Of a stretch of DNA of 64,000 nucleotides, positions 1 to 64,000 are shown piece after piece. The position numbers and the translations under genes were made by a program. Source of the stretch: Pseudomonas sp. DY-1 (GTDB taxonomy: Bacteria; Pseudomonadota; Gammaproteobacteria; Pseudomonadales; Pseudomonadaceae); assembly GCF_003626975.1 (NCBI RefSeq), contig NZ_CP032616.1, positions 5,308,001 to 5,372,000 of the forward strand, read 5' to 3'. Positions within the stretch are counted from its first letter, which is position 1. Each line of letters starts with the position of its first letter. The notes under the pieces were generated by a model, which saw only the letters and a program-made list of their open reading frames with translations, was not told where the DNA came from and did no database searches.

Positions 1-710
1 GCCAGGTGGTGGTTCATGGCATGACCAGGGACGACATCCAGGAAGTGGTTGCCGCTTACGCCCAGGCCGCGCGTGATGCCAAGGCCATCGGCATGGACGG
101 CGTGGAAATCCATGGCGCCCACGGTTACCTGATCGACCAGTTCTTCTGGGAGGGCACCAACCAGCGCACTGACGAGTACGGCGGCAGCCTGGCCAACCGC
201 TCGCGCTTCGCCATCGAAGTGATCCAGGCCATCCGCGCCGCCGTTGGCCCGGACTATCCAATCATCTTCCGCTACTCCCAATGGAAGCAGCAGGACTACA
301 CCGCGCGCCTGGTGCAGACCTCCGACGCCCTGGGTGAATTCCTCAAGCCGCTGTCCGATGCCGGTGTGGATATCTTCCACTGCTCGACCCGCCGCTTCTG
401 GGAGCCGGAGTTCGAAGGCTCCGATCTCAACCTCGCCGGCTGGACCCGCCAGCTCACTGGCAAGCCCACCATCACCGTCGGCAGTGTCGGCCTGGATGGC
501 GAGTTCCTGCAGTTCATGGTCAAGACCGACAAGGTCGCCCAGCCCGCCAATATCGAAGGCCTGCTGGAGCGCCTGAACAAGGACGAGTTCGACCTGGTTG
601 CCGTGGGCCGTGCCCTGCTGGTGGACCCGGACTGGGCGGTGAAGGTGCGCGAAGGCCGCATGCAGGACATCCTGCCGTTCAGCCGAGACGCACTGGCCAG
701 CCTGGTGTAA
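1..710 (+). CDS. NADH:flavin oxidoreductase (Old Yellow Enzyme family), C-terminal part
   Basis: The reading frame is open from the first bases of the window, so the gene starts to the left and only about 236 C-terminal residues are seen. The sequence is the second half of an FMN TIM barrel: the EIHGAHGYLIDQF strand, then NQRTDEYGGSLANRSRF, then the phosphate-binding GSVG near residue 160 and the GRALLVDPDW ending that all Old Yellow Enzymes share. Such enzymes use NAD(P)H to reduce activated alkenes, nitro compounds or 2,4-dienoyl-CoA. There is no Fe-S or C-terminal NAD-binding domain, so this is the single-domain type. The substrate cannot be told. A clean terminator follows 13 bases after the stop. 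Confidence 0.9.
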   Translation, partial: QVVVHGMTRDDIQEVVAAYAQAARDAKAIGMDGVEIHGAHGYLIDQFFWEGTNQRTDEYGGSLANRSRFAIEVIQAIRAAVGPDYPIIFRYSQWKQQDYTARLVQTSDALGEFLKPLSDAGVDIFHCSTRRFWEPEFEGSDLNLAGWTRQLTGKPTITVGSVGLDGEFLQFMVKTDKVAQPANIEGLLERLNKDEFDLVAVGRALLVDPDWAVKVREGRMQDILPFSRDALASLV

Positions 711-722
711 GGCACTTGAGTG

Positions 723-755
723 AAGAAGCCCCGCTAATGCGGGGCTTCTTATTTG
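723..755 (+). terminator. Rho-independent terminator after the flavin oxidoreductase
   Basis: A 12-base perfect stem AAGAAGCCCCGC with loop TAAT is followed by TTATTT. It ends the transcript of the flavin oxidoreductase 13 bases past the stop. The GCCCCGC-loop-GCGGGGC core is reused in several terminators of this window. Confidence 0.85.
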
Positions 756-871
756 TGGCCTTGACTCGAGTTCCCTCAAACCCTCTTTCAGTTGGGCTGA
801 CACCACATCCTCCTGCGGTCACTGTGCGCGCACCACAACAAGCGCCGGCACACCCGCCGAAGGAGTAACCC

Positions 872-1831
872 ATGCGCATTGGCCTGGTAGTGGATGCCAC
901 CTGCGACCTGCCCCAGGACTTCCTCGTCACGCACCATATCCCGGTGCTGCCCATCCGCATCCGGCTGGGGGAGCATTCCCTGGTGGATCGCCGCGTACCC
1001 CAGGCGACCCAAGCCTTCTACGGCGAATTGCTGCCCAAGGTCGGCCCGGCCGATCGCAGCGAGCCGCTGCAGGTGGTGGAAATGCAGGAGTGGTTCCTGG
1101 AAGAGCTTGTCACCCGCTTCGACCATGTGATCTGCCTGACGATTGCCTCCCAGCGCAGCCCGATCTTCGAGCACGCAACCCAGGCCTCCTTCGGTCTGCT
1201 CCAGCGCTATCGCGACCGTCGTTCGGCAGCTGGGGTGGCCGGGCATTTCGCGATGCGCGTGATGGATGGCGGCAACATCTTCGCCGGCACCGCAGTGCTG
1301 GCTGCCGAGGCAGCGAGGCTGATCGGTGATGGTGCCCACCCCAACGCCGTGCGTGCGCGGCTGGAACAGTTGGCAGGGCAGGTCTGTACCTTTCTCGTGC
1401 CGGACGATCTCGGCCATCTGCGCCAGCGAGGATTCCAGAAGGGCGAGCGCAGCGGGCTGCTCGACCGCCTGCGTGGCGCTGCACTGGGGCTGGGCTCGTT
1501 GCTGGATGTGAAACCGGTGATCAGCGTGCAGCAGGGTGAGGACAAACCCGTGTCGCTGTCCCCCAACTTCGACAAGGCGGCGGAGAAGCTTCTGGCCCAT
1601 GCGTGCTTGCGGGTAATGGCAGGTGAGCTGCTAGCGCCCCAGCTGTGCATCAGTTATGCCGGGGAGCTGTCGCTGGTACGAGATCTGCCAGGCTTCGCCG
1701 AACTGGAAACGGCCTGTGTCGAGCGCGGGGTTGCATTGCACCTGGCGATGCTGAGCCCCACCGGGGCGATCAATCTGGGGCGTGGCGCTCTGAGTCTGGC
1801 CTACGCCGCGCCACCGGCGGCGTTTTCCTAG
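872..1831 (+). CDS. DegV family protein (fatty-acid-binding fold)
   Basis: The 319-residue protein opens with RIGLVVDATCDLP, the DegV signature strand-loop, and keeps the family's two-domain length (about 280-320). DegV/FakB proteins hold a fatty acid; in Firmicutes FakB presents it to a kinase, while the role of the proteobacterial members is not settled. The ATG follows an AAGGAG ribosome site eight bases away. No FakA-like kinase lies nearby, so a direct role in lipid phosphorylation cannot be inferred from context. The gene converges with the glycosyltransferase, the two stops overlapping by four bases. Confidence 0.85.
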   Translation: MRIGLVVDATCDLPQDFLVTHHIPVLPIRIRLGEHSLVDRRVPQATQAFYGELLPKVGPADRSEPLQVVEMQEWFLEELVTRFDHVICLTIASQRSPIFEHATQASFGLLQRYRDRRSAAGVAGHFAMRVMDGGNIFAGTAVLAAEAARLIGDGAHPNAVRARLEQLAGQVCTFLVPDDLGHLRQRGFQKGERSGLLDRLRGAALGLGSLLDVKPVISVQQGEDKPVSLSPNFDKAAEKLLAHACLRVMAGELLAPQLCISYAGELSLVRDLPGFAELETACVERGVALHLAMLSPTGAINLGRGALSLAYAAPPAAFS

Positions 1832-3015
1832 GCCTGCGGGGGCAAGCTACTACCAGCCGGGACTTCCAGCTCGGGGCGGCGGGCATGTGCCAGGTACTGC
1901 TCGAACTGCTGAACGATGGCTTCCCAGCCTTGGCGGCCGGCGTGCATGCGTGCGTTGAGGCGCACGCGACGCAGGCATTCCGGGTCTTCCAGCAACCAGG
2001 TGGCGGCCTCGATGAAACTGGTCGGCTCGTCCGGCAGCGCCAATGCGCCATTGTGCCCATGGCGAATGTGTTGGGCGGCCGCCGCCTGGTCGAATGCGAC
2101 CACCGCCAGGCCGGAAGCCAGGGCTTCCAGCACCACATTGCCGAAGGTTTCCGACAGGCTCGGGAACAGGAACAGGTCGCCGGATGCATAGTGGCGGGCC
2201 AGCTCCTCGCCGCGTTGCACACCACAGAAGATGGCCTCCGGCAGGGCGCGTTGCAGTGCCAGGCGTTGCGGACCGTCGCCCACCACCACCAGTTTGAGGC
2301 GCAGCTGTGGATAACGTTGCTGCAGGCGCTGGAACGTTTCACCGAGCAGGCCGAGATTCTTCTCCGCTGCCAGGCGCCCAACGTGAATCACCGCGATTTC
2401 CTGTTCACCCACACCCCACTGCGCGCGCAGTTCGGGGCAGCGGCGGGCCGGGTTGAACAACTGGCCGTCTACGCCTCGCGAAAGCAGCTGCAGGCGCTCG
2501 AAGCCGCGCCGGGTGAGGTCCTGCAACTGGCTGACGCTGGGTACCAGGGTCAGTCGTGTGGCGTTGTGGAACCAGCGCAGGTAGTTGGTCAGCAAGCGGG
2601 TCAACAGGCCCGCGCCGTAATGACCGGTGTACTGCTGGAAGTTGGTGTGGAAGCCACTGACCACGGGAATCCCCAGGCGCCGTGCGGCGCGCAGGGCGGA
2701 GAAACCCAGCGGACCCTCGGTGGCGATATAGAGCACGTCCGGCTTGCGCTGGCGCCAGCGGCGCAACAACTTGTGCAGGCAGGACTGGCCCCATTGCAAG
2801 CCGGGGTAGCCCGGCAGCGGCCAGCCGCGGATCAGCATCAGATCATCGTCGCTCCGGCGGCCTTGGTCGCACGACTGGCGCGGACGCACCAGCTGCAGCC
2901 GATGGCCGGCGGCGCGCAGGCCATCACAGAGGCGGCCAAGGGTATTGGCCACGCCGTTGACTTCGGGCAGGAAGGTTTCGCTGATCAGCGAGATGTACAG
3001 GGGCGCTGTGGTCAT
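1828..3015 (-). CDS. Glycosyltransferase family 4 (GT-B), mannosyltransferase-like
   Basis: About 395 residues with the GT4 opening SETFLPEVNGVANTL and the diagnostic nucleotide-sugar site PSLSETFGNVVLEA near residue 300 (the E-x7-E motif). The family includes alpha-mannosyl and alpha-glucosyl transferases acting on phosphatidylinositol or diacylglycerol, and trehalose- or LPS-related enzymes. The retaining GT-B fold is clear, the acceptor is not. I prefer the ATG at 3015, just before the first strand; an in-frame ATG at 3039 would add eight residues, and neither has a strong ribosome site. The gene is convergent with the DegV gene and probably monocistronic. Confidence 0.85.
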   Translation of the reverse strand: MTTAPLYISLISETFLPEVNGVANTLGRLCDGLRAAGHRLQLVRPRQSCDQGRRSDDDLMLIRGWPLPGYPGLQWGQSCLHKLLRRWRQRKPDVLYIATEGPLGFSALRAARRLGIPVVSGFHTNFQQYTGHYGAGLLTRLLTNYLRWFHNATRLTLVPSVSQLQDLTRRGFERLQLLSRGVDGQLFNPARRCPELRAQWGVGEQEIAVIHVGRLAAEKNLGLLGETFQRLQQRYPQLRLKLVVVGDGPQRLALQRALPEAIFCGVQRGEELARHYASGDLFLFPSLSETFGNVVLEALASGLAVVAFDQAAAAQHIRHGHNGALALPDEPTSFIEAATWLLEDPECLRRVRLNARMHAGRQGWEAIVQQFEQYLAHARRPELEVPAGSSLPPQA

Positions 3016-3231
3016 GCAACCAGTGTCGACAAGGGCCATGTAGCCCGCGTGACAACCCTGTGACGCCTCTGTGACTACCGGCCGCTGGCGGCAAGAATTT
3101 GCCGTCCAAGGGCCTGGCTGTCCCGATCAGGAAATCCGCGAAGCTTTGATTTTCAACGCCTTGGCTCGAATGACGGAAATGGCATGGTACTTGAGTACCA
3201 ACGCGCGGATCCCCTTAAAGGAGCGGCAAAG

Positions 3232-3747
3232 GTGTCAATCAACTCGATCGGCGGGGCTGGTGCGGGCAGCGCCTTGTCCGGCCTTGGATTCCGTAACAGC
3301 AAATCTTCAAAGGAGAGTGAGGATCCCTTTGGGATCAACACCAGGGAGGAGCCTCGACGCACTGCGTCTCCCGGCTCGGAGCGCGACTACCGGGCCTGGC
3401 AGGCAACCGAGGAGGGCTTTGCCCGAATGCGGGTGGAGCTACAGAACTCCGCTGGGAAGTTGCAAATGAGCAACAAGGACCTGCCGGCCGACCTGGGGTT
3501 GGGTGGCAAGACTGCGGTGGAGAAATTCCAGGAGTACATGGACAAGTCACCGGCCGAGAAGATGCGCGATGCCATCCTCGCGGAGATGGGGCTGACCCAG
3601 GAAGAACTCGACGCCATGCCGCCGGAGCAGCAGGAGGCGGTGGAGAAGGAAATCGCCGAGCGCTTCCAGCAGAAGATGGAGATGCAGGCCAAGGAAGCGG
3701 AGGAGGAGCGACAAGCGAGGGAGAATCCGATCAATATTCAGGCATGA
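3232..3747 (+). CDS. Conserved hypothetical protein, charged and soluble
   Basis: I do not recognise a named family. A GTG at 3232 with GGAG eight bases upstream gives 171 residues; an in-frame ATG at 3184 has no ribosome site. The N-terminal 70 residues are glycine/serine-rich and look disordered. The C-terminal half is helical and acidic: SPAEKMRDAILAEMGLTQEE, then a proline-glutamine turn (MPPEQQ), then a long Glu/Arg/Lys helix resembling a coiled coil. No signal peptide or membrane segment. It may be an adaptor or a cytoplasmic assembly protein, but that is a guess. Confidence 0.75.
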   Translation: MSINSIGGAGAGSALSGLGFRNSKSSKESEDPFGINTREEPRRTASPGSERDYRAWQATEEGFARMRVELQNSAGKLQMSNKDLPADLGLGGKTAVEKFQEYMDKSPAEKMRDAILAEMGLTQEELDAMPPEQQEAVEKEIAERFQQKMEMQAKEAEEERQARENPINIQA

Positions 3748-3811
3748 TCAGCAGCGTGCGCATGGCAGGCCCCGATGTGACCGGGGCCCGCCGCTCGTGC
3801 GGCCGGACGGT

Positions 3812-4579
3812 TCAGCGAACCAACTGGCCGGATTGTTTCTGCAGGGCCAGGTCGCCCTGCTCTCGTACCCAGAACAGCGTGGCGCCGGCCACGGCAGCCG
3901 GCATCATCAGGATGTTCACGAAGGGAATCATCAGCGCCAGGTAGGTGATGCCGCCAAAACCCAGGCTCTGCCAGCGCTTCTCGCGCAGCCAGGCGAGCAT
4001 CTCGTTCCAGCCCAGCTTGTGGTTGTCCGCCGGGTAGTCGATGTACTGCACCGCCATCATCCAGATACCAAAAACGATCCACAGCGGGGCGGCCAGCAGG
4101 TTCACCCCCGGAACGAAGGACAGGATCAGCAGGGCTCCGGCACGCGGGAGGAAGTAGGCCAGCTTGCGCAGCTCGCGGCCCACGGTGCGCGGGATCATCG
4201 CCATCAGCTCGGCCCAACTGAAGGCCGGGAAGTCGTCCTGGCCACGAACCACCACTTCCACCTTTTCCGCGAGGAAGCCGTTGAACGGCGCGGCGATGAT
4301 GTTGGCCAGCATGGTGAAGCTGAAGAACACCATGACCAGCACCAGAAGCACGAAGAGGGGCCAGATCAGGTACTGGAGGAAGCTCAGCCAGTCTGGAAGG
4401 CTGGGCATGAAGGCATCGACCCAGCCGCTGAATTCCCCTATCGCGAAGCCGATCAAGGCAGCGAACAGCAGCAGATTCACGGTCAGCGGCAGCAGGACGA
4501 ACAGGCGCAGTCCGGGGCTCAGGACCAGCTTCAGTCCTTCGCCCAGGTATTGCGGCCCGGATAGTGCGGGTGCAGGCAT
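3812..4579 (-). CDS. cysZ: CysZ-type sulfate uptake membrane protein
   Basis: 255 residues, the usual CysZ/EI24 size, with about four to six hydrophobic segments (around residues 25-50, 70-95, 140-170 and 215-240) and the family's [16 protein letters not shown] type stretch in the middle ([20 protein letters not shown]). CysZ lets sulfate enter the cell for cysteine synthesis. The start at 4579 has GGGGA seven bases upstream; the longer frame to 4681 has no support. It is divergent from thioredoxin reductase, which supplies electrons for sulfate (PAPS) reduction, so the pairing fits sulfur assimilation. Confidence 0.9.
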
Positions 4580-4743
4580 GGTGGTTCCCCAAGGTTGCAA
4601 ACGCGCCGACCTTAACGGCTTTGCCGGCGCCGTGGAAAGCCTGGAAAAGGCTCGGAACAAATTTGATCGCGGTTGCGCCAATAGGTGCGTCCTATGGCCG
4701 GGATTGAGAGCGGGTATTTCCGCTATCGAAGGGGCCTTAGTAA

Positions 4744-5814
<1,071 letters not shown>

Positions 5815-5830
5815 GTTTCAGCCTGATGAG

Positions 5831-5862
5831 GAAAAGCCCCGCCAATGCGGGGCTTTTCTTTT
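5831..5862 (+). terminator. Terminator after trxB
   Basis: AAAAGCCCCGC / GCGGGGCTTTT hairpin with loop CAAT, then CTTTT, 17 bases after the trxB stop. A-rich and T-rich flanks make it usable from both strands. Confidence 0.85.
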
Positions 5863-5940
5863 GTGTCAGGCCAACTTTTCTTTCACGGTGTCAAGCTGCA
5901 GATGAGCTTCAGGATGGTTTGGGCCTGGCCAGTGTGAGTC

Positions 5941-6050
5941 ACCCCTCGCCCTTTGGGAGAGGAGCGGGGGGAGAGGGAAGCGTCAGGTCGGCTGGGTGTC
6001 CAGCGTGGCAGCCCTTCGGCCTACCTGGCGAATGAATTCGCCCCTACGGA
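5941..6050. repeat. Pseudomonas intergenic repeats (CCCTCTCC hairpin and GAATGAATTCGCCCCTAC element)
   Basis: Two motifs found again elsewhere in this window: a purine/pyrimidine inverted repeat around CCCTTTGGGAGAGG (5949-5962), also near 27410, 33710 and 61425, and GGCGAATGAATTCGCCCCTA (6027-6046), also near 27475, 33655, 58160 and 61365. They occur only between genes. No ORF or transposase lies with them. Confidence 0.7.
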
Positions 6051-6109
6051 GAAGCGCGCAACCCTGACCCGGATCTGCCTTGCAGGGCCGGGCACCGCTC
6101 CGCTACGGA

Positions 6110-6697
6110 TCAAACCCAGGTATTCAGCGACAGGGTCCGCGCGCTCATGCGCTGGTACAGGCCCTGGGCTTCCAGCAGCAGGGATTGCCGGTCCACGGTC
6201 AATTCGATCGCCTTGCGGCCTTCCGCCTCGCAGCGATACAGGCTTTGCTGGGGTTGCTGGCGAAGGCAGTGGTAGCGCATGCGGCGGGCTTCCACGCGCA
6301 TGCTCGACAGGTCGATGTAGGCAACGTGCAATTGTTCGCTCTGGCCCGTTCCCAGGTCGCAGCGATGCAGCGCCGGCGTGTGGGTGAAGGGTGTGCCGGA
6401 GAGCATCACCAGCTGGCATTGGTCGAGGTCGCGGCGGTGCTGGCCATCGAGCATCCAGCGGCCGCGGATGTCACGGCTCAGGCGCAGGCTGCGAGATCCC
6501 AGGTTCTCCACCTTCAGCCAGAGATGGCGAAAGCGCCAGCGCGGGTCGCTGTCCAGCACATAGGCGGCGGCGATGCTTTGGCCATTGCGGTTCTGGATCA
6601 GGTGGCTGCTGGCATGGATACCGGTTTCATCCGTGGACAGGCGCAGGCTTTCCACGCCGGGCGTCGTCAGGGGCTTCCATACGAGGGATTGCTGCAT
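6110..6697 (-). CDS. Putative glycolipid-binding domain protein (DUF1089-like)
   Basis: 195 residues, the length of the putative glycolipid-binding family for which a P. aeruginosa structure was solved by structural genomics. The pattern VWKPLTTPGVESLRL, AAYVLDSDPRWRFRHLWLKV, GRWMLDGQ and DLSSMRVEARRMRYHCL fits a beta-barrel of paired sheets. There is no signal peptide or membrane helix, so the protein is probably cytoplasmic. The binding function comes only from fold similarity. It is a single gene, leftward, flanked by repeats. Confidence 0.75.
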   Translation of the reverse strand: MQQSLVWKPLTTPGVESLRLSTDETGIHASSHLIQNRNGQSIAAAYVLDSDPRWRFRHLWLKVENLGSRSLRLSRDIRGRWMLDGQHRRDLDQCQLVMLSGTPFTHTPALHRCDLGTGQSEQLHVAYIDLSSMRVEARRMRYHCLRQQPQQSLYRCEAEGRKAIELTVDRQSLLLEAQGLYQRMSARTLSLNTWV

Positions 6698-6866
6698 CCG
6701 TGCGCTCCGGCAGAGAGTGGTGCTGTTCCTGTGGGGATTCCGGTAGCTCCACAGCTATCTGATGAGAATCCTACGCGTTTGAGTGGCGAATTGATGTCAG
6801 CCATTGCTGACAGAGAACGGAAGCTAAAGCGTAAGAAAGCCGCCCCGGAAGGGGCGGCGGGGGGAG

Positions 6867-7208
6867 TCAGGCCTTGCGTTGCAGCGACTGGCGCTCGAAG
6901 CGCACACCCGCCAGGCCGGTATTCATCAAAGCGCGGATATTGCCGTGGTCAGTGCCTTCCGGGGTGGCCAGCACTGCGCGGTAGTGCTCGCCGAAAGCCA
7001 GCAGGGTTTCTTCCAGGCTGAAACCTTCCAGCAGCGCAAGGCCAAGGGTCTTGCAGGAGCCTTCGTTCTGGCCGGAGGCGTTTTCCACCGCGCCGTTGGT
7101 GAAGGCGCTCTGCTGGTAGTCGTAACCATCGGCGATGAACGCCAGGGTGTCGGCGAAGACGTGCTGGTCGCTATGCAGGCGGGCGCGGAAGTCGTTCAAA
7201 TTGGTCAT
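6867..7208 (-). CDS. HopJ type III effector family protein
   Basis: 113 residues matching the short HopJ family: the NGAVENASGQNEGSCK stretch is the most conserved part, followed by HYRAVLATPEGTDHGNIRAL. The family name comes from a P. syringae protein, but homologs are common in free-living gamma-proteobacteria without type III secretion, so a housekeeping cytoplasmic role is more likely. The ATG overlaps the TGA of the DUF1244 gene (ATGA), giving translational coupling, and both follow the pterin genes. The start at 7208 is set by that overlap; a frame reaching 7364 has no support. Confidence 0.8.
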   Translation of the reverse strand: MTNLNDFRARLHSDQHVFADTLAFIADGYDYQQSAFTNGAVENASGQNEGSCKTLGLALLEGFSLEETLLAFGEHYRAVLATPEGTDHGNIRALMNTGLAGVRFERQSLQRKA

Positions 7209-7498
7209 TCTTTGTTCGCTTTGTTGAAGGCCGTTTGCTGCTCGGCGCTGGCTTCTTTCTGGTACTTGGCTTTCCAGTCGGCGTAGGGCATGCCGTAGAT
7301 CTCTTCGCGTGCCTGGTCCGGAGTGACCTCCAGGCCCAGATCGTCGGCGGCGGCCTTGTACCACTTCGACAGGCAGTTGCGACAGAAGCCGGCGAGGTTC
7401 ATCAGGTCGATGTTCTGTACATCGGGGCGGCTACGCAGGTGTTGCACCAGACTGCGGAAGGCGGCGGCCTCAAGTTCAAGGCGTTCTTGCTCGGTCAT
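7205..7498 (-). CDS. DUF1244 family protein
   Basis: 97 residues of the DUF1244 type: NIDLMNLAGFCRNCLSKWYK with a paired-cysteine CRNC, then EEIYGMPYADWKAKYQ. The CxxC and all-helical layout suggest a small metal or redox site, but no function is established. AGGAG lies eight bases before the ATG at 7498. It is coupled to the HopJ-like gene by a four-base overlap and sits 87 bases after folX, so it is probably in the same leftward operon. Confidence 0.8.
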   Translation of the reverse strand: MTEQERLELEAAAFRSLVQHLRSRPDVQNIDLMNLAGFCRNCLSKWYKAAADDLGLEVTPDQAREEIYGMPYADWKAKYQKEASAEQQTAFNKANKE

Positions 7499-7585
7499 GG
7501 CAGGATTCTCCTGGGGCTTTCGGGAGGGAGTGGCCGGCATGATAAGAGCCCTCCGTGGCACCGGCAAACAGGTCCGATCAAAGAC

Positions 7586-7957
7586 TCATCTATGGCTGGA
7601 CAGGGTGATCGATACCGACTCGGCGAAGCGCAACGCATGGGGCTTATCCACCTCCACCTCGGCATAGCGCACGCTCGGGTTGGCCATCACCAGGTCGAGG
7701 ATTTCCTGGGTCAGGCGCTCCAGCAAGGCGAAGCGGTTTTCCTCGACGTGGCGGATGATCGCCTTGGTAATGGTGCGGTAGTTCAGCGCGTGGTCGATGT
7801 CGTTGTCGCGCACTGCCTCGGCAGCCGGGTAGAGGATGGTGAGATTGATCAGCACATCCTGCTTGTTGAGGATTTCCTCCTCCTTGATTCCGATGAAGGT
7901 GCGCAGGCGCAGGTCCTTGACGCGAATTCGCGCCATTCCGGGCTCCAGTCTCGGCAT
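7586..7957 (-). CDS. folX: Dihydroneopterin triphosphate epimerase (FolX)
   Basis: 123 residues of the FolB/FolX fold: [19 protein letters not shown] at the start, Asp/His pairing around NYRTITKAI, and [17 protein letters not shown] at the end, where FolX rather than FolB has the KPHALRFA sequence. It epimerises 7,8-dihydroneopterin triphosphate to dihydromonapterin triphosphate on the way to tetrahydromonapterin, the cofactor of phenylalanine hydroxylase in pseudomonads. The gene begins three bases after folE. ATG at 7957 has GGAG nine bases away; ATG at 7936, with GGAG at six bases, is an equally good start. Confidence 0.9.
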
Positions 7958-7960
7958 TCT

Positions 7961-8521
7961 CTAGTTGCTCCGTCCGATCAGTTTCAGGAATTCGTGGCGG
8001 GTATTCTGGGACTCCCTGAAGGCGCCCAGCATCACTGAGGTGCTCATCACCGAGTTCTGCTTTTCCACGCCGCGCATCATCATGCACATGTGCTGGGCTT
8101 CGATCACCACCGCGACGCCGGCGGCACCGGTCACCTGCTGCACCGCTTCGGCGATCTGGCGGGTGAGGTTCTCCTGGATCTGCAGCCTGCGCGCGAACAT
8201 GTCGACGATGCGCGCGACCTTCGACAGCCCCAGCACCTTGCCGGTGGGAATGTACGCCACATGGGCCTTGCCGATGAAGGGCAGCAGGTGGTGTTCGCAG
8301 AGGGAATAAAGCTCGATGTCCTTGACCGTCACCATCTCGTCGTTGTTCGAGGCGAAGAGGGCACCGTTGACGATTTCGTCCAGGCTCTGTTCATAGCCGT
8401 GACACAGGTAGCGCATGGCCTTGGCCGCGCGCTTGGGCGTATCGCGCAGGCCTTCACGGTCCGGGTCTTCGCCCAGGCCAAGCAGGATTTCCCGATAGTG
8501 CCGGTTCAGTTCATCGCTCAT
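7961..8521 (-). CDS. folE: GTP cyclohydrolase I
   Basis: 186 residues, full length for FolE. The zinc ligands are visible: Cys and His in LCEHHLLPF and the second Cys in [10 protein letters not shown]. The enzyme opens GTP to 7,8-dihydroneopterin triphosphate, first step to folate and monapterin. It lies between folM and folX in one leftward operon, which points to monapterin synthesis. A pseudomonad normally has another FolE or FolE2 for folate, so this copy may be dedicated or condition-specific. Confidence 0.95.
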
Positions 8522-8541
8522 GGTGGCAGTCCTTGTGGCGC

Positions 8542-9252
8542 CTACTTGAGGTGGCGGCCGCCGTTCAGGGTCAGGGTCGTTCCGGTGACGTAGGAGTTGT
8601 CCAGGAGGTAACGCAGGCCCTGGTAGACGACCTGCGGGCCGGGCTCGATGCCCAGCGCCGACTTGGCCAGGGTCTTCTTGCGGTAAGCGTCATCGTCATC
8701 GGCATTGAACATCACCAGTGCTGGAGCAATTCCGTTGACCTTGATGTGCGGGGCAAAGCGCGCGGCGAAGGACAGTGTCAGATTGTCCAGCCCGGCCTTG
8801 CTGGCGCAGTAGGCGATACGCTTTTCGCTGCCACGGCGCGCCACGTCGTCACTGAGGTGGATGATGTCGGCCGGGCTGCTGCGGCGCAGCAGTTCCTCGC
8901 ACTGCAGGTTGATCAGGTAGGGCGCCAGCATGTGCACGCTGAACATCCGCTGGAAGGCCTCGGCCTCATGGCCGGGCGCTTCCGTGAGCCAGTCCGAGGC
9001 GTTGTGGATGATGGCGCGCAGGCTGTTGGTGCAGGCTTTGAGCGAGTCGATGAAGGCAAGGATCCCGACTTCGCTGGCGAAGTCCGCCTGCAGCGTCACG
9101 GCACCGCGTTGGCGCAGGTGCCGGACGCCGTCACGTTCGGTGCGGTAGCTGATGATCACCGGCTGGCCGTCGTCCAGCAGGCGCTCGGCGCAGTAGAGGC
9201 CAATGCGCTGGCTGGCGCCGGTGATCAGGATGGGGGCGGTGGGGCGGCTCAT
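8542..9252 (-). CDS. folM: Dihydromonapterin reductase (FolM), short-chain dehydrogenase family
   Basis: 236 residues with TGASQRIG as the cofactor loop (the arginine is typical of FolM/pteridine reductases rather than the usual TGxxxGxG), NAS in place of NNAG, and the catalytic YCASK. FolM reduces dihydromonapterin, and dihydrofolate weakly, with NADPH. It is the first gene of the folM-folE-folX run, 20 bases upstream of folE, and completes a tetrahydromonapterin pathway. A TTGTACAA palindrome and a TATAAC box lie just upstream. Confidence 0.88.
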
Positions 9253-9287
9253 TTACGCCTCGAAATCTGAGGACTATGGCCGGCCAC

Positions 9288-9315
9288 GTTATACCAGGGG
9301 TGGGGCTTGTACAAA
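9288..9315 (-). promoter_or_regulatory. Possible folM-operon promoter with a TTGTACAA palindrome
   Basis: Read leftward, TTGTAC (9314-9309) is followed after 15 bases by TATAAC (9293-9288), 36 bases before the folM ATG. TTGTACAA also appears, extended, in the dyad near 11232 next to the MerR-type regulator. The short spacing is poor for plain sigma-70, so an activator would be needed. Weak but suggestive. Confidence 0.35.
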
Positions 9316-9332
9316 TTTCCAGAAGAGCGGGC

Positions 9333-9902
9333 TCAGCGTGGTTGCACCGCCGCCGCACCGCGTGCCATGGATTCCCGACCGCCTTGCAGCCACGGGGCCA
9401 GCAGGCGGGTGGAGAGCGGGATGAACCAATAAGTCATGAGTGGCGTCAGCGCCAGGGTGCTGATCAGGATCCGCAGGGCCAGCGGCAGGTCACCCAGCGC
9501 GCCTTCGAACAGCAGGTTGAAGGCCAGGGATACCGGGAAGAAGGCCAGCCAGATGGCCACGCTCTGCTTCCAGCGGGGCGGGCGCTGTTCGGCCTTGCCG
9601 AACCAGGCATCCAGGCCCAGGGCGCGATGTTCTTGGGGTTGCTCGAACAAGCCGGTGCCGCGTTCCAGCCAGGCGCGACGCGAAGCGGAGTGCTCCCAGG
9701 CGGTCATGGTCGGCTCGTCGGTGAAGCGGAAGATCATCTGGAATTCGTCGTCATCCGGCGGCGGCGCCAGTACGCCCGAACCGAGATAGCCGGGAAAGTC
9801 GGCGGCCAGTTGCTCGCCTTCGCGCAGCCAGGCCATGAAGTCGTGGTAGCGCTCGCGGGCGACGCGGCGGGCCACCATCAGGGTGACGGGATCGGCAGAC
9901 AT
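9333..9902 (-). CDS. Antibiotic biosynthesis monooxygenase (ABM) domain membrane protein
   Basis: 189 residues. The first ~95 form an ABM ferredoxin-like barrel (TLMVARRVARERYHDFMAWL, then FQMIFRFTDEPTMTAWEHS), and the C-terminal part carries two hydrophobic helices (VAIWLAFFPVSLAFNLLF and LRILISTLALTPLMTYWFI). This ABM-plus-two-helix architecture is common in proteobacteria with unknown substrate. The ATG at 9902 has AGGAG nine bases upstream. It lies 80 bases upstream of folM on the same strand and could be co-transcribed, although a separate folM promoter is possible. Confidence 0.8.
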   Translation of the reverse strand: MSADPVTLMVARRVARERYHDFMAWLREGEQLAADFPGYLGSGVLAPPPDDDEFQMIFRFTDEPTMTAWEHSASRRAWLERGTGLFEQPQEHRALGLDAWFGKAEQRPPRWKQSVAIWLAFFPVSLAFNLLFEGALGDLPLALRILISTLALTPLMTYWFIPLSTRLLAPWLQGGRESMARGAAAVQPR

Positions 9903-10135
9903 CGTGTATCTCCTTGCAACCGGGTGCCCGCCCGGGTAGGGCTGTGGCACATCACGCAGCGCCGGGGTGGTGGGCTGCGCAAAAAAAGAGGCAAGGATTA
10001 TTCCGTTTTTTCAACAAAGCGCCAGCGTGAAGGATGACTGGCGGGTCGTAGCGCGCTTTCCGTGGCCTGCGGCCAATTGGAATCCCCGCCGCAAGGTTTA
10101 AACTGCGTGAATCTTTCCCCTGACGATTGCCTGCC

Positions 10136-11083
10136 ATGACCGAATCCGGTGCATCCCTCGCATCCCGCGCCCTGAAACAGGAAGAACTCTTCCCGATTCG
10201 GGAAGTTTCGCGCCTGACGGGCGTTAACCCGGTCACCCTGCGGGCCTGGGAACGGCGCTACGGGCTGATCCAGCCGACGCGCACCGACAGCGGTCACCGC
10301 CTCTATTCAATGGCGGATGTCGAGGCGGTGCGCAGCATCCTCGCCTGGATCGAGCGCGGCGTCTCGGTGAGCAAGGTGGGCAAGCTGCTGGCCCGTAGCC
10401 ACGCGGCGAAGGTGCCGGTGGCGCCGGTTCACCACGAAGCGGCCGCAGGGGAGTGGAGCGAGCGGCGCGCCCAGGTGCACAAGGCCTTGTCCACCCTGGA
10501 CGAGGCGGAGCTGGAACGGGTCTACGGCCAGGTGTTCTCCACCTATCCCCTGCATGTGGCCTTCGCCGATGTGCTGATGCCGGTCTGGCAGGCACTGTTG
10601 CTGCGCCAGGATGAGTTCGGCCGTGGCAGCGAGTGGGTCTTTTTCGACAGCTTTCTCCGCGCCCGCGTCCTGCAGCGTCTGCAACTGGCCCGCAGTGGCC
10701 AACAGCAGCGCGTGCTGCTGGCGCCGTTGCCAGGGCAGGGGCGTGAACTGGAGCTGCTGGTGGCCGGCCTGTTGCTTGGCAGCAGCGAGGTGGCCGTCAG
10801 CGTGCTTGGCCTGGGCCAGCCGCTGGCCGAGCTGGAGATGGTTTGCGGCAAGCTGCAGCCCCAGGCCATGGTGCTGTTCTCCAACCAGCCGCCGGACGAT
10901 GACCTTGGCCAGCAACTCACCCGGCTGGCCCAGGGCCTGGACTGTCCTCTGGCCCTGGCCGGCGATACCTCCGACCTGATGAGCGAGGAGCTCGACGGCA
11001 CGCCCGTCGCCTGCCTCGGCAGCGAGGGACGACTGATGCAGCGGCGCCTGCGGCAGTTCCTTTCCGGTCACCTGGATACCTGA
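10136..11083 (+). CDS. MerR-family regulator with degenerate B12-binding-like domain (class II LitR type)
   Basis: 315 residues from ATG 10136 (an in-frame TTG at 10127 is possible). Residues ~20-90 are a MerR winged helix: EVSRLTGVNPVTLRAWERRY, then SGHRLYSMADVEAV. The remaining 220 residues follow the four-helix plus Rossmann layout of CarH/LitR photoreceptors, ending in an ANQPPDDDL-like and AGDTSDL turn. The cobalamin-contact histidines are not there: the helix reads WVFFDSFLR where CarH has EH, and PGQGRELELL replaces the ExHxxG loop. Such B12-free class II LitR proteins in P. putida respond to blue light through a LOV protein, and a LOV gene faces this one. It probably controls DNA-repair or pterin genes. 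Confidence 0.8.
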   Translation: MTESGASLASRALKQEELFPIREVSRLTGVNPVTLRAWERRYGLIQPTRTDSGHRLYSMADVEAVRSILAWIERGVSVSKVGKLLARSHAAKVPVAPVHHEAAAGEWSERRAQVHKALSTLDEAELERVYGQVFSTYPLHVAFADVLMPVWQALLLRQDEFGRGSEWVFFDSFLRARVLQRLQLARSGQQQRVLLAPLPGQGRELELLVAGLLLGSSEVAVSVLGLGQPLAELEMVCGKLQPQAMVLFSNQPPDDDLGQQLTRLAQGLDCPLALAGDTSDLMSEELDGTPVACLGSEGRLMQRRLRQFLSGHLDT

Positions 11084-11197
11084 AGCTGCTTTCGCCCGTC
11101 TTTCGCCGAATTCATCGAGGCTAAGGCTGCTGGCCGGCTAGCGGCCCGACACGCTGCGCTTCAAGCGACCGTTCGGCAGGAAGAGTCCAGCAACCCC

Positions 11198-11255
11198 TTG
11201 CTGGCGTGCTGATCAAATTCTATACAATAACTTGTACATAAATTTGTTTTGTACA
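11198..11255 (+). promoter_or_regulatory. Promoter and MerR-type dyads between the LitR-like and LOV genes
   Basis: TTGCTG (11198-11203), 17 bases, TATACA (11221-11226) makes a fair sigma-70 promoter reading right. TATACAA-N4-TTGTACA (11221-11238) is an 18-base near-palindrome, the usual size of MerR operators, and a second TTGTACA lies at 11249-11255. Both flanking genes end here, so the promoter serves neither directly. A terminator follows at 11271. Confidence 0.5.
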
Positions 11256-11270
11256 GATTTTGTCTGCGCT

Positions 11271-11316
11271 ACCGGTGGCCGATTTGTTCACCCTTCTTGG
11301 GCTACCGGTTTTTTTC
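11271..11316 (+). terminator. Terminator between the LitR-like and LOV genes
   Basis: ACCGGTGGC (11271-11279) pairs with GCTACCGGT (11301-11309), one G-U included, followed by seven T. It ends the LitR-like gene's transcript and any RNA started at the upstream promoter. The T tract runs into the last codon of the opposing LOV gene. Confidence 0.75.
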
Positions 11317-11761
11317 AGCCTTTCAAGGCCGCCAGCTCGGCCTTGAGGCTGGCCAACTCCGCTTCCAGTTCACGCACCCGCTGACGAGCTTCCACCTGTT
11401 CGGTGACATCTTTCTGGATGCCGATGAAGTAGGTGAGTTGGTCGGACTCGTTCAGAACCGGGGTAATCGACAGCTCGTTCCAGAAGGGACTGCCGTCCTT
11501 GCGGTAGTTACGTAGGATCTGCCGGCTCGGCTGGCCATTGCGGATCGCCTGGCGAATGGCGGCCAGGCCCAGCTGGTTGCGGTCCTTGCCCTGGAGGAAA
11601 CGACAGTCCTGATAAAGGATTTCGTCGCGGGAGTAACCGGTCAGGCGTTCGAAGGCGGCATTGGCATAAATCAGGATATTGTCTTCGCCTTCCTGCTCGG
11701 CGACCACGATGCCATCGTTGGAGGCGTCTATTACCAGTTGCAGCAGCTTGGCATTGATCAT
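11315..11761 (-). CDS. Short LOV blue-light photoreceptor
   Basis: 148 residues, nearly all one LOV (PAS) domain with a C-terminal helix and no output domain. Cys53 in YQDCRFLQGKDRNQ is the flavin-adduct cysteine; the FMN-contact asparagines and glutamine appear in NYRKDGSPFWNELSITPV and YFIGIQKDVTEQ. It closely resembles the P. putida short LOV proteins SB1/SB2. The last 25 residues (VRELEAELASLKAELAALKG) form a heptad coiled coil, likely the dimer or partner contact. Light-driven FMN-cysteine adduct formation would change its interaction with a partner, most simply the facing LitR-like regulator. Confidence 0.93.
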   Translation of the reverse strand: MINAKLLQLVIDASNDGIVVAEQEGEDNILIYANAAFERLTGYSRDEILYQDCRFLQGKDRNQLGLAAIRQAIRNGQPSRQILRNYRKDGSPFWNELSITPVLNESDQLTYFIGIQKDVTEQVEARQRVRELEAELASLKAELAALKG

Positions 11762-11864
11762 TTTTTCGGCTCGTTCGACCTGACCGGAAGCAGTCTAAGG
11801 CATCCTGCGCCCGCTGCCAGTTGCGGCATAATGCGCGGCATTTCGCCCCAGACTCGGAGTACCC

Positions 11865-12314
11865 ATGAAAGTCGCCATCCTGTCCGGCTCGGTCTACGGC
11901 ACCGCCGAAGAAGTCGCCCGTCACGCAGAAAAGCTGTTCAAGGCCGCCGGCCTCGACGCTCACTACTTGCCGCGGGTGAGCCTGGACGACCTGATCGCCT
12001 TCGACCCCGAGGCGCTGCTTACTGTGACCGCCACCACGGGCATGGGCGAACTGCCGGACAACTTGCTGCCCCTCTACGCCGAGCTGCGCGACCGCCTGCC
12101 CAACTGGCGTGGCCGCGCTGGCGCCATCCTCGCCCTGGGCGATTCCAGCTACGACCTGTTCTGCGGCGGCGGCGAGATGATGCGCGAACTCTATGCCGAA
12201 CTGGGCCTGCGTGAAGTGGTGGAGATGCAGCGCCTGGATGCCAGCGAAACCGTCACGCCGGAACTGGATGCCGAGCCCTGGCTGAACAGTGTCGTCGTTG
12301 CGCTGAAAGCCTGA
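11865..12314 (+). CDS. Flavodoxin
   Basis: 149 residues with the FMN phosphate loop SGSVYGTAEEVA at 7-18, the TATTGMGELPDN loop near 57, and LGDSSYDLFCGGG near 92: a complete short-chain flavodoxin. It carries single electrons between reductases and acceptors. The gene is divergent from the LOV gene (103 bases between) and overlaps the next gene by one base, so the two are translated together. The electron partners are not visible here. Confidence 0.9.
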   Translation: MKVAILSGSVYGTAEEVARHAEKLFKAAGLDAHYLPRVSLDDLIAFDPEALLTVTATTGMGELPDNLLPLYAELRDRLPNWRGRAGAILALGDSSYDLFCGGGEMMRELYAELGLREVVEMQRLDASETVTPELDAEPWLNSVVVALKA

Positions 12315-12772
12315 TGCATCCGCGCGCTGAACAGCTGATCCGCGAACTGCAACTGCTGCCGCACCCGGAGGGAGGTTTCTACCGCCGGGTGTTCGAGTCG
12401 GCCATCACCCTGCCAGGTGGCCGAGCGGCATCGTCAGCCATTTTCTTCCTGTTGCCGCAGGGCGGCGTGAGCCGCTGGCACCGGGTGGATGCCGACGAGA
12501 TCTGGCACTTCTATGAAGGCGAACCGCTGGAACTGCTGGTTGCCGATTCTCCGGAAGAGGTTCGCCGGGAAATCCTCGGCCCGGTCGCGGAGGGCAGCCT
12601 GCCCCAGCGTTCCGTACCCGCCCACGCCTGGCAGGCCGCCCGCGCCCTCGGCGCCTATACCCTGGTGGGCTGCAATGTGGCGCCAGGCTTCGAGTTCGCC
12701 GGCTTCCGCCTGCTGGCAGACGATCCGCAGGCGCAGCAGGACTGGCCGTTGCTGGATCGCGAACTGCTCTGA
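12314..12772 (+). CDS. Cupin superfamily protein (DUF985)
   Basis: 152 residues of the DUF985 cupin: LQLLPHPEGGFYRRVFES at the start, SRWHRVDADEIWHFYEGEPL carrying the metal-type His/Glu, and VPAHAWQAA with a further His. Eukaryotic and bacterial members are small beta-barrels of unknown substrate, sometimes described as sugar-epimerase-like. Coupled to the flavodoxin by a TGATG overlap, so an oxidation or isomerisation partner of the flavodoxin is conceivable but not shown. Confidence 0.85.
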   Translation: MHPRAEQLIRELQLLPHPEGGFYRRVFESAITLPGGRAASSAIFFLLPQGGVSRWHRVDADEIWHFYEGEPLELLVADSPEEVRREILGPVAEGSLPQRSVPAHAWQAARALGAYTLVGCNVAPGFEFAGFRLLADDPQAQQDWPLLDRELL

Positions 12773-12825
12773 ACCTGCCTTGCTTGTGCTGTGGAAGATT
12801 CCCTGTCAGTCAGCCGCAGCGTACT

Positions 12826-12916
12826 CGCAGGTTGGTCCGAGCCCACGAGGCCCAACGCGGCAAGGCACAGGAGCCGCAGCGTTGGGTTTCGCTGCGCTCT
12901 ACGCCAACCTACGAAA
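12826..12916. repeat. Intergenic repeat with GTTGGG / CCCAAC arms
   Basis: GCAGGTTGGTCCGAGCC begins it, GCGTTGGGTTTCGC lies in the middle and GCCAACCTACG ends it. A close copy sits at 36384-36476 (GTAGGTTGGGCTGAG to GCCAACCTACGG). It is a foldable extragenic repeat between the cupin and LysR genes. Confidence 0.6.
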
Positions 12917-12927
12917 AACTCCGCGCC

Positions 12928-13827
12928 CTATAAGGTTTCGTCTCGCCCCAGCGGCGAATATTCCCGCAACAGCTCCAGCCACGCCTGTGCGGCCCGTGAC
13001 AGGTAGGCGCCGCGTCGCCAGACGAAGGCGATGTCCCAGCGCAGGTCCGGTTCGCGCAGCGGAACCAGGCGCAGGCCAGGACGTTGCAGCGGGCGGGCGA
13101 CGATGCGCGGAAGCAGCACCACACCCTGACCAGCAGCCACCAGCGCGGCGAGGAAATCTGCCTGGCCACTTCGGCCCACTTCGCGCGGAGTGAAGCCGGC
13201 CTGGCGGCAGGCCAGCAGCAATCGGTCATTGAGGGTGAAGCTCTGCTGGTAGAGCAGGAACGGCGAGTCGGCCAATTGCGCAAGGGCAAGGCTTGTCTCG
13301 CCTACCAGCGGATGGCTCTCGGGTACGAGGACATCCAGTGGTTCGTTGCAGAAGGGCTGGTACTCCAGCACCGGATCGCTGGGCGTCAGGCTGCCAGCCA
13401 GTTCGAGTTCCCCCTGCAGCAGCGCCTCTTCCATCAGCTTGCTGCCGCCTTCCTGCAAGCGCACCACGATGTTCGGGTAGCGCCGTCGGTATTCGGCGAA
13501 CAATTCGGCGAACAGCACTTCACCGCCCAGCAGCGGCAACCCCAGGCGCAGTTCACCCCGGCGCAGCTGGCTGAGGTCATCCAGCTCGCTATGCAGGTCC
13601 TGGCGCTGGCGCAGCATGTCTTCGGCGTGGCGCAGCACCACGGCTCCGGCGTCGGTCAGGCGCAGATGCGGGCCACTTCGCTCCAGCAACTGTACGCCCA
13701 GCCGCTGTTCAAGCTGGGCCACCTGTTTGCTGACGGTGGATTGGGTGGCATGCAGGGTTTTGCCGGCCTGGGTGAAGCCGCCCTGACGGACGACCTCTAC
13801 GAAGCTGCGTAACTGGCGGAATTCCAT
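12928..13827 (-). CDS. LysR-family transcriptional regulator
   Basis: 299 residues: a classic N-terminal helix-turn-helix (LRSFVEVVRQGGFTQAGKTLHATQSTVSKQVAQLE, residues ~5-39) and a periplasmic-binding-like effector domain. The gene is divergent from lrgAB with 96 bases between, the usual arrangement for a LysR protein that controls its neighbour, as CidR does for cidABC in Firmicutes. The inducer is unknown; for CidR relatives it is linked to acetate or overflow metabolism. Confidence 0.9.
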   Translation of the reverse strand: MEFRQLRSFVEVVRQGGFTQAGKTLHATQSTVSKQVAQLEQRLGVQLLERSGPHLRLTDAGAVVLRHAEDMLRQRQDLHSELDDLSQLRRGELRLGLPLLGGEVLFAELFAEYRRRYPNIVVRLQEGGSKLMEEALLQGELELAGSLTPSDPVLEYQPFCNEPLDVLVPESHPLVGETSLALAQLADSPFLLYQQSFTLNDRLLLACRQAGFTPREVGRSGQADFLAALVAAGQGVVLLPRIVARPLQRPGLRLVPLREPDLRWDIAFVWRRGAYLSRAAQAWLELLREYSPLGRDETL

Positions 13828-13831
13828 GGCT

Positions 13832-13867
13832 ATTCCAATATCGAATGGCTACAAGTCGAATAATTCG
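13832..13867. promoter_or_regulatory. LysR-type operator dyads between the regulator and lrgA
   Basis: ATTCCAATATCGAAT (13832-13846) holds a T-N11-A LysR core with ATTC/GAAT arms, and CGAATAATTCG (13857-13867) is a perfect palindrome. Both lie in the divergent 96-base region, where a LysR recognition and activation site pair would be expected. Confidence 0.5.
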
Positions 13868-13923
13868 CTTTTGGGATGATAGGCGCGGACCTAAGCTGGC
13901 CACCAGTACCGAGGGTCACCGCC

Positions 13924-14310
13924 ATGAACCGTTCCCGCCTGCTCCATATCACTCGCCTCGCCGCCGAACTCGTCGTTCTCCTGGGTCTCTACGCCCTGGG
14001 CGGCAAACTGGCGACGGTGCTGGGTTGGCCGATTCCCGGTGGCGTGATCGGCCTCGGCCTGCTGTTGTCGGCCTTTGCCACCGGCTGGGTAAAGCCCGCG
14101 GCGCTGCAACTGGGTGCCGGACTGCTGATGGCCGAGATGCTGCTGTTCTTCATTCCGGCCCTGATGAGCCTGCTGGACTACGGAGCGCTGCTGCGCGCGG
14201 ACGGACTGCGCATACTTCTGGTGATCGGCGCCAGCACCCTGCTGGTCATGCTGGCCACCGCGCTGACGGTTGAATTCGTTTGCCGCTGGAGGGTGCGCCA
14301 TGAACATTGA
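13924..14310 (+). CDS. lrgA: CidA/LrgA family holin-like membrane protein
   Basis: 128 residues with four hydrophobic helices; the family core GGKLATVLGWPIPGGVIGLGLLL and the LFFIPALMSLLDY stretch are clear. LrgA/CidA proteins behave like holins in Staphylococcus and are also implicated in pyruvate or by-product transport. The start at 13924 sits in front of the first hydrophobic segment with GAGG about ten bases upstream; the longer frame to 13876 crosses the operator region. It overlaps lrgB by 11 bases. Confidence 0.9.
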   Translation: MNRSRLLHITRLAAELVVLLGLYALGGKLATVLGWPIPGGVIGLGLLLSAFATGWVKPAALQLGAGLLMAEMLLFFIPALMSLLDYGALLRADGLRILLVIGASTLLVMLATALTVEFVCRWRVRHEH

Positions 14311-14986
14311 GCCCATGTCCTGGTTCTGGCTGGCGCTGACGCTCATCGGCTACCTGGCCAGCCGCTGGATGTACCGGCGCACCGGCCGCTACCTGCTGTC
14401 GCCGCTGATCTTCGTGCCCGCGCTGCTGCTCGTCGTGGCCGTTCCGCTACACACCGCCTACGCCGAGTACGCCGGGGCAACCCACTGGCTGATGTTGCTG
14501 CTGGGCCCGGCTACCGTGGCCTTCGCCGTGCCCATCTGGCAACAGCGCACCTTGCTTGCCCGTCATTGGGCGGCGCTGCTTCTGGGCATGCTGGCCGGGA
14601 GCGCGGTCGCTATTGCCAGCTCCTGGTGGCTGGCCAATGCCCTGGCGTTGGAGTCCGAGGTGAGCCTGTCGCTGGTGCCGCGTTCCATCACCACGCCCTT
14701 CGCCATGCCGGTGGCCCAGGACCTGGGCGGCGTGCCCGAGCTGACGGCGGTCTTCGTCATGCTCACCGGGGTATTCGGCGCGCTCGCCGGCAGCCTGCTG
14801 ATCCGCTGGCTGCCCCTGCGCAGTGCGCTGGCCCGCGGTGCGTTGTTCGGCGTTGGCGCTCACGGCGCGGGCGTCAGCCGGGCCCAGGAAGTGGGCCGCG
14901 AAGAGGGCACCGTGGCCGGTCTTGTGATGGTCCTTATGGGCCTGCTCAATCTGTTCGCCGCGCCATTGGTGGCATCGCTGATCTGA
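14300..14986 (+). CDS. lrgB: LrgB family membrane protein
   Basis: 228 residues with about seven hydrophobic helices. The LrgB signatures are present: SVTLSLVPRSITTPFAM type (VSLSLVPRSITTPFAMPVAQ), GGVPELTAVFVMLTGVFGALAG and GAHGAGVSRAQEVGREEG. LrgB works with LrgA; in plants and bacteria the pair can move glycolate/glycerate or pyruvate. GGAGGG lies seven bases before the ATG at 14300, which is inside the lrgA end, so the pair is translationally coupled. Confidence 0.9.
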   Translation: MNIEPMSWFWLALTLIGYLASRWMYRRTGRYLLSPLIFVPALLLVVAVPLHTAYAEYAGATHWLMLLLGPATVAFAVPIWQQRTLLARHWAALLLGMLAGSAVAIASSWWLANALALESEVSLSLVPRSITTPFAMPVAQDLGGVPELTAVFVMLTGVFGALAGSLLIRWLPLRSALARGALFGVGAHGAGVSRAQEVGREEGTVAGLVMVLMGLLNLFAAPLVASLI

Positions 14987-15080
14987 CTCGCAAGGCCATT
15001 AAGCTGGCTGCCAAGGCGACTATCGCCGCGGCAGCCCATGGCTAGACTCCTCGCACACATAACAACAACGAGGTTTCGCC

Positions 15081-15863
15081 ATGACAGCCGCCCAAGCTCT
15101 CCCGTCACTCAACCTCAAGGACCAGGTGTCCGCAGCCGAATGGCAGACCCGTGTCGATCTGGCCGCCTGCTACCGCCTGATCGCCCTGTACGGCTGGGAC
15201 GACCTGATCTTCACCCACATCTCCGCCAAGGTTCCCGGCACCGAGGATTTCCTGATCAACCCCTACGGGCTGATGTTCCATGAGATCACCGCGTCCAGCC
15301 TGGTGAAGATCGACCTGGCCGGCAACAAGCTGATGGACAGCCCCTACGACATCAATCCGGCCGGCTACACCATCCACAGCGCGGTGCACGAAGTACGCCC
15401 GGATGTGGGCTGCGTGCTGCACATCCATACCGCCGCTGGTATCGCCGTGTCGGCGCAGAAGCAGGGTCTGCTGCCGCTGTCTCAGCAATCGCTGTTCGTC
15501 CTCGCCAGCCTCGCCTACCACGGCTACGAAGGCGTCGCACTGAACCACGATGAGAAAGCCCGCCTGCAGGCCGACCTCGGTCAGGCCAACTTCATGATCC
15601 TGCCCAACCACGGCCTGCTCACCGCCTTTGGCAGCATCGCCGACGCCTTCCTCGGCATGTTCACCCTGCAGCGCGCCTGCGAAATCCAGGTGATGGCCCA
15701 GTCCGGTGGTGGTGAGCTCATCCATATCCCGCAGCAGATTCTCGACGGCGCCAGTGCAATGATCGCCGGGGTGATGAAAAGCTCCACCGGCATGGGCGGT
15801 GCCTTGCCCTGGCCAGCCCTGCTGCGCAAGCTCGATCAGCAGTTCCCCGGTTATGCCCAGTAA
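15081..15863 (+). CDS. Class II aldolase/adducin family protein
   Basis: 260 residues of the class II aldolase fold. The zinc-site histidines are visible in GCVLHIHTAAGIAVSAQ and MILPNHGLLTAFGS. Named enzymes of the fold act on fuculose or ribulose phosphates, but this longer adducin-like type (FTHISAKVPGTEDFLINPYG) rarely has a known substrate. A GAGG ribosome site precedes the ATG. The following hydrolase starts inside its last codons, so both make one operon. Confidence 0.88.
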   Translation: MTAAQALPSLNLKDQVSAAEWQTRVDLAACYRLIALYGWDDLIFTHISAKVPGTEDFLINPYGLMFHEITASSLVKIDLAGNKLMDSPYDINPAGYTIHSAVHEVRPDVGCVLHIHTAAGIAVSAQKQGLLPLSQQSLFVLASLAYHGYEGVALNHDEKARLQADLGQANFMILPNHGLLTAFGSIADAFLGMFTLQRACEIQVMAQSGGGELIHIPQQILDGASAMIAGVMKSSTGMGGALPWPALLRKLDQQFPGYAQ

Positions 15864-16737
15864 AGGCCTGTCCGGCATTTGCCTGGGCGACTGGCGCGCC
15901 CAGGCGAGGGACATGGACTTCCGGGGCCAGCGCATTCGCTACTGGACGGCAGGGGAGGGCGAGCCGCTGTTGCTGATACACGGCTTTCCCACCGCCTCCT
16001 GGGATTGGCACTACCTCTGGGCGCCGCTGGCCAGGCGCTTTCGCGTCATCGCCTGCGACATGCTCGGCTTCGGTTATTCGGCCAAGCCCCGCGGCCATGA
16101 CTACCGCCTGTTGGAGCAGGCGGACCTCAAGCAGGCGCTGCTCGCCCATCTGGACGTAACCGGGCCAGTGCATCTGCTCGCTCATGACTACGGCGACAGC
16201 GTCGCCCAGGAGCTGCTGGCGCGGCACCACGAAGGGCGTTTCAACCTGGCCAGCTGCGTCTTCCTCAATGGCGGCCTGTTTCCGGAAACCCACCGGCCGG
16301 TGCTGGTGCAGAAACTGCTGCTGAGCCCCATCGGTGGGCTGGTCGGGCGGTTGTTCTCCCGCCGCAAGCTGGCCGCCAGCTTCGCCCAGGTGTTCGGGCC
16401 ATACACCCAACGCAGTGAAGCGGAGCTGGATGATTTCTGGCGACTTATCGCCGAGCAGGATGGCCCAGCGGTCATGCACCGGCTGATCCACTACATCCCT
16501 GAGCGTCGCCAACAGCGTGACCGCTGGGTGGCGGCCATGCAGAAGGGCGGTGTGCCGCTGCAGGTGATCGATGGTGCGGTGGACCCCATCTCCGGTGCGC
16601 ACATGGTCGCGCGTTATCGGGAGCTGATTCCGGACGCCAATACCGTGTTGCTCGAAGGTATTGGCCACTATCCACAGACAGAGGCGCCGGAACAGGTGCT
16701 GGAGCACTTCCTGGCGTTTCATGATCGAGGCCGATAG
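15853..16737 (+). CDS. Alpha/beta hydrolase, epoxide hydrolase-like
   Basis: 294 residues from an ATG at 15853 that overlaps the aldolase stop (an ATG at 15913 is possible). The oxyanion motif HGFP is near residue 41 and the nucleophile elbow reads LLAHDYGDSVA, with Asp as nucleophile as in epoxide hydrolases and haloalkane dehalogenases. The catalytic His is in EGIGHYPQTEAPEQV near the end. Two cap-domain tyrosines typical of epoxide hydrolases cannot be confirmed, so the substrate remains open. Confidence 0.85.
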   Translation: MPSKGLSGICLGDWRAQARDMDFRGQRIRYWTAGEGEPLLLIHGFPTASWDWHYLWAPLARRFRVIACDMLGFGYSAKPRGHDYRLLEQADLKQALLAHLDVTGPVHLLAHDYGDSVAQELLARHHEGRFNLASCVFLNGGLFPETHRPVLVQKLLLSPIGGLVGRLFSRRKLAASFAQVFGPYTQRSEAELDDFWRLIAEQDGPAVMHRLIHYIPERRQQRDRWVAAMQKGGVPLQVIDGAVDPISGAHMVARYRELIPDANTVLLEGIGHYPQTEAPEQVLEHFLAFHDRGR

Positions 16738-16857
16738 CGGCATTTCCCACAGACGAATCGGACTTGCTCGCCTCCAGTTGCTGGCGGCGTAGCACTAGCA
16801 TTTCCGGCCTCATCCATTGGCCGGGCACGGGTTGCCCGGCGCCATCGAGGCTCGATC

Positions 16858-17109
16858 ATGCTGTTCCGTTTCCTGGTGTTCCTCTATCCCGTCATTCGTA
16901 ACCTGGGACCGGCTGCCGCCGCCCTGCTGCTCATCGCCGGCATCAGCCTGATTGGTTACGCGGTACTGCGCCAGCCCGGCTGGTGGAGCTGGCTCGCCGC
17001 CGGCGCTTGCCTGCTGGGCGCCGGGCTGCTGGCGCTGCTCTGCCACAGCTATCACTGGTGGTTGTTCAAACTGCGGCCGCACGGTTGCCTGTTCATTCCC
17101 ATCAAGTAG
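16858..17109 (+). CDS. Small hypothetical membrane protein
   Basis: 83 residues: an N-terminal hydrophobic hairpin (PAAAALLLIAGISLIGYAVL and WWSWLAAGACLLGAGLLALL) followed by HSYHWWLFKLRPHG, a His/Trp-rich amphipathic end. No family recognised. It follows the hydrolase by 120 bases and precedes the SDR by 104 bases on the same strand; a gene of this size at this place is also known in P. aeruginosa. Confidence 0.7.
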   Translation: MLFRFLVFLYPVIRNLGPAAAALLLIAGISLIGYAVLRQPGWWSWLAAGACLLGAGLLALLCHSYHWWLFKLRPHGCLFIPIK

Positions 17110-17213
17110 CGTTGCCCTTATCGGGCACCATTCATGGCGGCTCCGATTCTTGTGGGTCCGGTTGAGCTGCCGGAGACTCGGCGGATACCCAGGCGTGCCG
17201 AGGAGCCCAGCCA

Positions 17214-18125
17214 ATGAGCGATGCAATCCGCTTCCAAGACAAAGTCGTAATCGTCACCGGCGCCGGTGGTGGCCTTGGCCGCGCCCACGCGCTGAATTTC
17301 GCCCGGCACGGCGCCCGGGTGGTGGTCAACGACCTGGGTGGCAGCACCCACGGTGAGGGTGCCAACGCCTCGGCGGCCGACCGTGTGGTGGCGGAGATTC
17401 GCGAAGCCGGCGGCACCGCCGTGGCCAGCCATGACTCGGTGACCGATGGCGAGAAGATCGTCCAGGCCGCCCTCGATCACTTCGGCCGCGTCGATGTGGT
17501 GGTGAACAACGCCGGCATCCTGCGCGACAAGACCTTCCACAAGATGGAAGACGCCGACTGGGAGCTGGTCTACAAAGTCCATGTCGAAGGCGCCTACAAG
17601 GTCACTCGCGCCGCCTGGCCGCACCTGCGCGAGCAGAACTACGGCCGCGTCATCTTCACCTCGTCCACCTCGGGCATCTATGGCAACTTCGGCCAGTCCA
17701 ACTACGGCATGGCCAAGCTCGGCCTCTACGGCCTGACCCGCAACCTGGCCATCGAAGGCCGCAAGAACAACATCCTGGTCAACGCCATCGCCCCAACCGG
17801 TGGTACCCGCATGACCGAAGGGCTGATTCCACCGCAGGTGTTCGAACAGCTGAAGCCTGAACTGGTCAGCCCGCTGGTGGTATTCCTGGGCAGCGAGCAA
17901 TGCCAGGAAACTTCCGGCCTGTTCGAAGTCGGCGGTGGCTGGATCGGCAAGGTGCGCTGGGAGCGTAGCCTGGGCTTTGGCTTCGATCCCAAGGCCGGCT
18001 TCGACGCCGAGGACGTGGCGGCCAACTGGAAGACCATCTGCGACTTCGAAGGCGCCGCGCACCCGGCGGACAACGTCGAAGCCCTCCGCGAGATGATGGC
18101 CAACCTGCAGAAGTACGCCCTCTGA
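17214..18125 (+). CDS. Short-chain dehydrogenase, (3R)-hydroxyacyl-CoA dehydrogenase-like
   Basis: 303 residues. TGAGGGLGRAHA (16-27) binds NAD, NNAG follows at ~100, and the catalytic Ser-Tyr-Lys is in SNYGMAKLG. The sequence VVVNDLGGSTHGEG and FTSSTSGIYGNFGQSNYGMAK is that of the dehydrogenase domain of peroxisomal multifunctional enzyme 2, which oxidises (3R)-hydroxyacyl-CoA. The C-terminal 50 residues extend past the ordinary SDR end, as in that family. With an enoyl-CoA hydratase downstream it suggests acyl-CoA catabolism, though a terminator separates the two. Confidence 0.88.
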   Translation: MSDAIRFQDKVVIVTGAGGGLGRAHALNFARHGARVVVNDLGGSTHGEGANASAADRVVAEIREAGGTAVASHDSVTDGEKIVQAALDHFGRVDVVVNNAGILRDKTFHKMEDADWELVYKVHVEGAYKVTRAAWPHLREQNYGRVIFTSSTSGIYGNFGQSNYGMAKLGLYGLTRNLAIEGRKNNILVNAIAPTGGTRMTEGLIPPQVFEQLKPELVSPLVVFLGSEQCQETSGLFEVGGGWIGKVRWERSLGFGFDPKAGFDAEDVAANWKTICDFEGAAHPADNVEALREMMANLQKYAL

Positions 18126-18190
18126 TCCCGCCGTTCACCGGGGCAGTTCCGCCAGTGGGCTGAACATTCCTTCGGTGAAGCACTATGTTG

Positions 18191-18218
18191 AAGGCCGGCC
18201 TTGTTGCCGGCCTTTTTC
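18191..18218 (+). terminator. Terminator after the hydroxyacyl-CoA-type SDR
   Basis: AAGGCCGGC-CTTGTT-GCCGGCCTT followed by TTTC, 66 bases after the stop. Confidence 0.85.
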
Positions 18219-18221
18219 ATT

Positions 18222-18320
18222 ATGTGGGAACGAGTTCATTTGCGATGCAGGCCACAGGCCTGCCCTACGGAGTGCCCAAGGGGGCTGCCGCGCAGCATCT
18301 TCGCGAATGAATCTCCCACA
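18222..18320. repeat. Imperfect inverted extragenic repeat
   Basis: Begins GTGGGAACGAGTTCATTTGC and ends GCGAATGAATCTCCCACAAG; the arms pair to form a ~95-base hairpin around CAGGCCACAGGCCTG. Related to the GAATGAATTCGCCCC elements found between other genes of this window. Confidence 0.65.
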
Positions 18321-18360
18321 AGAAAACTGCCCCTCCATCTGCCAGACCCAGGAGCCCCCC

Positions 18361-19134
18361 ATGAACGTCAAAGTCGAGAAGAACGGTCCGGTCACCACGC
18401 TCATCATCGACCGCCCCGATGTGCGCAATGCCGTGGACCGTCCTACCGCCGATGCCCTGGCGGCAGCACTGCGTGCGTTCGAGGCGGATGAGGAGGCTCG
18501 GGTCGCAGTGCTTACCGGGGCGGGCGGCACCTTCTGCGCCGGGGCTGACCTGGGTGCGGTGGCGGAAGACGGTGCGCGGCGCAATCGCCTGGAAACCGAG
18601 GGTGACGGCCCGATGGGACCGAGCCGAATGCAACTGGCGAAGCCGCTCATCGCAGCCGTCGAAGGCCATGCAGTGGCGGGGGGATTGGAGTTGGCCCTGG
18701 TAGCGGATATGCGGGTAATGGCCGAGGACGCGGTGTTCGGGGTGTTCTGCCGACGTTTCGGCGTGCCGCTGATCGACGGCGGCACGGTGCGTCTGCCACG
18801 CATCGTCGGCCAGGGCAGGGCGCTGGACCTGATCCTTACTGGACGCCCGGTGAAGTCACAGGAAGCCCTGGCAATCGGCCTGGCCAATCGAGTCGTCCCA
18901 AAAGGGCAGGCCCGTGCCGCAGCCGAGGAGCTGGCCCATGCGATTGCGGCCTTTCCTCAACGCTGCATGCTGGCTGACCGAGCCAGCGCCTATGCCCAGT
19001 GGGAGCTGCCGTTCGAGGCGGCCATCGCCAACGAATTCGCGGGAGGGATGGAGGTTATCCGCAGCGGGGAAACATTGGCCGGCGCGCGCTCCTTCAAGGC
19101 GGGGCAGGGGCGGCACGGCAGTTTCAGCGATTGA
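18361..19134 (+). CDS. Enoyl-CoA hydratase/isomerase family protein
   Basis: 257 residues of the crotonase fold. The oxyanion-hole motifs are GAGGTFCAGADLGAV (near 58-72) and EGHAVAGGLELALVADMRV (near 101-119). The acid Glu in GRAVNAVDRPTADAL-type position is followed by VFGVFCRRFGVPLIDGGT, where the usual catalytic Glu is replaced, so the exact reaction (hydration, isomerisation or thioester hydrolysis) is uncertain. ATG at 18361 follows GGAG; the frame is open further up to 18175 but through the repeat. Confidence 0.85.
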   Translation: MNVKVEKNGPVTTLIIDRPDVRNAVDRPTADALAAALRAFEADEEARVAVLTGAGGTFCAGADLGAVAEDGARRNRLETEGDGPMGPSRMQLAKPLIAAVEGHAVAGGLELALVADMRVMAEDAVFGVFCRRFGVPLIDGGTVRLPRIVGQGRALDLILTGRPVKSQEALAIGLANRVVPKGQARAAAEELAHAIAAFPQRCMLADRASAYAQWELPFEAAIANEFAGGMEVIRSGETLAGARSFKAGQGRHGSFSD

Positions 19135-19145
19135 TTTCGATGGAA

Positions 19146-19205
19146 CGCTGTAGGGGCTAATTCATTCGCCAAGCAGGGCGCAGCCCTGCCTGGAGGCCAG
19201 CTTGA
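19146..19205. repeat. Extragenic repeat, reverse orientation
   Basis: GTAGGGGCTAATTCATTCGCC (complement of the GGCGAATGAATTCGCCCCTA type) followed by CAGGGCGCAGCCCTG, a hairpin. It lies between the convergent enoyl-CoA hydratase and cupin genes. Confidence 0.65.
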
Positions 19206-19550
19206 TCAGCGCGAGATGATCACGTACGTCTTGCGCAGGGTTTCCTTCACATCCCAGATGCCCAGGCTGTTGGCCGGCAGCAGCAGGGCGTCGCCTGCCT
19301 TGATCTCGATGGGCTCGCCACCGTCCGGGGTGAAGGTGCAGCTGCCGTGGGTGAAATGGCAGAACTCCTGCTCGACGATCTGCCGGCGGAAACGACCGGG
19401 GCTGCATTCCCAGACGCCGGTTTCCACGCTGTCGGTGCGCTCCACCGAATGCACGCGGGTGTGCGGCACGGGCTCGTCGATCGGCACCGCGACCGGGCTA
19501 GGAGCGGACAGGGGCATCTCGTGGGTGTTCTGCAGCAAGGTGGCTTTCAT
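19206..19550 (-). CDS. Cupin domain protein (DUF861 type)
   Basis: 114 residues, a single cupin barrel: FRRQIVEQEFCHFTHGSCTFTPDGG then IKAGDALLLPANSLGIWDV, the EutQ/DUF861 pattern. It sits 71 bases downstream of the FAD amine oxidase, a recurrent pair in Pseudomonas polyamine gene sets, and may bind an amine-derived ligand or modify the oxidase product. The metal-binding His residues are fewer than in canonical cupins. Confidence 0.82.
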   Translation of the reverse strand: MKATLLQNTHEMPLSAPSPVAVPIDEPVPHTRVHSVERTDSVETGVWECSPGRFRRQIVEQEFCHFTHGSCTFTPDGGEPIEIKAGDALLLPANSLGIWDVKETLRKTYVIISR

Positions 19551-19621
19551 GTCGTTGGCTCCGCAAATGCCTGGGTGTGCGAGCTCTGCTCGCGAATGGG
19601 TGCAGTAATGTTTCGCGCGGC

Positions 19622-21028
19622 TCAGCGCATCAGGCCTTCCATGAGGTTGGCCAGCTTCAGCGCCATGGCGCGGCGCCAGGGCGCGCTGTGAGGATTGGCC
19701 AGCACCCGGTCTTCGTGGACGAAGCTGCGGATGATGGCGTTGTAACCGAGCCAGCGGCAGGGTTCCGGCTCCCAGGTGCTGAGGCGCTCCAATGGGCCGT
19801 CGCCCAAGACCCAGGGCTGGCGGGTGAGCAGGGTTTCCTTGCCGAGGATCAGGTCGGCCAGGGTGCGACCGCCCAGGTTGCTGGCGCCGACACCTTCGCC
19901 GCCGTAGCCGCCGGACAGCGCGATGCCGTTCCTGCGGTCCACCAGCATGTGCGGACGGAAGCGCCGCGCCATGCCCAGGTTGCCACCCCAGCTATGGGTG
20001 ATGCCCACGTTGCGCAACTGCGGGAAGAGTTCGCCGAGCAGGTAACGACGCAGGCCGACTTCGTCGTCGGTGAGCTGGAAGTCCTCCCGCAAGCGGCCGC
20101 CGAAGCGATAGCCGCCCCGTGCGCCGAAGGCCAGGCGGTTGTCCGCGGTGCGTTGTGCATAAGTGACCTGGCGGCTGCTCTCGCTGAACGCCTGGCCGTG
20201 TCCCAGGCCGATCTCCGCCCATTGCGCGTCGCTTAGTGGTTCCGTGGCGATGAGCAGGCTCTGTACCGGCAACTGGTATTTGCCCAGCGGGGGCAGGCTG
20301 GCGGCGTAGCCTTCGATGGCAGACACTACCCAATGCGCCTTGAGCTCGCCCTGCGCGGTGCGCACCAGTCCTGGTTGCCAGTGAGTGGCTGGGCTCTGCT
20401 CGAACAGTTGCACACCCATGCGCTCCACCGCCCGGGCCAGTCCGCGCACCAGCCGGGCCGGCTGGATGGTGGCGCAGTGCGGGGTATGGATGCCGCCGTA
20501 GGGGTTGGCCACACGGAGCTGGCCATTCAACTCTTCGGGGCTCATCCAGCGGTAGTCGGCTTCGCTGAGGCCTTCGGCATGCAGGTCCGCCAGTTGGTCG
20601 CGCAGACGCTTTTCCTGCTCCGGATAGCGGGCGGCGCAGTAAAGGATGCCGCCCTTGCGGAAGTGGCAATCGATGCCTTCGCGTTGCAGCACTTCGGCCA
20701 CTTCATCGGGAATGCCGTGCAGCAGGTCGAAGGACGCCTTGCGCACGTCAGCAGGCAGCGGTGCCAGGGCGCGGTCCTCGCCCAGCAGGTTGCCCATCAG
20801 CCAGCCGCCATTACGGCCACTGGCGCCGAAGCCGGCGAACTGCGCCTCGACGATGGCGATCTTCAGCTCCGGGGCCTGGCGCTTCAGGTAATAGGCCGTC
20901 CACAGTCCGGTGTAACCGGCGCCGATGATCGCCACATCCACTTCGAGCGATCCCGCCAGCGCCGGTCGTGGCTTGAGGTCTTCGTCGAGCGTGTCCATCC
21001 ACAGGCTGATTTGGCGCCAGTTCGGCAT
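19622..21028 (-). CDS. FAD-dependent amine oxidoreductase (PauB/PuuB-like)
   Basis: 468 residues of the DAO family. FAD-binding GAGYTGLWTAYYL is at 36-48, then EAQFAGFGASGRNGGWLMG, the stretch seen in gamma-glutamylputrescine oxidases PuuB/PauB. Near the C-terminus GGYGGEGVGASNLGGRTLADL closes the FAD site. It would oxidise a gamma-glutamylated or free polyamine to an aldehyde with H2O2. P. aeruginosa has several paralogues, one with the same cupin and AraC neighbours. No glutamylpolyamine synthetase or aldehyde dehydrogenase is in the window. Confidence 0.85.
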   Translation of the reverse strand: MPNWRQISLWMDTLDEDLKPRPALAGSLEVDVAIIGAGYTGLWTAYYLKRQAPELKIAIVEAQFAGFGASGRNGGWLMGNLLGEDRALAPLPADVRKASFDLLHGIPDEVAEVLQREGIDCHFRKGGILYCAARYPEQEKRLRDQLADLHAEGLSEADYRWMSPEELNGQLRVANPYGGIHTPHCATIQPARLVRGLARAVERMGVQLFEQSPATHWQPGLVRTAQGELKAHWVVSAIEGYAASLPPLGKYQLPVQSLLIATEPLSDAQWAEIGLGHGQAFSESSRQVTYAQRTADNRLAFGARGGYRFGGRLREDFQLTDDEVGLRRYLLGELFPQLRNVGITHSWGGNLGMARRFRPHMLVDRRNGIALSGGYGGEGVGASNLGGRTLADLILGKETLLTRQPWVLGDGPLERLSTWEPEPCRWLGYNAIIRSFVHEDRVLANPHSAPWRRAMALKLANLMEGLMR

Positions 21029-21183
21029 AGGCAGGTCCCCGTTGGCAGGTTGTCGTGGCTGGCAAGGCTAGAGGGTGGCAGGGCGCTTGTCGTGTGCGCG
21101 GGCACGCTGGGAATGTGCTGGTTGCACATGCCCTGTCGCAGGGGGCGCCGTGCACACCAGAACCCCGGTGCGGGGCTGAACTC

Positions 21184-21212
21184 TGCTCGGTGCGCGTAGC
21201 GCACCCTACGAT
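21184..21212. repeat. Short extragenic palindrome (GGTGCGCGTAGCGCACC)
   Basis: GGTGCGCGTAGCGCACC with CTACG flank; related longer copies are at 47826-47922. It runs into the stop of the leftward AraC gene. Confidence 0.55.
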
Positions 21213-21994
21213 TTGGGGTGTTGCTTGAGATAGGCCTTGGGTGATTGGCCGGTGTGCTGACGGAAGCAGCGATAGAACGCCGAAAGGGAATTGAAACCGG
21301 CGCTGAAGGCCAGTTCGTCGATTCGAACCGGCGGCAGGGCGGTTTTCAGCAGTTCGAGCAAGTGCTGCAGGCGGGCCTGGTTGACGTACTGGTAGAAGCT
21401 CTGGCCAAGCATCTGGTTGAGCAGGTAGGAAATCTGGTTACGGGTGTAGCCGGTGGCGTTCGCTACCTGGTGCAGGTCCAGGCTCGGGTCGAGGTAGGGC
21501 TGGGAGCGCTGGAAGTACTCCTCGATGTCCCGCGCCAGCATGCCCAGTTGGCGTGCCGAAAGGCCAAGACGGCTGGCCGCCGGGCGCGGCGACTGGGCCT
21601 TGCCGGGCTGGGCAGCGGGTTGTACCAGCAGGGCGTATTCGTTGATCCGCCAGATCAGTCCGTCGCGCACGGTGATGGCTTCACTGGCGCGGAACGTGCC
21701 ACCGCCGGCGACGCTGATGGCGTACTGGATGAATGCGGTGTCCCCATCGATGCGGATGCGGTCGTTGTGCTCGAGGAAGTCTTCCGGGCCGCTGGGCATG
21801 GTGGCGATCAGGTAGTCGCGGAGGTCTTCGCGGCGCATGCAGCGGTTCTGGAAGAAGTCGTTGTATTCCACCTCGGGGTGGTAGAGCGCGAGCACGGCCT
21901 CGATGTCACGGGCTTTCCAGCTAAGGTGGTAGCGCATCACCACGTCACGGGTGGCGGTGGTCAGGGGATCGGCAGCTTGATCGTGCGAACTCAT
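21206..21994 (-). CDS. AraC-family regulator with an N-terminal NTF2/SnoaL-like sensor domain
   Basis: About 262 residues. The first 125 form a SnoaL/NTF2-like cone (VMRYHLSWKARDIEAVLALYHPEVEYNDFF), with LIWRINEYALLVQP as its last strand; the last 110 are an AraC double helix-turn-helix (LDLHQVANATGYTRNQISYLLNQ and IDELAFSAGFNSLSAFYRCF). NTF2-AraC fusions are uncommon next to the cupin-AraC type. Position upstream of the amine oxidase and cupin on the same strand suggests it controls them. Start uncertain: ATG 21994 or ATG 22027, neither with a good ribosome site. Confidence 0.85.
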   Translation of the reverse strand: MSSHDQAADPLTTATRDVVMRYHLSWKARDIEAVLALYHPEVEYNDFFQNRCMRREDLRDYLIATMPSGPEDFLEHNDRIRIDGDTAFIQYAISVAGGGTFRASEAITVRDGLIWRINEYALLVQPAAQPGKAQSPRPAASRLGLSARQLGMLARDIEEYFQRSQPYLDPSLDLHQVANATGYTRNQISYLLNQMLGQSFYQYVNQARLQHLLELLKTALPPVRIDELAFSAGFNSLSAFYRCFRQHTGQSPKAYLKQHPKS

Positions 21995-22048
21995 GAGGCG
22001 GTCACGGCGAGGGGAAGCCCAAAGCATGCCCGAGCCAGAGGGTGGCCT

Positions 22049-22852
22049 TCAATGCAGGGCTTGAACATGCCCCAGCCTGCGCAGGCGCTGAGCAAGTTGC
22101 AGGTGCTGGGTCGGGTTGTCGCAGAGCAGCAGGGCGCGCTCAAGGTCGTAGCGCTCGGCCTGCGGGCAATCCAGACGATGGTAGATGTCGGCGCGCGCCA
22201 GATGGTCGTGCATGTTCGGCGGGCCAAGCAGTAATACGCGCTCGGCGTCTTTCAGGGCAGCGAGGAACTCGCCGGCCTCGCGGTGTAGCTGGCTGAGGTT
22301 GCGTGACAGACGCTGGATCATGTCTCCGGGGCTGGCGGTCTGCAGGTGCACGGCTTTGAGATCGGCCTGCGGGCCTTGAACGCGTATCAGCAGATCCCGG
22401 CAGTCACGGGTATAGAGCCGGCGCCCGCTGCACGGGTCGAGCAGGTGATCGGCGCTCGGCACACGTAGCAGGAAGTGGCCCGGGAAGTTGACCCCGACCA
22501 GCGGAATGCCCAACCGGGAGGCCAGTTCCAGGGCGATCAGCGCCAAGGACAGCGGCTGGCCACGTCGCGTTGCCAGCACCTGAGGCAGCAGTGCAGCCCG
22601 CGGACGAAGGGGCGTTTCGTCGTCTTCGTGAAAGTCCAGTTCGTTCAGACGCCGCAACAGGGGTTGCGCCAACTCCGTCGGCGGCAGTTGTGGCAAGCCG
22701 GCAGCGACCAGTTGCAGCAGTGCGCCGAAGTCACGCAGCACTTGTCCGGGCTCCAGTCTCGGATCGTGTTCGGCGGCAATCCACAGCGCCGCCTCCAGCA
22801 TCGCTGGAGGGTCGCGTTCGAGGCAGGCTAGACAGTGTTGGCGCGGGTCCAT
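22049..22852 (-). CDS. SirB1 family protein (transglutaminase-like plus TPR)
   Basis: 267 residues. LPQVLATRRGQPLSLALIALELASRLGIPLVGVNFPGHFLLR is the conserved transglutaminase-like core of the SirB1 family; the usual Cys of that fold is not in place, so a pseudo-enzyme is likely. The last 80 residues are TPR-like helices (AALKDAERVLLLGPPNMHDHLARADIYHRL). Divergent from the leucine dehydrogenase with 163 bases between. In P. aeruginosa the same neighbour is found. Function is not established. Confidence 0.85.
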   Translation of the reverse strand: MDPRQHCLACLERDPPAMLEAALWIAAEHDPRLEPGQVLRDFGALLQLVAAGLPQLPPTELAQPLLRRLNELDFHEDDETPLRPRAALLPQVLATRRGQPLSLALIALELASRLGIPLVGVNFPGHFLLRVPSADHLLDPCSGRRLYTRDCRDLLIRVQGPQADLKAVHLQTASPGDMIQRLSRNLSQLHREAGEFLAALKDAERVLLLGPPNMHDHLARADIYHRLDCPQAERYDLERALLLCDNPTQHLQLAQRLRRLGHVQALH

Positions 22853-23015
22853 GGGTATCTCCGACGGGTTGATTCCTTGTAGTCAACTGGTTGATTTTCG
22901 TCCAGTAGTGGCGCGAATAGCGGTTATCTCGATGGCCAGGCTTATGCCCGGATGCGAGGGGGCGGACGGCGAAGCTCGGCCTATACTGGCCGTAACGTCA
23001 GGAAGGGAGCCCGCC

Positions 23016-24035
23016 ATGTTCGCCATGATGGAAACCGCCCGGCTGGAGGCGTTGCACCTCGCCAATGATCCCGCCACCGGACTCAAGGCCATCATCGCCA
23101 TCCATAACACTCGCCTCGGCCCAGCCTTGGGCGGTTGTCGCTATCTCGCCTACCCGGATGATGAAAGTGCCATTCGCGATGCGATCCGCCTCGCCCAGGG
23201 CATGAGCTACAAGGCCGCCCTGGCCGGCCTTGACCAGGGCGGCGGCAAGGCTGTGATCATCCGGCCTTCCCATGTGAATGACCGCGCCGCGTTGTTCGAA
23301 GCCTTCGGGCGCATGATCGAGTCCTTGAGTGGCCGCTACATCACTGCCGTGGACAGCGGTACCTCCAGCGCCGACATGGACTGCATCGCCCAGCAGACCG
23401 GGCACGTCACCAGCACCACCGCTGCCGGCGACCCCTCGCCGCACACCGCGCTTGGCGTGTTTGCCGGGATTCGCGCCACGGCCCATGCGCGCCTTGGCAG
23501 CGATGACCTGGAAGGCCTGCGCGTCGCCGTGCAGGGGCTCGGCCATGTCGGTTACGCCCTCGCCGAACAGCTCCATGCGGTGGGTGCTGAACTGCTGGTC
23601 AGCGACCTGGACGCCGGCCGCGTGCAACTGGCGATGGAACAGCTTGGCGCCCATCCGGTGGCCAGCGATGCGTTCCTGACCACGCCTTGCGACATTCTTG
23701 CGCCCTGCGGTCTGGGCGGCGTGCTCAACGCCCAGACCGTGGGGCAGTTGCGTTGCGCGGCGGTTGCCGGAGCGGCCAACAACCAGCTCGCCAGCCCCGA
23801 TATCGCCGACGAGATGGAAGCGCGCGGCATCCTCTACGCGCCGGACTACGTGATCAACTCCGGCGGGCTCATCTACGTCGCGCTCAAGCACAAGGGCGAA
23901 AGTCTGCCGGCGATCACCGCGCACCTGTCGCGGATCAGCCAGCGCCTTACCGAGATATACGCGCACGCCCAGGCCGACAAGCGATCCCCCGCGCGGGTCG
24001 CCGACGCCCTGGCCGAACGCCTGCTATTTGGCTGA
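23016..24035 (+). CDS. ldh: Leucine dehydrogenase (Glu/Leu/Phe/Val dehydrogenase family)
   Basis: 339 residues from ATG 23016 behind AGGAAGGGAG. The catalytic lysine lies in MSYKAALAGLDQGGGKAVI (about 65-83), then the NAD-binding GLGHVGYALAEQL near 176 and PCGLGGVLNAQT. The enzyme deaminates branched-chain L-amino acids to 2-oxo acids with NAD. It is directly upstream of the 2-oxoacid dehydrogenase genes, so leucine, valine or isoleucine could be routed straight to acyl-CoA. No E3 gene follows, so lipoamide dehydrogenase must come from elsewhere. Confidence 0.93.
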   Translation: MFAMMETARLEALHLANDPATGLKAIIAIHNTRLGPALGGCRYLAYPDDESAIRDAIRLAQGMSYKAALAGLDQGGGKAVIIRPSHVNDRAALFEAFGRMIESLSGRYITAVDSGTSSADMDCIAQQTGHVTSTTAAGDPSPHTALGVFAGIRATAHARLGSDDLEGLRVAVQGLGHVGYALAEQLHAVGAELLVSDLDAGRVQLAMEQLGAHPVASDAFLTTPCDILAPCGLGGVLNAQTVGQLRCAAVAGAANNQLASPDIADEMEARGILYAPDYVINSGGLIYVALKHKGESLPAITAHLSRISQRLTEIYAHAQADKRSPARVADALAERLLFG

Positions 24036-24126
24036 GCGACCGCCAACCAGCGGTCCGGCCCGCACGCTCCCGGCGCCACAAGCCCCGGGCCTCGACAGGC
24101 ACCCACAAGGTGTAAGGAGAGATGCC

Positions 24127-25218
24127 ATGTCCAATCGAATCGAATTGCCCTATACGCGCTTCCTCGACCCTGAGGGACACCTGGTCGGCGAGCTGCCGGT
24201 CTGGGCCGACGACTTCAACCTGCTCACCGACCTTTACCGCCGCATGGTGCTGACCCGCCTGTTCGACCAGAAGGCGGTGGCCCTGCAACGCACCGGCCGC
24301 ATCGGTACCTACGCGCCGACACTCGGCCAGGAAGCCATTGGCGTTGCCATCGGCAGCCTGATGCAGAGTGAGGACGTGCTGGTGCCTTACTACCGTGACA
24401 CCGCCGTGCAACTGATGCGTGGCGTGCGCATGGAGGAAATCCTTCTCTACTGGGGTGGCGACGAACGTGGCAGTGATTTCCAGGACCCGCGCTCGAAAGA
24501 GGACTTCCCCATCTGCGTGCCCATCGCCACCCAGTCCCTGCATGCCTGCGGCGTGGCGACGGCAATCAAGATCCGCGGCCAGCATCGCGCCGTGGTAACC
24601 ACCTGTGGCGATGGCGCCACCAGCAAGGGCGATTTCCTCGAAGCCCTTAATGTGGCCGGTGCCTGGCAGCTGCCGGTGGTCTTCGTGGTGAACAACAACC
24701 AGTGGGCGATTTCCGTGCCCCGGCGTATCCAGAGCGGCGCGCCCACCCTGGCGCAAAAGGCCATCGGTGCCGGCTTCCATGGCGAACAGGTGGATGGCAA
24801 CGACGTGCTTGCCGTCTACGACCGCATGCAATGGGCGCTGGATCGTGCGCGACACGGCAAGGGGCCGGTGCTGCTGGAGTGCATCAGCTACCGTCTCGGT
24901 GACCACACCACCGCCGACGACGCCACCCGCTACCGCAGTGCCGAGGAGGTCAAGGCGGCCTGGCAGGACGAGCCCATCAAGCGCATGCAGGCCTTCCTCG
25001 CCAGTCACAAGGTCTGGGACGAAGGGCGCGAACAGGCGCTGATCGCCGACTGCCAGCGCCAGGTGCAGGTCGCTGTGGATAACTTCGAAGGCGCCGGCGT
25101 CCAGCCAGTCGAGTCGGTGCTCGACCACGTCTATGCGCGCTGGCCGGCCGCCCTTGGCGAGCAGCGCGAAATGCTCCTTGAACGGGTCGCCCGCAGGGAG
25201 GAACAGGATCATGAGTAA
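24127..25218 (+). CDS. 2-oxoacid dehydrogenase E1 component, alpha subunit
   Basis: 363 residues. The thiamine-diphosphate motif spans GDGATSKGDFLEALN to VVNNNQWAISVP (about 160-195), with the phosphorylation-loop region YRLGDHTTADDATRYR later. This is the alpha subunit of an alpha2beta2 E1, the PDH/BCKDH type, here labelled by some annotators as pyruvate dehydrogenase. The leucine dehydrogenase upstream favours a branched-chain 2-oxo acid. AAGGAGAGA precedes the ATG, and the stop overlaps the E1-beta start by eight bases. Confidence 0.93.
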   Translation: MSNRIELPYTRFLDPEGHLVGELPVWADDFNLLTDLYRRMVLTRLFDQKAVALQRTGRIGTYAPTLGQEAIGVAIGSLMQSEDVLVPYYRDTAVQLMRGVRMEEILLYWGGDERGSDFQDPRSKEDFPICVPIATQSLHACGVATAIKIRGQHRAVVTTCGDGATSKGDFLEALNVAGAWQLPVVFVVNNNQWAISVPRRIQSGAPTLAQKAIGAGFHGEQVDGNDVLAVYDRMQWALDRARHGKGPVLLECISYRLGDHTTADDATRYRSAEEVKAAWQDEPIKRMQAFLASHKVWDEGREQALIADCQRQVQVAVDNFEGAGVQPVESVLDHVYARWPAALGEQREMLLERVARREEQDHE

Positions 25219-26212
25219 CCTCAACGCCACCATCGAAAAACGTGCCCTGCTGGAAGCCGTGAACATGGCCCTGCACCGTGCCATGCAGGAAGACGAGAAC
25301 GTCGTGATCCTGGGGGAAGACGTGGGCGTCAACGGCGGCGTGTTCCGCGCCACCCTCGGCCTGCGCGACCGCTTCGGATTCAAGCGGGTAATCGACACGC
25401 CGCTGGCCGAAGCCATGATCGGCGGACTGGCTGTGGGCATGGCCGCCCAGGGCCTGAAGCCGGTGATGGAGATCCAGTTTCTCGGCTTTATCTACGCCGC
25501 CATGGAGCATCTGGTATCCCACGCCAGTCGCCTCCGCTGCCGCACCCGTGGCCGGCTTACCTGCCCGCTGGTGCTGCGTAGCCCCATGGGCGCCGGCATC
25601 CGTGCGCCGGAACATCACAGCGAAAGCACAGAGGCCTTGTTCGCGCATATCCCCGGCCTGCGAGTCGTGATCCCGTCGTCACCGGCACGGGCCTACGGAC
25701 TCCTGTTGGCGGCCATCGACGATCCGGACCCGGTGATCTTCCTCGAACCTACCCGGCTCTACCGGATGAACCCGCAACCCATCATCGACGACGGCAAGCG
25801 CCTGCCGCTGGATAGCTGCTTCACCCTGCGCGAAGGTTCGGACATCACCCTTGTCAGCTGGGGCGCCAGCGTCCATGAAACGCTGCAGGCCGCCGCCAGG
25901 CTGGAAGGGCAGGGCGTGTCTGCCGAGGTCATAGATGTCGCCAGCATCAAGCCGCTGGATCTCGACACCCTGGAAGCCTCGGTGCGCAAGACCGGCCGTT
26001 GCGTGATCGTCCACGAAGCACCGCGCAGTTGCGGTGTGGGCGCAGAGATCGCCGCCAGTCTTTACGAGCGCGTGCTGCTCGACCTGCAGGCGCCGATCCA
26101 GCGAGTCACCGCACCGGACATTCCGCCACCGTTGTATCGCCTGGAACAGCTCTATATCCCCAGCCCGGAAGACATTCTCGCGGCCTGCGACCTGGTGCTG
26201 AACTACGCCTGA
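25211..26212 (+). CDS. 2-oxoacid dehydrogenase E1 component, beta subunit
   Basis: 333 residues from an ATG inside the E1-alpha end. LGEDVGVNGGVFRATLGL (about 34-51), DTPLAEAMIGGLAVGMA and VSWGASVHETLQAA are the E1-beta signatures; the active-site His lies in RAPEHHSEST. It forms the E1 heterotetramer with the preceding product and decarboxylates a 2-oxo acid. Followed by E2 after ten bases. Confidence 0.93.
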   Translation: MSNLNATIEKRALLEAVNMALHRAMQEDENVVILGEDVGVNGGVFRATLGLRDRFGFKRVIDTPLAEAMIGGLAVGMAAQGLKPVMEIQFLGFIYAAMEHLVSHASRLRCRTRGRLTCPLVLRSPMGAGIRAPEHHSESTEALFAHIPGLRVVIPSSPARAYGLLLAAIDDPDPVIFLEPTRLYRMNPQPIIDDGKRLPLDSCFTLREGSDITLVSWGASVHETLQAAARLEGQGVSAEVIDVASIKPLDLDTLEASVRKTGRCVIVHEAPRSCGVGAEIAASLYERVLLDLQAPIQRVTAPDIPPPLYRLEQLYIPSPEDILAACDLVLNYA

Positions 26213-26222
26213 GGAGTGCACG

Positions 26223-27329
26223 ATGAAATACTTCAAACTGCCCGACCTGGGCGAAGGTCTGCAGGAAGCGGAAATCGTCCAGTGGCACGTGAAGGCGGGG
26301 GACAGCGTCAAGGCTGACCAGTTGCTCGTCTCGGTGGAAACCGCCAAGGCCCTGGTGGACATCCCGGCGCCCCACGATGGCGTGGTAGCGAAGACGTTCG
26401 GCAAGGAGGGCGACATCCTCCATGTCGGCGAACCCTTGCTCGGTTATGAGGGGGAAGATGCCGACGCCGGAACCGTGGTCGGTCGCCTGGAAGGTGGCGG
26501 CAATGCTCAGGCCGACAGCTTCTTCGTCGGCGCCGCGCCCTCCACCCGTGAACACCTGGCGCCTCGCGCCACTCCCGCTGTTCGCCAGCTTGCCCGGCAA
26601 ATGGGCGTGGAGCTTGCGGCCCTGGCCGGCAGTGGCCCGGATGGCCTGGTGACCCGCGCCGATGTGGAGCAGGCCGCGCAAAGCGCCCGCGACAGCTTCG
26701 GCGGTGAGCGGCTGCGAGGTGTGCGCCGCAGCATGGCGATCAACATGGCGCGTTCCCACGCCGAAGTGGTGCCGGTGACCATCTTCGGTGACGCCGACCT
26801 GCACCGTTGGCCGGAAGCCCGTGACCCGCTGATCCGCCTGGGCAAGGCCATTGCCGCGGCCTGTGAGGTGGAGCCGATCCTCAACAGCTGGTTCGACGGC
26901 CGCGCCCTTTCCATCCGCCAGCACGACAAGCTCGACCTCGGTATCGCAGTCGATACCCCCGACGGGCTCTTCGTACCGGTGTTGCGCAATGTGGGCGGGC
27001 GCAGCGCGGAAGACCTGAAGGAGGGCATGTCGCGCCTGCGGGCGGACGTGAAGGCACGCTCCATCCCGCCGCAGGAAATGATGGGCGCCACCATTACCCT
27101 GTCCAACTTCGGCACCCTGTTTGGCCGCTACGCCAATCCCGTGGTGGTTCCGCCCCAGGTGGCGATCATCGGTGCGGGCGGCATCCGCGACGAGGTAGTG
27201 GCCTGGCAGGGCAAGGTGGATATCCACCCGGTGCTGCCGCTGTCGCTGACTTTCGACCACCGGGCCGTCACCGGTGGCGAGGCGGCGAGGTTTCTGAAGG
27301 CGCTGGTGCACGCGCTGGAGCAGCCGTAG
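26223..27329 (+). CDS. 2-oxoacid dehydrogenase E2 (dihydrolipoamide acyltransferase)
   Basis: 368 residues: lipoyl domain with Lys42 in VETAKALVDIP (the usual VETDKA has Asp, here Ala), an E3-binding domain (TPAVRQLARQMG, about 125-160), and the catalytic acyltransferase core. The core keeps the active His346 in DHRAVTGG, but the usual DHRxxDG Asp is Thr350. One lipoyl domain only. Short linkers, about 30 residues, between domains. Acyl acceptor is CoA; which acyl group is carried cannot be read from sequence, but the leucine dehydrogenase neighbour favours isovaleryl and related groups. Confidence 0.9.
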   Translation: MKYFKLPDLGEGLQEAEIVQWHVKAGDSVKADQLLVSVETAKALVDIPAPHDGVVAKTFGKEGDILHVGEPLLGYEGEDADAGTVVGRLEGGGNAQADSFFVGAAPSTREHLAPRATPAVRQLARQMGVELAALAGSGPDGLVTRADVEQAAQSARDSFGGERLRGVRRSMAINMARSHAEVVPVTIFGDADLHRWPEARDPLIRLGKAIAAACEVEPILNSWFDGRALSIRQHDKLDLGIAVDTPDGLFVPVLRNVGGRSAEDLKEGMSRLRADVKARSIPPQEMMGATITLSNFGTLFGRYANPVVVPPQVAIIGAGGIRDEVVAWQGKVDIHPVLPLSLTFDHRAVTGGEAARFLKALVHALEQP

Positions 27330-27405
27330 GGCAGGGCTGTGCCTTGCTCAGCAATTGACATCGCCCCCACAGGAAAAGCACGTCGCTAAGCTCCGGCGCG
27401 AACTG

Positions 27406-27494
27406 TCCCCTCTCCCTTTGGGAGAGGGTTGGGGTGAGGGCTGTGTCAGGCGCCGCTCAGTGCCATTCCATTTCGCGAATGAGTTCGCCCCCAA
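27406..27494. repeat. Intergenic repeats between E2 and the AraC gene
   Basis: CCCCTCTCCCTTTGGGAGAG (27407-27426), then GGTTGGGGTGAGGG, and GCGAATGAGTTCGCCCCCA (27474-27492) repeat the two motif types seen near 5941 and 33701. A 242-base interval with no ORF. Confidence 0.65.
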
Positions 27495-27572
27495 AGATAC
27501 CTCGACACTCATCTTGCCGATCCGGCGACCGGCAGCTATTGCTGTCTGCCTTGAGCCGGCAGGAGGCCCCTG

Positions 27573-28250
27573 ATGATCGAGTTACCCTGGCAGGGCGCGC
27601 TATGGATGGCCCGCGACTTTTGCCTGCTCGAGGGCGTTGCTGGTAGTGCGCGCCCCCACGCCCACTACGCCCACCAGGCGCTATTGGCCAAGGCCTTGCC
27701 GTTTCGCCTGACCCTGGAGGGTGAGCTATTTTGCGGGCGCTTCCTGCTGGTGGAATCGATGCGTTCCCATGCCATCGAGGATCCCAGCCAGGAGGTGGTC
27801 GCCGTGTATGCCGAACCCCTGGCCTTCAGTCCGGAGACGTTACGCCAGTTGCTCGCGGATGCCCCGACGAACCTTGAAGCGCTGGCCGACCTGCTGCAGG
27901 CTGCGCCCCGGCAACAGTTGGACCCGCGAATCGCCAATGCGCTGGCAACGGTGGATACCTTGCTGGAGGAGAAGGTCAGTGCGGTGGCCCTGGCGCAAAG
28001 GGCCTGCCTGTCACTTAGCCAGTTGGAAAGACTGTTCAGCGACCAGGTGGGGCTCTCGGTGCGGCGTCTCGTACTCTGGCGCCGCCTGCGTCTGGCGCTG
28101 CGTTTGGCCCTCGAAGGCGCGACGCTGACCCGCGCTGCCATGGACGCCGGTTTCGCCGACGCCGCGCACTTCTCTCGCACCATGCGTGCCACCTTCGGAA
28201 TCCGCGCCGACCGCAACGTGGCGCGGCTGTCGTTGCGGCTGATCGACTAG
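27573..28250 (+). CDS. AraC-family transcriptional regulator
   Basis: 225 residues: a short N-terminal sensor region (HAHYAHQALLAKALPFRLTLEG) and a C-terminal AraC helix-turn-helix pair (VSAVALAQRACLSLSQLERLFSDQ and LTRAAMDAGFADAAHFSRTMRATFG). The N-terminal cupin is shorter than the usual AraC type. Located after the 2-oxoacid dehydrogenase genes and before a convergent membrane gene; whether it controls the dehydrogenase cluster is not known. Its stop overlaps the opposing gene's stop by four bases. Confidence 0.85.
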   Translation: MIELPWQGALWMARDFCLLEGVAGSARPHAHYAHQALLAKALPFRLTLEGELFCGRFLLVESMRSHAIEDPSQEVVAVYAEPLAFSPETLRQLLADAPTNLEALADLLQAAPRQQLDPRIANALATVDTLLEEKVSAVALAQRACLSLSQLERLFSDQVGLSVRRLVLWRRLRLALRLALEGATLTRAAMDAGFADAAHFSRTMRATFGIRADRNVARLSLRLID

Positions 28251-29128
28251 ACCTGGCGCAGCCCTTCCGGTGCCTCGGGGCTGGCTCCATGCGGCTGAGG
28301 GCGGAAGGGTTCGATCAACTGGGCCAGGTAGTTGCGCGGATAGTCCGGACGGCTGCCGATGCCAAGATCATGCACGCCCAAGGGGTAGTCGCTGTGGAAA
28401 GCGGTGCCAAGCAGGCGGTCCCAGAAGCTGAAGAACAGCGCGAAGTTCACGTCTCCGGCGCGGCCGTACTTCATGTGGTGGAAGCGGTGTACCGGCGCCC
28501 AGGCGAACAGATGGCGTAGTGGGCCGATGCGCATGTCGACGTTGCTGTGCTGCAGCAGGAGCTGCAGGGCGATGGCGAAGGCCAGCAGCGCGGCGATGCC
28601 CTGCGGCATGCCTAGTAAGAGTAGCGGTGCGGTACCTGCCAGTGCCTCGACGGCCTGGTGCAGCGGATGCTTCATCAGGCCATTGAAGCCATACAGCCGC
28701 TGGACGCTGTGGTGCACGGCATGCAGGCGCCAGAGCGGCTCGAGTCGGTGGCTGAGGTAATGCATCAGGGTAACGCCGAGGTCGGCGACCAGGACGGCCA
28801 GCAGCAACTGGAAAATCAGTGGCCAGTGATTGGGCCAGGTATCGAGTCCCTGCAGCCAGGTAGCGGCCAGCGGGATGACCGACACGCCGAGCAGGCTCTG
28901 GCTTTCGTTGAACAGCGCGTGCAGGCCGTCCCGTAAGCGGTCGCCCCGTGGTCGGTTCCACTGTGGCTCATAGGGCAGCCCGGCTTCGGCGAGGAAGGAC
29001 AGGGCAATGGCCGGCACCAGCAGGGCCGCGAGCCAGTAGGTCGGATGATGGGCAGTGGTCCAGAGCCCAAGGGCGAGGAAGCCGAAAAGGAACAGTGGGG
29101 CGTAGAGCCAGGCAAAGAGTGAGCGCAT
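28247..29128 (-). CDS. Sterol desaturase/fatty acid hydroxylase superfamily membrane protein
   Basis: 293 residues with four or more hydrophobic helices and the three di-iron histidine clusters of the superfamily: HYLSH (123-127), HAVHH (136-140) and HRFHH (214-218), plus His194. These enzymes use di-iron and O2 to hydroxylate or desaturate lipids. The bacterial substrate is unknown; candidates are hydroxylated fatty acids or lipid A chains. The Pro/Gly-rich C-terminal tail (SRPDYPRNYLAQLIEPF) is typical. Start fixed by GGAG upstream of the ATG. Confidence 0.88.
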   Translation of the reverse strand: MRSLFAWLYAPLFLFGFLALGLWTTAHHPTYWLAALLVPAIALSFLAEAGLPYEPQWNRPRGDRLRDGLHALFNESQSLLGVSVIPLAATWLQGLDTWPNHWPLIFQLLLAVLVADLGVTLMHYLSHRLEPLWRLHAVHHSVQRLYGFNGLMKHPLHQAVEALAGTAPLLLLGMPQGIAALLAFAIALQLLLQHSNVDMRIGPLRHLFAWAPVHRFHHMKYGRAGDVNFALFFSFWDRLLGTAFHSDYPLGVHDLGIGSRPDYPRNYLAQLIEPFRPQPHGASPEAPEGLRQV

Positions 29129-29257
29129 GGGAGGTCTCCTTGAAAGGGACCTCCAGCGTGAGGGGAAGGTCCTCCGCCGGATTGAAGAAACCGCGCAAGA
29201 TGGGATTGGGCGACACCCATTGCAGGGGCAATGGGCGGGGCCGTTGGAGAGGGCGGA

Positions 29258-29515
29258 TTACTCGCCAGCCAGCTCCAGTTCGCCCAGGGCGTCGGGCTGG
29301 TTCTTGAAGGCGCGGGCGAAGGTGTCGCGATGCTTGGCCATGAAGATGCCGATGTCTTCCACCTGCTGCTCGCTCAGTGACGGAACCGCCTTGTGCAGGA
29401 CTTCGGCCAGGGATTCGGCCAGTTCGAGCATCTTGTCGTAACGGTCGGCTTCGGCCTTATCCATGAACAGGCGCTCCGGATCGCGGCTGCTGCGGTACAC
29501 CACTTCGACGGCCAT
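29258..29515 (-). CDS. yebG: YebG family SOS-response protein
   Basis: 85 residues matching YebG: VEVVYRSSRDPERLFMDKAEADRYDKMLEL, then LSEQQVEDIGIFMAKH. E. coli YebG is LexA-repressed and induced by DNA damage; its activity is unknown. A LexA box 32 bases upstream of the ATG supports the same control here. Short acidic C-terminus (ALGELELAGE). Confidence 0.88.
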   Translation of the reverse strand: MAVEVVYRSSRDPERLFMDKAEADRYDKMLELAESLAEVLHKAVPSLSEQQVEDIGIFMAKHRDTFARAFKNQPDALGELELAGE

Positions 29516-29547
29516 TCATCACCCCTCACCTTCATTGGTTGGAAAAA

Positions 29548-29567
29548 TACTGGATGTGCGTACAGTA
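29548..29567. promoter_or_regulatory. LexA (SOS) box upstream of yebG
   Basis: TACTGGATGTGCGTACAGTA has the CTG-N10-CAG core with TA flanks on both sides, matching the 20-base consensus at most positions. Positioned 33 to 52 bases upstream of the yebG ATG. Confidence 0.8.
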
Positions 29568-29578
29568 TTCGGAATGAT

Positions 29579-29616
29579 GGCAAATGGAAATACCCCGTAG
29601 GAAATTTCCATTTGCC
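29579..29616. promoter_or_regulatory. 13-base perfect inverted repeat between yebG and psiE
   Basis: GGCAAATGGAAAT (29579-29591) and ATTTCCATTTGCC (29604-29616) are perfect complements across a 12-base spacer. No T tract follows on either strand, so a terminator is unlikely; a protein operator or RNA hairpin fits better. It lies 11 bases from the LexA box. Confidence 0.6.
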
Positions 29617-29811
29617 GGCCTCTCTCAACGGTCGCTGCGAATCGGCCCGAATTCCGCTGGAACCCAAGCATAGTCCGTGCCTCGTCCCTGCGGAGGGCTG
29701 GCTGCGACAACCTGCCTCGTGGCGTGGGGGCCAGGGCGGCCCCCATCCTGCATAACCCCACTGTCATTTTTCGCCGGCACCATCGGGGCCGTTGTCGCAA
29801 GGAGCTGTATC

Positions 29812-30303
29812 GTGAAAATCAACTGGGCTGAACAACTGCGTGCAAATGTGCATGGCCTGGCCGAGTCGCTGGGAAATCTCCTGGTGGAGAGTTTCCACTA
29901 CCTGGCGCTGTTCGCCATCGGCGGTATCACCGCCTGGGCCGCTGTCGTGGCCTTCCTGGGCATGGTGGAGAAGGGGCACATCACGGTCGATGACATCTTG
30001 CTGCTGTTCATCTACCTCGAACTGGGCGCCATGGTCGGCATCTACTTCAAGACCAACCACATGCCGGTGCGTTTCCTGATCTATGTGGCAATCACCGCTC
30101 TGACGCGCCTGCTGATCTCCGACGTTTCGCACCATCATCGTCCCGACCTGGGTGCGGTATTCGTCTCCGGCGCGATCCTGTTGCTGGCTCTTGCAATCCT
30201 GGTGGTGCGCTTCGCTTCTTCGCGCTTTCCCTCCGAGCAGTCCGACGCCCCGCCGCGTCGGCGACACCTGCGTCGTCAGGTCGAGGCGGAAGAGGAAGCC
30301 TGA
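29812..30303 (+). CDS. PsiE family membrane protein (phosphate-starvation-inducible type)
   Basis: 163 residues from a GTG at 29812 with AAGGAG eight bases upstream. Three or four hydrophobic segments with the PsiE pattern LLFIYLELGAMVGIYFKTNHMPVRFLIYVAI; the C-terminus is basic and cytoplasmic. E. coli PsiE is induced by phosphate starvation. A single CTGTCAT, a PhoB half-site, lies at 29761-29767 but no second half at 11 bases, so Pho control is not shown. Confidence 0.82.
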   Translation: MKINWAEQLRANVHGLAESLGNLLVESFHYLALFAIGGITAWAAVVAFLGMVEKGHITVDDILLLFIYLELGAMVGIYFKTNHMPVRFLIYVAITALTRLLISDVSHHHRPDLGAVFVSGAILLLALAILVVRFASSRFPSEQSDAPPRRRHLRRQVEAEEEA

Positions 30304-30309
30304 CCTCGT

Positions 30310-30346
30310 GCACGGATAGCGTGCATCAGATGCGCGCTATCTGTGC
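30310..30346. other. 12-base inverted repeat between convergent psiE and DUF3509 genes
   Basis: GCACGGATAGCG pairs with CGCTATCTGTGC (one G-U) around a 13-base loop holding the stop codon of the leftward DUF3509 gene. No T run follows, so it may be a weak bidirectional terminator or a transcript-stabilising hairpin. Confidence 0.45.
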
Positions 30347-30637
30347 GGCATTGACCAGCCCCGCGCGGACCGGCGCCACATGACCTCCTGTCATGCTGGT
30401 GAGCAGTTCGCCCACCTTGTGCCCGCTCTCGATGGCTATCCCCAGGCGAATGCTTTCGATCACGCGATTGAGGCGTACCACGTCATTACGCTGTGCCGCA
30501 CTGATCAAACGCCGCGCCACCACGCCGCGTTCATTGGTGAGGGTCAGCATGATGCTGCCGTCCGGGCTCACGAGGCTGAGGTTGACCCGGTATTCGGCCT
30601 GGAATGCGTCGGTGAGGATCTGGAAGGGGTTGTACAT
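30326..30637 (-). CDS. DUF3509 family protein
   Basis: 103 residues of a pseudomonad family: NPFQILTDAFQAEYRVNLSLVSPDG, TLTNERGVVARRLISAAQR and RLNRVIESIRLGIAIESG. Soluble, mixed alpha/beta, no catalytic motif. Function unknown; the family is common near stress and membrane genes in Pseudomonas. Start taken from the family N-terminus. Confidence 0.7.
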   Translation of the reverse strand: MYNPFQILTDAFQAEYRVNLSLVSPDGSIMLTLTNERGVVARRLISAAQRNDVVRLNRVIESIRLGIAIESGHKVGELLTSMTGGHVAPVRAGLVNAAQIARI

Positions 30638-30885
30638 GGCCTGTCACCTGGTTGATGGAGCGATGTGTCGATGGACGCCAGGAGAACTGCAAAGTTCGAA
30701 CCGCAATGACCGACGGACCGACCAGCTGTCGCGTATAGCCTGATCCGGGTCGCTCCCTGATGGCTGATAGTATTTCTCTGTTGCAAATATGATGCGTATG
30801 TAAATAATTCGCAGTATATTTCTGAAGATGCCTCTTGCCCTGCTGGAACAATCCCGCCGGGAGCGTCCTTGATCAAGGAACTAAC

Positions 30886-31182
30886 GTGAGCAAAGCCAAG
30901 ACCTCCACGCGCTGGGACGTGACCGCAAGGATGCTGGCGGCGATTCTCGGTGGCTACGCGGCGGCCTATGCGGCCACGGCGTTCCTGTCCGTTTATCTAC
31001 CGCTGGTGCGCAGCGACCGGGTGGTGTTCGCCAGTCTGTCCTGCTTCGCCGTCTACACCTTCGCCATCATCTACGCCTTTGCCGCGCGTTCGGCCGTGCG
31101 CGCCTGGTTCATGCTGGTCGGAGCGACCGTCCTGATGGCGCTGGCCGCCTACCTGCCCAGCGATTTCGGAGTACGTCCATGA
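30886..31182 (+). CDS. DUF3649 family membrane protein
   Basis: 98 residues from a GTG at 30886 (AAGGA seven bases upstream). Three hydrophobic segments (MLAAILGGYAAAYAATAFLSVYL, VVFASLSCFAVYTFAIIYAFAA, AWFMLVGATVLMALAAYL). This family is nearly always the first gene of a DUF3649-PepSY-DUF3325 set beside TonB-dependent siderophore receptors, which is exactly the order here. Its stop overlaps the PepSY start by four bases. The set is thought to help reduce or export siderophore-bound iron at the inner membrane, but evidence is mainly genomic. Confidence 0.85.
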   Translation: MSKAKTSTRWDVTARMLAAILGGYAAAYAATAFLSVYLPLVRSDRVVFASLSCFAVYTFAIIYAFAARSAVRAWFMLVGATVLMALAAYLPSDFGVRP

Positions 31183-32702
31183 GCCTGCGCCAATCCATGG
31201 CGGGACTGCACACCTGGGGCGGACTGCTACCGTCCTGGCTGCTGTTCGTCATCTTCTTCGCCGGCAGCATCGCTTGCTTCGACAAGGAACTGGAGCGCTG
31301 GATGCGCCCGGCCCTGCATGAGCCATCCAGCCACAGCATGACCGTGGACCAGGTGCGTGAAGCGATGCTCGCCAAGGCGCCGGATGCCCATGCCATCTGG
31401 ATTCGCCCGCCGAGCGAGCGCGAGCCCTTCTACTGGGCCGGTTACGAGCCGGCCGACGAAAGCGAGTTCGTGCGTTTCGCCCTCGACCCGGCCACCGGCG
31501 AGGCGATGCCGGAAACCGTCGGTGGGCTGTTCTTCTTCACGCTGCACTACGACCTCAACGCCGGCATGATCGGTATGTACATCGTGGCCATCGCCGCCAT
31601 GTTCATGCTGGTGGCATTGATCAGCGGCATCATCATCCACCGGCGCATCTTCAAGGATTTCTTCACGTTGCGTCCGGACGCCAACGGCCAACGGGCCTGG
31701 CTGGACGCGCACAACCTGTTCGGCGTGGTGGGGCTGCCGTTCCACCTGCTCATTGCCTACACGGGCCTGGCCATCTTCGTGACCTTCTACATGCCCGCCG
31801 GCATCCAGCTGGCGTACAAGGGCAATGCCGAAGAGTTCTTCAACGACACCATGGGCGCGTACCACCGCGAGGATGTGAAGCGCCCGGCGCTTGCGCCCAA
31901 GTCCCTCGATGCGTTGCTGGCCGATGCACATCGTCGCTGGGGTGGCACCGAGACCGGCTGGATCAGCGTGCATCATCCGGGAGACGAAGCTGCAGTAGTG
32001 GATATCCGCCGCTACGACCGTTCCGGCATTGTCGACTTCCAGTGGACCCTGTCCTACGACGCGGCAAGCGGTGAGCTGCTCCACGAACAGAAGCCCTACA
32101 GCCCCGGCTACCAGAGCTATGCCTGGCTGACCAACCTGCACATGGCGCAGTTCGGTGGGCAGATTGTCCGTGCCCTCTATCTGCTGCTCGGCCTGATGGG
32201 CTGCGCGATGCTGGTGGCTGGCCTGCAGGTCTGGCTGCGCAAGCGCGAGGCGCGTGGCGGCTACGGCATCGGTCTCGTGCGGGCGCTGAATGGCACAGTG
32301 GTCGGCGGCCTGCCGATCGCCAGCCTGGGCTTGCTCTATGGCAATCGCCTTTTGCCGGCCGGTCTGGCCGAGCGCGCCAGTGTGGAAACCTGGGTCTTCG
32401 TCGGTGTCTGGCTGCTGGTGGCAGTCTGGGCCGTACTGCGCCGCGATAGCGGCAAGGTCGCCCGCGACGCGCTGGTCGCCGTGGCAGCGCTGGCCCTCGG
32501 CTTGCCGCTGCTTAACGCGCTGGTCACTCCTCAGGGCAGCCTGTTGGCGACTCTGGCGCGCGGTGATTGGGACATGGCGGGCATCGACCTGGTGCTGATT
32601 GCGGCTGGTACCCTTTGCGGCTTCCTGGCCTGGCGCCGTTCGCAACCGCAGACGGCGAAGGCCCCGCGCGTCCGCCGCCGCCTGGTAGAGGAAAGCGCCT
32701 GA
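31179..32702 (+). CDS. PepSY-associated TM protein (iron-regulated, siderophore-utilisation type)
   Basis: 507 residues. An N-terminal membrane helix (LPSWLLFVIFFAGSIACF), large periplasmic PepSY regions, and further helices near 150 (AMFMLVALISGIIIHRRIF), 195 (PFHLLIAYTGLAIFVTFY), 345 and a hydrophobic C-terminal cluster. HRRIFKDFFTLR and the DAHNLFGVVGLPFHL stretch are the family signatures with a His pair that may hold haem. Homologs (FoxB/FiuB class) act in releasing iron from siderophores in the periplasm. Middle gene of the iron membrane trio. Confidence 0.85.
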   Translation: MSLRQSMAGLHTWGGLLPSWLLFVIFFAGSIACFDKELERWMRPALHEPSSHSMTVDQVREAMLAKAPDAHAIWIRPPSEREPFYWAGYEPADESEFVRFALDPATGEAMPETVGGLFFFTLHYDLNAGMIGMYIVAIAAMFMLVALISGIIIHRRIFKDFFTLRPDANGQRAWLDAHNLFGVVGLPFHLLIAYTGLAIFVTFYMPAGIQLAYKGNAEEFFNDTMGAYHREDVKRPALAPKSLDALLADAHRRWGGTETGWISVHHPGDEAAVVDIRRYDRSGIVDFQWTLSYDAASGELLHEQKPYSPGYQSYAWLTNLHMAQFGGQIVRALYLLLGLMGCAMLVAGLQVWLRKREARGGYGIGLVRALNGTVVGGLPIASLGLLYGNRLLPAGLAERASVETWVFVGVWLLVAVWAVLRRDSGKVARDALVAVAALALGLPLLNALVTPQGSLLATLARGDWDMAGIDLVLIAAGTLCGFLAWRRSQPQTAKAPRVRRRLVEESA

Positions 32703-33025
32703 TGCTGCTCCTGAGTTTCGCCTTCTGCTACCTGGCCATGACCGGATTGGCCCTGGCCATGTCCCGACAACACAAGCTGCTCTTCAGTGTCGCCCTGAGT
32801 GAATTCCGTACCCGACTGCTGCGGGTCGGCGCGGCGCTCGCCATGCTGGTTGGCCTGGCCCTGGCCATCGCCGAACTGGGTGGCGAAATCGGCATCGTGA
32901 TCTGGCTCTGCCAACTGATGCTGTCCGGCCTGTTGCTGGTTGCGCTGCTGGCCTGGCAGGCCCGCTGGGTCCTGCCGCTAGTGGCCCTGCTGCCGTTGGG
33001 CGCTGGCCTGCTGCGCCTGTTCTGA
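32702..33025 (+). CDS. DUF3325 family membrane protein
   Basis: 107 residues with three or four hydrophobic helices (LLSFAFCYLAMTGLALAMSR, LRVGAALAMLVGLALAIAEL, VIWLCQLMLSGLLLVALLAW). The ATG overlaps the PepSY stop (TGATG). Third member of the DUF3649-PepSY-DUF3325 set, always found in this order near siderophore receptors. Function unknown beyond the context. Confidence 0.82.
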   Translation: MLLLSFAFCYLAMTGLALAMSRQHKLLFSVALSEFRTRLLRVGAALAMLVGLALAIAELGGEIGIVIWLCQLMLSGLLLVALLAWQARWVLPLVALLPLGAGLLRLF

Positions 33026-33112
33026 ACCGTCCGACTGGAGCCGCATCCCGTTCGCAATTGCGGACGTAAACTGGTCCTTGCGGTGCCTCGCTTCGCCGTC
33101 AGGAGGTGTTCC

Positions 33113-33622
33113 ATGCGACCCACGCTGCCCCCCGTCGTGCTGGCCCTGGTGATCCTTTCGCCAGCCGTGCTCGCCTCGACCACCGAGGTCAGCTTCAGCC
33201 AGCCCGACAAGTACAGTGATGCGCGCCTGAACCGGGATTACGGTCGGGGTGCGGATGACTTCGTGCTGAAGGATCTCAAGGCGCATATCGAGAAGCTCGG
33301 CAAGCGCTACCTGCAATCTGGCCAGACCCTCAAGATGGATATCCGCGACATCGACCTCGCCGGCCAGTTCGAGCCCTGGCGGGTCAATTTCAAGGACGTG
33401 CGCTTCATGCGCGAAGTGACCTGGCCCAGGATCAAGCTGCACTACAGACTGGAACAGGACGGCAAGACCCTGGTTAGTCGCGATGTCACGGTGATCGACC
33501 AGTCCTACCTGCAACACGGCAACTACTACTTCAGCAACGACCGCCTGCGCTACGAGAAGACCATGCTGGATGACTGGTTCCGCTGGAACATCGCGCCTAA
33601 GGACAAGACAGTGTCGTACTGA
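33113..33622 (+). CDS. DUF3016 family exported protein
   Basis: 169 residues with a signal peptide (PVVLALVILSPAVLAS) and mature part EVSFSQPDKYSDARLNRDYG then IDLAGQFEPWRVNFKDVRFMR, the DUF3016 pattern. It ends at WFRWNIAPKDK. AGGAGGTG precedes the ATG at 33113. Periplasmic, function unknown; it sits between the iron membrane trio and the TonB receptor, though on its own 87 bases after the trio. A close to perfect ribosome site suggests high expression. Confidence 0.8.
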   Translation: MRPTLPPVVLALVILSPAVLASTTEVSFSQPDKYSDARLNRDYGRGADDFVLKDLKAHIEKLGKRYLQSGQTLKMDIRDIDLAGQFEPWRVNFKDVRFMREVTWPRIKLHYRLEQDGKTLVSRDVTVIDQSYLQHGNYYFSNDRLRYEKTMLDDWFRWNIAPKDKTVSY

Positions 33623-33650
33623 ACGGCCATTGGGGCGGACCTGTGGCCCG

Positions 33651-33740
33651 CTTGGCAAATGAATTCGCCCCTACAGGATTGCGCTGAAGGTGAGCCGGGA
33701 GTCACCCCTCTCCCTCTGGGAGAGGGGCTGGGGGTGAGGG
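33651..33740. repeat. Intergenic repeats before the TonB receptor's end
   Basis: TTGGCAAATGAATTCGCCCC (33652-33671) and the CCCCTCTCCCTCTGGGAGAGG hairpin with GCTGGGGGTGAGGG tail. Same two motif types as near 5941, 27410 and 61425, lying between convergent genes. Confidence 0.65.
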
Positions 33741-33743
33741 CTG

Positions 33744-36290
33744 TCAGTACTCCACGCTGTAGCTCAGGCTGTAGGTACGACCACGGCCGTGGTAGTCGAA
33801 CAGGTCGGCCGGGATGTTGGCGCTGTAGAACACCTGCGCGCGCTGGCCCCAGACGGTGGTGTAGTCCTCGTCCAGCAGGTTCTGGATGCCGAAGTTGAGC
33901 GTACCCACCGGCAGGACCTGGCTGCCCAGCAGGTCGAAGGTCGCGTAGCCGTCGATCTTGTGGTCGTTGCCGTCGAACTGGCCATTGGCGAGGACATTAC
34001 CGTCGTCGGAGAGGTTGAAGGTGCGCACACCTTGCAGGCGCAGGCTGGTGTCGTCGTCACGCCAGCCGACGAAAGCGGTCAGTTTGGAGGGACTGGCCGC
34101 GGTCACGTCCTGCTTTTGCCAGCGGTCGTCGATCTTCTGCTGGGAACGGATCGCGAGGGCGCTGGTGCCGATCTGCCAGTTATCGTTCAGCCAGTAGTTG
34201 GCCTGGCCTTCCAGGCCAAAGTTGCGCTTCTTGTTGTCCAGCTGCTCCACCAGCAGGGTGGTGCGGTTATAGGTGATGCTCTTGTCGGACCACGCATAGA
34301 AGGCCGCCAACTGGGCGTCCAAGCTACCGTCGTAGTGGCGCCAGCCGAGTTCCACCTGCTTGGTCTTGATGCCGTCGAGGGCAGAATCCTTCACGTTCAC
34401 GCCCTTCTGCAGCACCCAGCGGCCGTTGACCGGCGCGGCGGAGTAGGTGCCCTGGCCGTAGTACTTGGCCGGGTCGGGCAGTTCGAAGCCTTCGGAGTAG
34501 TTGGTCCAGACTTGCTGCGCCTTGTTCAGCTTGTACACGGCTCCGAAGTTGTAGAGGTCGACCTGGTAGTCCTTCTCGCCGCCGGGAATGGCGTCGGCAC
34601 TGGTGCCGTTGCCCTTGCTGATCTGGATCTGCTGGGCCGCTGCAACGAAGTCGCCGACGTCGTTGTTGGTGCGCTGGCGACGCACACCACCGGACAGGGT
34701 CAGGGCGTCGGTCGCGCGCCAGCTGCCCTGGGCGAATAGCGAATTGCTGTCTGTATCGATCCCCGGGTAGCGGCCGACCTTGGCGTATTCGTCAGCTACC
34801 AGGCCGCCGGTCTGGGCAGCTGTGCTGAGGTCGAACAGAGCCTGGTCGGAGTCGAAGCTTTCGCGCTCGACATCGGCGCCGTAAGTCAGGGTGAAGCGGT
34901 CCCACTCTTTCACCAGCACGGCCTTAAGCCCGTAGTAGTTGGTGTCCTGTTGGGAGGCGGAGTAGTAGGAGCGGGACGGGTTGATCGCGCCAGTGCCGGT
35001 GAAGGTGATGCTCGGATAGGGCTGGAAGGCCATCTCTTCGCTGCGGTAGTAGGCCTGCAGGTAGAGGTCGTGGCCCAGCACTTCGGGGGCATGGTAGGTG
35101 GCGTTGAACTGGGTGCGTTCGGTGCGCGGCTCGCGGTCGAAGTTGGCGCCGCCTTCGATCTCGAAGGGCTCCAGTCCACGCAGGCCACGGAAGTTGCGAC
35201 CGAGGTCTACGCCCTTGTCGCCGTCGTAGCCGGAGTCGTACCACTGGGCACCCAGGCTCAGGCTATGCCCATTGGCAAAGGCAAAGTCGAGGCTGCCCAT
35301 GACATCCACCGACTGGTTGTACTGCAGGTCGGTCTGGGTGATGTCGAGCATCACCTGGTCGCCGTTGCCGTCATAGGCGGCGCCGTTCTTCTGGTACGCC
35401 ACCGCGGCGCGGCCCTTGATCTGTTCGCTGCCGCCGCTGACGGACTGGGCCACACGCCAATCGTGTTCCTGGCTGGTTTCGAAGCCGCTGCGCAGGCCCA
35501 CTTCACTGTTGAATCGGGCTGCGCCAGCGTCACCTTTCTTGGTGACGATGTTGATGATGCCGCCGGTGGCGCCGCCACCGTACACAGCACTGGCACCGGA
35601 AAGGACCTCGATGCGTTCGATGTTGAACGGATCGATGGAGTCGAATTGGCGGCTGATGCCACGGGAGCTGTTCAGGGAAACGCCGTCGATCATCACCAGG
35701 GCGCTACGGCCGCGCATGTTCTGGCCGTAATTGGTGCGGCCCTGTGGACCTATGTCGAGGCCAGGGATCAACTGACCGAGGGCTTCCTTGAAGGGCACGC
35801 CGGCCTTGGTCTGCTCCTGTAGCTGCGGCGCGTCGATGATCCAGACGGTGCCTGGCAGTTCGCTGATGCTGGTGGGCGCGCGGGAGCCGACCACCACCTG
35901 GCGATCCACTTCGATGGCCGCGCCGGACGATTGCAGGCTGTAGCCACCGTCCTGGGCCACGGCGTGCAGGCCGCTGCCGGCCAACAACTGGTTCAGGCCT
36001 TCTTCGACGCCGTACTGGCCGCGCAGACCCTGGGTCTGGCGGCCAGCGGTCAGCTCGGGGCTGAACGACAGCAGCACGCCGGCTTCACGGCCGAACTGGT
36101 TGAGTGCCGCCTCTAGCGGGCCGGCTGGAATGTCGAAGGCTCGGCGCTGGCTTTCGGCGCCAATTTCCAGGGCGGCAGCAATGACCTTGGCGGGCAGGGC
36201 AGCGGTCAGGCATAGGCTGAGCAGCAGGGGTTGCATGGCGCGGACCAGCGGTTTTCGGGCGAAGTGGCGAAGGCGGGGCGGGCACTGCAT
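33744..36290 (-). CDS. TonB-dependent siderophore receptor with STN signalling domain (IutA/ChtA-like)
   Basis: 848 residues from ATG 36290; the longer frame to 36422 lacks support. Order: signal peptide (LLLSLCLTAALPAKVIAA), STN domain (RAFDIPAGPLEAALNQFGRE) at ~50-110, plug (SELPGTVWIIDAPQLQEQ; VLSGASAVYGGGATGGIINIV), then the 22-strand barrel ending SLSYSVEY with terminal aromatic. The plug and barrel resemble the IutA/ChtA receptors for citrate-hydroxamate siderophores such as aerobactin or rhizobactin, but those lack an STN domain, so this is a FecA-type signalling receptor that talks to the FecR/FecI pair just upstream. Confidence 0.88.
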   Translation of the reverse strand: MQCPPRLRHFARKPLVRAMQPLLLSLCLTAALPAKVIAAALEIGAESQRRAFDIPAGPLEAALNQFGREAGVLLSFSPELTAGRQTQGLRGQYGVEEGLNQLLAGSGLHAVAQDGGYSLQSSGAAIEVDRQVVVGSRAPTSISELPGTVWIIDAPQLQEQTKAGVPFKEALGQLIPGLDIGPQGRTNYGQNMRGRSALVMIDGVSLNSSRGISRQFDSIDPFNIERIEVLSGASAVYGGGATGGIINIVTKKGDAGAARFNSEVGLRSGFETSQEHDWRVAQSVSGGSEQIKGRAAVAYQKNGAAYDGNGDQVMLDITQTDLQYNQSVDVMGSLDFAFANGHSLSLGAQWYDSGYDGDKGVDLGRNFRGLRGLEPFEIEGGANFDREPRTERTQFNATYHAPEVLGHDLYLQAYYRSEEMAFQPYPSITFTGTGAINPSRSYYSASQQDTNYYGLKAVLVKEWDRFTLTYGADVERESFDSDQALFDLSTAAQTGGLVADEYAKVGRYPGIDTDSNSLFAQGSWRATDALTLSGGVRRQRTNNDVGDFVAAAQQIQISKGNGTSADAIPGGEKDYQVDLYNFGAVYKLNKAQQVWTNYSEGFELPDPAKYYGQGTYSAAPVNGRWVLQKGVNVKDSALDGIKTKQVELGWRHYDGSLDAQLAAFYAWSDKSITYNRTTLLVEQLDNKKRNFGLEGQANYWLNDNWQIGTSALAIRSQQKIDDRWQKQDVTAASPSKLTAFVGWRDDDTSLRLQGVRTFNLSDDGNVLANGQFDGNDHKIDGYATFDLLGSQVLPVGTLNFGIQNLLDEDYTTVWGQRAQVFYSANIPADLFDYHGRGRTYSLSYSVEY

Positions 36291-36383
36291 GGGGGCGTCT
36301 CGTTCGTGAATTGGGAAGGTCTCTGCCTGCCTTGTCACGCGAGGTCGGAAAAAAGGCTCAGCTTTCGCAAAAAATCTGGCTAT

Positions 36384-36476
36384 CGATGGAGGCCGTAGGT
36401 TGGGCTGAGGTACGAAGCCCAACGTCAGAGTCGTGCCGTAGGCTGGGCCTCGCTTCGCACTGTGCCAACCTACGGA
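36384..36476. repeat. Intergenic repeat between the receptor and FecR genes
   Basis: GCCGTAGGTTGGGCTGAG, an inner GAAGCCCAACG and a closing CCAACCTACGG form a foldable element. The copy at 12826-12916 shares both ends. Confidence 0.6.
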
Positions 36477-36485
36477 TACTCCCCT

Positions 36486-37448
36486 TCAACCGGTGGCGCG
36501 CGGATGCACCTTGACCCAGTAGCGGGTCAGGCTATGCACCTCCACTGGCAGCGCCTTGGGCAGCATGGCGAGGATGCGCTCGGTGTTATCCAGCGGATAG
36601 CTGCCGGAAATCAGCAGCCCGGCCACTTGCGGGGCGCAGCTGAGGTGGCCATGGCGGTAGCGGCCGAGTTCGGCGAGAAAATCGTCCAGGCGCATATGAC
36701 TCGCCACCAGCATGCCCCGGGTCCAGGCCAGGCTGTCCTCGCTGACGCTGTCGGGTGTATCGATGCGGGTGGGGCTGAGATTCGTCTGCTGACCGGGCAG
36801 CAGCGACTGGCGCTGGCCGTCGGCGAGCAGGTCGGCGCTTCCGGCGAACAGGCTGACCCGGCTACTGCGATCGAGGACGCGCACATTGAAGCGACCGCCA
36901 CGGCTCTCTATCAGGCCTTGCGGGGTATGGATACGCAGGGGGCGGGAATCGGCGACACCATCGACGAGGATTTCCCCTTGGCGCATCTCGATCAGGCGTT
37001 GCCCGGCATCAAAGTGGATATCCACAGCGCTTGCGGTGTTCAGTTCCAGGCGCGAACCGTCGGCCAGGCGCAGCGCACGACGCTCGCCGACGCTGGTGGA
37101 TTCGTCGCTGCGCAGGACCAGCAGCGGCTCGCTGTTACGCAGGCTGATGGCGCCGCCACCGACCATGGCGCAGAGCATCAGCAGTTTCAGGGCCTCGCGG
37201 CGGCTACGGTGGGCCGGAGCGCCGAGGGCTGCCAGCGCCGCGGGGGATTCCAGGCCGCGCAGGCCCACGTTGACCGCCTCGATGCGTTGCCAGGCACGCT
37301 CGTGCTCGGCATTGGCGCTGCGCCAATCCTGCCAGGCCTGGCGACGTTGTTCGCTGACCTCGCCACCCTGCAATTCCACCAGCCATTCCACCGCCTGCTC
37401 GGCGATGGCCGGGGCGATTCGGTTGCGATCCACGCTGAGCAGGTTCAT
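36486..37448 (-). CDS. fecR: FecR-type anti-sigma factor/transmembrane regulator
   Basis: 320 residues. N-terminal DUF4880 (EQAVEWLVELQGGEVSEQRRQAWQDW then SANAEHERAWQRIE), a membrane helix near 95 (LKLLMLCAMVGGGAIS), and a periplasmic FecR domain with GERRALRLADGSRLELNTAS and a C-terminal secretin/STN-like fold (MLVASHMRLDDFLAELGRY). It holds FecI inactive and releases it when the loaded receptor's STN domain contacts it. One base separates it from the FecI stop, and the receptor follows after 195 bases. Confidence 0.9.
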   Translation of the reverse strand: MNLLSVDRNRIAPAIAEQAVEWLVELQGGEVSEQRRQAWQDWRSANAEHERAWQRIEAVNVGLRGLESPAALAALGAPAHRSRREALKLLMLCAMVGGGAISLRNSEPLLVLRSDESTSVGERRALRLADGSRLELNTASAVDIHFDAGQRLIEMRQGEILVDGVADSRPLRIHTPQGLIESRGGRFNVRVLDRSSRVSLFAGSADLLADGQRQSLLPGQQTNLSPTRIDTPDSVSEDSLAWTRGMLVASHMRLDDFLAELGRYRHGHLSCAPQVAGLLISGSYPLDNTERILAMLPKALPVEVHSLTRYWVKVHPRATG

Positions 37449-37449
37449 C

Positions 37450-38007
37450 TCAAAGGCTCTCCGCGAAATAGCAGCGCTGCGCCGCCTTGACCATGTGGCG
37501 CTTGACGGTAGAGAGAGAAATATTGAGTTGGGCAGCGATTTCCACGTAAGTCATGCCGTCCACCTGGGCCAGCAGAAAGACCTTCTTCGCCACCGCCGGC
37601 AAGCCGTCCAGCAGGCGGTCAAGCTCCACCAGGGTTTCCAGGATGATGGCGCGCTCCTCTTCGCTCGGCGCGGCCGCTTCCGGCTGCGCGCTCAATGCTT
37701 CGAGGTAGGCACGTTCGATGTCCTGGCGCCGGTAATGGTTGGCCAGCACGCGCTTGGCCACCGTGGTGAGGAAGGCGCGAGGTTCGAGGATCACCGGCTT
37801 TTCCCGCGCCAGCAGCACGCGCAGGAAGGTGTCTTGCGCAAGATCTGCGGCGTTCTGCGGGCAGCCCAGGCGACGGCGCAGCCAGCCTGTCAACCAGCCG
37901 TGGTGGTCGCTGTAGAGCTTCTGCAAAGATTCGACCGGCGGAGGCGGAAGGGCGTCGGCTCCGTGATTCAAGAGCTGGACTCGGAGGCAAATGGGAATGT
38001 TTCGCAT
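37450..38007 (-). CDS. fecI: FecI-family ECF sigma factor
   Basis: 185 residues as drawn from ATG 38007: sigma region 2 (WLRRRLGCPQNAADLAQDTFLRVL) and region 4 (LDGLPAVAKKVFLLAQVDGMTYVEIAAQL). The first ~25 residues (RNIPICLRVQLLNHGADALPPPP) have no sigma features, and a Fur box covers the ATG itself, so translation may really begin at a TTG at 37971 or 37926. It would direct transcription of the downstream receptor gene under iron shortage. Divergent from the small exported protein gene, 129 bases apart. Confidence 0.85.
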   Translation of the reverse strand: MRNIPICLRVQLLNHGADALPPPPVESLQKLYSDHHGWLTGWLRRRLGCPQNAADLAQDTFLRVLLAREKPVILEPRAFLTTVAKRVLANHYRRQDIERAYLEALSAQPEAAAPSEEERAIILETLVELDRLLDGLPAVAKKVFLLAQVDGMTYVEIAAQLNISLSTVKRHMVKAAQRCYFAESL

Positions 38008-38008
38008 T
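37990..38008. promoter_or_regulatory. Fur box overlapping the annotated fecI start
   Basis: AATGGGAATGTTTCGCATT matches 16 of 19 bases of a common Pseudomonas Fur sequence (AATGAGAATGATTCTCATT). It overlaps the ATG at 38005-38007. Iron-loaded Fur would silence fecI, and with it fecR and the receptor. Confidence 0.75.
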
Positions 38009-38136
38009 CTATATCTGCTGGCCGGAGTTCAGCAATAATCAGTCTGTGGTGAAGAATCTTCTGCTATTGCTGTGGGAAAGCTGGAACCGGCAAACACGTA
38101 CCGTGGTCAACTGGCAACAAAACCTGGAGAACCATT

Positions 38137-38544
38137 ATGCTTTCACGTCCCTGCAACCGCCGCCTTGCTTCTTTGCTGATTGCCAGCCAGTTCGTTTTCC
38201 TTGCGCAGATGCCCTTGGCCCAGGCGGCCATGATTGGCACTCCACAAGCCATGCAGGAACAGCAGGCGCCGCAGCAGCAGCCGGTGGACCAGGCACAACT
38301 GCGCGCCATGCTCGATGACGAGAAGGTGCAGCAGAAGCTCGAATCCCTCGGCGTGCCGCGTGAGCAGGTGGAGGCCCGTATCGCCAGCCTGACGCCGGCC
38401 GAACTGCAACAGTTCAATCAGCGCCTTGAGCAGGAACCGGCTGGGGGCTGGGTGGGCATCATCGTGCTGTTCCTGGTGATCTTCATCATCACCGACATGC
38501 TCTGCGCCACTGACATCTTCAGCTTCATCAAGTGCATCAACTGA
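38137..38544 (+). CDS. PA2779-family small exported protein
   Basis: 135 residues. A signal peptide (LASLLIASQFVFLAQMPLAQA, cleaved about residue 30), a glutamine-rich linker (MQEQQAPQQQPVDQAQ), a helical region LGVPREQVEARIASLTPAEL, then a strongly hydrophobic C-terminus VGIIVLFLVIFIITDMLC ending CATDIFSFIKCIN with two cysteines. That membrane-like tail with Cys is the family hallmark, and the gene nearly always precedes a C39-like peptidase gene, as here, where the two overlap in TGATG. It looks like the substrate of, or partner for, that peptidase. Confidence 0.85.
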   Translation: MLSRPCNRRLASLLIASQFVFLAQMPLAQAAMIGTPQAMQEQQAPQQQPVDQAQLRAMLDDEKVQQKLESLGVPREQVEARIASLTPAELQQFNQRLEQEPAGGWVGIIVLFLVIFIITDMLCATDIFSFIKCIN

Positions 38545-39509
38545 TGCGGCTCTGGCTCGCTGTCCTGACGCTGGCCTTGGCGGGCTGCGCCGGGCAGCAA
38601 CCCTTGCTGTCGCCCCAGAGCGACCGCCTGCCACAGCGCACGGAGCTGGCCCAGACGCCGTTCTATCCACAGGAGATCTACCAGTGCGGCCCGGCCGCGC
38701 TGGCCACGGTGCTGGTGCAGCGTGGGGTGAAAACCTCACCCGAGGAGCTGACACCCAAGGTCTACCTGCCTTCCCGGCAAGGCAGCCTGAAGCTGGAACT
38801 GGTGGCCGCCGCGCGCCAATACGGGATGCTGGTTTATCCACTGGAGCCCAACCTGGATGCGCTGCTGGCCCAGGTGGCAGCCGGCAACCCGGTGCTGGTG
38901 ATGCAGAACCTCGGCCTGGACTGGTTGCCGCGCTGGCACTTCGCCGTGGTGGTCGGGTTTGATCGAAGCAAAGACGAACTGGTGCTGCGGTCTGGCACCG
39001 AGAAGCGCTGGGTGACCGACCTGCGCAGCTTCGATCGCACCTGGCAGCGTGCCGAGCGCTGGGCCGTAGTGACCTTGCCGGCGGATCAACTCCCCGCAGA
39101 AGCTCGCCTGGAACCCTGGATCAAGGCCGCCAGCGACCTGGAGCAAACCGCCCAGCGCCCAGTCGCGGAGCGTGCATTCCGTACAGCTGCCGAACATTGG
39201 CCGACGGAGCCGTTGCCTCTATTCGCGCTGGCCAATGCGCGTTATGCCGACGGTGATCGTGAAGGCGCCGAGCAGGCCTTGCGCGAGAGCCTGAAGCGCA
39301 AGCCTGATTACGCGTTGGGCTGGTTCAATCTGTCTGAGGTGCTCAACGAGAAGGGCTGCGCTGCCCAGGCTGCACAAGCCCGAGCCTGCGCTCGCCAATT
39401 GGCGCCGGGGGATGCGCGTCTGTCGGCGCCGCTGGGAACAGCGTCAAGCGGAAAAGGGCAGTGCAGCGCGCTGCCGGTGTGTGGGGAAGGAGCGGCGGGT
39501 CGCGAGTGA
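38544..39509 (+). CDS. C39-like cysteine peptidase lipoprotein (PA2778 family)
   Basis: 321 residues. Lipobox LTLALAGC gives a lipidated Cys15. The C39 fold follows: catalytic Cys in YQCGPAALATVLV (about 53), His in WHFAVVVGFD (about 137) and Asp in SKDELVLRSG. The second half has TPR-like helices (AERAFRTAAEHWPTEPLPLFALANARYAD, then AEQALRESLKRKPDYALGWFNL). C39 proteases normally sit on ABC exporters and cleave after GG; this one is free, anchored to the membrane outside the cytoplasm. No GG leader site is obvious in the small partner. The C-terminal ~30 residues run into a repeat and may not be part of the fold. Confidence 0.85.
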   Translation: MRLWLAVLTLALAGCAGQQPLLSPQSDRLPQRTELAQTPFYPQEIYQCGPAALATVLVQRGVKTSPEELTPKVYLPSRQGSLKLELVAAARQYGMLVYPLEPNLDALLAQVAAGNPVLVMQNLGLDWLPRWHFAVVVGFDRSKDELVLRSGTEKRWVTDLRSFDRTWQRAERWAVVTLPADQLPAEARLEPWIKAASDLEQTAQRPVAERAFRTAAEHWPTEPLPLFALANARYADGDREGAEQALRESLKRKPDYALGWFNLSEVLNEKGCAAQAAQARACARQLAPGDARLSAPLGTASSGKGQCSALPVCGEGAAGRE

Positions 39510-39598
39510 ACTCGTTCCCGCAGGGCACGAATCTGTGCGCGCTAGTTCTGCGCGAGTGGACGCAAACAAGGCTTCGCGAGCAAAGCTCGCTCCTACAC
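39486..39598. repeat. Extragenic palindromic repeats at the end of the peptidase gene
   Basis: Includes GAGTGAACTCGTTCCCGC and the REP-like TTCGCGAGCAAAGCTCGCTC with CTACACC. The peptidase stop codon lies in the first element, so the last residues of that protein are repeat-derived. Confidence 0.6.
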
Positions 39599-39612
39599 CT
39601 GATGTCCTGCAA

Positions 39613-39646
39613 TAAAAAAAAGCCCCGCAAATGCGGGGCTTTTTCA
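39613..39646. terminator. Bidirectional terminator between the peptidase and SDR genes
   Basis: AAAAAAAAGCCCCGC-AAAT-GCGGGGCTTTTT: A and T runs on both sides serve both the rightward peptidase and the leftward SDR gene. Confidence 0.88.
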
Positions 39647-39658
39647 TGGTGCGAGGTA

Positions 39659-40417
39659 TTACAGGCGCAGGCCGCCGTCCAGCTCCAGAACACGACCGGT
39701 GTAGTAGTCGTTCTCCAGGATGTAGGCGACCGAGTGGGCGATTTCCAGCGGTTTGCCCAGGCGACGCAGGGGGATCCCCGAGGTCATCTTTTCCAGGGCT
39801 TCCGGCTTCATGCTGGCGACCATGTCGGTCTCGATGAAGCCCGGAGCCACGCCTGCCACACGGATGCCGTAGCGAGCCAGTTCCTTCGCCCAGACCACGG
39901 TGTCCGCAGCTACACCGGCTTTGGCGGCGGAGTAGTTGGCCTGGCCCATGTTGCCGGCGCGGGAAATGGAGGAAATGTTGATGATCGCGCCTTCGTTCTC
40001 CAGTTCGATCATCTTGGCCGCGACTTCACGGGTGCAGAGGAAGACACCGGTCAGGTTGACGTCGATCACAGCCTGCCACTGAGCCAGGCTCATCTTGGTC
40101 ATTTCGCCGTCCTTGACCTTGATGGTCAGGCCATCGCGAAGAATACCGGCGTTGTTCACCAGGCCGTTGATGGCGCCAAAGTCTTCGGCCACCTGGGCGA
40201 CCATGTGGGTCACTTGCTCTTCGTTGGCCACGTTGCAGAGGTAGGCACGGGCATCACCACCGGCGGCCTTGCAGGCAGCCACGGCTTCATCCAGTTTTTC
40301 CTGGTTCAGGTCGACCAGGGCGAGCTTCGCGCCCTTGGCGGCCAGATACTCACCCATGGCGCGGCCAAGGCCCTGGCAACCACCGGTAATGATGATGACC
40401 TTGTCTTTGAGTTGCAT
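39659..40417 (-). CDS. Short-chain dehydrogenase (FabG-like)
   Basis: 252 residues: [12 protein letters not shown] as cofactor loop, NNAGIL near 91, catalytic YSAAKAG, and [13 protein letters not shown] as the closing strand. The long loop [17 protein letters not shown] between NNAG and the helix is unusual compared with FabG and may shape a different substrate pocket. GAGGGG lies eight bases before the ATG at 40417. In P. aeruginosa the same gene is next to the HugZ-like and fxsA genes. Substrate unknown. Confidence 0.85.
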
Positions 40418-40521
40418 GAGAATCCCCTCGAATAACTGTCGCTTTGTCCCCGCTTGCGCCGTTAAACCGCTATTCTGGGCGCTCGTCCGTTTTCGACGGA
40501 TTCTTTGCGAGGAGTCATAAG

Positions 40522-41253
40522 GTGAGCGTGAAAGCCGCAAAGCATGCACGAGAAATGCTGCTCAAGGAATACCAGGGGGTGCTGTCCACCCATTCCAAGA
40601 CCATGCCTGGCTTCCCTTTCGGATCAGTGGTGCCTTACTGCCTGGACGCCGAAGGCCGGCCACTGATCCTCATCAGCCGTATCGCTCAGCACACTCACAA
40701 CCTGCAAAAAGACGCCAAGTGCTCGCTGCTGGTGGGCGAGCGCGGCGCCGCGGATGTCCAGGCCGCCGGGCGCCTGACCCTGCTGGCCGAGGCACGGCAA
40801 ATCAGTGACGAAGCCGAAGTGGAAGCCGCATCAACCCGCTACTACCGCTACTTCCCGCAGGCCGCGGACTATCACCGCACCCACGATTTCGACTTCTGGC
40901 GCCTCGAACCGGTGCGCGCCCGCTTCATCGGTGGATTTGGCGCCATCCATTGGGTGGATCAACTGGTGCTGGCCAATGCGTTTGCTGGCGAAGCCGAGAT
41001 CAGCATGCTGGAACATATGAACAGCGATCACGCCAATGCCATCGCTCACTATGTGGAACTGGCCGGTTTGCCGTCCCAACCTGCGGCGGAGATGGTTGGG
41101 ATCGACTCTGAAGGATTCCACCTACGCATCGGTCAGACGCTTCATTGGCTGCCCTTCCCAACATCCTGTAACAACCCTGGCGCTGTCCGTCAGGCCCTGG
41201 TACAGCTGGCTCGCGCCGAATCCTGGCCGACCAGTGATGAGGCCGTAGCTTGA
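40522..41253 (+). CDS. HugZ family pyridoxamine oxidase-like haem utilisation protein
   Basis: 243 residues from a GTG at 40522 (GAGGAG seven bases upstream). A split-barrel PPOX domain ([42 protein letters not shown]) and a C-terminal DUF2470 domain ([22 protein letters not shown]) are the HugZ/HutZ layout. Related proteins bind or degrade haem. The His pair in [12 protein letters not shown] and the sequence RYFPQA, which HugZ uses for haem contact, are present. Divergent from the SDR by 104 bases. Confidence 0.85.
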
Positions 41254-41319
41254 ATTGGGAGGAGGGCGGCTTCATCTAACGGATTATCGGAAACCGTTCT
41301 TCCGCCAAGGAAACCCCAG

Positions 41320-41772
41320 ATGCGCGCTTTTCTCTTTCTGTTCCTGCTCTTTCCGCTGATCGAGCTGGCCGTCCTGATCCAGGTCGGCAGCGCGATCGGC
41401 GTCCTGCCCACCCTGCTGCTGGTGATTGGCACCGCCGTGCTCGGCAGCGTGCTGCTGCGGGTAGCCGGTGTCGCCACTGCCTGGCGCGCCCGCGAGCGCC
41501 TGGCCCGGGGCGAGGTGCCGGAGCAGGAAGTGCTTGAAGGCCTGCTGATCGCCGTCGGTGGCGGCCTGCTGCTGCTGCCGGGCTTCATCAGCGACATCTT
41601 CGGCCTGCTCTGCCTGATCCCCTTCACTCGTCGCCTGTTCATTCGCAGCCTGCGCCAGCGCGCTGCGGCCCAGGCGATTCGCCAGCGCGCCTTCGCCGAC
41701 GACCTTGCCGCCCGCAGCGGCCAAACCCGTCCGCGCGTGATCGAAGGTGAGTACGAGCGCCGCGACCAATAA
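41320..41772 (+). CDS. fxsA: FxsA family membrane protein
   Basis: 150 residues: two hydrophobic hairpins (FLFLFLLFPLIELAVLIQVG and LPTLLLVIGTAVLGSVLL; LIAVGGGLLLLPGFISDIFGLLCLI), with the family's LPGFISDIFGLL. E. coli FxsA is linked to phage T7 F exclusion; in pseudomonads the gene is commonly next to groESL and may be a quality-control or membrane-stress protein. A basic C-terminal tail follows. Its own 67-base leader has no strong hairpin. Confidence 0.85.
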   Translation: MRAFLFLFLLFPLIELAVLIQVGSAIGVLPTLLLVIGTAVLGSVLLRVAGVATAWRARERLARGEVPEQEVLEGLLIAVGGGLLLLPGFISDIFGLLCLIPFTRRLFIRSLRQRAAAQAIRQRAFADDLAARSGQTRPRVIEGEYERRDQ

Positions 41773-41796
41773 AGTGCATTTTTTTTGCGCCTCGCC

Positions 41797-41826
41797 CTTG
41801 AAATGCCTTCGCGCGCCCCTATGTAT
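41797..41826 (+). promoter_or_regulatory. Heat-shock (sigma-32) promoter of groESL
   Basis: CTTGAAA (41797-41803), 13 bases, then CCCCTATGTA (41817-41826). This fits the RpoH consensus CTTGAAA-N11-15-CCCCATNT with one mismatch. It is 140 bases before the groES ATG; no CIRCE inverted repeat is present between, as expected in gamma-proteobacteria. Confidence 0.85.
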
Positions 41827-41966
41827 CGGTCACCGCAAGGTTCCTGCTGATCTGCAGGTCTGAATTCAGCGGCGCCCCGTCGCGCTGCAACCGGCTCCGC
41901 CGGACATTACCAACCCACCGGTGCTCGCGCCGGTCGAAGTAACAACACTATTGGGAGAGATCGACA

Positions 41967-42260
41967 ATGAAGCTTCGTCCTCTGCATGACCGCGTCGTCA
42001 TCCGTCGCAGCGAAGAAGAGACCAAAACCGCTGGCGGCATCGTTCTGCCGGGCTCGGCTGCCGAAAAGCCGAACCGTGGCGAAGTCGTCGCTGTAGGTAC
42101 CGGTCGCCTGCTGGACAACGGCGAAGTGCGTCCTCTGGCCGTCAAGGTCGGTGACCAGGTGGTATTTGGCCCGTACTCGGGCAGCAACACCATCAAGGTC
42201 GATGGCGAAGAACTGCTGGTGATGGGCGAGAGCGAAATCCTCGCCGTCGTCGAAGCCTGA
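41967..42260 (+). CDS. groES: Co-chaperonin GroES
   Basis: 97 residues starting [30 protein letters not shown], the mobile-loop region KTAGGIVL included, and ending [17 protein letters not shown]. GroES caps the GroEL ring. GGGAG is 11 bases before the ATG; 48 bases separate it from groEL. Confidence 0.98.
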
Positions 42261-42296
42261 GTCTCGCGAATCTCCGCCTACACACTAAAGAATTGA

Positions 42297-43949
<1,653 letters not shown>

Positions 43950-43970
43950 GCCACCCGGCCATCCGGTCCG

Positions 43971-44001
43971 AAGAAGCCCCGCCTCGCGCGGGGCTTTTTC
44001 T
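43971..44001 (+). terminator. Terminator after groEL
   Basis: AAGAAGCCCCGC-CTC-GCGCGGGGCTTTTTC hairpin and T tract right after groEL. Confidence 0.87.
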
Positions 44002-44138
44002 TGCCCGCGAAAATGTGCGGAAGCGCCGCACGTGGGTATGATCGGTCGTTGCGCGCTGACGGAAACTTCCTGCGGATTCCCGGTGAGGGCGTGCTCTGGC
44101 CGGCAAGTGGCCATCAGTGGATGAATGGAGTTGAGCCA

Positions 44139-44822
44139 ATGCGGATCCTGCTAGTCGAAGACAACAACGACATTCTGGGCAACATGGTCGACTTCCTCGA
44201 ACTCAAGGGTTACTCCGTCGACTGTGCACGGGATGGCCTATCCGGGCTGCACCTGGCCAGTAGTGAGCATTACGACCTGATCGTGCTCGATGTCATGCTG
44301 CCGGGGCTGGATGGTTACAACCTCTGTCGTCGGCTGCGTGAAGAGGCTCGACGTGATACTCCGGTCATCATGCTCACCGCCCGCGATGCCCTGGACGACC
44401 GCTTGCAAGGCTTCAAGTCCGGCGCCGACGACTATCTGCTCAAGCCCTTCGCCCTCTCTGAACTGGCTGCGCGTATCGAGGCCGTGCTGCGTCGTTCCCA
44501 GGGCGGCGGCAGGCGCAGCCTGCAGGTGGGCGACCTCAGCTATGACCTGGATACATTGGAAGTCAGTCGCGCGGGCAAGACCCTCCGGCTCAATCCCATC
44601 GGTCTCAAGCTGCTCGCAGTGTTGATGCAGAAGAGCCCGCACCTGGTGCGCCGGGAAGCCCTGGAAGAGGCCCTGTGGGGAGATGACTGCCCTGATAGCG
44701 ACAGCCTGCGCAGCCATATCCACCAGCTGCGCCAGGTGATCGACAAACCCTTCGGCAAACCCCTGCTGCACACCATGCATGGCCTGGGCTACCGCCTGGC
44801 GGAGTCGGCTGATGGAGTTTAA
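44139..44822 (+). CDS. colR: ColR response regulator (OmpR type)
   Basis: 227 residues: receiver domain (RILLVEDNNDILG with acidic pair, Asp51 in IVLDVMLPGLDGY as the phosphorylation site, Lys in LLKPFALSEL) and OmpR winged helix (RLNPIGLKLLAVLM; HIHQLRQVIDKP; TMHGLGYRL). ATG 44139 has GGAG eight bases upstream. ColR with ColS maintains the envelope, controlling LPS-modification and lipid enzymes in response to metals. Overlaps colS by 11 bases. The methyltransferase and InaA kinase genes downstream are the usual companions, likely regulated by it. Confidence 0.92.
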   Translation: MRILLVEDNNDILGNMVDFLELKGYSVDCARDGLSGLHLASSEHYDLIVLDVMLPGLDGYNLCRRLREEARRDTPVIMLTARDALDDRLQGFKSGADDYLLKPFALSELAARIEAVLRRSQGGGRRSLQVGDLSYDLDTLEVSRAGKTLRLNPIGLKLLAVLMQKSPHLVRREALEEALWGDDCPDSDSLRSHIHQLRQVIDKPFGKPLLHTMHGLGYRLAESADGV

Positions 44823-46101
44823 GCAGAGCCTCGCACGGCGGATTCTCATCGCCTTCGTGCTGATGACCGCCTTGGTGGGAGGCACCTTCTCTATCGGCAT
44901 CATCGAAGTCGTACACCTGATCGAAGAGCAACTGATTTCCCGTGACTTGAACAACGAGCTCCACCGTGTCCTCACCCAAAACATCTTCCAGGGCAAGCCG
45001 CCTGCGCTGGATAGCGATACCCGCTTCTACAGTAGCGACAATGCCGGGCCCTATGCGATTCCCGAGACCCTGACCGATCTGGAACCAGGGTTTCACGAGG
45101 TCTTCGAGGGCGATAGTTCCTACCATGCGCTGGTCCGCGAAATCGAGGGCCGCCGCTATGTGATGCTGCAGGACCAGAGCGAGTTCGAGGCCCGCGAGCA
45201 GGTGCTTTACCGGGTGGTGATGGTCGGCTTCGTGCTCAGCGTGATTCTGGCGCTGATGCTGGGCTGGGTGCTGGCGCGCAAGGTCATCGAACCGGTGGTG
45301 CGCCTGGCCGGGCAGGTCCGCCATCGCGACCAGCTGCTGGGCATGGCCCCCCCGCTGGCGCCGGACTATGCCGCTGACGAAGTGGGACAGCTGGCCCAGG
45401 CCTTCGACGACACCCTGGGACGGCTGCATGAGGTGCTCAATCGCGAGCGCCTGTTCACCAGCGACGTCAGTCACGAGTTACGGACCCCGCTGATGGTGCT
45501 GGCAACCTCCTGTGAGCTGTTGGCGGAGAATCCCCATGTCGATGCTCGTGGCCGTGCCCATGTGCAGCGTATTGCCCGGGCTACCGAGGAAATGCGCGAC
45601 CTGGTCCAGACTTTCCTGATGCTGGCGCGGTCACAGCGCGATGAAGCCAGCGTGGCGCCCCAGGCGAGCCTGACCAGTGTCGCCGGTGATCTCGCCAACC
45701 AGTGGCGCGAAGCCATCGAGCAGAAGGGCCTGCGTTTCGAGTACCAGCCCGGAGTGCCACACGAGCGCGCCTACAACGCCTCATTGCTGCGCTCGGTGCT
45801 GGGCAACCTGCTCCGTAACGCGCTGCACTACACCGATACCGGCAGCATCCGCCTGGTGCTGAAAGATTGCGGCTTCGTGGTGGAGGACAGTGGCGTTGGC
45901 ATTCCCGAAGAGGAGCGAGAAGCGATGTTTCGTCCTTTCGTGCGTGGTCCGGCGAAGCGCGGCGATGGTCTTGGGCTGGGGCTCTCCCTGGTGCAGCGAA
46001 TCTGTGACAACCAGGGCTGGACGGTCAGCCTGAGTGCCGTCGAGCCTACTGGTTGCCGCTTTGAGGTGGATCTCGGCGGGCGAAGCGCTCTCGTCGATTG
46101 A
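44812..46101 (+). CDS. colS: ColS sensor histidine kinase
   Basis: 429 residues. Two membrane helices (ILIAFVLMTALVGGTFSIGI near 11-30; VVMVGFVLSVILALMLGWVL near 135-160) surround a ~100-residue periplasmic loop with two metal-type motifs, His35-L-I-Glu38 and HEVFE (His95, Glu96, Glu99); ColS of P. putida uses such residues to sense Zn(II) and Fe(III). Then a HAMP-like region, the H-box SDVSHELRTPL, N-box NLLRNALHYT, and G-boxes DSGVGIPEE and GDGLGLGLSLV. Starts inside the colR end. Confidence 0.93.
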   Translation: MEFKQSLARRILIAFVLMTALVGGTFSIGIIEVVHLIEEQLISRDLNNELHRVLTQNIFQGKPPALDSDTRFYSSDNAGPYAIPETLTDLEPGFHEVFEGDSSYHALVREIEGRRYVMLQDQSEFEAREQVLYRVVMVGFVLSVILALMLGWVLARKVIEPVVRLAGQVRHRDQLLGMAPPLAPDYAADEVGQLAQAFDDTLGRLHEVLNRERLFTSDVSHELRTPLMVLATSCELLAENPHVDARGRAHVQRIARATEEMRDLVQTFLMLARSQRDEASVAPQASLTSVAGDLANQWREAIEQKGLRFEYQPGVPHERAYNASLLRSVLGNLLRNALHYTDTGSIRLVLKDCGFVVEDSGVGIPEEEREAMFRPFVRGPAKRGDGLGLGLSLVQRICDNQGWTVSLSAVEPTGCRFEVDLGGRSALVD

Positions 46102-46181
46102 CGTTTTTTTCACCTGCGCTTGACCACTTCTTGACCAGGGGCTGGGTAATTTATGGGCCATCTTCAAGCTGGAGGTGGTCC

Positions 46182-46877
46182 ATGACCCGCCCGATCAACC
46201 TCGAATTCTCCGACAAGTACGACCGCAAGCACGCCGAGGCATATCACCGTAAGCATCAGGCCGGCCTGTGGCGTCGCCTGTCCAACTGGCGAGACCTGCA
46301 GCTGGCGCGCAAGGCGCTGGCCCTGGCCGACGATCCCGGCCTGGTGCTGGACCTTCCTTGCGGCGCCGGACGCTTCTGGCCGTTGCTGGCGGAAAAGCCG
46401 AATCGGGTGATTATCGGTGCCGACAACTCCGAGCAGATGCTGCGCGTGGCCAGCGAGGTCCAACCGGTCGAAGTGGTCAGGCGCGTGCGCCTGCTGCAGA
46501 CCTCGGCCTTTTCCATCCAGTTGCCCGAGAGCTCGGTGGACAGCATTTTCTGCATGCGCCTGATGCACCACATCGGTGACCCTGCACATCGCATGACGTT
46601 GCTTCGGGAGTGCCGGCGGGTCACCCGTGACAGCCTGATCCTTTCCCTATGGGTCGATGGCAACTACAAGGCCTGGCGTCGCCAGCGCCTGGAAAACCGA
46701 CGCCAGGCCCGCCACAGCGAGCAGGGATACCAGAATCGTTTCGTCCTGCCGGTGGCCACTGCCGAAGCGGAGTTTCGCGAGGCGGGTTTCGACATTCAGG
46801 AGCGGCTGGACTTCCTGCCCTTCTACGCGATGTGGCGGGTCTACGTGCTGCGCAAGGTCGCCAGCCATGGCCAGTGA
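46182..46877 (+). CDS. SAM-dependent methyltransferase (class I), ColR-associated
   Basis: 231 residues from ATG 46182 with GGAGG seven bases upstream. The SAM loop reads VLDLPCGAGRFWPLLAE (near 55-70) with Asp later in GADNSEQM; then FCMRLMHHIGDPAHRMTLLREC. It is the usual third gene after colRS in pseudomonads. The substrate is not known; a role in LPS or envelope modification is suggested by the neighbouring kinase. Its last four codons overlap the InaA gene start. Confidence 0.87.
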   Translation: MTRPINLEFSDKYDRKHAEAYHRKHQAGLWRRLSNWRDLQLARKALALADDPGLVLDLPCGAGRFWPLLAEKPNRVIIGADNSEQMLRVASEVQPVEVVRRVRLLQTSAFSIQLPESSVDSIFCMRLMHHIGDPAHRMTLLRECRRVTRDSLILSLWVDGNYKAWRRQRLENRRQARHSEQGYQNRFVLPVATAEAEFREAGFDIQERLDFLPFYAMWRVYVLRKVASHGQ

Positions 46878-47568
46878 GCTGGTCGGGGCGGCGGGCTCCC
46901 GGTCGGATGAGCCGTTCCTGCGTGTCTGGTCGCTGCGTGGTGAATGGGTTGAGGAGCCCAATCGACGTCGCGGTGGTGAAAGCGGCGTACAGCGAGTTGT
47001 CCTGGGGGACGGTCGGCAGTGGTATGTGAAGCGTCAGGTCGAGCACCTCTACCGCAGTCTGCGCCATCCCTTTGGTCGTCCGACGGTGCTGCGCGAGCGC
47101 GAGGCACTGTTGGCCGTCGAGCGGCTGGGCGTGCGCGTCCCTAGGGTCGTATTCGGGGGTGTTCACCGCTGCCCGCTACAAGGGTGGCAAGGGCTGCTGG
47201 TGACCGAAGCGCTGGAAGGCTTCATCGAGTTCGAACGCTGGTACGCCGCCCAGGTGGGCGAAGGCGCCAAACACCTCGTATTGCAACAATTGGCGGCTAC
47301 CCTGGCCCGCTTGCATCGGGGTGGGTGGCAGCACGGTTGCCTCTATGCCAAACATGTTTTCGTCCGTCCGGCGGGAGAGGGTGGCCTGCCCGAAGTTGCC
47401 CTGTTGGATCTGGAAAAAGCCCGGCGCCGACTGTCGAGCAAGCGGGCAGCTCTGCGCGACTTGTGGCAGTTTAAGCGCCACTCGTCGCTGAGCGAAGCGG
47501 ATTGGCAGGTGCTGATCTACGGTTATGAAGCAGCGTTTGGCAGCGCTATCAAGGGTTTGCGATCATGA
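46867..47568 (+). CDS. inaA: InaA/LPS heptose kinase-type protein
   Basis: 233 residues of the Kdo/Waa kinase-like fold: VQRVVLGDGRQWYVKRQ with the ATP-contact Lys, REREALLAVERLGVRVPRVV, catalytic-loop-like HGCLYAKHVFVRP, and LLDLEKARRRLS in place of DFG. E. coli InaA is induced by acid and weak acids through MarA/SoxS/Rob; other members phosphorylate LPS core sugars. Here, within the colRS set, a role in LPS core phosphorylation fits. Overlaps the preceding gene by 11 bases and the next by four. Confidence 0.85.
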   Translation: MASELVGAAGSRSDEPFLRVWSLRGEWVEEPNRRRGGESGVQRVVLGDGRQWYVKRQVEHLYRSLRHPFGRPTVLREREALLAVERLGVRVPRVVFGGVHRCPLQGWQGLLVTEALEGFIEFERWYAAQVGEGAKHLVLQQLAATLARLHRGGWQHGCLYAKHVFVRPAGEGGLPEVALLDLEKARRRLSSKRAALRDLWQFKRHSSLSEADWQVLIYGYEAAFGSAIKGLRS

Positions 47569-47789
47569 AATTAGAAGTCACGCGAGCTTTGTTTCTCGTC
47601 GGCGCTTTGGGAGTAGCCTCCCTGGCGGTGGCTGCCTGGCATGAGCCTTCGCCCTCCGTGGTCAGCGTCAACGGCCTCGGCTACTGCCCGTTACCGCCCA
47701 ATGCGCGGTTGAAGGCGCAAGTGCAGCCGGACCAGAACCTGCTGCTGTTCATGTTCGGATTGTCCCAGGGATTGCGCGCCCAGGAATGA
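47565..47789 (+). CDS. Small hypothetical exported protein
   Basis: 74 residues with an N-terminal hydrophobic helix/signal (ALFLVGALGVASLAVAAW) and a short periplasmic part SVVSVNGLGYCPLPPNARL with one cysteine, then DQNLLLFMFGLSQGLRAQE. Its ATG overlaps the kinase stop (ATGA), so it is coupled and probably the last gene of the colRS-linked operon. A similar protein is at this place in P. aeruginosa. No function known. Confidence 0.75.
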   Translation: MKLEVTRALFLVGALGVASLAVAAWHEPSPSVVSVNGLGYCPLPPNARLKAQVQPDQNLLLFMFGLSQGLRAQE

Positions 47790-47825
47790 GATCCGAAAAC
47801 CCCGCGAGAGCGCTTGTTTTGCGCA

Positions 47826-47922
47826 CCTTGGGTAGGGTGCGCCGCGCGCACCAATGGCGTTACCGGTTTACTTCAAACCCCACACAGGCACAGAGCCGGC
47901 GCGCATGGCGCACCCTATGATG
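47826..47922. repeat. Extragenic inverted repeat (GGTAGGGTGCGCC type)
   Basis: GGGTAGGGTGCGCCGCGCGCA at one end and GGCGCGCATGGCGCACCCTA at the other form a ~97-base foldback. A short relative is near 21190. Only between genes. Confidence 0.6.
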
Positions 47923-47930
47923 AGGCCGGC

Positions 47931-47964
47931 AAAGAAAAGCCCCGCAATCGCGGGGCTTTTCTTT
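47931..47964. terminator. Bidirectional terminator between the colRS cluster and mexW
   Basis: AAAGAAAAGCCCCGC-AAT-CGCGGGGCTTTTCTTT: symmetric arms with A and T tracts, ending the rightward colRS-linked genes and the leftward mexVW operon. Confidence 0.88.
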
Positions 47965-47977
47965 ATCGCGTCCGGGC

Positions 47978-50900
47978 TCAGTGGCTCACCGCCGGCTGGC
48001 CCTCGGGCACCAGGTCCTTCTTCGCCAGCAGCGTATAGATGCAGGGCAGGACGAAGAGGGTGAACAGCGTGCCGATGGACATGCCGGTGGCGATCACCAG
48101 GCCGATGTCGAAGCGGCTGACCGCACCGGCGCCGGTGGCGAAGATCAGGGGCACCATGCCGAACACCATTGCCGCCGTGGTCATCAGTACCGGTCGCAGG
48201 CGAATGGCTGCGGCTTCTTCGACCGCTTCGCGGACAGAGAGGCCCTTATCGCGGCGTAGCTGGTTGGCGAACTCTACGATCAGGATGCCGTGCTTGCTGA
48301 TCAGGCCGATCAGCGTCACCAGGCCCACCTGGGTGTAGATGTTCATGCTGGACACGCCCAGGAACAGCGGGATAAGTGCGCCACAGATGGACAGCGGTAC
48401 CGTGACCAGTATCACCAGCGGGTCGCGGAAGCTCTCGAACTGGGCTGCCAGCACCAGGAAGATGATCGCCAGGGCCAGCGCGAAGGTGACGTAGAGCGCG
48501 CTGCCTTCCTGTACGTACTGGCGCGACGCACCTGCGTAATCGAAGCCATAACCGCGCGGCGCTTCTTCGCGGGCGATCTGTGCCACCGTGTCGATAGCCT
48601 CACCCATGCTCACCGTCGGGAAACCTTCGATGATCGCCGAGTTGAGCTGCTGGAACTGCTTCAGGCGGGTCGGCCGGGCGCTGTCATGCACGCTGATCAG
48701 GGTCGACAGGGGCACCATGGCACCGCTCTCGCTCTTCACGTAGTAGTTGCTCAACCAGCCCGGATTGTCGCGGTAGGCGCGCTCCACCTGGGCGATGACC
48801 TTGTAGCTGCGGCCGTCGATGGTGAAGCGGTTGATTTCACCCTCGCCCAGCAGGATCGCCAGGGTCGACCCCAGATCCTCCATGGACACGCCCATCTGCG
48901 CAGCCTTCGCCCGATCGATGTCAACCACCACTTCGGGCTTGTCGAATGCCAGGTCGACGTTGAGGAAAGCGAACTTGCCGGACTCCATGGCACGCGCCTT
49001 GATCCGCTCGGTCACCTGTAGCAGCGACTCGTAGTCGTTGGGGGTGTTGACCACGAACTGGAACGGCAGGCCTTCACCCGTACCCGGCAGCGACGGCAGG
49101 TTGAAGCCGAAGATCTGCAGGCCGGGAATCTCGTTCAGCTTGCCTTGGACCTCGTGGAGCAGTTCCATCTGAGTGCGCTCGCGCTCGTCCCAGGGCTTGA
49201 GCAGGAAGCCGCCGATACCCGACTGCACGCCGTCGAAGCCGTTGATCTGGAACGAGGAGTAGTACTCGGGGAACTCCTTGAAGATCTTCACGAAAGCCTG
49301 GGTGTAGGCGTTCAGGTAGTCCAGGTTGGTTGGTTGCGGGGCCTTGGCCATGATGAAGACGATGCCCTGGTCTTCGTCCGGGGCCAGTTCGCTCTTGGTG
49401 AACTTCAGCAATACCGGGATCAGGCAGAGCACGATGACAGCGAATACCACGACTACCGGGCGCGTATTCAGGGTGCCGTGCAGGGCCTTCTGATAGCGCT
49501 GTTTAAGGCGGTCGAAGATCATGTCCAGTTTGTGCGCCAGGCCTGACGGGTTCTCGTCGTGGCGCAGCAGCTTGGAACACATCATGGGCGACAGGGTCAG
49601 GGCGACGATGCCAGAGATGATCACTGCGCCCGCAAGTGTCAGGGCGAACTCGCGGAACAGCGCGCCGGTCAGGCCTTCCAGGAAACCGATGGGGGCATAG
49701 ACCGCTGCCAGGGTAATGGTCATGGAGATCACCGGCACGGCAATTTCACGGGCGCCCTCGATGGCCGCATCGAATGGCGTCTTGCCTTCTTCGATATGCC
49801 GGTGGATGTTTTCCACCACCACGATGGCGTCGTCCACCACCAGGCCGATGGCGAGAACCATGGCCAGCAGGGTCAGCAGATTGATGGAGTAACCCATCAA
49901 CTGCATGAAGAAGAGCACGCCGATCATCGACAGCGGGATGGTTATCACCGGGATCAGCACCGAGCGGAAGGCGCCGAGGAACAGGAACACGACCACGATC
50001 ACGATCAGCACTGCTTCACCCAGGGTCTTCACCACCTCGTCAATGGAGGCCTGGATGAATCGGGTGGCGTCGTAGGCAATGGATGCCTTGAGGTTCGGCG
50101 GAAGCTGGGACTCCAACTCCGGCATGATCGCGCGCACGTGCTTGATCACGTCCAGTGGGTTGGCGCTGGGGGTGCCCTTGATGCCGATGTAGACCGACGG
50201 AATGCCGTCGAAGGAGCTGATGGAGTCGTAGTTCTCCGCGCCCATTTCCACCCGTGCCACGTCGCGCACCAGCACGCGGCTGTCACCCACGGTCTTCACC
50301 GGGATGGCGCCGAAGGCGTCGGGGGACTTGAGGTCGGTGGTGGCATTGATGCTGGTGACTACGTACTGGCCCTTCACCTCGCCAGCGGCGGAGAGGAAGT
50401 TGTACTTGCGCACCGCGTCGTTGATGTCGTTGGCGGTGATGCCGTAGGCCGCCATCCGCACCGGGTCCAGCCACAGGCGCATGGCGAAGACCTGGTTGCC
50501 GAGGATTTCCGCCTCGGCCATGCCCGGCAGGGTCGCCAGCTTGGGCTGGATCACCCGCGAGAGGTAGTCGGTAATCTGCGGGTTGGACAGCTCATCGCTG
50601 TAGAAACTGATGTACATCAGCGCCGAAGCGTCTGCCGCTTCCTTGGACAGCACCGGGTCTTCGGCGTCCTGTGGCAGCTGGTTCTTCACCTCGTTGGCCT
50701 TGGCCAGGAGTTCGGTGAAGAGGCGGTCCGAGTTGGCGCCGATGCGTGCATAGATCTGGATGACCGACATGTTCTGCTGGCTCGACGACGTCATGTAGTC
50801 GATGCCCTCGGCACTGGCCAGGCTCTGTTGCAACGGTTGGGTAATGTAGCCCTGGATGGTCTCGGCGTTGGCGCCAGGGTAGGCGGTGGTTACCGTGATG

Positions 50901-51031
50901 AGGGCGTTTTCCATCTGCGGGTACTGGCGGATCACCAGCTTGCTGAAGGCCTGGAAGCCCAGCAGCACGATCAGCAGGCTGACCACGGTCGCCAGTACCG
51001 GGCGACGGATGAAAGGATCTGTGAAAGCCAT
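47978..51031 (-). CDS. mexW: RND multidrug efflux transporter, MexW type
   Basis: 1017 residues, typical for AcrB/MexB-like pumps with 12 membrane helices. GAYSINLLTLLAMVLAIGLVVDDAIVVVENI (about 395-425) holds the proton-relay Asp-Asp; DALGEAVLIVIVVVFLFLGAF and the second half VIFLVLAAQFES; C-terminus FVLPCIYTLLAKKDL. Matches MexW of the MexVW-OprM system, which expels quinolones, tetracycline, chloramphenicol, erythromycin and ethidium. The adapter gene precedes it; no outer membrane channel gene is here, so OprM must come from elsewhere. Confidence 0.9.
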   Translation of the reverse strand: MAFTDPFIRRPVLATVVSLLIVLLGFQAFSKLVIRQYPQMENALITVTTAYPGANAETIQGYITQPLQQSLASAEGIDYMTSSSQQNMSVIQIYARIGANSDRLFTELLAKANEVKNQLPQDAEDPVLSKEAADASALMYISFYSDELSNPQITDYLSRVIQPKLATLPGMAEAEILGNQVFAMRLWLDPVRMAAYGITANDINDAVRKYNFLSAAGEVKGQYVVTSINATTDLKSPDAFGAIPVKTVGDSRVLVRDVARVEMGAENYDSISSFDGIPSVYIGIKGTPSANPLDVIKHVRAIMPELESQLPPNLKASIAYDATRFIQASIDEVVKTLGEAVLIVIVVVFLFLGAFRSVLIPVITIPLSMIGVLFFMQLMGYSINLLTLLAMVLAIGLVVDDAIVVVENIHRHIEEGKTPFDAAIEGAREIAVPVISMTITLAAVYAPIGFLEGLTGALFREFALTLAGAVIISGIVALTLSPMMCSKLLRHDENPSGLAHKLDMIFDRLKQRYQKALHGTLNTRPVVVVFAVIVLCLIPVLLKFTKSELAPDEDQGIVFIMAKAPQPTNLDYLNAYTQAFVKIFKEFPEYYSSFQINGFDGVQSGIGGFLLKPWDERERTQMELLHEVQGKLNEIPGLQIFGFNLPSLPGTGEGLPFQFVVNTPNDYESLLQVTERIKARAMESGKFAFLNVDLAFDKPEVVVDIDRAKAAQMGVSMEDLGSTLAILLGEGEINRFTIDGRSYKVIAQVERAYRDNPGWLSNYYVKSESGAMVPLSTLISVHDSARPTRLKQFQQLNSAIIEGFPTVSMGEAIDTVAQIAREEAPRGYGFDYAGASRQYVQEGSALYVTFALALAIIFLVLAAQFESFRDPLVILVTVPLSICGALIPLFLGVSSMNIYTQVGLVTLIGLISKHGILIVEFANQLRRDKGLSVREAVEEAAAIRLRPVLMTTAAMVFGMVPLIFATGAGAVSRFDIGLVIATGMSIGTLFTLFVLPCIYTLLAKKDLVPEGQPAVSH

Positions 51032-51057
51032 GTTCCGTTCCTTCGCGCGTATGCCGC

Positions 51058-52209
51058 TTATTGGGCGCGGGCTTGTTTGTCCGGGGGGCTGGACAGGGTC
51101 TGGTCGGGCGCGATGGCGACGTGGGAGCCGTTATCCAGCTTGAGCTGGCCGGACGTCACCACCTGCTCGCCAGCCTGGAGGCCCTTGAGGATCACGACCT
51201 TGCCATCGCGATGTTCGCCGGTTTCAACGAAGCGGCGCTCCACCACCAACTGAGGCTGACCGTCCTGGTCTTTCTCGGTCTGGCCCTCGGCATTCTTCTT
51301 CTCGTCGATCACATACACGGAGTTGCCGTAGAGGGTGTAGGTGATCGCGCTTTCCGAAACCACCACGCGCTCCTGGTCGCCCGGCAGCAGCACTTCGAGG
51401 TTGGCGAACATGCCCGGCAGCAACTTGCCGTCGGGGTTCTGCAGCATCGCGCGCACCTGCAGGTTGCGGGTGGCTTCCTCGACCTTGGGGTTGAGCGCGG
51501 CGATGTCGCCTTCGAAGGATTCGCCAGGGAACGCGGCGACGCTGATGCGCACCTTCTGTCCGACTTTCAGCAGCGGAGCGGATTGCTCCGGCAGGAAGAA
51601 GTCGACGAACAGGGTGTTCAGGTCCTGCAGGGTGGCGATGATGGTGCCCGAGGAGAGGAAATCGCCGACGTCGACCTGGCGGATGCCGATGGTGCCGGCG
51701 AAGGGCGCGACGATGCGCTTCTTGTCCATCAGGGCTTTGAGCTGGGCAACCTTGCCAGTGGCGGCCTGGAGTTCCGAAGACAGGCGGTCGAACTCGCTCT
51801 TGGAGATGTTCTGCCGGCTGACCAGGCTGCGGCCGCGTTCGAACTCGACGCGGGCCAGGGACAGTTCGGCTTCCGCGGTGGCCAGGCTGGCGCGTTCGAC
51901 GTCGCTGTCCATCTGGATCAGCGGTTGGCCCAGCTTGATCTTCTCGCCGGAAAGGAAGAGCACGTCCTGGACGGTACCGCTGGCTTCCACGGTGAGGTCG
52001 ACGCCCTGGAAGGCTTTCAGCGAGCCGATGGCGGGCAGGCGGCTTTGCCAGGGCTGCTCGACGGCCTGCTCGGCAGAGACGCTGATGGGAGGCTGGGGCG
52101 CAGAAAACTGCTGGATCTGCTGGTAGATCGAGAAGCCTTTATAGGCGGCAAGGGCGGTCACCACGAGGGCAACCACGCCCAGCATGATGAGCATGCGGCG
52201 GAGCAACAT
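51058..52209 (-). CDS. mexV: RND efflux membrane-fusion protein, MexV type
   Basis: 383 residues. An N-terminal membrane anchor (LIMLGVVALVVTALAAYKGF) without a lipobox Cys, lipoyl and alpha-hairpin (KIKLGQPLIQMDSDVERASLATAEAELSLARVEFERG), beta-barrel (IVAPFAGTIGIRQVDVGDFLSSG) and membrane-proximal domain. Bridges MexW to OprM across the periplasm. The first gene of a leftward two-gene operon; 26 bases separate it from mexW. No local repressor gene. AAGGA is eight bases before the ATG. Confidence 0.9.
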   Translation of the reverse strand: MLLRRMLIMLGVVALVVTALAAYKGFSIYQQIQQFSAPQPPISVSAEQAVEQPWQSRLPAIGSLKAFQGVDLTVEASGTVQDVLFLSGEKIKLGQPLIQMDSDVERASLATAEAELSLARVEFERGRSLVSRQNISKSEFDRLSSELQAATGKVAQLKALMDKKRIVAPFAGTIGIRQVDVGDFLSSGTIIATLQDLNTLFVDFFLPEQSAPLLKVGQKVRISVAAFPGESFEGDIAALNPKVEEATRNLQVRAMLQNPDGKLLPGMFANLEVLLPGDQERVVVSESAITYTLYGNSVYVIDEKKNAEGQTEKDQDGQPQLVVERRFVETGEHRDGKVVILKGLQAGEQVVTSGQLKLDNGSHVAIAPDQTLSSPPDKQARAQ

Positions 52210-52260
52210 ATTCCGGTTCCTTGGCAGGGAAAAAGTGGCCTGGGAATAGGCGAGGCAAGC

Positions 52261-52289
52261 ACCTTAGTACCAGAGTTAGACCAAGTCAA
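52261..52289 (-). promoter_or_regulatory. Possible mexVW promoter
   Basis: Read leftward, TTGACT (52289-52284), 17 bases, TAAGGT (52266-52261), 52 bases before the mexV ATG. The -35 is good, the -10 mediocre, in a 239-base interval with no ORF. Confidence 0.4.
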
Positions 52290-52449
52290 AGACAAGAAAT
52301 TGCAGAACGTTGCGTTCACGCAGTTTGCTGCTTATGCGCCGTGAGAATCGCTGGAGATCGAATCAGATCGATGAATTTCCTGTGGAAGGATTCGGACCTT
52401 TCTGATCGTGGGACAAGGCCCGGCAGCACTTCCCTGTGCTGCATTCGGT

Positions 52450-54081
52450 TCAGGCTTGGAGGCGTCCCGTAAGCTGGTTGAGGTCGCCGGAAAGTCCATG
52501 CAGGTGCTGGCTGGCGCCCTGGGTGCGCCGCACATTTTCCTCGTTGGTGGTGGCGATGGCGGTTATCTCGGTGAGGTTGCGCGAGATGTCCTCGGCCACC
52601 GAGGTCTGTTCTTCCGCGGCGGTAGCGATCTGCCGGTTCATGTCGCGGATTGCTTCGACCGAATCGGTGATGCGTTGCAGCATGGCGCCGGCCTCGGTGA
52701 CCTGGGCAACGCTTTCCTCGCTGCGGTTCTGGCCGTTCTCAATGGCGCGGACAGCGTTGAGGGCGCCGGTCTGAACCGTGTCGATGATCTGATGGATCTC
52801 GGCGGTGGATTCGGCAGTGCGCTGTGCCAGGGTACGTACCTCGTCGGCGACGACCGCGAAGCCACGGCCCTGGTCACCCGCACGGGCCGCCTCGATAGCG
52901 GCGTTCAGCGCCAGCAGGTTGGTCTGTTCGGCGATGCCACGAATCACTTCCAGCACCTTGCCGATGCGGCCGCTGTCGCTTTCCAGGCGACGGATCACTT
53001 CGGCAGTGTTGGCGATCTCGCTGCGCATGCCGGTGATGCTGTGGATGGTCGCCTGCATCACCGCGCCACCCTGCTGCGCCGAATGGTCGGCCTGATCGGC
53101 CGCACCGGCGGCCTCGGCGGCGTGGCGAGCCACCTCCTGGGCCGTGGCGGACATCTCGTGCATGGCTGTGGCCACCTGGTCGGTGCGTGAGAACTGCTCA
53201 CGGGTACCTTCGGCCATCAGGCTGGCGATGGCGCTGAGTTCGCCGCTGGCGCTGTCCAGTTGCGCGGTGCTCTGCTTGAGGCGGTTGAAGGTATCGGCGA
53301 GGAAGTCGCGCAGGGTGTTGGCGGCTACGGCCAGCCGGCCCAGTTCATCCGCGCGGCGGGTATCGACGCGCTGGCCGAAGTTGCCCTGGCTGAGTTGGGC
53401 GATGTGCTCGATCAACGAGCTGATGGGCGCGATCAGGTTGCGGTTGAGCAACCAGAGGCTGAACAGGCCGATGCCGATGCTCGACAACAGCATGACCGCC
53501 AGGCCGAGGTTCACGGTGTTGTCGGCGCCGGCGCTGATGGCTTCGGATTGCTGGGTGCCACGGGCATGCAGTTCAGCCACCAGTGCGCTCATCTGCTCGC
53601 TGGCGGCGCGGTCGATGCCCTTGACCGCGTTGTCGCCGGCCGCCGGATCAGCGCCGGAGGCGACGAACACGTCACGGCCCTTGCGGTAGGCGATGCCGAG
53701 GTTGCGGTGTTCGTTGCGCAGGTTCTCCACCTTTGCCCGCAGGGCGCTGTCGTCGAGGTCGCGGGCCTTGTCGAGCAGCTTGCCGAGTACGGCCTGGACC
53801 TTGGCTTCCTGGCCTTCGAACTGGCTCCAGTACTTGTTCAGGTTCTCCTGGTCCTTGCCGCGCAAGAGCACGTTCTTCCACTCCTGGACCTGCACCTTGA
53901 ATTCGAGGTTGGCCTCATCCACCAGACTTGAAGCTTCCAGCGTGCCGTCCACCAGCCCGCGATAGGACTGGATGCCGCCGGAGAGGAAGTGGAAACAGGC
54001 CAGGGCGATCAGCAGGAGTAGAAGCAGGCTGCCGCCGAGCAGGGTGAGGATCTGGCCGCGCAGGGAGCGTCGCAGAGACAT
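52450..54081 (-). CDS. Methyl-accepting chemotaxis protein
   Basis: 543 residues: membrane helix 1 (ILTLLGGSLLLLLLIALACF near 11-30), a ~155-residue four-helix-bundle-like periplasmic region (LEFKVQVQEWKNVLLRGKDQ), helix 2 (LGLAVMLLSSIGIGLFSLWLL), HAMP, and the signalling hairpin with the conserved tip GIAEQTNLLALNAAIEAARAG and DEVRTLAQRTAES. The ligand is unknown. Start chosen at ATG 54081, where the sequence MSLRRSLRGQIL fits a cytoplasmic start; the frame is open up to 54462 but crosses repeats. Single gene. Confidence 0.9.
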   Translation of the reverse strand: MSLRRSLRGQILTLLGGSLLLLLLIALACFHFLSGGIQSYRGLVDGTLEASSLVDEANLEFKVQVQEWKNVLLRGKDQENLNKYWSQFEGQEAKVQAVLGKLLDKARDLDDSALRAKVENLRNEHRNLGIAYRKGRDVFVASGADPAAGDNAVKGIDRAASEQMSALVAELHARGTQQSEAISAGADNTVNLGLAVMLLSSIGIGLFSLWLLNRNLIAPISSLIEHIAQLSQGNFGQRVDTRRADELGRLAVAANTLRDFLADTFNRLKQSTAQLDSASGELSAIASLMAEGTREQFSRTDQVATAMHEMSATAQEVARHAAEAAGAADQADHSAQQGGAVMQATIHSITGMRSEIANTAEVIRRLESDSGRIGKVLEVIRGIAEQTNLLALNAAIEAARAGDQGRGFAVVADEVRTLAQRTAESTAEIHQIIDTVQTGALNAVRAIENGQNRSEESVAQVTEAGAMLQRITDSVEAIRDMNRQIATAAEEQTSVAEDISRNLTEITAIATTNEENVRRTQGASQHLHGLSGDLNQLTGRLQA

Positions 54082-54310
54082 GATGTTGCGCCTCGTGGAG
54101 AAAGGAAGGGATGGTGGCTCTCTACCTGACGAATGTTGCAGTTGTGTGAGCGCCAGGAAGGCGCGTTGGGGGTATGTCAGGCAGGCATACACATAGTCGG
54201 CACGGCGCGGTGCCGCTGAAGGGCTGCGACAGGGAATTTGTGGGGTACGGAAGTGCCAGGAAGCCAGGAGTGGCGGGGCTTTCACTGGTGCCGGACGAAG
54301 GCCGGGCCTC

Positions 54311-54376
54311 TGTAGGAGCGAGCTTGCTCGCGAAAGAGTGCGCGCGGACTGTTCGCGAGCAAGCGCGCTCCTACAC
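54311..54376. repeat. Inverted pair of REP elements
   Basis: TGTAGGAGCGAGCTTGCTCG CGAA and the reverse TTCGCGAGCAAGCGCGCTCC TACA, the well-known Pseudomonas REP sequence in inverted pair. The TAG stop of the leftward DUF1513 gene is in the second arm. Confidence 0.85.
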
Positions 54377-55468
54377 GGCCAAGTGCAGGTGGTTGTCCCA
54401 GAAGCTTGCCGGCAGCTGCAGCGGGGTGGCGGTGAACTGGTCGCTGCGGCAGTCGTAGACACGGCAGCGACCTTGGCCCGAGGTGACGACGAAACCGTCT
54501 TTCACGGCCCCGACACCGGCGCAATCCGGCAGCGGTGCGTCGAGGCGTACGGCGCCGCTATCCAGGTCCCAGATGAAGAATCGGTTGCCTCTCGGTGCAG
54601 TGAGGGCCACCAGGCGCAGCTCGTCATGAATGGCGACGCTGGCGGTGTACTGGACCATCGCCAGGCGTTGCTCGTCCTCCAGCGGGAAGGGCTGGAAGGG
54701 TTGGCCTGGGCGCTTGATCGCGACCAGGTCGGCGCGATCGGTGGCATCTCCCATGTACTGCTGGCCGGCGACGATGGTGCCATCGGCACCAATGGCCAGG
54801 TGACGGACGCTGTTCATCTGCTGTGGCAGGGTTTCCTTCGACAGCAGGCCGCCGTCGCGGCGCATCAGCACCAGGCTCGGTTCCATGGCGTCGAGGTTCA
54901 TCTCCACACGGCTTTCGGCCTCGGTACGGATTCCGCCGTTGGCCACTACCAGGGTTTCACCGTCGGGCATCCAGGAAACCTGATGCGGACCGAGGCCGTG
55001 GGTGGAAATTTCGCCCTCGTGGGTTAACTGGCCCGACTGGTAGCGGTAGCGGCCGAGCATGCCCCGGCCCGGGTCGGTGGTGTCGTTCTCGGTGGCGTAG
55101 AGCCATTCACCGTCGCGATGCCAGACGCCGTGACCGTAGAAGTGGCGGTCCTTCTGCGAGGTCAGCGTCTGCAGCAGGCGACCGTCGCGCAGGTCCACCA
55201 GGTAGCTCTCGGTGCCCGGACGACGGGCAACGAAAAGCGCCACCGGTTCACTGGGATGCTCGACGATGTCGTGGCAACGCTGGGCGACACGGGTAGCGAA
55301 CACCTGGGTGCCATCCAGGCGGAAGCCCACGGCGTAATGCTGGCCGTCGGCGTCGTCGCGGGCGGAGAGCAGCAGGGGCGATTCGCCCTTGCGGCTCAGG
55401 GTCCAGCCGCCGATGCCAACGGCACCGAGTAGCAGGCTGGCGAGGGTGAGGACCTGGCGCCGGAGCAT
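54371..55468 (-). CDS. DUF1513 family exported beta-propeller-like protein
   Basis: 365 residues from ATG 55468. N-terminal twin-basic-free signal/anchor (RRQVLTLASLLLGAVGIGGWTLS) and repeated propeller-like strands: VWHRDGEWLYATENDTTDPGRGMLGRYRYQ, GLGPHQVSWMPDGETLVVANGG and VRHLAIGADGTIVAGQQYMGD. DUF1513 proteins are periplasmic and always found with imelysin and di-haem genes in such loci. Function unknown; possibly a Fe or peroxide-related cofactor reader. The last gene of the leftward set; its stop codon is inside a REP element. Confidence 0.82.
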   Translation of the reverse strand: MLRRQVLTLASLLLGAVGIGGWTLSRKGESPLLLSARDDADGQHYAVGFRLDGTQVFATRVAQRCHDIVEHPSEPVALFVARRPGTESYLVDLRDGRLLQTLTSQKDRHFYGHGVWHRDGEWLYATENDTTDPGRGMLGRYRYQSGQLTHEGEISTHGLGPHQVSWMPDGETLVVANGGIRTEAESRVEMNLDAMEPSLVLMRRDGGLLSKETLPQQMNSVRHLAIGADGTIVAGQQYMGDATDRADLVAIKRPGQPFQPFPLEDEQRLAMVQYTASVAIHDELRLVALTAPRGNRFFIWDLDSGAVRLDAPLPDCAGVGAVKDGFVVTSGQGRCRVYDCRSDQFTATPLQLPASFWDNHLHLAV

Positions 55469-55469
55469 T

Positions 55470-56534
55470 TCAGTCACCGTCGTTGGCGTTGAAGCCGAGC
55501 TGTACATTCAGGGCCTTGGCCAGCTCGCCGGAGTGGAGGCGCTGTACGCGGTCGAGGCTGTCGTAGAAGTCATTGAGCTGCTTGAGGCCGTCTTCGCTGG
55601 CCAGCAATTCGCTGAGCGGCTGCTTGACGGCGGCCAGCTTGCCGCGCGCTTCGCTGTAGCCAGCGTCGATCTTCTCGGCCAAGGCCTTCTGGTCGTCACC
55701 CAGCAGGCTGCGGATGCCATGTTTGTCCTTGCCCAGCCAGAGGGCTTCGGCGCTGGCCAGGCTAGCGCTCAGGCTTTCCAGGGAAGAGTCGCTGCGCCAG
55801 CCGTCGGCCTGCATCGGCTGCGGAAGGCTCTTGGTCTGGCGACCCATAGGTGTGCCGAGTTTCTTCTTCAGGGTGTCCAGGGCGGTGACCTGGACGCGCA
55901 GCAGCTCGGAAATGGCCTCGTGGGAATCCGCGTAGCGCTGGTTGGGGAACTTGCTCAACTGGTCGAGCATGCCGTCCTTGCTGTTCCAGCGGGTGAGGAT
56001 CTCCTCGGCCAGGGTCTTCTGACGCTCGCCGATGGCTTGCAGCAGCGGGCAGTAGCGTGCTTTCTGGGCGCCGTCGGCCATGTCCAGGTTGCTGTCGAAG
56101 AGGATGTATTCGTAGGCCGAAAGGCCCTGGACCACCACGCTGGCCTTGGCCAGGGAGGTGGCGTCGAGGTTGGGCTGGGCCTTGATCAGCTGTTCCACCT
56201 GGCGGCCGACCAGATTCTTCTTGTCCGGCCAGAACTGCACCTGCCAGGCGCGGTTGCCTTCGGCCAGCGGGCCCACCATCAACGGCTGAAGTTCAGCCCA
56301 GGCTTTTTGCGCGGCAAGGAAGTCGGCGCGGGCCTTGGCCAGATCCTCCTTGCCGGAGCAGAAGGCCAGGGCGCTTGCGGCGAGTTGGCGGTCCGCATCG
56401 ACCCAACGGCTGTAGGTTGGCAGGATCACGTCCTTGGCCAGGGCCGAGGCGGTCTGCGCCTGGGGGTCCTGCGGGGCGCAGGCGCCCAGGGCCAGGGCGG
56501 CGAGGCTGGTGAACAGCAGTTTGGGACGGAACAT
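55470..56534 (-). CDS. Imelysin-family lipoprotein with degenerate HxxE site
   Basis: 354 residues. Lipobox LAALALGAC (Cys19). The imelysin fold is seen in VDADRQLAASALAFCSGKEDLAKARADFLAAQKAWAELQP. The family's GxHxxE motif reads GLSAYEYILFD, with Ser in place of His, so metal binding is doubtful. Imelysins act in periplasmic iron handling and are related to EfeO and to insulin-cleaving IcmP. Directly follows the di-haem gene (10 bases) and precedes DUF1513 (1 base), so all three are co-translated. Confidence 0.85.
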   Translation of the reverse strand: MFRPKLLFTSLAALALGACAPQDPQAQTASALAKDVILPTYSRWVDADRQLAASALAFCSGKEDLAKARADFLAAQKAWAELQPLMVGPLAEGNRAWQVQFWPDKKNLVGRQVEQLIKAQPNLDATSLAKASVVVQGLSAYEYILFDSNLDMADGAQKARYCPLLQAIGERQKTLAEEILTRWNSKDGMLDQLSKFPNQRYADSHEAISELLRVQVTALDTLKKKLGTPMGRQTKSLPQPMQADGWRSDSSLESLSASLASAEALWLGKDKHGIRSLLGDDQKALAEKIDAGYSEARGKLAAVKQPLSELLASEDGLKQLNDFYDSLDRVQRLHSGELAKALNVQLGFNANDGD

Positions 56535-56544
56535 GCAGGGCTCC

Positions 56545-57972
56545 TTATAGAGAATTCAGGAAAGCCAGCAGCGCGGCACGCTGTCCGGCATCGTATTTCA
56601 GGACCTTCTGCTTCGCCGCTTCCGCTTCGCCTCCGTGCCAGAGAATGGCCTCCAGCAGGTTGCGTGCGCGGCCGTCGTGCAGGAACTGGGTGTGGCCGCT
56701 CACGGTTTCGGTCAGCCCGATGCCCCAGAGCGGCGGGGTGCGCCAGTCGCGGCCAGTGGCCTGGAACTCAGCGCGGCCGTCGGCCAGGCCCTCGCCCATG
56801 TCGTGGAGCAGCAGGTCGCTGTATGGACGGATCACCTGGTTGGCCAGCTCGGGTTCGGCGGCATCGGCCGCAGTGGTGAAACTTGGGGTATGACAGGACT
56901 GGCAGCCAGCCCGGTGGAACAGGCCCTTGCCTTCCAGTACTTGCGCACTATCCACGTCGCGGCGGGCCGGTACGGCCAGGTTGCGGGTGTAGAACAATAC
57001 GAGGGACAGGATGTTATCGCTGACTTCCGGCTCTCCACCATTCACCGTGGTCTTGCAGGCGGTCTGTGCCGCCGTGCAATCGTCCTTCGACAGGGCGTTG
57101 GTGGTAAGGCCCATATCACCAGAGAAGGCGTGAAAATTCTGTTGATTCAGATTCGGCTGCCCGGCCTTCCAGCCGAAGCGACCGAGCACCGTCTTGCCGG
57201 CGACATCGTCCCAGACCTGGTTGGCGCGGCCGCGGACACCATTACCATCGGTGTCGTCCGGGTCCGCATTGGCGAGAATCGCCGCTTCGGGGATCGCCTC
57301 GAGCAGGCCCAGGCCGATCATCGGCGGGGCGACGCGTGCGGAGAACAACGTATCGGGATGCATCGCGCCATAACCGAGTTGGGTGATTTCCAGGCGCGGC
57401 TTGCGCAGCTCTAAAGTCGTGCCGTCGGCAAAGGTCACTGGAACGGTGTCGTAGCTGACCCGCACTTTGCCCTCGGGCTCGAGGCCGGGAATCGATACGT
57501 CCTGCAGCTGGCCGCCGTAAACGGGTTCCGGCACCACGCCCAGACGTTCGAGCTGCCTTGCGTGTTCGGCCGAGGCGTCAGACGGAATCGACAGGCGTAC
57601 CAGCATCGACACGGCGTTGCTTGCACCTGGTTCCGGCGGATGGCCGCGACCGTCTTTCACGTGGCAGTTCTGGCAGGCATTGGTATTGAACAGGGGGCCG
57701 AGGCCGTCACGCGCCGTGGTGGTGGAGGGCGCGATAACCCAGGGGTTGCGGAAAAAGCTGTTACCCACGCTGAAGTCCAGCCTGCGCGAGGGCGTCAGGT
57801 TGCCCGAGGGCATGGAAAAGGCGTTGTGGTCGAACTGGCGGACCGAAGCAGCTCCGCCGGAAAGGTGCTCGCCGGGTTCGGCCTGGGTGAACCGCGGCGC
57901 GTCGTCACAGGCACTGAGGCCAAGGGCCAGCAGCAGGGGCGACAGGCGGCGAAAGGCCGGTGGAGCGAGCAT
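56545..57972 (-). CDS. Di-haem c-type oxidoreductase lipoprotein (DUF1111 type)
   Basis: 475 residues from ATG 57972. Lipobox LALGLSAC (Cys22). Two haem-binding motifs: C100QNCH104 and C357QSCH361. The DUF1111/thiol-oxidoreductase family couples cytochrome c peroxidase-like haems to unknown substrates and is regularly linked to imelysins and EfeUOB-like iron systems. Here it is the first of three genes running left. Weak ribosome site. Confidence 0.87.
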   Translation of the reverse strand: MLAPPAFRRLSPLLLALGLSACDDAPRFTQAEPGEHLSGGAASVRQFDHNAFSMPSGNLTPSRRLDFSVGNSFFRNPWVIAPSTTTARDGLGPLFNTNACQNCHVKDGRGHPPEPGASNAVSMLVRLSIPSDASAEHARQLERLGVVPEPVYGGQLQDVSIPGLEPEGKVRVSYDTVPVTFADGTTLELRKPRLEITQLGYGAMHPDTLFSARVAPPMIGLGLLEAIPEAAILANADPDDTDGNGVRGRANQVWDDVAGKTVLGRFGWKAGQPNLNQQNFHAFSGDMGLTTNALSKDDCTAAQTACKTTVNGGEPEVSDNILSLVLFYTRNLAVPARRDVDSAQVLEGKGLFHRAGCQSCHTPSFTTAADAAEPELANQVIRPYSDLLLHDMGEGLADGRAEFQATGRDWRTPPLWGIGLTETVSGHTQFLHDGRARNLLEAILWHGGEAEAAKQKVLKYDAGQRAALLAFLNSL

Positions 57973-58031
57973 TGGCGGGGTCCGGTCGGCAAATAAACAG
58001 GCCGGCAAGCTTATCAGGACTGGGGGCTCTG

Positions 58032-58050
58032 AATAAGAGGGATTTGCGTT
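58032..58050. promoter_or_regulatory. Weak Fur-like site upstream of the di-haem gene
   Basis: AATAAGAGGGATTTGCGTT matches 13 of 19 bases of the Pseudomonas Fur sequence, 60 bases upstream of the di-haem ATG. Not strong alone; suggested by the strong Fur box of the adjacent imelysin gene. Confidence 0.25.
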
Positions 58051-58084
58051 TGGCTTGCATTCTTGGCCGGAGTCCGTAGACATC

Positions 58085-58187
58085 CTTGTGGGGGCGATTT
58101 CAATCGCCAAGCAGGACGAAGTCCTGCCCCGAAGCCGCGCAGGGGCGGCTGCGCCACCCTTGGCGAATGAATTCGCCCCTACAAGGA
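58085..58187. repeat. Extended GAATGAATTCGCCCC-type inverted repeat
   Basis: TTGTGGGGGCGATTTCAATC GCC starts it and TTGGCGAATGAATTCGCCCC TACAAGG closes it, with GCAGGACGAAGTCCTGC inside. The largest copy of this element in the window. Between icmP and the di-haem gene. Confidence 0.7.
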
Positions 58188-58209
58188 AACGCACGGAACT
58201 TCAGGCACA

Positions 58210-58243
58210 AAAAAGCGGATGCGGCACTGGGCCGCATCCGCTT
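58210..58243 (-). terminator. Terminator after icmP
   Basis: Read leftward, GAAGCGGATGCGGC-CCAGT-GCCGCATCCGC followed by TTTTTTG: a 13-base stem and T run just past the icmP stop. Confidence 0.87.
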
Positions 58244-58262
58244 CCTGCTACCGCTGTGTCGA

Positions 58263-59600
58263 TCAGAACTGGTGATCGGCGTTGTCCGGCTTCAGGTCGG
58301 TGATGCCGAGTTTGCCAGCGGCATCCTCGATGGCACCGGTCTGTTTGACAAGAGAGGCGATGGCGTCACGCACCAGTTGCTGGCCGGCGGTATTGTCGGC
58401 GGCAATCAGCTGGTCGAAATGCACGCCCTTGTTGGCGCTGTCCACCAGGGCTTGCAGCTTGCCTTCGGTGGCTTCCAGGTCGGCCTTCAGGGTGGTGTCG
58501 GTCTGAGCATCAGCCTTGGCCACCAGGGAGGACAGGCTCGGGCCGGTCAGGGTGGTGCCGTCGACCTTCTTGTACTCGCCCAAGTAGACGTTACGGATGC
58601 CCTTGCCGTTGTAGAAGTGAGAGTTGTGGGTGTTGTCGCTGAAGCAATCGTGCTCGTCTTCGGTGGAGTTGGCTTCCAGGGCGACCTTCATGCGCTCGCC
58701 GGCCAGCTCGCCGAGAGACAGGCTGCCCATGCCGAACAGCATCTTGCGCAAGCCGGATTCGGCCGGTTCGGCTTCCAGCTTGGCGCGGTAGTTGTCGGCA
58801 ACGCCCGGTTTCCACTGGCCAACCATGTACTCGAGGTCGGAAACCAGCAGGTCGGTCACGGCCTTCAGGTACTGGCGGCGACGCTCGCTATGACCGCCGG
58901 TGGAGCCTTCGCCGACCACGTAGTCGGTGGCGGGACGGTTGCCGGCGCCCGGGCCGGTGCCGTTCAGATCCTGACCCCAGAGGAGGAATTCGATGGCGTG
59001 GTAGCCGGTGGCGACGTTGGCTTCGGAGCCGCCCAGTTCGTTCAGGCTTGCCAGTTTCTCACCGGTGATTTCGGTGACGTCGATCTTTTCTTCGCCGACC
59101 TGGATGGTGGTATTGGCGATGATGTTGGCGGTGGCGCCAGGGTTACCCAGGGCGTGCTGGTAGTCGCCGGCGACGTAGTCGATCAGGCCTTCGTCCAGCG
59201 GCCAGGCGTTCAGTTGGCCTTCCCAGTCGTCGACCACCGGGTTGCCGAAGCGGAACACTTCGGTCTGCATGTAGGGCGCGCGGGCGGCCAGCCAGGCTTC
59301 ACGGGCTGCCTTCAGGGTGTCGGCGTCGGGCTTGGCGAGGAATGCGTCAACGGCTTTCTGCAGGTTTGCGCCGGTGGCGTGGGCGTCGGTGAAGACGGCC
59401 AGGGCGAGGTCTGCATAGTGAGCAACGACTTTCTTGGCCTCGGCCTCATCGACCTTGGCAGTTGCAGCCGGGGCCGCGGCAGTGCTGGCAGCCGGTGCGG
59501 TGGCTTGCGGTGCTGCAGCTTCTTTCTTGTCGTCACCGCAACCGGTGAGGGCAATGGCGACGGCGAGCAGGCTGGCGGCAGCCAGGGGCTTACGAATCAT
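58263..59600 (-). CDS. icmP: Imelysin-type periplasmic metalloprotein (IcmP)
   Basis: 445 residues. Lipobox AIALTGC (Cys21), an Ala/Pro linker to about residue 50, then two imelysin four-helix bundles. The conserved GYHAIEFLLWGQD (His201-x-x-Glu204) and FLLWGQDLNGTG are intact. P. aeruginosa IcmP cleaves insulin in vitro and sits in the outer membrane; the family is otherwise tied to iron uptake (EfeO M75 peptidase). The start at ATG 59600 puts a Fur box 64-82 bases upstream. Monocistronic by its terminator. Confidence 0.9.
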   Translation of the reverse strand: MIRKPLAAASLLAVAIALTGCGDDKKEAAAPQATAPAASTAAAPAATAKVDEAEAKKVVAHYADLALAVFTDAHATGANLQKAVDAFLAKPDADTLKAAREAWLAARAPYMQTEVFRFGNPVVDDWEGQLNAWPLDEGLIDYVAGDYQHALGNPGATANIIANTTIQVGEEKIDVTEITGEKLASLNELGGSEANVATGYHAIEFLLWGQDLNGTGPGAGNRPATDYVVGEGSTGGHSERRRQYLKAVTDLLVSDLEYMVGQWKPGVADNYRAKLEAEPAESGLRKMLFGMGSLSLGELAGERMKVALEANSTEDEHDCFSDNTHNSHFYNGKGIRNVYLGEYKKVDGTTLTGPSLSSLVAKADAQTDTTLKADLEATEGKLQALVDSANKGVHFDQLIAADNTAGQQLVRDAIASLVKQTGAIEDAAGKLGITDLKPDNADHQF

Positions 59601-59663
59601 GGGCGAGGTCCTTTGCTTCTGGGTGATGGCAATCTGAAGTTGCGCAAATGAAAACCGCAACAT

Positions 59664-59682
59664 AATGCGAAAGATTTTCATT
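59664..59682. promoter_or_regulatory. Fur box upstream of icmP
   Basis: AATGCGAAAGATTTTCATT matches 16 of 19 bases of the common Pseudomonas Fur site. It lies 64 bases upstream of the icmP ATG, with the divergent lemA gene 120 bases away on the other side, so Fur could touch both. Confidence 0.75.
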
Positions 59683-59802
59683 TTTGGAAAGGATGTTGTC
59701 GGGCGTTTTGCAACAGCTGTGTACGGGGTCTCCGCGTCCCTGTACGAATGCCATTAGAATCGCCCGGTTCCCCATGACCCGCAGCCTGAAGGAGAAGCCT
59801 GC

Positions 59803-60375
59803 ATGAGTCTGACCAGCGTTGCCCTGATCGTGGTCCTGCTTCTGGTCGCCGCCTACGCGGTGATCCTCTACAACGCGCTGGTGCGGCTCAAGCACGGGGT
59901 AGGCAAGGCCTGGTCGAACATCGAAGTGCTCCTCAAGCAGCGGCATGACGAACTGCCCAAGCTGGTGGAGACCTGCAAGCAGTACATGCAGCACGAGCGC
60001 ACCACCCTCGAGCGGGTGATCGCAGCGCGCAATGCCGTGGCCAGTGCCCGCGAGAAGGGTGACATCGGCGCGCTCGGCCAGGCCGAGAGCGGTCTGCGCG
60101 CCGGCCTCGGGCAGCTCTTCGCGCTGGCGGAGAGCTACCCGCAACTCAAGGCCAACGAGAGCTTCCAGTTCCTCCAGCAGCGCATCAGCGGCCTGGAGAA
60201 CGGCATCGCCGACCGCCGTGAGCTGTACAACGAGGCGGTGAACCTGAACAACGTGCGCATCGAGCAGTTCCCGGATGTGATCATCGCCGGCCTGTTCGGC
60301 TTCAAGGCTGCCGAGCTGCTGGAGTTCAGCGACGCCGAGAAAGCCGACGTCGATCTCAAGAGCCTGTTCAGCTGA
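59803..60375 (+). CDS. lemA: LemA family membrane protein
   Basis: 190 residues: N-terminal membrane helix (VALIVVLLLVAAYAVILYNALV), then the LemA coiled bundle RLKHGVGKAWSNIEVLLKQRHDELPKLVETCKQYM with the family's PNLVE-type centre, ending SDAEKADVDLKSLF. LemA proteins have an external or internal helical bundle of unknown activity. Its stop is followed after one base by the GIDE gene. Confidence 0.9.
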   Translation: MSLTSVALIVVLLLVAAYAVILYNALVRLKHGVGKAWSNIEVLLKQRHDELPKLVETCKQYMQHERTTLERVIAARNAVASAREKGDIGALGQAESGLRAGLGQLFALAESYPQLKANESFQFLQQRISGLENGIADRRELYNEAVNLNNVRIEQFPDVIIAGLFGFKAAELLEFSDAEKADVDLKSLFS

Positions 60376-60376
60376 C

Positions 60377-61282
60377 ATGGCAGTGGATGTAGCCGGGCTG
60401 GCCATCAGCCTGGGATTCAGCTTGGGCGCCTTTGCCGGTGGTGGCTGGTGGTGCCTGCGCCGCCTGGCCCAGGCGCGGCTGCTGCTGGATACCCCGACCT
60501 CGAAGATCCGCTCAGCGGCCCAGGGATACGTGGAGCTCTACGGCATGCTCCATCCCAATGGAGACGGCCAACTGGTGGCGCCACTGACGGGCAAGCCCTG
60601 CCTCTGGTGGCGCTATCGCATCGAGGAGTACAGCGAGCGAGGCAAGAGCAAGAGCTGGCGAGTGGTGGACAGTGGCGTCAGCGACGCCTGGCTGCGCCTG
60701 GCCGACTCCACTGGCGAATGCCTGATCGATCCGCGCGGTGCCGAAGTGCGCCCGTCGACCCGCGAAGTCTGGAAAGGCCATCAGCGTCATCCTCGTGGTG
60801 CCCGCGTTTCTGGCGGCCTGAGTGGCTGGTTGTCTGGCGGCGAGTACCGCTATACCGAGGAGCGTCTGCATGCCGACGAGCCGCTGTACGCCATCGGTGA
60901 CTTCCGCACCAGTGGCGGTGGTCGGCAGGGTCTGGACCCGATCTCGGCCCAGGGGGCGGTGATCCGCGAATGGAAAGGCGATTTCACCGGCCTGCTGCAA
61001 CGCTTCGACAGCAACGGCGATGGCCAGCTGGACGAAGCGGAGTGGTCGCGCGTGCGCCTGGCCGCCAGCCTCGAAGCCGAAGACCGTCATCGCCAGACCA
61101 GCGCGGCGCCTGCCGTGAATCAGATGCGTCGTCCGGTGGAGTCGCACCCTTTCCTGCTCTCCAGTCATGGTGAAGATGTGCTCGCCCGGCAGTTCCGTTG
61201 GCAGGCACTGCTTGGCGCAGTGCTCTGCGTCGGCGGTGCGGTGGCGACCGTCTACCTGCTGAAGGTGACTGGGCTCCTGTAG
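60377..61282 (+). CDS. GIDE-domain (MULAN E3 ligase-like) membrane protein with EF-hand
   Basis: 301 residues: membrane helix 1 (LAISLGFSLGAFAGGGWWCL), GIDE domain about 30-190 (AAQGYVELYGMLHP; GKPCLWWRYRIEEY; ADEPLYAIGDF), an EF-hand loop D211SNGDGQLDEAE222 with the full Asp/Asn/Asp/Glu calcium pattern, and a C-terminal membrane helix (WQALLGAVLCVGGAVATVYLL). The GIDE domain comes from the mitochondrial E3 ligase MULAN, but the RING part is absent. Coupled to lemA. The function in bacteria is unknown; calcium binding is a direct inference from the loop. Confidence 0.85.
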   Translation: MAVDVAGLAISLGFSLGAFAGGGWWCLRRLAQARLLLDTPTSKIRSAAQGYVELYGMLHPNGDGQLVAPLTGKPCLWWRYRIEEYSERGKSKSWRVVDSGVSDAWLRLADSTGECLIDPRGAEVRPSTREVWKGHQRHPRGARVSGGLSGWLSGGEYRYTEERLHADEPLYAIGDFRTSGGGRQGLDPISAQGAVIREWKGDFTGLLQRFDSNGDGQLDEAEWSRVRLAASLEAEDRHRQTSAAPAVNQMRRPVESHPFLLSSHGEDVLARQFRWQALLGAVLCVGGAVATVYLLKVTGLL

Positions 61283-61319
61283 ATCCAATCACGCTTCATC
61301 GATCCACCATTGGCGCTCA

Positions 61320-61451
61320 ATGTGGGGGCGCCATCCACCCTGCGGGGTCACTGCGCGACCCTTGGCGAATGAATTCACTCCCACAAACGAATCCTGAGCT
61401 TTGCACGGTAAGCACCCTCTCCCTTCAGGGAAAGGGTAGGGGGAGAGGGTT
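61320..61451. repeat. Intergenic repeats between the GIDE and bifA genes
   Basis: TGTGGGGGCGCCATCC starts an inverted element ending TGGCGAATGAATTCACTCCC ACA; then CCCTCTCCCTTCAGGGAAAG and AGGGGGAGAGGG. Same two families as the other repeat intervals. The DNA between has no ORF. Confidence 0.65.
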
Positions 61452-61455
61452 GACG

Positions 61456-63522
61456 TCAGAGTGTGGCGGGATTGGACGCAGCGTTGGACAGGCGACGGGC
61501 CTGCTTGAGGTAGAGGGTGAGTTCGCGGGCGGGCAGGGGCTTGCTGTAGAGATAGCCCTGACCCTCGTTGCAGCCCTGGGCGATGATGTAGGCCTCCTGC
61601 TCGGTGGTTTCCACACCTTCTGCGATCACCTGCATGCCCAGGTTGCGCGCCAATTGGATGATGGCGCGGACGATGGTGGCGTCGTCTTCGTCTTCCAGCA
61701 CGTCCTGCACGAAGCTCTTGTCGATCTTGATCTTGTCCAGCGGCAGGCTCTTCAGGTAGCTCAGCGAGGAGTAGCCAGTCCCGAAGTCGTCGATCGCGAT
61801 CAGCGCGCCGGAGCGGCGCAGGCTCAGCAGGTGCTGGGCGGCAGTGGAGATGTCTTCCATCAGGCCGGTTTCGGTGACTTCCATCTCCAGGCTGCGTTGT
61901 GGCAGGCGATAGACCTGCAGCAGGTTGTTCACCACCCGTGGCAGCTCCGCATGGTGCAGCTGCACGGTAGAAAGGTTGATGGCCATGCGCAGTTCGCTGA
62001 AGCCCTGGTCGTGCCATTCGCGAAGCTGGCGGCAGGCCTGGTCCAGCACCCACTCGCCGATGGGAATGATCGTGCCGTTCTGCTCGGCCAGCGGGATGAA
62101 CAGGTCCGGCGGCACGAAACCGTGCTGCGGGTGTTGCCAGCGCAGCAGCGCTTCGACGCCCACTACACGGTGGTCGCGGTAATCCACCTGGGGTTGGTAG
62201 ACCAGGTGCATCTCGCCTCGGTTGAGGGCTTCGCGTAGATCCTTCTCCAGTTCGCGGCGCCGCCGCATTTCGCTGTCGACGCTGGCGATGTAGAACTGGT
62301 AACGGTTGCGCGAGCGGCTCTTGGCCAGGGTCATGGTCTGCTCGGCTTTCTGCAGCAGCTTCTCCGTGCTGTCGCCATCCTCCGGGAAGAGGGTGATGCC
62401 GATGGTGGCGCGCAGGCGTACTTCCTGCTGTTCCAGGGAGAAGGCCACTTCGAGATCGTCCAACACGCTCTGGGCCAGTTCGGCGGCTTCGTAGGGCTGC
62501 TCGATATCGGCCTGGACCAGGGCGAACTGGTCGCCCCCCAGGCGTGCCAGGGCGCCCAGTCGGCCGCTGTGGCTGCGCAGGCGGTCGGCCAGGGCAATCA
62601 GCAACTGGTCGCCGGTCTGGTAGCTGAACTGTTCGTTGACGCCCTTGAAGTCGTCCAGGCCGACGCAGAGCACCGCCACGCGGCGCTGCAGACGGCCGGC
62701 GTCTTCGAGAATCTGGTCGAGTTGTTGCTGCAGTTGCTGGCGGTTGGGCAGACCGGTGAGGAAGTCGTACTGGGCCATGCGCAGCAGGCTGTTCTCGGCT
62801 TCTCGGCGCAGGTGGGTATTGCGTTCGATGGAGGCCAGCAGGTCGTTGGCCGTGTTTATCCACAGGCCCAGTTCGTTCTTCTCGTTGCCCTTGAGCATGG
62901 GCAGCTTGTGCTCGCTGGGGCGGTCAGGGTTGATGCTGGAGAGGTGCTCGATGATCTTCGACAGCGGCTTGGTCAGCAGCCAGTGGTAAACGAGGTAGAG
63001 CACCAGGCCCATGGCCAGGGCGCGGAGTACACCGGAGATGAAGATGATCACCGAGCTGGTGACGAAGTCTTCGCCGTATGGGGCTGTATCTAGGGTGATG
63101 CTGAGGTCGCCGTAGTACTCGCTGTAGGGACTGCGGCCGACCAGTTGGGTGGTGAAGGTCTGTTCCTTGCCGAGGATGGGGTCGGTCAGCCAGCGGGTCG
63201 ACAGCTCCATCAGCGGCCGGTCCTTCTCCGCCAGCATCGGCTCGTTGGGGTGGCCGATGGAGGCGTGGCGCACTGATTCGTGCTGGAACAGGCCTTCGAT
63301 CACCTGCATGCCCATCTCGCGATCCAGGCTATAGACGGCCTGGGTCGAGGGGTCGCGGAACATGCCAAGGATCCGGTTGGCGTCGTTGGAAACCGCCTGC
63401 CGCGTCTTGTAGACATCGAACACGATCTGCGCGCAGCTCAGCACCACACCGACAACCAGTGCGGACAGCAGCACCACACGCAGCAGCTTCAGCGACAAGC
63501 TGTGTTTGAGATCCAGCTTCAA
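61456..63522 (-). CDS. bifA: BifA cyclic-di-GMP phosphodiesterase (GGDEF-EAL)
   Basis: 688 residues from a TTG start at 63522 (AAGGA ten bases upstream). Two membrane helices (VVLLSALVVGVVLSCAQIVF; FISGVLRALAMGLVLYLVYHWLL) flank a periplasmic sensor; HAMP-like then degenerate GGDEF (LARLGGDQFALV) and an intact EAL domain (VVGVEALLRWQHPQHG; IDDFGTGYSSLSYL; DKIKIDKSFV). In P. aeruginosa BifA degrades c-di-GMP to favour swarming over biofilm; its GGDQF is inactive but may bind GTP. Leftward, single gene; 286 bases from sodB. Confidence 0.92.
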   Translation of the reverse strand: MKLDLKHSLSLKLLRVVLLSALVVGVVLSCAQIVFDVYKTRQAVSNDANRILGMFRDPSTQAVYSLDREMGMQVIEGLFQHESVRHASIGHPNEPMLAEKDRPLMELSTRWLTDPILGKEQTFTTQLVGRSPYSEYYGDLSITLDTAPYGEDFVTSSVIIFISGVLRALAMGLVLYLVYHWLLTKPLSKIIEHLSSINPDRPSEHKLPMLKGNEKNELGLWINTANDLLASIERNTHLRREAENSLLRMAQYDFLTGLPNRQQLQQQLDQILEDAGRLQRRVAVLCVGLDDFKGVNEQFSYQTGDQLLIALADRLRSHSGRLGALARLGGDQFALVQADIEQPYEAAELAQSVLDDLEVAFSLEQQEVRLRATIGITLFPEDGDSTEKLLQKAEQTMTLAKSRSRNRYQFYIASVDSEMRRRRELEKDLREALNRGEMHLVYQPQVDYRDHRVVGVEALLRWQHPQHGFVPPDLFIPLAEQNGTIIPIGEWVLDQACRQLREWHDQGFSELRMAINLSTVQLHHAELPRVVNNLLQVYRLPQRSLEMEVTETGLMEDISTAAQHLLSLRRSGALIAIDDFGTGYSSLSYLKSLPLDKIKIDKSFVQDVLEDEDDATIVRAIIQLARNLGMQVIAEGVETTEQEAYIIAQGCNEGQGYLYSKPLPARELTLYLKQARRLSNAASNPATL

Positions 63523-63762
63523 ATGGAGATTCCTTGTTCGATGCCGCCAGGCGTCAGACGGGTGTGAGTATTGGCAAACAGGCCTTGGCCGTCAAAGGGC
63601 CAGTATGTGTATGCCACTATTCAAAGCATCGATCCACTCTCGGGACCGCCGCTTTCGATTCCCCCTCTCCTTTATGTCGGTGCGAACCGGTCCGACCTTG
63701 AGGGGGTGTCCGACAATTTTTCCCTTGTACCGCAACAAGACGACGAATGACGCGCAAAAATG

Positions 63763-63793
63763 AAGAAACCCGGCGAATGGCCGGGTTTCTCTT
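63763..63793 (-). terminator. Terminator after sodB
   Basis: Read leftward, AGAAACCCGGC-CATT-CGCCGGGTTTCT with TTCATTTTT after it, 17 bases past the sodB stop. Confidence 0.85.
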
Positions 63794-63809
63794 ACCGCTG
63801 GAGCGGGTC

Positions 63810-64000
63810 TCAGGCTGCGTAGTTCTTGGCTACGAAGTCCCAGTTGACCAGGTTCCAGAAGGCCTCTACGTACTTCGGACGCAGGTTGCGGTAGTCGATG
63901 TAGTAGGCGTGTTCCCAAACGTCGCAGGTCAGCAGCGGGGTGTCGCCGCTGGTCAGCGGAACGCCGGCACCAATGGTGCTGGCCAGGGCCAGGGAGCCGT
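63810..64000 (-). CDS. sodB: Iron superoxide dismutase, C-terminal part
   Basis: Only the last 62 residues are in the window; the gene begins to the right. Visible are the metal ligands Asp and His in [13 protein letters not shown], then [20 protein letters not shown], the FeSOD C-terminus. The enzyme turns superoxide into peroxide and oxygen in the cytoplasm. The lysine/alanine ending is close to that of P. aeruginosa SodB. A terminator follows. Confidence 0.93.

Follow-up and report, generated by a model that had tools for sequence, protein, structure and literature searches.

The window analyzed here, a stretch of 64,000 nucleotides of the genome of Pseudomonas sp. DY-1 (contig NZ_CP032616.1), encodes a class II LitR-type regulator of the MerR family (315 aa; 10136..11083, plus strand) and, on the opposite strand, a short LOV blue-light photoreceptor (148 aa; 11315..11761, minus strand), which possesses the LOV core and the photoactive Cys53 and has no output domain, as is typical of the PmSB-LOV type. 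The two genes lie tail to tail, as the sequence-only reading of this DNA had stated, and its description of the LOV protein has likewise stood. What that reading left without mention is the content of the 231-bp gap between the genes, which has an operator-and-hairpin unit of its own: a predicted LitR-type operator cluster (11221..11255, with TATACA at 11221 and TGTACA at 11233 and 11250), followed by a candidate small RNA or terminator unit (11264..11315, plus strand). Further along the minus strand are the genes for folM (dihydromonapterin reductase, a predicted LitR target; 8542..9252), folE (GTP cyclohydrolase I; 7961..8521), and folX (dihydroneopterin triphosphate 2'-epimerase; 7586..7957), with the sequence TGTACA-N12-GGTATA before folM (9290..9313, minus strand), a form of operator published for folM of Pseudomonas mendocina (PMC9758184).

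As to the regulator, its N-terminal part is a MerR helix-turn-helix domain (Pfam MerR_1, 4.3e-16) that matches CarH as well as other MerR structures, and in a structure comparison that extends to the C-terminal part the protein has a CarH-like fold, with the helix-turn-helix, the four-helix bundle, and the Rossmann-like domain that are all shared with the CarH of Thermus thermophilus, a class I LitR. Unlike CarH, it lacks the histidines of the cobalamin face: in the alignment H132, H142, and H177, whose roles are described in PMC4557120, are all three replaced (R157, W167, and R203, respectively), including the lower axial H177 of the B12-dependent proteins. The proposal of a LitR/CarH layout devoid of the cobalamin-binding histidines has thus been confirmed. 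The B12-binding_2 domain (PF02607), reported for the P. mendocina regulator PmlR2 (PMC9758184), has no Pfam match in the window LitR at E-values up to 10, the helical bundle being present by fold, and it is matched in a second LitR encoded in the same genome. Class II LitR proteins are called adenosyl-B12-dependent in one publication (PMC11417400), contrary to another, in which B12 binding is argued against (PMC9758184). A direct, B12-dependent photoreceptor role of the regulator, with the LOV protein acting on something else, would agree with the CarH-like fold of the C-terminal part, but we consider it highly improbable, given the replacement of the three histidines, the conserved pairing with the LOV gene described below, and the precedent of PmlR2 (PMC9758184).

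This precedent is the closest known system. In P. mendocina NBRC 14162, pmlR2 and the gene for PmSB-LOV are adjacent, a blue-light adduct and light-dependent LitR binding have been demonstrated for PmSB-LOV, and the lit protein was shown to bind the helix-turn-helix part of PmlR2 and, by surface plasmon resonance, to inhibit its binding to DNA (PMC9758184). Lit PmSB-LOV also restored in vitro transcription by lifting the PmlR2 repression, for which Cys53 was needed, while in gel shifts, contrary to plasmon resonance, the lit complex stayed on the DNA, and no mutants were obtainable in the strain studied (PMC9758184). The likeness to the window is extensive: a short LOV of 148 aa, with Cys53, next to a class II LitR, the folM, folE, and folX neighbors, the TGTACA-N12-GGTATA sequence before folM, and a single short LOV accompanied by a second LitR, which in P. 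mendocina is found at the phrB locus (PMC9758184). The differences are that P. mendocina-type loci have a PilZ-type gene between the LOV and LitR genes, where the window has the operator-and-hairpin unit, and that the identity between the window LitR and the LitR of these loci (L018-L024, L031) is only 62-66%. The earlier step, before the P. mendocina biochemistry, was the genetics of Pseudomonas putida KT2440, in which class II LitR proteins (PplR1-3) were placed under the control of short LOV proteins (PpSB1-LOV and PpSB2-LOV; PMC9758184; PMC8508746), with three regulators and two short LOVs in that strain versus two and one here.

Thus the partner assignment made by the sequence-only reading was right as to the pairing but is not a new one, adjacency and light-dependent contact having been shown for the orthologous pair in 2022 (PMC9758184); as the switch itself is known, the window pair is not new in kind and adds one more member. 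Homology to the tested pair lends good support to the proposal of a B12-free LitR/short-LOV light switch, while that of a closed two-gene switch does not hold for this genome. Besides the single short LOV (the other 18 LOV/PAS matches are in open frames of at least 368 aa), the genome encodes a second LitR-type regulator, 40% identical to the first, at a photolyase locus that lies outside the window and also carries a RudS-type gene and N12 operators (L181, 4898-8240).

A comparison of neighborhoods, which had been proposed as a check, reveals a conserved pairing. Among the 80 named loci listed in a LOV-anchored survey (of 503), a LitR relative is found within the examined flank in 67 and in none of the remaining 13; of the 67 pairs 49 are tail to tail, while 18 have LitR on the other side, head to head. 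All 17 of the same-genus relatives have the tail-to-tail arrangement, with short gaps. Nine of the head-to-head pairs, several from Stutzerimonas, are within 400 bp of each other (L043, L048, L052, L056, L059, L064, L069, L086, L090). Many of the tail-to-tail loci have the PilZ-type gene, missing from the window, between LOV and LitR. At L018 (7513-8121), L023, L033, L067, L072, L073, and similar loci, a gene of approximately 200 codons in the same direction as LOV occupies this position, probably the PME15565 of PMC9758184; its product has a PilZ match in L018 (4.1e-7) and none in L054.

Taken with the folM, folE, and folX neighbors, which are as described for P. mendocina (PMC9758184), these observations make it very probable that the window pair is an orthologue of the PmlR2/PmSB-LOV switch, with dark repression by LitR and blue-light release by LOV, even if the moderate identity of the regulators, the gel-shift result and lack of mutants in the P. 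mendocina work, and the absence of a Pfam match to B12-binding_2, despite the matching fold, count against it. By analogy with the P. mendocina work, LitR would in the dark occupy TGTACA-type operators before folM-folE-folX and before light clusters elsewhere in the genome and repress them; blue light would produce the Cys53-flavin adduct in LOV; the lit LOV would bind LitR and take it off the DNA, acting as an antirepressor; and dark recovery of LOV would restore repression.

Operator-type sequences, at which LitR binding is predicted, are present at folM, in the LitR/LOV gap, and elsewhere in the genome at two further light loci. TGTACA occurs at 11 sites in the window versus 3.6 expected, with none of 100 shuffles reaching 11. 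Of 43 loci with a folM of at least 60% identity, 35 retain the folM operator form or a variant of it with GATATA. The N12 pattern alone is weak evidence, as a scan of the genome returns three sites, all at the photolyase locus of the second LitR, versus two matches for a control pattern. The last two hexamers of the gap form an N11 module (TRTACA-N11-TGTAYA) that has two copies in the 5.9-Mb genome, versus none for the control pattern. Its other copy precedes an operon with chalcone-isomerase-like, SDR, and photolyase-related genes, and this operon adjoins genes for CMAS, DUF1365, and amine oxidase (L187, 275-8210, outside the window), a cluster of the light-related kind described in PMC9758184. 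The operators of CarH also consist of TnnACA repeats (PMC9304148), but these are 11-bp tandem repeats, while the steps in the gap operator are 12 and 17.

In our opinion, the unit in the gap deserves a second look; it would matter more than the pair, and it would be new if an RNA is made from it. On the LitR strand, the operator cluster is followed by the leader CTGCGC, a 9-bp stem (11272-11280 with 11300-11308), a pyrimidine-rich loop of 19 nt, and a run of seven T (11309-11315) that touches the LOV stop codon, and this strand folds better than its shuffled versions (z -3.5). The gap operators may control a short transcript: a promoter overlapping the last TGTACA would start it near CTGCGC, and it would end at 11315, giving approximately 50 nt. 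This step we infer, since a simple scan of the gap returned neither a consensus promoter nor a terminator, results that also count against a functional small RNA gene in the gap.

Bacterial small RNAs, both stand-alone ones and those derived from 3' UTRs, typically have a short leader, a terminator hairpin with a U-tail, a regulated promoter of their own, and a homologous end on an mRNA. The gap unit shares the leader, hairpin, and U-tail, a start predicted to be operator-regulated, and, as discussed below, the homologous mRNA end; it differs in its control by a LOV-antagonized repressor and in having no match to a known RNA family. Neither the window (10900-11500) nor a related locus (L066, 9000-9280) has an Rfam match at the gathering score, the best being RybB in the latter (20.3 bits versus the 40 of the gathering score), and a known family was thus rejected. 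Two further origins were discarded. The hairpin is not followed by a T-run on the LOV strand, so it does not serve as the LOV-gene terminator, and the operators are not a leftover promoter of the P. mendocina-type PilZ gene, as no TGTACA cluster is present between LOV and that gene, or between that gene and LitR, among the loci listed.

A profile built from six copies of the unit detected it in 22 loci besides the own copies (E-values up to 0.48), and a covariance model built from 22 rows finds in the own genome a single copy (57.9 bits, the next match being at 17.8). Across the family it gives 65 matches, in 61 of 398 genomes and 5 of 19 genera, counts that include the own genome and some of those on which the model was trained. 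Among 87 other loci, mostly LOV loci with no match to the first profile, only one (L088, 25.6 bits) is at an E-value of 0.01 or below. One model match (L184, in genome G156) looks like coding sequence and was taken as false, leaving 12 of 37 genomes of its genus positive. Thirty of the 65 matches were fetched as loci, and further ones were also read. Half of these 30 copies are stand-alone, each with at least two TRTAYA hexamers within 130 nt upstream; LitR lies upstream of 14, and for the 15th the start of the contig is too near. Two hexamers occur in 3% of random 130-bp windows and in 24% of those with a GC content of 0.5 or below, the windows being drawn from the same loci and so including the units themselves; AT-richness accounts, therefore, for part of the upstream hexamers, not for all. 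Four genera have the stand-alone unit behind LitR, g14 in just one genome (L156).

The structure of the candidate RNA is conserved and covarying, a property expected of a small RNA. When 60 matches, among them L088, are aligned to the model, giving 46 distinct rows in an alignment that leans to the model, 98.9% of cells are paired, and 6 of 10 pairs are double-changed, in 49 cells. None of 500 shuffles of these rows reach the observed values for cells paired, double-changed cells, or score, while as many double-changed pairs are obtained in 19 of them and as many pair types in 81. In rows aligned with MAFFT, 99.0% of cells are paired, with 3 double-changed pairs in 10 cells, and 121 of 500 shuffles reach 3 pairs. 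The CTGCGC leader, which lies outside the hairpin, hardly varies in these rows, but the model was trained on it; the loop is pyrimidine-rich (mean 0.79) in all 40 distinct copies caught by a pattern that misses some copies, 35 of them with CCC or alike. A 5' hairpin before CUGCGC, absent in the window, is folded in 15 of 18 copies from other genera (duplicates included), and a four-row alignment gives it partial support that is suggestive only.

With duplicate genomes removed (L141, L153, L138, L148, L109), conservation of the element varies among genera. In a Halopseudomonas-like genus (g5) the stand-alone copies have a mean identity of 0.87, compared with 0.67 in the LitR coding DNA and 0.60 in the 3' flank, and in a genus resembling Pseudomonas sagittaria and Pseudomonas linyingensis (g10) the means are 0.90 versus 0.87 and 0.62, with the element above both in 45 of 45 and 6 of 6 pairs, respectively. 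The stretch from the first operator to CTGCGC displays no block conservation (0.55 in g5, 0.61 in g10), and in g5 its overall identity does not exceed background. In the genus of the window the means are 0.71 in the element, 0.80 in LitR, and 0.66 in the 3' flank, with the element below LitR in all 10 pairs and above the flank in 7, and of the 17 relatives 11 have no such unit in the gap, while one (L103) keeps the hairpin with no hexamers.

Another alternative, in which the hairpin is just the litR terminator and the hexamers either arose by chance or act as a decoy for LitR, is suggested by the orientation of the hairpin toward litR-strand transcripts, no other terminator having been found in the gap. 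We consider it unlikely, as the 11 litR genes of the same genus just mentioned manage with no hairpin unit, and as operators and hairpin travel together, also to acyl-CoA dehydrogenase genes far from LitR. The other half of the fetched copies have no hexamer within 130 nt upstream: 14 of the 15 follow an acyl-CoA dehydrogenase gene, and the remaining one (L158), which has no dehydrogenase match, reads by eye like the end of such a gene. In nine named loci (L036, L041, L042, L046, L047, L053, L057, L060, L065) the operator cluster, the dehydrogenase gene, and then the same hairpin are found between LitR and LOV, and at five dehydrogenase orthologues (L163-L166, L171), whose 7-kb stretches contain neither LitR nor LOV, TGTACA-type operators precede the gene start and the hairpin follows the stop codon. 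The protein encoded behind these operators starts MxxYRAPLRDMRFVF. Judging from these operators, acyl-CoA dehydrogenase is likely a LitR target in related genera, one that the available text of PMC9758184 does not name, and the comparison thus adds it to the likely LitR regulon of these genera, with the operators kept even away from LitR.

The same observations suggest another origin of the gap unit, as a promoter and a terminator left behind after the loss of a LitR-operated dehydrogenase gene, with no function as RNA. In favor of such a remnant are the nine loci with the dehydrogenase in place, the five orthologues elsewhere, and the weak conservation and frequent loss of the unit in the window's genus. 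The genome of the window has no orthologue of the dehydrogenase (best match 56%), which is likewise in favor of a remnant, and a dehydrogenase of its own as a neighbor or source of the unit was for this reason rejected. On the other hand, a dead promoter and terminator should decay, and stand-alone units persist in four genera, in two of which leader, stem, and loop outlast both the flanks and LitR. A remnant thus appears a serious contender, nearly as likely as a functional RNA.

Because leader, stem, and loop have been retained in other genera, we favor, tentatively and at somewhat short of even chances, a working small RNA gene at 11221-11315, repressed by LitR in the dark and released in light, and so a candidate for induction by blue light. 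Its distribution over five genera, the stand-alone copies with upstream hexamers behind LitR, the covariation of the stem, the constant pyrimidine-rich loop, the N11 module shared with a light-type operon, and the same RNA end behind operator-bearing dehydrogenase genes of related genera are consistent with such a gene, while its low conservation and frequent absence in the window's own genus, the hairpin devoid of hexamers in L103, and the unremarkable operator stretch in g5 speak against it. With its exposed CUGCGC and C-rich loop, the RNA might, with about the same reservation, act on other mRNAs. In its fullest form, a small RNA gene that is induced by blue light from LitR operators, placed between repressor and photoreceptor and sharing its end with LitR-operated dehydrogenase mRNAs, the proposal is possible though less than probable. 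If it is true, one regulatory RNA would occur in two forms, as the 3' end of an mRNA and as a separate gene, since the end is common to the dehydrogenase mRNAs, and the small RNA would extend the LOV-LitR switch to post-transcriptional control. Should the RNA be made, a repressor controlled by LOV would gain an RNA output, testable at one operator. We found no report in the open-licence literature of a unit joining LitR or a MerR-LOV pair with a small RNA or an acyl-CoA dehydrogenase, and the available text of PMC9758184 makes no mention of a gap unit between LitR and LOV. In several relatives with no gap unit (L098-L101, L104, L105; L016, L017), palindromes of the GTAGGAGCGAGCTCTGCTCGCGAA type, which by eye resemble REP elements, lie between LOV and LitR.
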